Virus record (IMG/VR): IMGVR_UViG_3300047494_000252
Span: 1-21,289 of that record
From: a virus
Direction: 5' to 3' (one strand)
DNA length: 21,289 nt
Below the pieces are notes generated by a model. The model saw only the letters and a list, made by a program, of their open reading frames with translations. It did not search any database and had not been told where the DNA came from. The position numbers and the translations under genes are program-made. This document shows positions 1-21,289 of the stretch, piece by piece; position 1 is the first letter of the stretch, and the number at the start of each line of letters is the position of its first letter.

Positions 1-834
1 TCAATCAAGGCTAATAATAAAATTTATGTTTCCACTATATGAGCTTGAAGGAGAGTTCATCAGCACCAAGTTTACCGTGCCATCTGTATTTACAAAGCCA
101 GATAAGGTATTGAAATAACCGGAACCTGACCCATAAGATACGAGACCAGTCGTCGACCCAGTAAAATATACACCACCATGCAATGGCCTGTACCCAGATG
201 GCAAAGTGGCAACTGTAACAAAAGTAAAGTAAGGTACAGCAGAGAGTGATGAAGGATTGGTAACCGAAAAATTAATCACGCCTTCAAGTGTATTGGTCAG
301 CGAATTTTTCCGGTAAGAAAAGCTGCCGCTGGTCACCGCGCTGCCTGGCCCGGTTACATATATGGCATCCGTGGTAAACGCAGCCTCCTTACCAAACGGC
401 GCCAATGAGTAAAACAGGAAGTGCGTGCTGTCTACCGGTGTAGATGTGGGCAGCGTTTGCAATGCACCTGTAGCATCCAGTATAGCATTGTGCGTACCGG
501 AATTATAGATGAGCGGTGCCGCCGTGGAATTGATAACGATATACAGCGCCTCACCGGGACTGCTCACCAACGGAAACGTTTGCGCGGGAAACCTCACCGC
601 CACCCCTTCATAGATAAACCAGCCCGCGCTCACGGTGCCGATGACGTATCCTCCACCGGGCCCGCCCAGAGATGTGGTGCCGATCTGCATACCGGTAAGT
701 ATGGTGGGCGCCCCGTTACATACGCCCACACTCAATAGTGCATTTACTACTTCCTGCCATGCCGTCTGCATATAGCCAAGCTGGTCCTGTGTCAGCGGAA
801 AACCTCCCGGCTGGGTAAAGTCTATACTCTTCAT
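1..834 (-). CDS. Tail fibre protein
   Basis: Probable receptor-binding tail fibre of 277 residues, the last gene of the leftward tail operon in this window. The N-terminus (residues about 3-35, with FTQPGGFPLTQDQLGYMQ) looks like a conserved attachment segment seen in Bacteroidota phage fibres. The rest is rich in Gly, Ser, Thr and aromatic residues with many beta-strand-like stretches, as in fibre shafts and tips. The frame stays open upstream to a GTG at 894, but I prefer the ATG at 834 because it follows an A-rich leader (AACAAAAAATT) like the other genes here. The stop codon is at the very first bases of the window, so the gene is complete. It follows two baseplate genes, the usual place for a fibre. 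The fibre assignment comes from position and composition; no catalytic domain is visible. Confidence 0.8.
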   Translation of the reverse strand: MKSIDFTQPGGFPLTQDQLGYMQTAWQEVVNALLSVGVCNGAPTILTGMQIGTTSLGGPGGGYVIGTVSAGWFIYEGVAVRFPAQTFPLVSSPGEALYIVINSTAAPLIYNSGTHNAILDATGALQTLPTSTPVDSTHFLFYSLAPFGKEAAFTTDAIYVTGPGSAVTSGSFSYRKNSLTNTLEGVINFSVTNPSSLSAVPYFTFVTVATLPSGYRPLHGGVYFTGSTTGLVSYGSGSGYFNTLSGFVNTDGTVNLVLMNSPSSSYSGNINFIISLD

Positions 835-897
835 AATTTTTTGTTTTAGTTGATTATATATAGGAGTGGTCTTTAAAAGGAGTGGTGCTGCCACTCT

Positions 898-1410
898 TTA
901 GAAATAGGATACCTGGTAATACCCCTTTCCCGGCAGCCGGTATATATCTACCGTACTGCGCAGCCATGCCTCGCTGTAAGGTGCAACAGCAATTACCGAT
1001 GGCACATGCACGATAAACTGGCAGACCAGCGCAGCCGTTTCGCTTTCCAGGTACAGCGCCGCAGGATCCGGATAGGCAGCGCTGCCCTCTTCACTCACCA
1101 GCCCCAGCGGCAGTGGCTGGTCCTCCGCCACCAGGTACACATACAGCGGCAGCTCATAAGGCCCATCGGTAATATATATACGCCGTTCCACCGGGTCAAA
1201 AACATCATTCAGCGCTGCGGTAAGAAAGCATACCTGGCCATTGTGCGCCAGCCTGTAAAGGTTATTGTTCCGGTTGGTGGTAAACTCACCATCCAGGTAT
1301 ACTACTGGTGCCGCAAGCGACTTCAGCCAGCCATACATGGCCATGCCCCGGAGCAGCACGGGCAGGTTTTGCCACACTACGCTGTCATAATCTATATCAA
1401 ACAATCCCAT
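898..1410 (-). CDS. Baseplate/tail protein in the gpI (Mu gp48) position
   Basis: A 170-residue protein starting at an ATG behind the A-rich leader TTAAAAAAATATT. It lies 9 bases after the J-like gene and before the fibre gene, which is where Mu gp48 or P2 gpI (the protein linking baseplate and fibres) is normally found. The central motif VFDPVERRIYI (about residues 70-80) looks like a conserved core of a Bacteroidota phage tail protein, but I cannot name the family with certainty. There are no signal peptide or clear membrane helices. The gpI-like role is inferred from gene order only. Confidence 0.8.
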   Translation of the reverse strand: MGLFDIDYDSVVWQNLPVLLRGMAMYGWLKSLAAPVVYLDGEFTTNRNNNLYRLAHNGQVCFLTAALNDVFDPVERRIYITDGPYELPLYVYLVAEDQPLPLGLVSEEGSAAYPDPAALYLESETAALVCQFIVHVPSVIAVAPYSEAWLRSTVDIYRLPGKGYYQVSYF

Positions 1411-1419
1411 AATATTTTT

Positions 1420-2274
1420 TTAACCGGTGTAAGCGTAATAAGAAACGTTCGTGGCAAACCATGCATCGTCCAGTATCATATATCCGGAATCAGGCACATA
1501 CTCCGGCGGATTTGGCGGCACGGCAGCACTGACCACTACAGGCGGCACACTGCCATAAAAAGCCTGCACGGATGTGACGTCAGCAATTACTACACCCTCC
1601 ACCGCCTGCATGGCTGCAATAAAAGCATTGAGCATAAATACACCATTGAACGGCAGAGAATCCAGGAACACATTGATGGCATCCTTTACCGGTGCACTGC
1701 CGGGTGCGCTGAGCAGGCTGCCATCTGCGCCCATCACCTGCGGATCGTAATAGATATACATGGAAGGCTGAAAAGTGTCGGGCAGCCCGCTGGTGCATTG
1801 CAGCGGCACACCGGCATCTTTCACTGCATTCATATAAGCGGTAAATGCAGTAAGCTGGGGTGAGGTTAACGGAGTAAGCACCGAGCCCGACAGCTGTGCT
1901 ACCTTGATACGTAAGAAAGGCAGCCGCTCCACCACTGCCGCAAACGACACGATCTGCGCTGCAGTATCTGTTACCGCATATACATCGGTGTCTGCAGGCA
2001 ATGTGTATCCCCACTGGAAAGCCTTTGCCATGGTTACATACCATTGCAGTGTATGCGGGGTCTGCGCAGCGATGATCGCGGCCACTTCAGACTTATGTGC
2101 ATCAAAAAGATTTTCAAGCGCCCACTGCGCCGTAGCTATATTATTAGTCCACGCCTTCCAGATAGCCACGCTGCTGTCACTATTCAGTGGATGAGTGCCT
2201 GTCGTGCCTATTACCGGATCGCTATTGATCGCAGCTATTATGCCCGCCTGTATCTGCGCTATTGTCCTTGCCAT
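1420..2274 (-). CDS. Baseplate J-like protein (Mu gp47 type)
   Basis: A 284-residue probable baseplate wedge protein. The N-terminal third (residues about 1-100) is helical. Residues about 190-235 contain DAINVFLDSLPFNGVFML followed by an AMQAVEGVVIADV segment. This matches the pattern seen near the C-terminus of baseplate J/gp47 proteins (a small helical domain followed by 'VEGV'). At 284 residues it is shorter than Mu gp47, as is common in Bacteroidota phage versions. It lies between the fibre-like protein at 2325-3488 and the gpI-position gene, consistent with the order W-J-I-fibre. The start at 2274 follows CATTAAAAAAT. Confident as a gene, moderate for the family. Confidence 0.82.
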   Translation of the reverse strand: MARTIAQIQAGIIAAINSDPVIGTTGTHPLNSDSSVAIWKAWTNNIATAQWALENLFDAHKSEVAAIIAAQTPHTLQWYVTMAKAFQWGYTLPADTDVYAVTDTAAQIVSFAAVVERLPFLRIKVAQLSGSVLTPLTSPQLTAFTAYMNAVKDAGVPLQCTSGLPDTFQPSMYIYYDPQVMGADGSLLSAPGSAPVKDAINVFLDSLPFNGVFMLNAFIAAMQAVEGVVIADVTSVQAFYGSVPPVVVSAAVPPNPPEYVPDSGYMILDDAWFATNVSYYAYTG

Positions 2275-2324
2275 ATTTTTTAATGAGTTAATTGAGTTTT
2301 AAAATAGCCCGCTGCCATGCTTAC

Positions 2325-3488
2325 CTAGTGCATTAAGAATATCCACGCACCAGCATCGAAATGGGCGCCTGTGGCAGACAGCGAAACGGTGATGGCCGAT
2401 GATGATTTACACCTGATCGTTGCGGGCACTATCTGATACTGGCCCGCTGTGGCCATAGTCACACCGCCAGACCCGGCAGCGCTGGTGGCTACGCTCGGCA
2501 GCAGCAGCGTTACATGGGCGCCGTTCTCGTCTACATAGCTTACCTGGAAAACAACCGATGGCCCGGATGCAAGAATGGTCACATAGCCGCCTACCTGATA
2601 AGTATAGGCCGCAGCAAGGTTAGGCGTAGTATAGCCGAGTAAAGAAGGTACGGACGAAGAAAGCCCCATGACATCATTTGAGGCTACAGTTCCCATACCC
2701 ACAGCCGAAAGATTGCCTAGGTTGTCCGTTTGAACGAGACAGATGCCTTTGCCGGCTACTGCCTTCGCATTGAGCGCACTGCTGGTCAGCGTTATTTGAT
2801 TGGCGCTGCTGTTTACAGTCATTCCGGTTGTGGGATCACCGATAAAATACTGCGATGCGGCGGGATTTATATCGAGGTGTAATACGCCTGACTTCTGCAC
2901 ATTAAAATCATTTTGCTCCAGTACAGTCATATTTCCCGTTACCGTATCATTGCCGCCTGCCAGGGTGTTTATTGCCAGTGATGATATATTATCCCCGAAG
3001 AAAAAACGGTGTGCGCCGCTGTTCACGTCCAGGTAAGTTTGCGATCCATCGGCAATCTTTACATCTCCGTTATCTACTATTTTGCCGTTACCGGTCAGGT
3101 AAAAAAGCTGCTCGTCGTTATTCAGGGACAGAGCGGCGCCAGCGCCACCGATACTAAAATATTGGTCAGGCACATCTATATTCAGGTAGTTTGTACCGGT
3201 AGTGTCGTATACCCCAAAATATCCTGAAGATTGTACGGCGATGTTATCAAAAGTATCCAGGACAATATTGCCATGCCCCGGAAAGCCAAACACTACGGTA
3301 TCTGGCCTGGAAAGAAATGGCATTTTAAATGTATAATCAACGCTGGATCCGGTCGTGCGCTCTATACCTATCGCATAGCTCCCCGTATCCCATACGTTGG
3401 CCGGGGGCAGCTGGCTGAGCTTTAGCTGTGCATTACCTGTATTATGTATGGCACATAGCAATGCCAATAAACTGGTTATTTTTTTCAT
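2325..3488 (-). CDS. Fibre-like beta-rich protein with an N-terminal signal peptide
   Basis: A 387-residue protein inside the baseplate cluster. Residues 1-20 look like a classical signal peptide: MKK, a hydrophobic core ITSLLALLCAI, then HNTGNAQ with a possible cleavage after GNA. The mature part begins with KLSQLPP, an opening common in Bacteroidota phage appendage proteins. It continues as repeated short beta-strand units with NG, DG and SG turns. The last ~100 residues (from about AYTYQVGGYVTI) resemble a small beta-sandwich tip domain. This could be a fibre, or a secreted phage-encoded surface protein. The start at 3488 has an A-rich leader and no better internal ATG. A Sec signal on a virion protein would be odd; the two explanations cannot be separated from sequence alone. 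Confidence 0.83.
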   Translation of the reverse strand: MKKITSLLALLCAIHNTGNAQLKLSQLPPANVWDTGSYAIGIERTTGSSVDYTFKMPFLSRPDTVVFGFPGHGNIVLDTFDNIAVQSSGYFGVYDTTGTNYLNIDVPDQYFSIGGAGAALSLNNDEQLFYLTGNGKIVDNGDVKIADGSQTYLDVNSGAHRFFFGDNISSLAINTLAGGNDTVTGNMTVLEQNDFNVQKSGVLHLDINPAASQYFIGDPTTGMTVNSSANQITLTSSALNAKAVAGKGICLVQTDNLGNLSAVGMGTVASNDVMGLSSSVPSLLGYTTPNLAAAYTYQVGGYVTILASGPSVVFQVSYVDENGAHVTLLLPSVATSAAGSGGVTMATAGQYQIVPATIRCKSSSAITVSLSATGAHFDAGAWIFLMH

Positions 3489-3555
3489 ATTCTATCTTGT
3501 TAATATTTTAAGTTTGATTTAATCAAATGGGGTCTTCGAAAACGGAGCATTGTGA

Positions 3556-3888
3556 CTATACCACAGAATCCTCTGTTACAAATATCTCCGTTCCGTCTTC
3601 GCTGCGCAGATCCGCTCCGACATCTTCAGACAGCAGCAAGGTGGGCGGCGGCGCACCCAGCGTACCCACTGTAATGCCGTTCTGCATCAGGTACTGAAGA
3701 TTTCCCGTACTGCCCAGAGCCACCGCAGCAGCACTGATGGTATAGACAGTTCCGGCTGCAGGCTGGTCACTGATCGCTGCGTTATTGTCCATGCAGAATT
3801 GCATGCCCGCTTCCATTGATCCTGTAGCCTGTATGATGATGTCCATCATACTCTGATTTGGCTGTGCTGTTATCGTGCTAATAGCCAT
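3556..3888 (-). CDS. Small baseplate protein, LysM-like
   Basis: A 110-residue protein. Residues about 8-53 (QPNQSMMDIIIQATGSMEAG through CMDNNAAISDQPAAGTVYTI) follow the pattern of a LysM-like fold: 'xQSxxDIxxQxxGSxExxxxFxxxNxxxxSDxPxxGxxY'. Such domains occur in phage baseplate and tail-tip proteins and in T6SS/phage hub partners. The C-terminal part (LLLSEDVGADLRSEDGTEIF) is a short acidic tail. It sits between the gp25-like protein and the fibre-like protein, so a baseplate role is likely. The LysM-like assignment comes from pattern recognition and is moderate. Confidence 0.78.
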   Translation of the reverse strand: MAISTITAQPNQSMMDIIIQATGSMEAGMQFCMDNNAAISDQPAAGTVYTISAAAVALGSTGNLQYLMQNGITVGTLGAPPPTLLLSEDVGADLRSEDGTEIFVTEDSVV

Positions 3889-3927
3889 ATTTTCTATTTT
3901 TCAATTCGTAATTGATGCGCCGGGCAA

Positions 3928-4245
3928 TTATTGGTAAAACGCATTGATGAAAGGAGATTCCGTACTGTCGCCTGCGCTTCCCGTATTCGGCAACAGGTTT
4001 TTCACCTCCATACCATCCTGCATAAACTGCTGGGTAATGGCCCTGATAATGTTAGCAGGCCCTTCGTCATCTATATAAGTATTGGCGCCTACACATACCG
4101 TAGGGCTTTGCTTAAAATCTCCTTTGTTATTCAGGATCAGTTGAGTCTGGTGCTCGCCGGTACTTTCTGTTATCACAAAGTCGCCATTCCTGATCAAAAG
4201 TGTTTTATGCTCCGTGAGCGATATATCCATCAGCTGTCTTGCCAT
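3928..4245 (-). CDS. gp25-like baseplate wedge protein (Mu gp46/W type)
   Basis: A 105-residue protein of the gp25/W family, which in contractile tails forms part of the baseplate wedge and nucleates sheath polymerisation. Supporting features are the short MDISL opening, an L-IRNGDFVITES beta pair, the helix HQTQLILNNKGDFKQSP and a C-terminal IIRAITQQFMQDGM helix. This is the usual small two-layer fold of the family. The length fits. The start at 4245 follows an A-rich leader; the next gene downstream begins 40 bases after its stop. Gene order (hub, spike, small protein, gp25-like) also fits. Confidence 0.87.
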   Translation of the reverse strand: MARQLMDISLTEHKTLLIRNGDFVITESTGEHQTQLILNNKGDFKQSPTVCVGANTYIDDEGPANIIRAITQQFMQDGMEVKNLLPNTGSAGDSTESPFINAFYQ

Positions 4246-4260
4246 AATTCAGATCGTTTT

Positions 4261-4464
4261 TTAAGAAATAGTATTGCCAAAAGTTCCGCTCACAGGCCCA
4301 CCGCCGGCCGCAGTAGTTAGCCCGGCTGTATAGGTGATAGTAGCTCCCTCCACAAATGTTTTAAAAGCATTAGCCAGATAGCTTTCCTGGTCTGCAGCCG
4401 CCATTGACGGATTGGCTCTTATATGGGCCATAGCATTAGTAATGATACTTGTATCGAGTGCCAT
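4261..4464 (-). CDS. Small hypothetical baseplate-cluster protein
   Basis: A 67-residue protein between the spike and the gp25-like gene. The N-terminal half (residues 1-45) is predicted helical with MALDTSIITNAMAHIR; the C-terminal third is Gly/Thr/Ala rich (TTAAGGGPVSGTFG). The spacing of 15 bases to the next gene and the usual A-rich leader argue that it is translated. It may be a spike-associated or wedge-associated small protein by position. I do not recognise a family. Confidence 0.65.
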   Translation of the reverse strand: MALDTSIITNAMAHIRANPSMAAADQESYLANAFKTFVEGATITYTAGLTTAAGGGPVSGTFGNTIS

Positions 4465-4513
4465 AGTTATTGATTTATGTGTTATTTATCAGAGGATAAC
4501 CTGCCGTGCAGAC

Positions 4514-5080
4514 TTAATAAAAAAGTGTGTCGAAACTAGATTTGTCAGTATTCAGCGCTGCCACATTGTTGGCCGGACCGGTAGTCCCGGCCCCATTGGT
4601 GAAGGTCATTTGGGCTAGGTTGCTAAAGTGGGTGTCCATTAGTGTCTTAAAATCCTGGCTGTCATTCTTAATGCTAAACTTCCCGCCACTCATCGTCATT
4701 ACAGCATTATCCTGGGTTACCTGCACCTGGCGCTCATCCATCTCAAAGACGACACCGTTAATGGTTACGATCGCCTTTACCACGTCACTGCATTTTATCA
4801 CGCCATACTTCCCGCTGCCATCCACCTCCGTCACCCATACATTGCTGTTATCAGCAGGATACAATATCAATCCGTTCATATTCAAGGTGACGGCATTAAG
4901 CATAATGTCGGTCGAAGGATTGGTCTCATCATTTATGCTCAGCACCACACTCACGGTTTGTGCATCAGTGTTCGTTGATCCTGCTACAACCGTCCCGCTC
5001 ATGATTACGCCACCTGCTTTCTGCCTGTTATCGGCTATATGTTTTATCGTCTGCGCTATTTGTTGCTCCAGCTTGCTCAT
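4514..5080 (-). CDS. Baseplate spike protein (gpV/Mu gp45-like)
   Basis: A 188-residue putative central spike that punctures the outer membrane. After an N-terminal helix (residues 1-20) comes an OB-fold-like region (about 22-100) beginning GGVIMSGTVVAGS, with LNMNGLILYPADNSNVWVTEV. This is the layout of Bacteroidota gpV/gp45-type spikes. It is followed by a strand-repeat segment (QVQVTQDNAVMTMSGGKFSI) resembling a short beta-helix, and a C-terminal tail (VAALNTDKSSFDTLFY). No His-x-His metal-binding tip motif is visible. Its ATG overlaps a TGA of the hub gene's -1 frame (ATGA), the usual sign of translational coupling. Confidence 0.85.
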   Translation of the reverse strand: MSKLEQQIAQTIKHIADNRQKAGGVIMSGTVVAGSTNTDAQTVSVVLSINDETNPSTDIMLNAVTLNMNGLILYPADNSNVWVTEVDGSGKYGVIKCSDVVKAIVTINGVVFEMDERQVQVTQDNAVMTMSGGKFSIKNDSQDFKTLMDTHFSNLAQMTFTNGAGTTGPANNVAALNTDKSSFDTLFY

Positions 5081-6182
5081 AGGTCCTGTTCTTTTGTTGC
5101 ACTAAATCCCAGCGCCGGGCCCAGCTCCACATGCCTGCGCGCGCCGTCTTGTCCCATGTTACCTCTACAGACACTGCCAGGTAAGCTGCGGTGAGATCAG
5201 GGAACTGTGTATCACTGACAGTGATCAGGTAGCCCGGCAGGCAATAAGGCTGCAGAAATGCCTGTAGTGTTCCCTGCAGACCGTTGTAATTAAGCTGCAG
5301 TTGTTTCTCATTAGCCATCTTAGTCATTGAGTCGCTGGTCTGCACATGATTAGAAATGATCTTCTGCTTTTTAATTGCAGTAGTGTCTGTGCTGGTCGTT
5401 TTAATCAGTTTTCCATCAGGTGTTCTGGTATTCACCACTACTTCTACCGGCTCCGCAGCTACCCGCTCTTTAAGACTATTATTCTTGATACAATTATATC
5501 CCAGCCTGTAGTTAACTGTCCCGGTCCCAAACGGATCTTTTTTTGCAGCATATGCGGTATAAATAAGACCGCACCAAAGCACCGTGGGAGTAATAAAAAA
5601 TATAGCCAGCGTGCCAGCACTCAGCTTTTTGATCTCTTCAAGAGATTGTTCACCATTGGCATCGGTAAATATAAATTTCGATACATCCATATCGTCCACG
5701 ACATGCACCGTAATATCAGTAAGTGGAGCGCTTAGCTTATTTCCGTTGATATCTATAATACCTGCAGCCATCTTCAGCAGCTGGCTTACTTTGGTATTGG
5801 TCACCTCACCGTTTAAGGTCACCTTCGTTCTCAGCTGCCTGATGTAGCCCTCACACTCTATCTCCAGTGGCATATTCAGTCCCCGCTGCTTAACGAAGCC
5901 CATAAACTCCAGGTTCATCGCCCCGTTGTAGCCAAGCTTAATGGTTACCGGATCATCGACTTTAAACTGCTGGTAAGTATACTGCTGCACAGCAGCTCCG
6001 GGATTTATCTTTATGCTGCCATCAGGCTGCAAAGACCCTTTCTGGGTAGCGCTCTTCACAGGTATTTTTATCGTAGCCGTATCTGCGGCGCTATGCACCG
6101 ACCGCTTGATCGTCACTTCGTTGACACCCGAAAAGCGGTAGTTCCCTATCGTTATGTCGCTGTTTAAAATGAATAATGCCAT
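5028..6182 (-). CDS. Baseplate hub protein (gpD/Mu gp44-like), 3' end frameshifted
   Basis: Hub protein joining tube and spike. The open frame as read is 384 residues. The N-terminal half resembles gpD/gp44 hubs: an early strand pair (NSDITIGNYRFSGVNEVTIKR), then VKLGYN-like DPVTIKLGYNGAMNLEFMGFV around residues 78-98 and LEIECEGYIRQLRT. Near the end, after VEVTWDKT (residue ~340), the frame turns into Trp/Arg-rich sequence (AGMWSWARRWDLVQQ) and runs 53 bases into the spike gene. Reading one base back at about 5144-5147 instead gives GARRHVELGPALGFSATKEQ. That frame stops at 5077-5079 in an ATGA overlap with the spike ATG and gives a 368-residue protein. The shifted C-terminus is therefore probably the ancestral one. 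Mutation, sequencing error or recoding are all possible. Confidence 0.88.
   Translation of the reverse strand: MALFILNSDITIGNYRFSGVNEVTIKRSVHSAADTATIKIPVKSATQKGSLQPDGSIKINPGAAVQQYTYQQFKVDDPVTIKLGYNGAMNLEFMGFVKQRGLNMPLEIECEGYIRQLRTKVTLNGEVTNTKVSQLLKMAAGIIDINGNKLSAPLTDITVHVVDDMDVSKFIFTDANGEQSLEEIKKLSAGTLAIFFITPTVLWCGLIYTAYAAKKDPFGTGTVNYRLGYNCIKNNSLKERVAAEPVEVVVNTRTPDGKLIKTTSTDTTAIKKQKIISNHVQTSDSMTKMANEKQLQLNYNGLQGTLQAFLQPYCLPGYLITVSDTQFPDLTAAYLAVSVEVTWDKTARAGMWSWARRWDLVQQKNRTYEQAGATNSADDKTYSR
5077..5147 (-). other. Alternative (-1) C-terminal reading frame of the hub gene
   Basis: From about 5147 to the TGA at 5077-5079 the -1 frame encodes a family-like hub C-terminus (GARRHVELGPALGFSATKEQ and two more residues). 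It ends in a 4-base ATGA overlap with the spike start at 5080. The shift point lies next to a GC-alternating tract (GGCGCGCGC on the coding strand), a plausible place for a one-base loss. With one base restored the gene length is an exact multiple of three (369 codons including the stop). Confidence 0.7.
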
Positions 6183-6222
6183 TGTATTTAATTTCTTTCG
6201 CGGGAGGATTTAATGGAATTAC

Positions 6223-6921
6223 CTATGAGATATCAATCAAATTAAATGGCTCATCGCTCTCCATGGTAAGCTCATAGGCGCGCACATTCTTTATCCCTTT
6301 TACCTCCGGGAATTTAAGATCCGTGATCACCACGCTGTCACTCCCGCTTCGGTCGGGCCGCAGCAAAAAAATATCTGTAATAGGATTAGCTATTGACACC
6401 GGGTAGTTAGACTCATACAGCTCACGCAATACAGTTACGCCCGCTTCGGGAAATTCATTGGTGTCACCAATAATGATCCCCTTGATGCTGATTACGTAAT
6501 CCTCCCTGCTGATATACTCCTTCACCGTGCCGCTCCTGTCCGTCAGTGGCGTCTTCACGATCTTCTTTTTTCCGGAAATAGATATTATGGGATTGGGTAG
6601 AAAGATAGTTTTCATGTCGTTCTGCGCACCCGGCGCTCCAGCCCATCCTACACCACCGCTTTTTGTGGAATAAGTCATGCTCACCGGAAGAAAATATTCA
6701 AGCCCCGTCACATCGTCATCATCATAATAAGGGCTACCTCCTACCGTTCCATACTCTACCCTTTCCAGGTCAGTGATATCGTCACCATGCACCGCATCAA
6801 ATTTGGGATTAAACGCCGCCGGCTGGTAGCCCCAGATATGTTCAAATAAATCTCCTAAGTCCATATTGTTATCGCTTTGTATGATCAGCAAGCCACCGGG
6901 TGCGATATCTTCATGCACCAT
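6223..6921 (-). CDS. DUF6046-like phage structural protein
   Basis: A 232-residue protein that I associate with the DUF6046 group of Bacteroidota phages, found between tail chaperone/tape measure and hub. Visible features: an acidic N-terminal stretch (SPYYDDDDVTGLEYF), then LPNPIISISGKKKIVKTPLTDRSGTVKEYI, then ISIKGIIIGDTNEFPE and a C-terminal TDIFLLRPDRSG...VVITDLKFPEVKGIKNVRAYEL segment. This general layout (a strand-rich domain ending in 'xxVRAYELTMxSDE') suits a hub-adjacent baseplate protein with a role like the DNA-circularisation/LysM proteins of other myophages. The first ATG (6921) directly follows a TGA; an alternative start is the ATG at 6864 (MDLGDLF), which has a more typical AACAAT leader. 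Function inferred. Confidence 0.82.
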   Translation of the reverse strand: MVHEDIAPGGLLIIQSDNNMDLGDLFEHIWGYQPAAFNPKFDAVHGDDITDLERVEYGTVGGSPYYDDDDVTGLEYFLPVSMTYSTKSGGVGWAGAPGAQNDMKTIFLPNPIISISGKKKIVKTPLTDRSGTVKEYISREDYVISIKGIIIGDTNEFPEAGVTVLRELYESNYPVSIANPITDIFLLRPDRSGSDSVVITDLKFPEVKGIKNVRAYELTMESDEPFNLIDIS

Positions 6922-6966
6922 TCAAAATTTCTGTTGCACCACGGCAGCTGCTGATATACTTTGTAT

Positions 6967-7209
6967 TTAAAATTGTACTCGCTTGTTTGCCTCATCCTGC
7001 CTTATCCTTTTCAGATGGGCAACTTTCATAGCAAAAATCTCATCGCTGGCATGCTGGTGATCAAAGCCTGGCATATATACCTCCAGCAGGCTTTCCAGGT
7101 ATAATGAGGAAGAGGTATCCAGCCCCTGCTCCGCTTCCTCTATAAGTTTTCCAGTACGGCGTTTACCCCGTTCATCTTGGCACGTAACGGTGCGGTTACA
7201 CCCAGCCAT
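6967..7209 (-). CDS. Tail assembly chaperone C-terminal extension (T part of a G/GT pair)
   Basis: This frame overlaps the 3' end of the chaperone gene at 7140-7502 by 70 bases and is offset by -1 relative to it. The overlap residues (MAGCNRTVTCQDERGK...) look like out-of-frame translation. The part after position 7146 (IEEAEQGLD... to ...MPGFDHQHASDEIFAMKVAHLKRIRQDEANK) looks like a real helical domain. This is the layout of lambda G/GT, where a fraction of ribosomes slip back one base to make an extended chaperone that binds the tape measure. Fusion would give about 178 residues against 120 for the short form. Independent start at the ATG at 7209 is the less likely alternative. Confidence 0.7.
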   Translation of the reverse strand: MAGCNRTVTCQDERGKRRTGKLIEEAEQGLDTSSSLYLESLLEVYMPGFDHQHASDEIFAMKVAHLKRIRQDEANKRVQF

Positions 7210-7502
7210 ACATCATCGTCATTGAGTATAGCCTCACTGCCACCCAGCCACAACGCCTTGCCAAACTCTTCCACTACAGCCAGTGGTTTTTTGGCATTAG
7301 CTTGGGCCAGCGCCAGGTTCACATCGCCGCGGTAAGGATTGCGGAAGTACCCTACATGATTATCATCCTCACTTACGATCCTGAATATCCCTCTCGGATA
7401 CTGAGCCTTCCACTCATTGATCTGTTCCTCTGTTACCTGGCCCTTGTGCGTTGCTTCCGCAGCCACGAGATAACTGACATGCTCTTTCTTATTAGTAGAC
7501 AT
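7140..7502 (-). CDS. Tail assembly chaperone (short form)
   Basis: A 120-residue protein immediately after the tail tube gene, where tail assembly chaperones lie in almost all long-tailed phages. It opens with KKEHVSYLVAAEATHKGQVTEEQINEWKAQYP, then a FRIVSEDDNHVGYFRNPYRGDVNLALAQA segment. I recognise this pattern (acidic/aromatic 'YFRxPxRxxxxxA' followed by a helical 'GxALWLGG' part) from Bacteroidota phage chaperones. The second, overlapping frame (see 6967-7209) strengthens the call. The start is at 7502, behind the usual AT-rich leader. Confidence 0.83.
   Translation of the reverse strand: MSTNKKEHVSYLVAAEATHKGQVTEEQINEWKAQYPRGIFRIVSEDDNHVGYFRNPYRGDVNLALAQANAKKPLAVVEEFGKALWLGGSEAILNDDDVWLGVTAPLRAKMNGVNAVLENL
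7146..7152 (-). promoter_or_regulatory. Candidate -1 frameshift site GGAAAAC
   Basis: On the coding strand the codons GAA AAC, preceded by G, form GGAAAAC two codons before the TAG of the chaperone. A one-base backward slip here would enter the open frame ending at 6967. A TGA at about 7213-7215 in the -1 frame limits the slip to the region 7140-7212. It is not a perfect X-XXY-YYZ heptamer (P-site repairing would mismatch), so other positions such as the GGGGTAAAC stretch just upstream remain possible. Confidence 0.4.
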
Positions 7503-7529
7503 AAAACTGTTTTAAAAATTAAAAAAAAA

Positions 7530-7550
7530 CCGAAAACTGAAAACTTACAG
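7530..7550. repeat. Short heptad repeat in the tube-chaperone spacer
   Basis: Three 7-base units (CCGAAAA, CTGAAAA, CTTACAG) run directly up to the stop codon of the tube gene (7551-7553). They belong to the same period-7 style as the arrays at 13871, 17349 and 18705. The rest of this 48-base spacer is A/T-rich leader for the chaperone gene. Confidence 0.5.
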
Positions 7551-7973
7551 CTACGCCGTAATCAGCCTCAGAAACTTAAACGGGCACTCACACTTCATAA
7601 ACTTATCGCCCTGGTTCCATCCCTTAGGCATCTTGCTGATCTTCACCCCCACCAGCGTATCTATCTGCACCAGGCGGTCATCGCTTGGCAGGTAAGTTAC
7701 CACTGCGGTGAATGATACATCGGTGATGAAGCGCCCACCCGCAGCTAATGCCGCTGCCTGCATATCATCCAGCGCACCTTTCAGCAAGGTCATACTCCCG
7801 CTTTTTTTGATGTTCCCGCTTTGTATGCTCAGGGCCTCATCACCTGCGCCAAAAAGTTCCTCATCCTCGCTCTCTATCGAATACGTGAGCGCCTCTATCT
7901 TCGTCACATTTGCGCCACCCAGCATCACTACCATCTCACTCCATGCCGGTTCCTGCGAATTAAAAAACTGCAT
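7551..7973 (-). CDS. Tail tube protein
   Basis: A 140-residue protein with the size and layout of contractile-tail tube proteins (Mu gpM / P2 FII type). It opens with a strand (WSEMVVMLGGANVTKIEALTYSIESEDEELFGAGDEALSIQSG). This 'GxxVxxIxxLxYxxExExEExxGAGxEPxxIxxG' pattern is typical of tube proteins of Bacteroidota myophages. A central ITDVSFTAVVTYLPSDD strand and a C-terminal FMKCECPFKFLRL strand follow. It lies directly downstream of the sheath gene, the conserved sheath-tube order, and upstream of the chaperone. The start at 7973 follows an AT-rich leader. Confidence 0.88.
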   Translation of the reverse strand: MQFFNSQEPAWSEMVVMLGGANVTKIEALTYSIESEDEELFGAGDEALSIQSGNIKKSGSMTLLKGALDDMQAAALAAGGRFITDVSFTAVVTYLPSDDRLVQIDTLVGVKISKMPKGWNQGDKFMKCECPFKFLRLITA

Positions 7974-8021
7974 ATCTTCTTTTTTTATTTGTAAAAAATA
8001 GTATTACTCTCACCTGCGAAA

Positions 8022-8057
8022 CACCTCCCTCCCCTTGGTGGAGGGCCGGGGTGGGGC
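8022..8057. repeat. GC-rich Bacteroidota-type intergenic repeat, copy A
   Basis: A 36-base element (CACCTCCCTCCCCTTGGTGG followed by AGGGCCGGGGTGGGGC) between the sheath and tube genes. It can fold on itself (CTCC...GGAG, CCCC...GGGG). Related copies lie at 10166-10200 and 16696-16731. It abuts the sheath stop codon (8057-8059). I recall such elements as abundant in Bacteroidota chromosomes, which points to host-derived sequence. Confidence 0.75.
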
Positions 8058-9415
8058 TATTGCTCAAACCCCAAAGAAATATTGATATAAGTGCTATACC
8101 CCACCGGCCGTACTTTAAGCACAATGTTCAGCGTATTGGTACTGAGTATGTTTTGACCTGGATCTATATAACAGTCCACGCCACTGCACTCGCTCTGCGC
8201 CACCATCGTATTGCTGATCTGGTTGATTACCTGCTGCTGCAGGTACTTGGCAAATCCGGGATCAATAGTGCCATCCACAGCCGTTGGTATTTCATCATCC
8301 ACTTCCTGTATATAAGTAGCATAGGCAAGTATCTGCGCTTTGTCTATCACGCGGCCACGCGCCAGCATACAATAGTCGTCAGTAGTGGCCGTCAGCATAG
8401 GATCTCCGCTAAAGAAAAACCCGCTCACATTCGCATACTGGGTAAACGTGATAAATCCCTTACCCGCTATCGTTACATTATCATATCCCGTGCCCGCGTA
8501 TGCGCTGGTATGCAGGTATACGCTTGTATTTGTAAGCGCACCATCCTTCACGCGGCTTATCTTCCGCTGCACCGGTATTGATGCTATCTTGCCCAGCAGC
8601 AGCCCTATCGCCGCACTCGAATAAGTAGCATTGTAGCTGAGCGTATCACCTATCAGTATTGCCGAGCGGTTATTGGTTGTGCCGCTGTTCACCGTAGTCA
8701 GTGCCGACGCAGTGCCACTATAGCTGCTACCTCCAATTATCGCTCTGAATGGCCACTGCTGGGCAAAGTAAGACTGCGCCGTCACCGCTATATTGCTGGC
8801 CGCAGTATACACATCAGCATTCAGTCCGTTGCTTATCGTCACCGTGCCGCCCGCAGTGTGCACCGCTGCGTCATCAGCGAGAATGCCCAAGACTTTTATA
8901 GCTCCTTGTGCAAAATTCAGCAACGCCACCGCGCCATTTGCATTCGTATTCAGCGCCATCTGCGCAACTGTCATAGAAGGCGGCACCAGCATCAGGTATA
9001 GCGTAGCGCCATTGCCCACCTCGTTATAATACTCAGTTACATGCCGGTATGCAAATGGATTCCCCGTCTGACTGATCCCAGCCGCAGTCAGGCTCGGGAG
9101 CCCGGTCACAAGTATTGGCGTCCCCGCCACATACCCTCCGGATTCCGATGTACCGGTAAGCACCAGGCCCATCACCCCGTCGTTCGTCTGCAAGGTCCCG
9201 CCAAGCTGTCCGTTAGTCAGTGTCACACTCACACCCCCGTTTTGCTGCACATTCCACGATCCACTCTTTCTCTTTACCGATGTGCTCGCAACTATCGCCA
9301 CCAGCAATGCAACAGCAGCCGAAAACTGCAACCAAATATTTTCCGCCCCCAGTGTCGGGGCCATCAGCAGCACGCCGATACTTAGCAAAATGAACTTCCA
9401 GATTCTGTATCTCAT
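8057..9415 (-). CDS. Contractile tail sheath protein (DUF2586-like) with N-terminal membrane hairpin
   Basis: A 452-residue sheath protein. The family-like part starts at about residue 63 with GVSVTLTNGQLGGTLQTNDG followed by VMGLVLTGTSESGGYV. This matches the usual N-terminus of DUF2586 sheaths, which normally begins within a few residues of this strand. It continues with NPFAYRHVTEYYNEVGNGATLYLMLV (about 113-138), a VLGILADD strand and the C-terminal domain ending VLKVRPVGYSTYINISLGFEQ, typical of sheath C-termini. Residues 1-57 are extra: two hydrophobic segments (about 5-24 and 27-45) flanked by basic residues (MRYRIWK; SVKRKS). No internal ATG lies between residues 18 and 81, so the extension cannot easily be a start-site error. 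The next gene downstream encodes the tube. Confidence 0.88.
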   Translation of the reverse strand: MRYRIWKFILLSIGVLLMAPTLGAENIWLQFSAAVALLVAIVASTSVKRKSGSWNVQQNGGVSVTLTNGQLGGTLQTNDGVMGLVLTGTSESGGYVAGTPILVTGLPSLTAAGISQTGNPFAYRHVTEYYNEVGNGATLYLMLVPPSMTVAQMALNTNANGAVALLNFAQGAIKVLGILADDAAVHTAGGTVTISNGLNADVYTAASNIAVTAQSYFAQQWPFRAIIGGSSYSGTASALTTVNSGTTNNRSAILIGDTLSYNATYSSAAIGLLLGKIASIPVQRKISRVKDGALTNTSVYLHTSAYAGTGYDNVTIAGKGFITFTQYANVSGFFFSGDPMLTATTDDYCMLARGRVIDKAQILAYATYIQEVDDEIPTAVDGTIDPGFAKYLQQQVINQISNTMVAQSECSGVDCYIDPGQNILSTNTLNIVLKVRPVGYSTYINISLGFEQ

Positions 9416-9513
9416 AAATTTTATTTTTTGTTTTTAAGCTGCATTAATTCTATCAGGCATCGTTGCGTCGCACGTTTCGTCACCCTTGCCCGCTTCTGCC
9501 TTTTCCGTATTGA

Positions 9514-10080
9514 TTACGACTGAGCCTTACGATTATTTTTCTTATCCTTTTCCACCGCTGTTGTTGCAGCATCTACGGCTGCTTTATCCGCCTCAAGTAC
9601 TGCTGCAGCAATACCATCTGTCGCAGCATCTGCCTTCAGTTTGTGCTCCGCATTTGTTAGCACCGTTTTATCGGCTAGCTGTTGCGCATCTGCATTTGCC
9701 GCTTCCAGCGCTGCTTCTGCTGCAGTCACTTTTGCCCGCGCATCATTCACCGCTTTAATAAAAGATGCTTTCCTTGATACATCAGTCTTCACTGGCAGCG
9801 CAGCTAGCGCTGCCTCCGCATCCGTCAGTGCACTTCGCGCAGCATCAAGATTGGCCGCACATTCCGCAGCATACTCAGGCACATAGGTCGCCCACCAGGC
9901 AGCTGCATCAGCACGCGTCACTGCAGTGATCACATCACTCTTACCAATGCTCTTCAGAGCGGCAGCATGTTGCTGCGCAGTTGCTTCATTGAAGAAGGCC
10001 AGCCCGTCACTGCAAAACCAGAACTCATTTACATTAGGATGGCTGGTAAAGTATCCCGCCATAGTTTTATTAAAAGTCAT
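9514..10080 (-). CDS. Ala-rich coiled-coil protein of unknown function
   Basis: A 188-residue protein. Residues about 8-40 (GYFTSHPNVNEFWFCSDGLA, then FFNEATAQQHAAALKS) form a small motif I have seen in hypothetical proteins of Bacteroidota prophages. The rest (residues ~75-180) is a long Ala/Asp/Lys-rich helix with heptad-like spacing, predicted coiled coil, ending in a basic tail (KDKKNNRK). There is no signal peptide. It sits between the endolysin and the sheath gene, so it might be a lysis-related or head-tail accessory protein. I do not assign a function. Confidence 0.75.
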   Translation of the reverse strand: MTFNKTMAGYFTSHPNVNEFWFCSDGLAFFNEATAQQHAAALKSIGKSDVITAVTRADAAAWWATYVPEYAAECAANLDAARSALTDAEAALAALPVKTDVSRKASFIKAVNDARAKVTAAEAALEAANADAQQLADKTVLTNAEHKLKADAATDGIAAAVLEADKAAVDAATTAVEKDKKNNRKAQS

Positions 10081-10161
10081 AAATTGTTATTTTTAAAAGT
10101 TTATAATTCTGTATCAACCCCGCAAGAAAACAAGGCCCAAACCCACGCGACAGCGTAGACA

Positions 10162-10692
10162 TCAATTTCCCTCTTCCTGGTAGAGGGCCGGGGTAAGGCT
10201 CCCATGCGCGTCCTCATACCACTGCTCCACTTCCGCCATCGTATGCTCAGGTTGGTTACAGCCGCTGCCCGGCAGCGAGGCCCAGATCTTCCTGCATTTA
10301 TTAATGGCTTCCACAAAATGACCTGCACCTATCTCGCTCGCAGCACCGCGCTCATTGATCAGTTCACACGCCGCCAGGTCCTGGCTATGAGGCGAAAAGT
10401 CTGGCAGTCCCAGCTTCGCCTTCACTGCCACCCATGTAGTATGGGTGATCTGGTACGCACCGGCAGCGCTCGTCCTGATCACCTGCCCTGCCTTGTTCTT
10501 ATAGCTGAAAAATATCCCGGGATGATCACTAAACCCGTCAAAAAGTTTCCCGCCAAACAGCTTGCTGTATCCATCCGGAGTAGCAGTCCCTTCACTATGC
10601 CTGATCATCTCCAGAAAGGCAATAACATTTGTATTCGCTAGCAGCTGCTCCAATGTATTATTCATGTGTTTTGTTTTATTATTTTCACTCAT
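10162..10692 (-). CDS. Endolysin, lambda R-like (GH104) lytic transglycosylase
   Basis: A peptidoglycan-cleaving lysis enzyme of 176 residues, closely patterned on lambda gpR. FLEMIRHSEGT (residues 26-36) carries the catalytic Glu34, aligned with lambda Glu19. FSDHPG, then AAGAYQITHTTW, LGLPDFSPHSQD, INERGA and IWASLPGSGCNQPEH follow in the same order as in lambda R. The start at 10692 lies 7 bases after the stop of the previous gene; ATG at 10665 (MNNTLEQL) is an alternative. There is no signal peptide, so a holin is needed for export, and one lies nearby at 11317-11601. The last 12 or so residues (SLTPALYQEEGN) are encoded by a GC-rich intergenic-type repeat, so the natural C-terminus has been replaced. 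Confidence 0.93.
   Translation of the reverse strand: MSENNKTKHMNNTLEQLLANTNVIAFLEMIRHSEGTATPDGYSKLFGGKLFDGFSDHPGIFFSYKNKAGQVIRTSAAGAYQITHTTWVAVKAKLGLPDFSPHSQDLAACELINERGAASEIGAGHFVEAINKCRKIWASLPGSGCNQPEHTMAEVEQWYEDAHGSLTPALYQEEGN
10166..10200. repeat. GC-rich Bacteroidota-type repeat, copy B, inside endolysin 3' end
   Basis: A variant of the element at 8022 and 16696 (core AGGGCCGGGGTAAGG). It supplies the last codons of the endolysin, whose TGA (10162-10164) lies just beyond it. The following 80 bases (10081-10161) up to the coiled-coil gene hold only the leader of that gene and nothing else I can recognise. Confidence 0.7.
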
Positions 10693-10699
10693 TTGTCTA

Positions 10700-11176
10700 C
10701 TATTTACCGCTCACCGCCTGCAGCTGGCCCAGCTTGGTATTGATCAGGGCATTGGCCTCCGTTTCCGTGATACCCAGTATCGCCACCAGTATTGTCTTTG
10801 CCACGTCCAGCCAGTGCTTCCCCTGCCAGCTTGCCGGCAGCTTGCTGATGTTGTCCAGTATATATGCGATCAGCACATCTGCCTTTTGCGTTGCATCACT
10901 TATGCCTGCCAGTGCCGCCTCAGCACCCTCAGCTACTTCCAGTGCCGGTAGCGAATCATTGATCACCGCCAGCAGATCATTCAGCACCACCGTGCCCACA
11001 CCATTCGGGAACAAGGCCGCCACTGTCGCTGACACCGGTGAGCTCAGCAGGGCCTTTGCACGGTCCAGCCCGTTGATGAGATCGGCTGTAATGCCTTCCC
11101 ACCCGCCAGGCAGCTGCTTGCCAAACACCAGCACCAGCTCCGCGCCTATCTCTTTAAAAATCGTTTTTACACTCAT
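10700..11176 (-). CDS. Hypothetical helical protein in the lysis region
   Basis: A 158-residue protein of mostly amphipathic and hydrophobic helices. The opening MSVKTIFKEIGAELVLVFG and GGWEGITADLINGLDRAKALL resemble proteins that occur next to endolysins in Bacteroidota phages. A hydrophobic stretch, DVAKTILVAILGI, is at about residues 125-137, and the end is TKLGQLQAVSGK. Only one borderline membrane segment is seen, so it is not a clear holin. It lies between the holin-like gene and the endolysin, which suggests a role in lysis or head assembly. I do not recognise the family. The 140-base spacer upstream (11177-11316) holds a CCGGG-AAG-CCCGG hairpin at 11224-11236 without a T-run. Confidence 0.75.
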   Translation of the reverse strand: MSVKTIFKEIGAELVLVFGKQLPGGWEGITADLINGLDRAKALLSSPVSATVAALFPNGVGTVVLNDLLAVINDSLPALEVAEGAEAALAGISDATQKADVLIAYILDNISKLPASWQGKHWLDVAKTILVAILGITETEANALINTKLGQLQAVSGK

Positions 11177-11316
11177 ATAGTTTCTTTTAAAAAAATTGAG
11201 AAATGTCAGTAGAAATTCACTGTCCGGGAAGCCCGGGCTAAGAAGGAGACACAGGAAAATAGTGACAAAACCAATCTCTTCCCTTACACCACAGGCCCTC
11301 CCGTCAGTGATTCCGC

Positions 11317-11601
11317 TTATTTTTGTTCAGGGCTTTTATCAGCCTTTGTCTCTTTATCCTTTCCTTCGTCTTTCGGCCCTTTATACCGCCCCCAGATCTT
11401 CAGCACATAGTCCCAGATACCCAGCAGCGTCAGCACCAGCGACATCCAGAACAGCACTTCACTCTGGCTGTTATCGGTAAGTATATCCAGCATCCAGCTC
11501 ATCAGCAGCAATCCCGATCCTTTCAGGGATGGCCACACCACAGGCCATTTCATCACATCTGCGTTCATAAAATATTCGTTTAGTAAGCTTGCTCGTTTCA
11601 T
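11317..11601 (-). CDS. Holin-like small membrane protein
   Basis: A 94-residue protein with two predicted membrane helices (about WPVVWPSLKGSGLLLMSWML and VLFWMSLVLTLLGIWDYVL) and a highly charged C-terminal tail (YKGPKDEGKDKETKADK). This is the usual layout of a class II holin. It lies one base after the capsid stop codon (TAA G ATG) and two genes before the endolysin. The frame is open upstream to 11622, but the ATG at 11601 fits the gene spacing. The holin call is based on topology and context only. Confidence 0.78.
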   Translation of the reverse strand: MKRASLLNEYFMNADVMKWPVVWPSLKGSGLLLMSWMLDILTDNSQSEVLFWMSLVLTLLGIWDYVLKIWGRYKGPKDEGKDKETKADKSPEQK

Positions 11602-11602
11602 C

Positions 11603-12724
11603 TTAGTCTGCCGTTTGCACAATAGCTACGATGCCATTGTTGTCGGCCCGGCGCCTCATACCACCCATGCGCAGCAGCATGCTGTAGATATCGCCATAGT
11701 ACAGCGGATCATTCAGGCGCTGGTACATCTTCCTTTCACCCAGTGCCCTGGTCACCGCATTCTGATGATAGCACAGGCACGCAACATTATCCGTAGGGCC
11801 CACCGCAGTAAGGAAGTCATTCGCCGTCACAAGCCCACCTGTCAGTGCATTCTGCACAGTGCCTGTTGTGCTGCGCTCTATGATATGAAAGCCATACAGC
11901 TGTCCTATAGATCCTGTTTGCTCATCGTATGCGCGGGAAAAATCACGGTATTGGGTGATGCTCAGGCTGCTCACCAGCTGCTGCAGCAGATCACTCTGTA
12001 TGATGGCAAATCTTCCGGTTGCAGGCACATTCTGTTTGTTCAGTGCCAGTCGTGCATTTTGCAGGTCTTCTGCTACCATCGCCAGCCGGTTGCCGCTCTG
12101 CCCGCCTATATTAGCTGCTGTTGCAGCCCCGCTCGTCTGTATCAGGCTTGTGCTCGGTAGCCCGTTTAGCCATTTGTAGATGATGTCATCGGCCACGCTC
12201 TGTATCAGTATACCGTAATGGTCTTCTATAATGCTGGCGATCTTGTCATAGCTGATCTGCAGCAGGTCCACATCTGGTATATTCGTTGGCTGGGTGGTGT
12301 AGGTATCCAGGTTATAGGTAATGTCGGTATCCGTCCTTTGCACTGCAACTTGTGGATACGAGCTGTTATTCTTCATGACCACAGATTGTGTTCCCGGCTG
12401 TGGTATATGCACTATTTTGCCGCCCACCACATACTGGTCATCGCTCCATGCATACTCCAGGAACATATTATTTTTCCACAGTCGTTCTATGATATAATTC
12501 ACCCACTGTTCCACGGCCACATTTGCCTTGTACATTTTATGCTCATCATGCTCACGGCTGTCCTTTCTCATCTTGGAGATCATTGCCATTACCACCGTCG
12601 CCGCCAGAAAAAATAATTCCGCCACAACTGCCGATACACCCATTGCCGCAGCTTCGCTGCCCATCATTCCCGCGATCACACACCACATCAGGAAACTCAT
12701 TAAAATTGAAATCGATTTTTTCAT
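11603..12724 (-). CDS. Major capsid protein with N-terminal membrane hairpin
   Basis: A 373-residue putative major capsid protein of the HK97/Mu gpT type. The C-terminal half shows the familiar order: a long helix (VAEDLQNARLALNKQNVPATGRFAIIQSDLLQQL, residues 217-250), a strand GSIGQLYGFHIIERS (271-285), AVGPTDNVACLCYHQNAV (307-324), ALGERKMYQRLNDPLYYGD and a last strand GIVAIVQTAD. It follows the protease/scaffold gene, as expected. Residues 1-52 are unusual: two hydrophobic segments (about 4-21 and 28-50) with basic flanks (MKK; SKMRKDSREH). An internal ATG at 12535 (residue 64, MYKANVAVEQW) follows ATAAA and could be the true or a second start. The start at 12724 also has a good A-rich leader, so both forms are possible. 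Confidence 0.87.
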   Translation of the reverse strand: MKKSISILMSFLMWCVIAGMMGSEAAAMGVSAVVAELFFLAATVVMAMISKMRKDSREHDEHKMYKANVAVEQWVNYIIERLWKNNMFLEYAWSDDQYVVGGKIVHIPQPGTQSVVMKNNSSYPQVAVQRTDTDITYNLDTYTTQPTNIPDVDLLQISYDKIASIIEDHYGILIQSVADDIIYKWLNGLPSTSLIQTSGAATAANIGGQSGNRLAMVAEDLQNARLALNKQNVPATGRFAIIQSDLLQQLVSSLSITQYRDFSRAYDEQTGSIGQLYGFHIIERSTTGTVQNALTGGLVTANDFLTAVGPTDNVACLCYHQNAVTRALGERKMYQRLNDPLYYGDIYSMLLRMGGMRRRADNNGIVAIVQTAD

Positions 12725-12798
12725 TCTATTTTGGATTTTGGTTTTACGTTTTTATTACATACTGTTTAATTACTATTCCGTCCATGCAAACGGCACTA

Positions 12799-13284
12799 TT
12801 ATTTAGGCTCTACACCAAATTTTTCTTTATACAGTTGCTTATACCTCGCCGGAAATTTCTCCCGCACCGTTGCCAGCCTGCCATCTTTATGCAGCTCGTC
12901 AAATGTTTTGTCCGCAAGCGCCAGCGGAAACTCGCCATCCACCAGCCGGTCCGTAAGCGACTCATAACGGGGCATATCACTGATCAGCTCAGCCAGCTCC
13001 TGTGGCCTGCCGGCAAACTGTTGTTCCAGCCGGTCCCTGGTCGCTTTGTTATAGCGGCCATCGCTAAGTCCGGCGTCCAGCATCGTTTTTATCCTTTCTC
13101 CGGCAGCATGGTTGCGCTCTGCTTTCAGATTTTGTTCCGCCGCATCCTTTGCAGCGCTCAGCCGGCCGTTCTCGCCATGCAGATTATTGATTCCCTGCAC
13201 CACGGCTTCCGCCGTTGCCTTTTCATCGCTGAGATTCAGCAGTCCCATCAGTTGGGGCGTCAGTTCTAAAGTGATTTTTTTCAT
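12799..13284 (-). CDS. Probable internally started scaffold protein
   Basis: Within the protease gene, the ATG at 13284 is preceded by AATAAATATAAA, an AT-rich stretch unlike the surrounding coding sequence but just like the leaders before real start codons in this window. Starting here gives a 161-residue scaffold (MKKITLELTPQLMGLL...) without the protease. Separate in-frame scaffold products are known from Mu (gpI/gpZ) and lambda (C/Nu3). Not proven from sequence. Confidence 0.55.
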   Translation of the reverse strand: MKKITLELTPQLMGLLNLSDEKATAEAVVQGINNLHGENGRLSAAKDAAEQNLKAERNHAAGERIKTMLDAGLSDGRYNKATRDRLEQQFAGRPQELAELISDMPRYESLTDRLVDGEFPLALADKTFDELHKDGRLATVREKFPARYKQLYKEKFGVEPK

Positions 13285-13773
13285 TTTATATTTATTAAAG
13301 ATTAGATCCTTAAGGTTAAGCTCATTGTCGTCGCCATCACACAGCTGCAGCTCCACTTTCATTGCGTTTCTGTTACCGGGATTGTCCACCAGGCTGCATT
13401 CTTTATTATACCACCTGGTCACTACAATCACAGGATTTTCAGGGTCTGTCTCATTATCCTCCAGGTGATAGTCAAGGATGCATAGCTTGCCAAAGCTCGC
13501 CGCGTTCAGGAATCCTTCATTGATCTCGGCGATCGTCCTTTGCGCACGGCCATGCTCCATATTTATTACTGGCTTACCGGTCACCTGGTCGCCGCTCACG
13601 GCCACGTCTTCCCACCGCAGCAGCACCCCATCCTCATACCGGTGCATATAATAGCCTATAGGATTTTTGAGGAACTCATCTATATCATAGCCGCTGGTCA
13701 TCAGCCGCATGCCGTACTTGTTTATACTGCTGTCACTCAGTACAAAGTCTTTCTCTATTTTCTCAAATGCCAT
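12799..13773 (-). CDS. Prohead protease fused to scaffold (S78-like)
   Basis: A 324-residue head maturation protein. The N-terminal ~135 residues follow the HK97-type prohead protease plan. NPIGYYMHRYEDGVLLRWEDV holds the likely catalytic His44, GFLNAASFG the likely Ser93, and KECSLVDNPGNRNAM matches the closing 'EISLVDxPxNxxA' motif. After a linker, residues 163-324 (from MKKITLELTPQLMGLLNLSDE) form a helical, charged scaffold domain with coiled-coil potential. The frame is open upstream to 13824, but the ATG at 13773 has the better AATATACGAAT leader and the expected protease N-terminus. It is the first gene of the leftward operon, directly upstream of the capsid gene. Confidence 0.87.
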   Translation of the reverse strand: MAFEKIEKDFVLSDSSINKYGMRLMTSGYDIDEFLKNPIGYYMHRYEDGVLLRWEDVAVSGDQVTGKPVINMEHGRAQRTIAEINEGFLNAASFGKLCILDYHLEDNETDPENPVIVVTRWYNKECSLVDNPGNRNAMKVELQLCDGDDNELNLKDLIFNKYKMKKITLELTPQLMGLLNLSDEKATAEAVVQGINNLHGENGRLSAAKDAAEQNLKAERNHAAGERIKTMLDAGLSDGRYNKATRDRLEQQFAGRPQELAELISDMPRYESLTDRLVDGEFPLALADKTFDELHKDGRLATVREKFPARYKQLYKEKFGVEPK

Positions 13774-13870
13774 ATTCGTATATTTTAATTGTTTGCAACT
13801 TGCTGTATGGTAGCCATCTAACACTTTACCCCACTACTTACTGTTCGCATAGCATGTCACCCTTCAGGGC

Positions 13871-13933
13871 CAGGCTATCTCGCGACTATCTACTGCTATC
13901 TCGCGACTTTCTACTATCTACTATCTACCACCC
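13871..13933. repeat. Heptad (7-bp) repeat array in the divergent control region
   Basis: Units of 7 bases, among them ACTATCT three times and TCTCGCG twice, in register from about 13871 to 13933. The 20-base block CTATCTCGCGACTATCTACT at 13875 recurs with one change at 13896, an offset of 21 (3 x 7). The unit ACTATCT also occurs in the array at 18705-18823. The rest of the intergenic stretch 13774-13870 shows no clear promoter or terminator. Confidence 0.75.
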
Positions 13934-13993
13934 CTCTGCTACGATGTAAAATTGGCCCCGGAAATTCCCGCTGCAAAATCATCGCTACACCGT

Positions 13994-14098
13994 GGTCAGT
14001 ATACAGACCGCCGTGGTCAGTAAACCGGTAATGGTGGTCAGTAAACTGACCGTCATGGTCAGTAAATTGGTAGCGCCGGTCAGTAGACTGACCACCAC
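13994..14098. repeat. Five 21-bp tandem repeats in front of the small terminase gene
   Basis: GGTCAGT starts at 13994, 14015, 14036, 14057 and 14078, exactly 21 bases apart. The rest of each unit is less conserved. Units 1, 3 and 5 continue to an inverted half-site (ACTGACC or CAGACC), so GGTCAGT and ACTGACC form a palindrome; units 2 and 4 lack it. The spacing of 21 bp is two helical turns, so bound proteins would sit on one face of the DNA. It may be an operator or a packaging-initiation (pac) site read by the small terminase. Confidence 0.85.
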
Positions 14099-14110
14099 AA
14101 TAAGCTCTTT

Positions 14111-14140
14111 TTATACTACTGTTTTTATAGCCCAATTTTG
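14111..14140 (+). promoter_or_regulatory. Weak candidate promoter for the rightward packaging operon
   Basis: CAATTTTG at 14133-14140 differs by one base from the Bacteroidota -7 box TAnnTTTG. TTA at 14111-14113, 19 bases upstream, differs by one base from the -33 TTG. Transcription would start near 14147, just after the 21-bp array and 26 bases before the terS start. Both boxes are imperfect. Confidence 0.25.
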
Positions 14141-14172
14141 TTTCATACTGCACAGCCGCAGTACCAATTATT

Positions 14173-14673
14173 ATGGCTATGGATAACATAAAAAGTCCCA
14201 ATGGAAGGGCATTTGGAGCAGCAGGAGATGATCCAAACAAGAAAGCCTGGGCACAGCATCTTTTTACAAAAGATCACCGCTCAGAAAAAGATATTGCCAG
14301 CATCACGGGCATTAGCGAGGCGCAGATCCGTGCTTGGATTGTAGAGGAAAACTGGACGACCATGAGCAAGCTGCTGCTCACTACAAAAAGCCAGCAATTA
14401 CTCAGGCTTCACGAGATCCTCCAGAGATATATCGGGGAAGCAAATGATTCGCTCGACAAAAACGGCTCACAAAAAAGTACCGACCCCGCCAACATAATCA
14501 AGATCACAACGGCTATAAAAAATCTGGAAGATGAAACTGGCATCGGAGACATGGTCGAGACCCTCAAGGCATTCATTGCTTACACTATTAATCACGACTT
14601 TCCCGCTGGACAGTTCATTAATAAATGGGCCGATAAGTTCGTCCAGTATAAGCTGTCGTTTTTTCAGATGTAG
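14173..14673 (+). CDS. terS: Small terminase subunit (Mu gp27-like)
   Basis: A 166-residue DNA-recognition subunit of the packaging motor. Residues about 24-61 (KKAWAQHLFTKDHRSEKDIA, then SITGISEAQIRAWIVEENW) form a helix-turn-helix of the kind found at the N-terminus of Mu gp27/DUF1804-type small terminases. A helical central part (QQLLRLHEILQRYIGEANDS) for oligomerisation and a C-terminal part follow. It lies directly upstream of the large terminase and immediately downstream of the 21-bp array. ATG at 14179 is a possible alternative start two codons in. Confident because of the helix-turn-helix plus position. Confidence 0.87.
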   Translation: MAMDNIKSPNGRAFGAAGDDPNKKAWAQHLFTKDHRSEKDIASITGISEAQIRAWIVEENWTTMSKLLLTTKSQQLLRLHEILQRYIGEANDSLDKNGSQKSTDPANIIKITTAIKNLEDETGIGDMVETLKAFIAYTINHDFPAGQFINKWADKFVQYKLSFFQM

Positions 14674-14717
14674 CCGGAAATTAGATATTCTACCCCAACC
14701 AATTCAGAAGATCACAA

Positions 14718-16361
14718 ATGAGCGTAGCTGATATATTCTTACTTAAAAAGCTTAATCACCTGGATAAATCTTTCATTCGCGACTGGAAGGAATTCACCAC
14801 GAAGATTAGCGAGAGCACACCTGTTGATGTCAACGAGACACCAGACCAGAAACTGGCGCGCATCGCCATGCTCGAAGCCGACCCCGAACAGTGGTTTAAG
14901 TACTATTTCCCACTATACACCTTCGCGGAGTCTGCTGATTTCCACGTCGACGCATCACAGCGTATTATCGACAACGAAGAATGGTATGAAGTGCGCATGT
15001 GGAGCCGCGAGCTGGCAAAGTCTACCCGTACCATGATGGAGGTGTTCTATCTTACCATGGCCGGCCATCGGGTACCAGCTGCATATCCGAGCATTAGTAA
15101 TGATCTGCAGGTGACAGCGGAAAATAATTTAAGTGATCTGCCGGCTCTTCCCGAAAAACAAAGCAAAAGAACACGCAAAAAAAATATCCTGCTGATCAGT
15201 AACAGTGCCGACAATGCTGAAAGAATGTTGCTTCCCTACAAGGCAAATCTTGAAGCCAATAATCGCATGATCAATGATTATGGCATGCAGAAAAATCCGG
15301 GCAATTGGGAATCGTCAGAATTCGTCACACTCACCGGCATCTCTTTCCGCGCACTCGGTGCGGGGCAGTCTCCGCGTGGATCACGTAATGAAGAGACCCG
15401 TCCCGATGTCATCATCTTTGACGACATAGACACCGATGAGGACTGCCGCAACCCGGAGATAATAAAGAATAACTGGAAGTGGATCGAGGAGGCTGCCATG
15501 TCCACGCGTTCGGTCTCTCGCAATACAACAATTATTTTTTGCGGCAACCGTATCGCCTCAGATTGTTGCATCCAGCGCGCCACCTTCTACGCAGATTATG
15601 TCGACATGAAAAATATTCGCGACGGAGACGGGCGCTCCACATGGCCGCAGAAAAATACCGAGGAAGAGATAGACCGTGTGCTGTCTGTGCTCTCCTATGC
15701 GGCTATCCAGAAGGAGTATTACAACAATCCGCTTTATGAAGGATCGGTGTTTAAAGAAATGCCATACAAGCCCTCACGGCCGCTTGCAGAGTATTCACTG
15801 CTCGTATGCTATACCGATCCCTCCTACAAGGAGTCTAAGAAAAATGACTACAAAGCCACAGTGCTTATCGGCAAGTGGAGGGATGAATTCCACGTCATCA
15901 AGGCATTCGTCGAGCAGACCGGCACTGCCGATATGGTGCAGTGGCACTACGACATCATGGATATCGTGGGCACTAACGCATGTTATTACTTCATGGAGCA
16001 GGTATTCCTGCAGGATATGTTTTATAAAGAGTTCAATACTGCAAGTCGCCTCCAGGGCATATCCGTGCCCATCACCGGCGACCAGCGCCCCAAGCCCGAT
16101 AAGTTTGTGCGTATCGAAACCCTCCTGCAGCCACTCGTACGAAACGGCAAATTTTATCTCAATGAAAATGAGCAACAAAGCCCGCACATGAGGCGGCTCG
16201 AAGAGCAGTTTATAAACTTTGGCACCGGTAGCCGCGCCCACGACGATGGTCCCGACGCTTGCGAAGGTGCCGTTTGGATGATCAATAACAAGCAATCGCT
16301 GAGCTCAGGCGGCGGCATCACCACGTTCCAAAGAAAACGTAACCCAAAAAAATCTTTTTGA
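14718..16361 (+). CDS. terL: Large terminase subunit (ATPase-nuclease)
   Basis: The packaging motor, 547 residues. The ATPase domain shows a Walker A-like SRELAKSTRT (96-105), Walker B VIIFDDIDTDED (231-242) and a coupling motif TTIIFCGNRI (270-279). The RNase H-like nuclease domain has LLVCYTDPSY with Asp367, YYFMEQVF with Glu437 and HDDGPDACEGA with Asp520/Asp523. This is the full set expected of Mu gp28-like terminases. A Lys/Pro-rich stretch at about 121-156 (NLSDLPALPEKQSKRTRKKN) may be an insertion in the ATPase domain. The gene starts 44 bases after terS and is intact. Confidence 0.95.
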   Translation: MSVADIFLLKKLNHLDKSFIRDWKEFTTKISESTPVDVNETPDQKLARIAMLEADPEQWFKYYFPLYTFAESADFHVDASQRIIDNEEWYEVRMWSRELAKSTRTMMEVFYLTMAGHRVPAAYPSISNDLQVTAENNLSDLPALPEKQSKRTRKKNILLISNSADNAERMLLPYKANLEANNRMINDYGMQKNPGNWESSEFVTLTGISFRALGAGQSPRGSRNEETRPDVIIFDDIDTDEDCRNPEIIKNNWKWIEEAAMSTRSVSRNTTIIFCGNRIASDCCIQRATFYADYVDMKNIRDGDGRSTWPQKNTEEEIDRVLSVLSYAAIQKEYYNNPLYEGSVFKEMPYKPSRPLAEYSLLVCYTDPSYKESKKNDYKATVLIGKWRDEFHVIKAFVEQTGTADMVQWHYDIMDIVGTNACYYFMEQVFLQDMFYKEFNTASRLQGISVPITGDQRPKPDKFVRIETLLQPLVRNGKFYLNENEQQSPHMRRLEEQFINFGTGSRAHDDGPDACEGAVWMINNKQSLSSGGGITTFQRKRNPKKSF

Positions 16362-16362
16362 T

Positions 16363-16557
16363 ATGGAAGACTTACTTAAGTTGGCCCTCTGTGGCCAAAC
16401 AGTCATTATTACCCAGCAGCAGCTTATAGATGCATTTGAATGCAGTTTCGACCAGGAGCCGTCATTCTGTTGCACCGCAGATCTCCAGTCCTGGTGCGAC
16501 ACCCAAAATCTGCAGCTCACCATCCTCCCCGACACCACATTCCAGATATCAACATAA
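16363..16557 (+). CDS. Small hypothetical protein after terL
   Basis: A 64-residue protein whose ATG lies one base after the terL stop, so translational coupling is likely. Residues 1-28 (EDLLKLALCGQTVIITQQQLIDAF) look like a strand-helix pair as in small DNA-binding or excisionase-like proteins. Cys residues occur at about positions 10, 27, 36, 37 and 45. I do not recognise a family and cannot give a function. Confidence 0.65.
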   Translation: MEDLLKLALCGQTVIITQQQLIDAFECSFDQEPSFCCTADLQSWCDTQNLQLTILPDTTFQIST

Positions 16558-16650
16558 AAAAGCTAAAACGTAAAAAAAAAATCAATCACATAACGCACTT
16601 CTTCCCGGGTTGAATACACCTTCTGTCCTTGCAGCAACGCCCCACGAAAC

Positions 16651-16681
16651 ATTTTCCCCTTAGGGATCAGGGATTACTCGC
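16651..16681. repeat. Degenerate copy of a CCCCTTTAGGGG-type repeat
   Basis: TTTTCCCCTTAGGGATCAGG and a following ATTACTCGC resemble the two units at 17229-17310, which end in CTCGCAAAG. It lies in the 188-base spacer 16558-16745, which also holds the GC-rich repeat copy C and otherwise no gene or promoter that I can see. Confidence 0.55.
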
Positions 16682-16695
16682 TAACGACACGTAAC

Positions 16696-16731
16696 ATCTC
16701 CCTTCCCTTCGGGGAGGGTCCGGGAGAGGTC
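16696..16731. repeat. GC-rich Bacteroidota-type intergenic repeat, copy C
   Basis: CTCCCTTCCCTTCGGGGAGG then GTCCGGGAGAGGTCC: the same element as at 8022 and 10166. The CTCCC...GGGAG arms can pair, giving a short hairpin directly upstream of the gp36-like gene. Confidence 0.75.
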
Positions 16732-16745
16732 CAAATCTCAAACTC

Positions 16746-17186
16746 ATGCCAGTCATCTCCCCCGCAGACTTAACAACAAACATCTACCAGGAAAAGTTAG
16801 ATGCCATTACACGCGCCGATGGTACCATTATTACCCGCGCCATCACCACCGCTATAAACGAAGTGCAGTCCTACCTTTCCCGGTTCGATCTCCTCGCGCT
16901 CTTTGGCGATGACGACACTTCCGTCGCACCGACCATAACCGACGAATTTCTCAACATGATCTGTAAAGATGTCGCCTGCTGGCACATCGCCAAGCTCGCA
17001 AATGTAGGGCTCGACATTACCATGCTCCGTAGTTGCTACGAAGATGCAGTCCATACCCTCTGCCGTATCCAGCAGGAAAAACAAACCCCGGCAAACTGGC
17101 CCCTGATCGATCTTTCCACACTCACCACCACCCCAGGCAACCCCGTAGAAGTAAATGCCCGATGCAAAAGAAAAAATAATTTTTAA
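16746..17186 (+). CDS. Mu gp36-like protein (DUF1320), head-tail connector
   Basis: A 146-residue protein with the helical layout of DUF1320/Mu gp36. DLTTNIYQEKLDAITRADGT opens the protein. AITTAINEVQSYLSRF is followed by DLLALFGDD, then FLNMICKDVACWHIAKLANV and a final helix CYEDAVHTLCRIQQEKQTPA. DUF1320 proteins are thought to act in head-tail joining. It lies between terL and portal here, whereas in Mu it follows the major capsid gene. It has no A-rich leader of the usual strength; the spacer before it is filled with repeats. Confidence 0.83.
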   Translation: MPVISPADLTTNIYQEKLDAITRADGTIITRAITTAINEVQSYLSRFDLLALFGDDDTSVAPTITDEFLNMICKDVACWHIAKLANVGLDITMLRSCYEDAVHTLCRIQQEKQTPANWPLIDLSTLTTTPGNPVEVNARCKRKNNF

Positions 17187-17228
17187 TCGCCGGCCTCAAT
17201 CTGGGCCATTGCGAAGGGCCACACACCA

Positions 17229-17310
17229 CTCCCCCTTTAGGGGTCAGGCGTCCCTCGCAAAGATCAAAGCAACACTTCCCCTTTAGGGGCTAGGGGTTTC
17301 TCGCAAAGGA
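17229..17310. repeat. Two direct copies of a CCCCTTTAGGGG element
   Basis: Copy 1 at 17229-17263 and copy 2 at 17275-17310 share CCCCTTTAGGGG (a near-palindrome), then CAGG or TAGGGG, then CTCGCAAAG. A worn third copy is at 16651. I know this kind of short element from Bacteroidota chromosomes. They fill most of the 205-base spacer 17187-17391 between the gp36-like and portal genes. Confidence 0.75.
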
Positions 17311-17348
17311 GTACTTAGCATCTCCCACCCCGCGAGCTGCGGAAAAAA

Positions 17349-17390
17349 CTAAAAACTGATAACCGAAAACTGATAACTGAAAATTGAAAA
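17349..17390 (+). repeat. Heptad repeat forming the leader of the portal gene
   Basis: Six units of 7 bases (CTAAAAA, CTGATAA, CCGAAAA, CTGATAA, CTGAAAA, TTGAAAA) run in register up to one base before the portal ATG at 17392. The A-rich sequence may double as the ribosome-loading leader. A change in unit number would change leader length by 7 bases. Confidence 0.7.
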
Positions 17391-17391
17391 C

Positions 17392-18645
17392 ATGTCAAAG
17401 TCCAGAAATAATTTCATGGCCCCGCCAGCCAACATGGCCATACCATCAGAGAAAACTGACTCCTCCGTATACAAAAACGATCCCATCGTTGGCGGAGAGC
17501 AGGAGATCATCCTTAATGATATCATTATCCGCAGCCCGGTCCGTATCGAATATGAGATCGATAACTGGCGCTCCGCCCTGCAGGCCGCCGAAATGCGCTA
17601 CTTCCCAAACCGCACCCGGCTCTATGATATCTATGAAGACATCAAGCTCGATGGACATCTCTTCGGAGTCATGACCAAGCGCATACACTCCGTCATCAAC
17701 CAGCAGATCATCTATCAGGCCGCCGATGGCGAAGAAGTGGAAGCAATGAATGCCTTTATAAAGTGTACACAGTTCGATAATATCAAGCGAATCATCATGG
17801 AGACCCGCTTCTGGGGCATCTCCGGGTTTGAGTTTCTGCCCGGGAGCGATATTAATTTCCGCATGATACCCCGCAAGCACATCAAGCCCAAAACACAGAT
17901 CATCTCCATCGAGCAAAACGATCAGACCGAAGGATTTGATTATACCCGGCTCGATAATGTCTGGGTGCTTGGCGAGCCGGAAGACCTCGGAGTGCTCAAT
18001 CAGTGCTGCCAGTACGTCTTGTACAAGCGCGGCGCCATGGGCGACTGGGCCAATTTCATTGAGATATTCGGCATGCCCGTGCGTGTCATAAAATATGATC
18101 CTTTCGATGCGCTGGCAGAAGCAAAGTTAAAAAAAATGGTAGATGAGTCCGGTAATCTCATGGCGGTGATGATCCCCAATACCGCCCAGTTCGAGATTAT
18201 GGATGGCAAGACCTCCAATGCTACTGGCGACCTGCAGGCCAGCTTTATCCAGGCGTGCAATCAGGAGCTCAGTATCATTATCCTCGGCAATACAGAGACC
18301 ACGACAAACTCAGGCACCGGCACAGGTTCAAAATCGAAAGTACATTCCGAGCAGCAAAAAGAATTGCTGAAGTCAGATATCGTATATCTCGAAAATTATC
18401 TCAATGATCCCCACTTCAGCCGAATTCTCGCTGGCTACGGCGCACCCGTTTCCACAGGAGGAAGATTCAATGTCAAGTCTGAGCTCGATGTAGACTACCT
18501 CATCCAGAAAGTTCATATCGATACCACCCTCGCCGCTGCCGGCCTCCCCATCGGCACCGATTATTTTTACGAAGAATACGACATCCCAAAACCCGCCCCC
18601 AACGCCCCCATCCTTCAACCAAAGAAAAAGGAAAAAGAAAAGTAA
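17392..18645 (+). CDS. Portal protein (Mu gp29-like, DUF935)
   Basis: The dodecameric portal through which DNA enters the head, 417 residues. Diagnostic parts are the N-terminal YEIDNWRSALQAAEMRYFPN (about 54-73), DIKLDGHLFGVMTKRIHSV (83-101) and above all YVLYKRGAMGDWANFIEIFG followed by MPVRVIKYD (208-236), a hallmark of DUF935 portals. A later VHSEQQKELLKSDI segment and a Lys/Glu-rich tail (QPKKKEKEK) follow. It is slightly shorter than Mu gp29. The usual next gene, a MuF/gp30-type minor head protein, is absent here. Confidence 0.93.
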   Translation: MSKSRNNFMAPPANMAIPSEKTDSSVYKNDPIVGGEQEIILNDIIIRSPVRIEYEIDNWRSALQAAEMRYFPNRTRLYDIYEDIKLDGHLFGVMTKRIHSVINQQIIYQAADGEEVEAMNAFIKCTQFDNIKRIIMETRFWGISGFEFLPGSDINFRMIPRKHIKPKTQIISIEQNDQTEGFDYTRLDNVWVLGEPEDLGVLNQCCQYVLYKRGAMGDWANFIEIFGMPVRVIKYDPFDALAEAKLKKMVDESGNLMAVMIPNTAQFEIMDGKTSNATGDLQASFIQACNQELSIIILGNTETTTNSGTGTGSKSKVHSEQQKELLKSDIVYLENYLNDPHFSRILAGYGAPVSTGGRFNVKSELDVDYLIQKVHIDTTLAAAGLPIGTDYFYEEYDIPKPAPNAPILQPKKKEKEK

Positions 18646-18704
18646 AAAATAAAAAAAGACAACAAACCAAACCTATTCCCTATCCTACCCCAACAAGGTA
18701 CACA

Positions 18705-18823
18705 ACTTACGCCCCACGACCTACAACTTACAACTTACGACTTACGACTTACGACTCAAGACTTACGACTCACGACTATCTACTAAATACTATCTACTAA
18801 CTACTAACTACAACCTACGCTTC
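18705..18823. repeat. Long heptad (7-bp) repeat array
   Basis: About 17 consecutive 7-base units in one register, drifting from ACTTACG (five copies) through ACTCACG to ACTATCT (two copies) and ACTAACT (two copies). ACTATCT is shared with the array at 13871-13933. The array fills most of the 216-base spacer 18646-18861 between portal and tail-completion genes. The last part of the spacer (CTTCTCAACTCAACAAAC) is the leader of the next gene; I see no promoter. Confidence 0.82.
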
Positions 18824-18861
18824 TCAACTCCCCCACTCCACAACTTCTCAACTCAACAAAC

Positions 18862-19482
18862 ATGAACAGTCCATTCGCAAATATCTATTTCTCGCTGCTC
18901 CAGCAGCTCAGCACCATATTGGTTACTCCATCTCCTGTCCCGCCATTAAACATATCCGTGAAAGATATCAATCCCATCGGGCTACTGCCTGGCGCCACGC
19001 CATCTATCAATTATATTGACCTCGACTACGGCCAGCTCGATAATCCCAAACGCGCCTCCGTATCTTTCCCGTGCGTGCTGATAGATTTTAAGAACTGGAA
19101 GTTTGATGACCTGGGCCAGCAATCCCAGAAGGCTCAGGGCCAGATCATAATTCGTCTCGCTGCCGACCCATACGACAACACCAGCAGTATAACCCCCGTC
19201 ACCAATATTGAATCCGGACTAAGCATCCTCGATATCGAATGGCAGCTCTACTGCCTGCTGCAGGGCTTCAGGCCCTCCATTACTATAGACCCAAAAGGTA
19301 ACCCCATCACCACTGCACAGCCCATGACCCGCACTACACTCCTCTCAGATAACCGCCACCCCGGCCTCCGCATCCGCGAGATCACCTTCTCCTGCGCCTA
19401 CACCGACTTCAGCGCCCAGCCCACCCCAACCACCGTATCCCCCTCCCCAACCATCTCCCCCGAAATCGATAACACAATCTGA
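18862..19482 (+). CDS. Tail-completion protein (Mu gp37-like)
   Basis: A 206-residue protein of the gp37/tail terminator type by pattern and place. It opens with a helix (MNSPFANIYFSLLQQLSTIL), has NPKRASVSFPCVLIDFKNWKF (about 61-81) and GQIIIRLAADPY (strand), then a helix SGLSILDIEWQLYCLLQGF. It ends in a strand pair (RIREITFSCAYTDFS). This order (helix, strand with 'P.VLI', 'D.....L...L.G') fits small tail terminator proteins. The C-terminus (PTPTTVSPSPTISPE) is a low-complexity tail. It is the last clear gene of the rightward operon. Confidence 0.8.
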   Translation: MNSPFANIYFSLLQQLSTILVTPSPVPPLNISVKDINPIGLLPGATPSINYIDLDYGQLDNPKRASVSFPCVLIDFKNWKFDDLGQQSQKAQGQIIIRLAADPYDNTSSITPVTNIESGLSILDIEWQLYCLLQGFRPSITIDPKGNPITTAQPMTRTTLLSDNRHPGLRIREITFSCAYTDFSAQPTPTTVSPSPTISPEIDNTI

Positions 19483-19502
19483 TTTTTTACAAAACACAAC
19501 AG

Positions 19503-19842
19503 ATGAATAAGCTAAACTTAAATACTGGCGGGCAACATGCCTCACTATACCACAGCCCTAAAAAGCAATCTTTGGATAATACCCGTCGAACAATGACCGG
19601 TGGAATTTACCAGTGCTGTGGATGGAGATCGCTGCGACAACATTACCGCAGAACAAAGCGATGCAGACCAGCCAATGATGCCTGTCCCGATTATTTCGGA
19701 GCGCCATAATTCGGCCGTAGATACAAAAACAGAAGCTGATGATAAACAGAACTCAGACACGCTTGAGCAGCCAGATAGCAGCAAGGATAGGCAAGAATTT
19801 CAGCGCCATACAGTTGACAGAGGCGGTGCGACACCAGCGTAA
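19503..19842 (+). pseudogene. Possible decayed gene or host-derived sequence after the tail-completion gene
   Basis: An ATG at 19503 has a good leader (AAACACAACAG) and encodes about 31 plausible residues (MNKLNLNTGGQHASLYHSPK...). A different frame, open from 19600 to 19842, encodes an acidic, low-complexity stretch (DTKTEADDKQNSDTLEQPD...). A single shift near 19595-19605 would join the two into about 113 residues. The 3' part runs into sequence that looks like a common Bacteroidota chromosomal repeat. I see no known domain. It may be no gene at all. Confidence 0.3.
19679..19703. repeat. TCCCGA hairpin element, copy 1
   Basis: GCCTGTCCCGATTATTTCGG then AGCG: an imperfect hairpin with the same flanks (GCCTG and GCG) as the better copy at 19869-19893. 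Confidence 0.55.
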
Positions 19843-19868
19843 AGCCTCTTTTTGTTACTTATTCGGCG

Positions 19869-19893
19869 CCTGTCCCGATGTATATCGGGAGCG
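19869..19893. repeat. TCCCGAT-ATCGGGA hairpin element, copy 2
   Basis: A perfect 7-bp stem (19873-19879 and 19884-19890) with loop GTAT, flanked by GCCTG and GCG. I know such palindromes as dispersed elements in Bacteroidota. The stretch 19843-19982 around it (AAGCCTCTTTTTGTTAC ... GCAAAGAAAAAGTAA) looks like a common host-type non-coding repeat; no gene is supported there. Confidence 0.7.
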
Positions 19894-19982
19894 AAGCAAA
19901 GAAAAAGTAAACGTAACACGATCACGTTACATGAACTTCTACCATCTGTGGCTCTACAACCCAATTTTCGAACCAAAGCTAA

Positions 19983-20237
19983 CTACCATGGTCGTTCCAC
20001 ATAAAAAATATCCGTCTCGTTACCCCATACCATAGCCCTGATCTCCGGATCATCGATTTCCAGAACATAGTATGGCGAATCCTTAGGCCGTACTTTATGC
20101 GGAGTAAGGATAATCTCTTTGAGATACACATCATCCCAGCGCTCCACCTCATAGCCCGTCGCGCGCAGCGTGATGTATTTATAACCGTAACCCAGCAGGC
20201 GGCAATATTCTACATTAGTCAGTTCTGTCCGTACCAT
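19983..20237 (-). CDS. Small hypothetical protein with its own promoter
   Basis: An 84-residue acidic/aromatic protein (MVRTELTNVEYCRLLGYGYK... ending DIFYVERPW). No membrane segment, signal peptide or metal motif is seen, and I do not recognise a family. It is separated from the upstream operon by an intrinsic terminator (20321-20345) and has a good Bacteroidota -7 box at 20266-20273, so it is probably transcribed independently. That is typical of accessory (moron-like) phage genes. The ATG at 20237 follows TTTAAATA. Confidence 0.7.
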   Translation of the reverse strand: MVRTELTNVEYCRLLGYGYKYITLRATGYEVERWDDVYLKEIILTPHKVRPKDSPYYVLEIDDPEIRAMVWGNETDIFYVERPW

Positions 20238-20265
20238 TATTTAAAACATCCCGTATTGCCGTTTG

Positions 20266-20273
20266 CAAATTTA
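20266..20273 (-). promoter_or_regulatory. Bacteroidota -7 promoter box TAAATTTG
   Basis: On the - strand TAAATTTG matches TAnnTTTG exactly, 29 bases before the ATG of the 84-residue gene. No clear TTG is found at the -33 position (GAT at the right distance), so it is a one-box match. Confidence 0.5.
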
Positions 20274-20320
20274 CAATCACCACTAATCGCATATCATTTT
20301 TTGCCTCAAAAGATATCCAC

Positions 20321-20345
20321 AAAAAAAGCTCCCTTGCGGGAGCCC
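20321..20345 (-). terminator. Intrinsic terminator
   Basis: On the - strand GCTCCC-GCAA-GGGAGC forms a perfect 6-bp stem with a tetraloop, followed by seven T. It ends the leftward operon of small genes coming from 21289. The + strand has no T-run, so it works in one direction. Confidence 0.85.
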
Positions 20346-20355
20346 GTAATCAAAT

Positions 20356-20487
20356 CTATCTATGCCCTTTCAGCAACTTTTGCAGTCTTGTCCATTTCCT
20401 GGTCGCATGTATTTTCTTACGTTGTTGCTCACGGCAATGGTGCAAAAAAGTAAGGTAAAGATGATGTTTATAAATTTTCCTGGTCAT
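20356..20487 (-). CDS. Possible very small basic protein before the terminator
   Basis: From the ATG at 20487 (leader CTATAATTTTT) a frame of 43 residues, rich in Lys, Arg and His (MTRKIYKHHLYLTF ... TRLQKLLKGHR), ends 11 bases before the terminator. The frame is open further upstream to 20649, but that part overlaps the better-supported 71-residue gene. It could be a small nucleic-acid-binding protein or simply a 3' untranslated region. Confidence 0.35.
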   Translation of the reverse strand: MTRKIYKHHLYLTFLHHCREQQRKKIHATRKWTRLQKLLKGHR

Positions 20488-20513
20488 AAAAATTATAGCT
20501 ATGCAGACTGAAA

Positions 20514-20729
20514 TTATTTTACAATGCGCGTGCTTACATGTAGCCCCGGTGGCAGTGAAGCATTCAGCTTTTTCACAGTCGCAGCCGCGGCTTTCCGCCA
20601 GTAGTGATATTGCTCGTATCCCTCCAGTGATGGCGGCATATTTTCCCACTCCCGCATCAAAGCGAGCTGTATGCGCAGCCTCGCCAGCAGCTGGTAAGCG
20701 CGCGCTTGTTCGTTTATTTCATTCTGCAT
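20514..20729 (-). CDS. Small hypothetical helical protein
   Basis: A 71-residue protein, mostly helix (MQNEINEQARAYQLLARLRI, then QLALMREWENMPPSLEGYEQYHYWRKAAA). The ATG overlaps the end of the upstream gene by 16 bases, a sign of coupled translation. No known domain is recognised. Its place among small genes next to a terminator suggests the end of an early or middle phage operon. Confidence 0.65.
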   Translation of the reverse strand: MQNEINEQARAYQLLARLRIQLALMREWENMPPSLEGYEQYHYWRKAAAATVKKLNASLPPGLHVSTRIVK

Positions 20730-21064
20730 ATGGTCCTCCCTTGCATGATGCTGTGATCTATATTATTTATCGCTGCTTTAATAATGCCCTGCAGGTAAGC
20801 ATGTACCTCTATGCTGCCCCGGTCCCAGAGCTGTATAAAGGCCAGCAGCTCGGTGCCTTCCAGCTTCAGTGTGTAGCGTTTCGCACATTTGCTGATCATG
20901 TTGCGCAGCCGGTCTCTGAGCTCTGTGATATGCCCCAGCATCAGCAGGTCGTGACGGCCGTTTATGGGGTAGGTTTGCTGCAGCCGGTCGTAGATCGTAT
21001 AGAGCTCCACCATATCGCCATCTTTTAGCTTCACTTTCATAATGTTCTTTGTATTCTTTTCCAT
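20714..21064 (-). CDS. Hypothetical phage protein
   Basis: A 116-residue helical protein (MKVKLKDGDMVELYTIYDRL, later LGHITELRDRLRNMISKCAK and LEGTELLAFIQLWDRGSIEVHAYLQ). It resembles small uncharacterised proteins that I associate with the early region of Bacteroidota Mu-like prophages, but I cannot name the family. The start at 21064 lies 30 bases after the previous stop; the ATG at 21040 (leader AAAGAACATT) is equally plausible. Confidence 0.75.
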   Translation of the reverse strand: MEKNTKNIMKVKLKDGDMVELYTIYDRLQQTYPINGRHDLLMLGHITELRDRLRNMISKCAKRYTLKLEGTELLAFIQLWDRGSIEVHAYLQGIIKAAINNIDHSIMQGRTICRMK

Positions 21065-21094
21065 CGCTCACTTTTTCGTTATGTCTGTTCACAT

Positions 21095-21289
21095 TTATTT
21101 TTCGTCCCCATTTATTGCAGTTGCCTGTGCTTCTTTCTGTGCTGCTGTACCGCGGCCGGTAGCGATGACCAGGTCAGTGACAAATGCCGCGAAGGATATT
21201 GGGCTCATGCCTTCTATGGTCTCTGATGCGAGCGATTGTGAGATACCCTGCTGGCCACATATCGCGTCTAAAAATGCTGTTATTTTCAT
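21095..21289 (-). CDS. Small hypothetical protein at the window edge
   Basis: A 64-residue protein whose ATG is formed by the last three bases of the window, so any upstream leader is not visible. The N-terminus (MKITAFLDAICGQQGISQSL then ASETIEGMSPISFAAFVTDLVIATGRG) is helical; no motif of known function is seen. If the frame continues upstream with an earlier start, the gene could be longer. It probably belongs to one operon with the next two genes, given gaps of 30 bases or less. Confidence 0.6.
   Translation of the reverse strand: MKITAFLDAICGQQGISQSLASETIEGMSPISFAAFVTDLVIATGRGTAAQKEAQATAINGDEK

Follow-up and report, generated by a model that had tools for sequence, protein, structure and literature searches.

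The tail sheath protein of a Mu-like myophage carries, ahead of its family body, an N-terminal leader predicted to form a two-helix membrane hairpin, and the phage's major capsid protein (MCP) has a leader of similar design as well. We propose, with moderate confidence, that both proteins are made as precursors tethered to the inner membrane, with the body on the cytoplasmic side, and that the leader is probably cut away either ahead of assembly or in its course. The window, that is, the whole stretch of DNA analysed here, is a 21.3-kb viral record from which the host genome is absent. Judged by its gene content, which includes a Mu-type portal, a DUF2586 sheath, a baseplate hub, a terminase and a Mu I-like protease (Pfam, PHROG), the phage is a Mu-like Bacteroidota myophage. 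The coordinates of the features discussed below are collected in Table 1.

Table 1. Features of the sheath and capsid genes and of their leaders in the window
Feature	Position	Strand	Basis
DUF2586 tail sheath protein of 452 aa, membrane-hairpin leader included	8057..9415	-	Pfam PF10758; contractile-sheath fold
Sheath leader, residues 1-55: M R.. TM1 - GAEN loop - TM2 - KRK	9251..9415	-	Two hydrophobic segments; AlphaFold2
Predicted helix 1 of the sheath leader, residues 2-17	9365..9412	-	AlphaFold2
Predicted helix 2 of the sheath leader, residues 27-44	9284..9337	-	AlphaFold2
Basic patch KRK behind helix 2, residues 48-50	9266..9274	-	Sequence; positive-inside statistics (74 leaders)
Low-confidence linker, residues 46-71, spanning the conserved family start GVSVTLTNGQLG	9203..9280	-	AlphaFold2
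GTG codon 56, sole alternative start at the family-like position, judged unused	9248..9250	-	Weak A context; L145
A-rich translation-initiation region of the leader ATG, AAAAACAAAAAATAAAATTT	9416..9435	-	75% A in 20 nt
HK97-fold major capsid protein of 373 aa, likewise with a membrane-hairpin leader at the N-terminus	11603..12724	-	PHROG; Foldseek
MCP leader, residues 1-66, predicted helices 2-27 and 32-60	12527..12724	-	AlphaFold2; hydrophobicity; same kind in about 70 distinct MCP relatives
Head maturation protease/scaffold (Mu I-like), candidate MCP-leader protease	12799..13773	-	Weak matches to Mu-like_Pro (Pfam) and to head maturation protease (PHROG)

The sheath ORF matched PF10758 with an E value of 3e-46 and 158.7 bits (cut-off, 26.4), the match beginning at residue 60, as does that to the PHROG tail sheath, and the body within the DUF2586 family thus comprises residues 60-452. 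The modelled body aligned with the sheaths of pyocin R2 and phages at a VIA-align Z of about 24, identifying a contractile-sheath fold; residue 77 of the model corresponds to residue 22 of the pyocin R2 sheath in this structure alignment, and the leader lies in front of the position matched by the first residues of solved sheaths. The window MCP matched phrog_267 (major head protein) with an E value of 3e-31 and, by Foldseek, phage capsids with an E value of 1e-14. NCBIfam gave no match for the window sheath or MCP. By sequence and fold alike, the sheath body falls within DUF2586, and the MCP belongs to the capsid proteins of the HK97 fold; the leaders are additions to known families rather than a new family of virion proteins. 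Their unusual side is their placement and how frequently they occur.

Before the sheath homology lie 55 to 59 extra residues, basic at both ends. The preliminary description had reported here two hydrophobic segments joined by a GAEN loop between basic ends, and this anatomy is borne out, the family match beginning only behind it; membrane segments are predicted at residues 5 to 23 and 27 to 45, both of which pass the 19-residue Kyte-Doolittle criterion (1.82 and 2.01, respectively). In the AlphaFold2 model of the sheath, the helices of the hairpin are followed by a low-confidence linker and then by a confident body, and in the model of the MCP a hairpin is likewise followed by a low-confidence linker. 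Searched alone against Pfam, the leaders matched no convincing family (best E about 0.01, below the cut-offs).

A rival reading is that the annotation is an artefact, with translation starting at GTG56 and the hairpin lying outside the sheath, or with the gene giving two products. The window sheath has ATG codons at positions 1, 18 and 82, in agreement with the earlier statement that none lies between residues 18 and 81; a GTG overlooked at that stage, at codon 56, sits exactly on the family-like start, and in the phages L013 and L159, whose sheaths also have a leader, ATG47 and ATG50 lie at the family start. The start contexts point the other way. The 20 nt upstream contain 75% A at ATG1 of the window, an A-rich context typical of Bacteroidota starts, and 35% at GTG56, the internal candidates of the three phages have only 25 to 35%, and the starts of leaderless sheaths have a mean of 52%, although the contrast is small in L013 (30% at the internal site versus 35% at the leader ATG). 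In L145, the fourth phage with a sheath leader, translation could not begin internally at the family position, since residues 43 to 55 include no ATG, GTG or TTG codon, and no stop codon separates leader and body in any of the four phages. The start contexts and the lack of an equivalent codon in L145 speak strongly against initiation at GTG56; the non-ATG start near residue 57 that had been named as a possible objection has a candidate codon that shows no start signal and is not conserved. In the MCP genes the comparison is unambiguous: upstream A content is 54% at leader starts and 51% at leaderless starts, compared with 21% where a Met is kept at the ancestral start, and such a Met is retained, devoid of a start signal, in 31 of 72 leader-bearing MCPs (e.g., L225, L238, L246 and L007). 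An artefact of annotation is hardly credible on these grounds, and the sheath leader is, from the sequence context, most probably translated. When genomes are annotated, such N-termini should be left untrimmed and not be classed as signal peptides.

That the MCP of the same operon has the same unusual design had been remarked before, and it does; the remark was too narrow, however, as MCP leaders recur across Bacteroidota phages, from which we gathered 72 distinct examples. MCPs of the same family that have no leader start at MA(I/L)xxEIW, and leader-bearing and leaderless proteins align from the same residue, where the leaders end. An MCP tree of 94 rows (56 with a leader and 38 without) shows eight changes. 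Among cultured phages, FPSV-S1, lotta8-1, pippi8-1 and Peternella have the MCP leader (pippi8-1, FPSV-S1 and Peternella belonging to the Winoviridae), with helix 2 weak in Peternella, while the MCPs of the Elizabethkingia TCUEAP3 and P. gingivalis phages have none. In close pairs, the pN/pS of the leader is about 0.2 to 0.3, above that of the body and well below 1, and by this measure the MCP leaders are under purifying selection. The leader does not block virion formation, since leader-bearing pippi8-1 makes normal myovirus heads and tails (PMC7077304).

Two side observations concern the capsid region. L080 and L090 have N-termini strongly resembling MCP leaders and were missed by the search with the window MCP; they are perhaps further diverged capsid proteins. 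Directly behind the MCP in L145, L159 and L202 lies a gene (L145:4852-5370) whose product there has a signal peptide; its homologs in L202, L159, L164 and L162 bring it to five phages, all with an MCP leader (5/5), the only kind in which it was seen, and the window has no homolog.

The sheath leader is a rare and patchy case, and MCP leaders are recurrent in Bacteroidota phages. Single-protein scans of viral contigs with the window sheath or MCP gave no matches, and alignment queries were needed to find relatives. The sheath set comprised 52 loci from genomes plus more than 200 from viral or annotated sequences, and about 220 N-termini, not fully deduplicated, could be read from it. Only those of the window, L145, L013 and L159 have the hairpin; the others begin directly at the family position. 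The check proposed earlier, whether DUF2586 relatives share the extension, has a divided outcome, three other phages having a leader and the rest of the about 220 N-termini having none. In L145, L013 and L159 the leader is in frame and uninterrupted by a stop, and the bodies are 54 to 60% identical to that of the window; this recurrence, together with the MCP design in about 70 distinct sequences, upholds the view that the design is more than chance. On the sheath tree, the window and L145 are sisters, L013 is nearby and adjoins a leaderless phage, and L159 stands apart, a distribution that requires at least three gains or losses. The order to which G002 (L015, Flavipsychrobacter) belongs was surveyed in 398 genomes; 24 have the sheath, with no leader among the N-termini read.

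Since the sheath leader is absent from 46 of the 49 contigs that have both genes and a leader on the MCP, it must be dispensable in general. The MCP leader, for its part, is present in 3/3 contigs with a sheath leader versus 46/109 without, an association that is suggestive and concerns three contigs only. Among the recognisable structural ORFs of the window, L145, L159 and L013, the hairpin is restricted to the MCP and sheath, and the tube, hub, protease and portal show none. Elsewhere in the tail module of the window, a gene of unknown family (2325-3488, minus strand) encodes a plain Sec signal peptide, MKKITSLLALLCAIHNTGNAQ, at its start. Genes laid out in the same way, with a signal peptide, occupy the same place in L145 (15348-17321) and L164, and no equivalent is found at that place in L011, L064, L143 and L026.

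The leaders of the two proteins may be related. A profile of MCP leaders scored the four sheath leaders at 10 to 21 bits, each above all 500 shuffles, and among 153 control two-segment N-termini those scoring as high numbered 1, 1, 7 and 10; the best-scoring control itself resembles a capsid leader. In pairwise comparison the sheath leaders are most alike among themselves, and the sheath leader of L145 bears a strong likeness to the MCP leader of L065 (Z, 6.7). From these comparisons, a common origin with exchange between both genes is likely but not proven. The window sheath leader is the weakest case for this kinship (10.2 bits, equalled by 10 of the 153 control ORFs).

The membrane topology of the leaders can be read from their charge distribution. 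Two segments are found in 64 of 76 leaders, and the first 10 residues have a net positive charge in 75 of 76. In 74 leaders taken together, the inter-helix loop contains 11 K/R residues compared with 48 expected from an even spread over the loop and post-helix residues, and none of 2,000 simulations was as low, while the region behind helix 2 is rich in K/R. Two hydrophobic helices, basic flanks and a K/R-poor loop are the marks of an N-in/C-in hairpin, and since the loop is poor and the region behind helix 2 rich in K/R, the leaders would form a membrane hairpin with both ends cytoplasmic. Insertion of the leaders into the membrane is, as a prediction, well supported, and the charge bias and basic flanks favour the earlier placement of the sheath body in the cytoplasm by the positive-inside rule.

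Two other readings of the leader bear on this topology. If the first segment were a Sec signal peptide, the protein would be partly exported, or helix 1 would be cut off by signal peptidase. Some leaders do resemble a signal peptide (FASPAFA in lotta8-1 and pippi8-1), and the tail-module gene at 2325-3488 of the window has a plain one. No AxA motif is conserved, however (a small-x-small site after helix 1 can be picked out by eye in some MCP leaders and is not conserved over the set), helix 2 and the basic residues behind it should hold the body in the cytoplasm, and exporting a sheath would bring no obvious benefit, which makes this reading very improbable. Alternatively, the leader could act as a hydrophobic scaffold or a propeptide of the delta-domain kind in prohead and tail assembly, away from the membrane. 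N-terminal MCP propeptides of similar length are known (HK97 delta domain, T4 gp23 leader), and the leaders evolve faster than the bodies, as would suit such a role. We nevertheless regard it as decidedly unlikely, as the positive-inside bias over 74 leaders and a hydrophobicity at membrane level are unexpected for a soluble scaffold, and tail sheaths assemble without a prohead.

A tethered precursor would work as follows: (i) translation from the upstream ATG would yield a two-helix hairpin leader on the sheath and on the MCP; (ii) the hairpin would insert in the inner membrane with both ends cytoplasmic; (iii) the folded virion domain would hang on the cytoplasmic face of that membrane; (iv) the tether may concentrate the self-polymerising sheath and MCP at the membrane and hold back premature assembly; and (v) the leader would probably be cut off before or during assembly, giving a mature N-terminus as in leaderless relatives. 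Because capsid and sheath proteins polymerise by themselves, a tether would set the place and time of polymerisation. Assembly at the membrane and a removable leader had been put forward as alternatives; both can be true, and the sequence results do not separate them.

Removal of the leader is likely. Leaderless MCPs begin where the leaders end, and a phage with a leader-bearing MCP has ordinary virions. The N-terminal arm of solved sheaths connects neighbouring subunits. The sheath leader joins directly to this arm, and the sheath core of N- and C-terminal parts lies close to the tube (PMC9230969). These sheath features speak against a hairpin that stays on the mature particle and has a role there, such as contacting the host membrane at infection or binding the sheath to other parts; moreover, with membrane hairpins exposed by the hundred on each virion, aggregation of the particles would be expected. 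In favour of retention, no cleavage site is proven, and the linker predicted to be disordered at residues 46 to 71 could let the hairpin hang off; on balance we consider retention unlikely.

For the tethered MCP precursor, a candidate for the enzyme that clips the leader is the head maturation protease. This protease varies among leader phages, being Mu I-like in the window and ClpP-like by sequence in L145 (L145:2318-2986 and 2983-3495). The junction of leader and body is conserved, with a small residue followed by V/I..E.W in the MCPs and GG or QG before V in the sheaths, a pattern for which conservation of the body accounts just as well; at the MCP junctions, no common cleavage motif could be convincingly separated from the conservation of the body. 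Tethered assembly, leader removal, the role of the protease and the benefit to the phage are what we infer from these observations.

In textbooks, the capsid and sheath proteins of tailed phages are soluble. A wider and doubtful possibility is that the inner membrane is the building site of the virions in an entire lineage of Bacteroidota tailed phages, with the MCP, and in some phages also the sheath, anchored there, polymerising from a membrane-bound pool and released by cleavage. If true, virion building at the inner membrane would give tailed phages a second mode of morphogenesis. A recurrent and selected MCP leader, with a similar type on some sheaths, would mean that virion assembly in this large group proceeds at least in part via the membrane. 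The open papers searched describe no membrane leader for a phage capsid or sheath protein, and the existence of cultured phages with MCP leaders makes the question open to direct test.

Several known systems invite comparison. The window sheath shares its body family and contractile-sheath fold with DUF2586 (PF10758) sheaths but has an extra two-helix leader, a part missing from about 220 related N-termini, which begin directly at the family position. A basic start and a hydrophobic helix are common to the leaders and to Sec signal peptides or signal anchors, whereas the leaders have two helices returning to the cytoplasm and no conserved signal-peptidase site. The HK97 delta domain and the T4 gp23 leader likewise place about 50 to 65 residues ahead of the mature capsid protein; here, in contrast, the added part is a hydrophobic positive-inside hairpin, and a similar type is found on a tail protein as well. 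T4 head morphogenesis begins at the cytoplasmic face of the inner membrane and involves the gp20 portal, gp40 and YidC (PMC9958956, PMC4493910), a precedent for the assembly proposed for the window sheath and MCP. In T4, the membrane-bound part is the portal, which has no recognisable transmembrane sequence, whereas in the window phage the MCP and sheath themselves carry the predicted helices.
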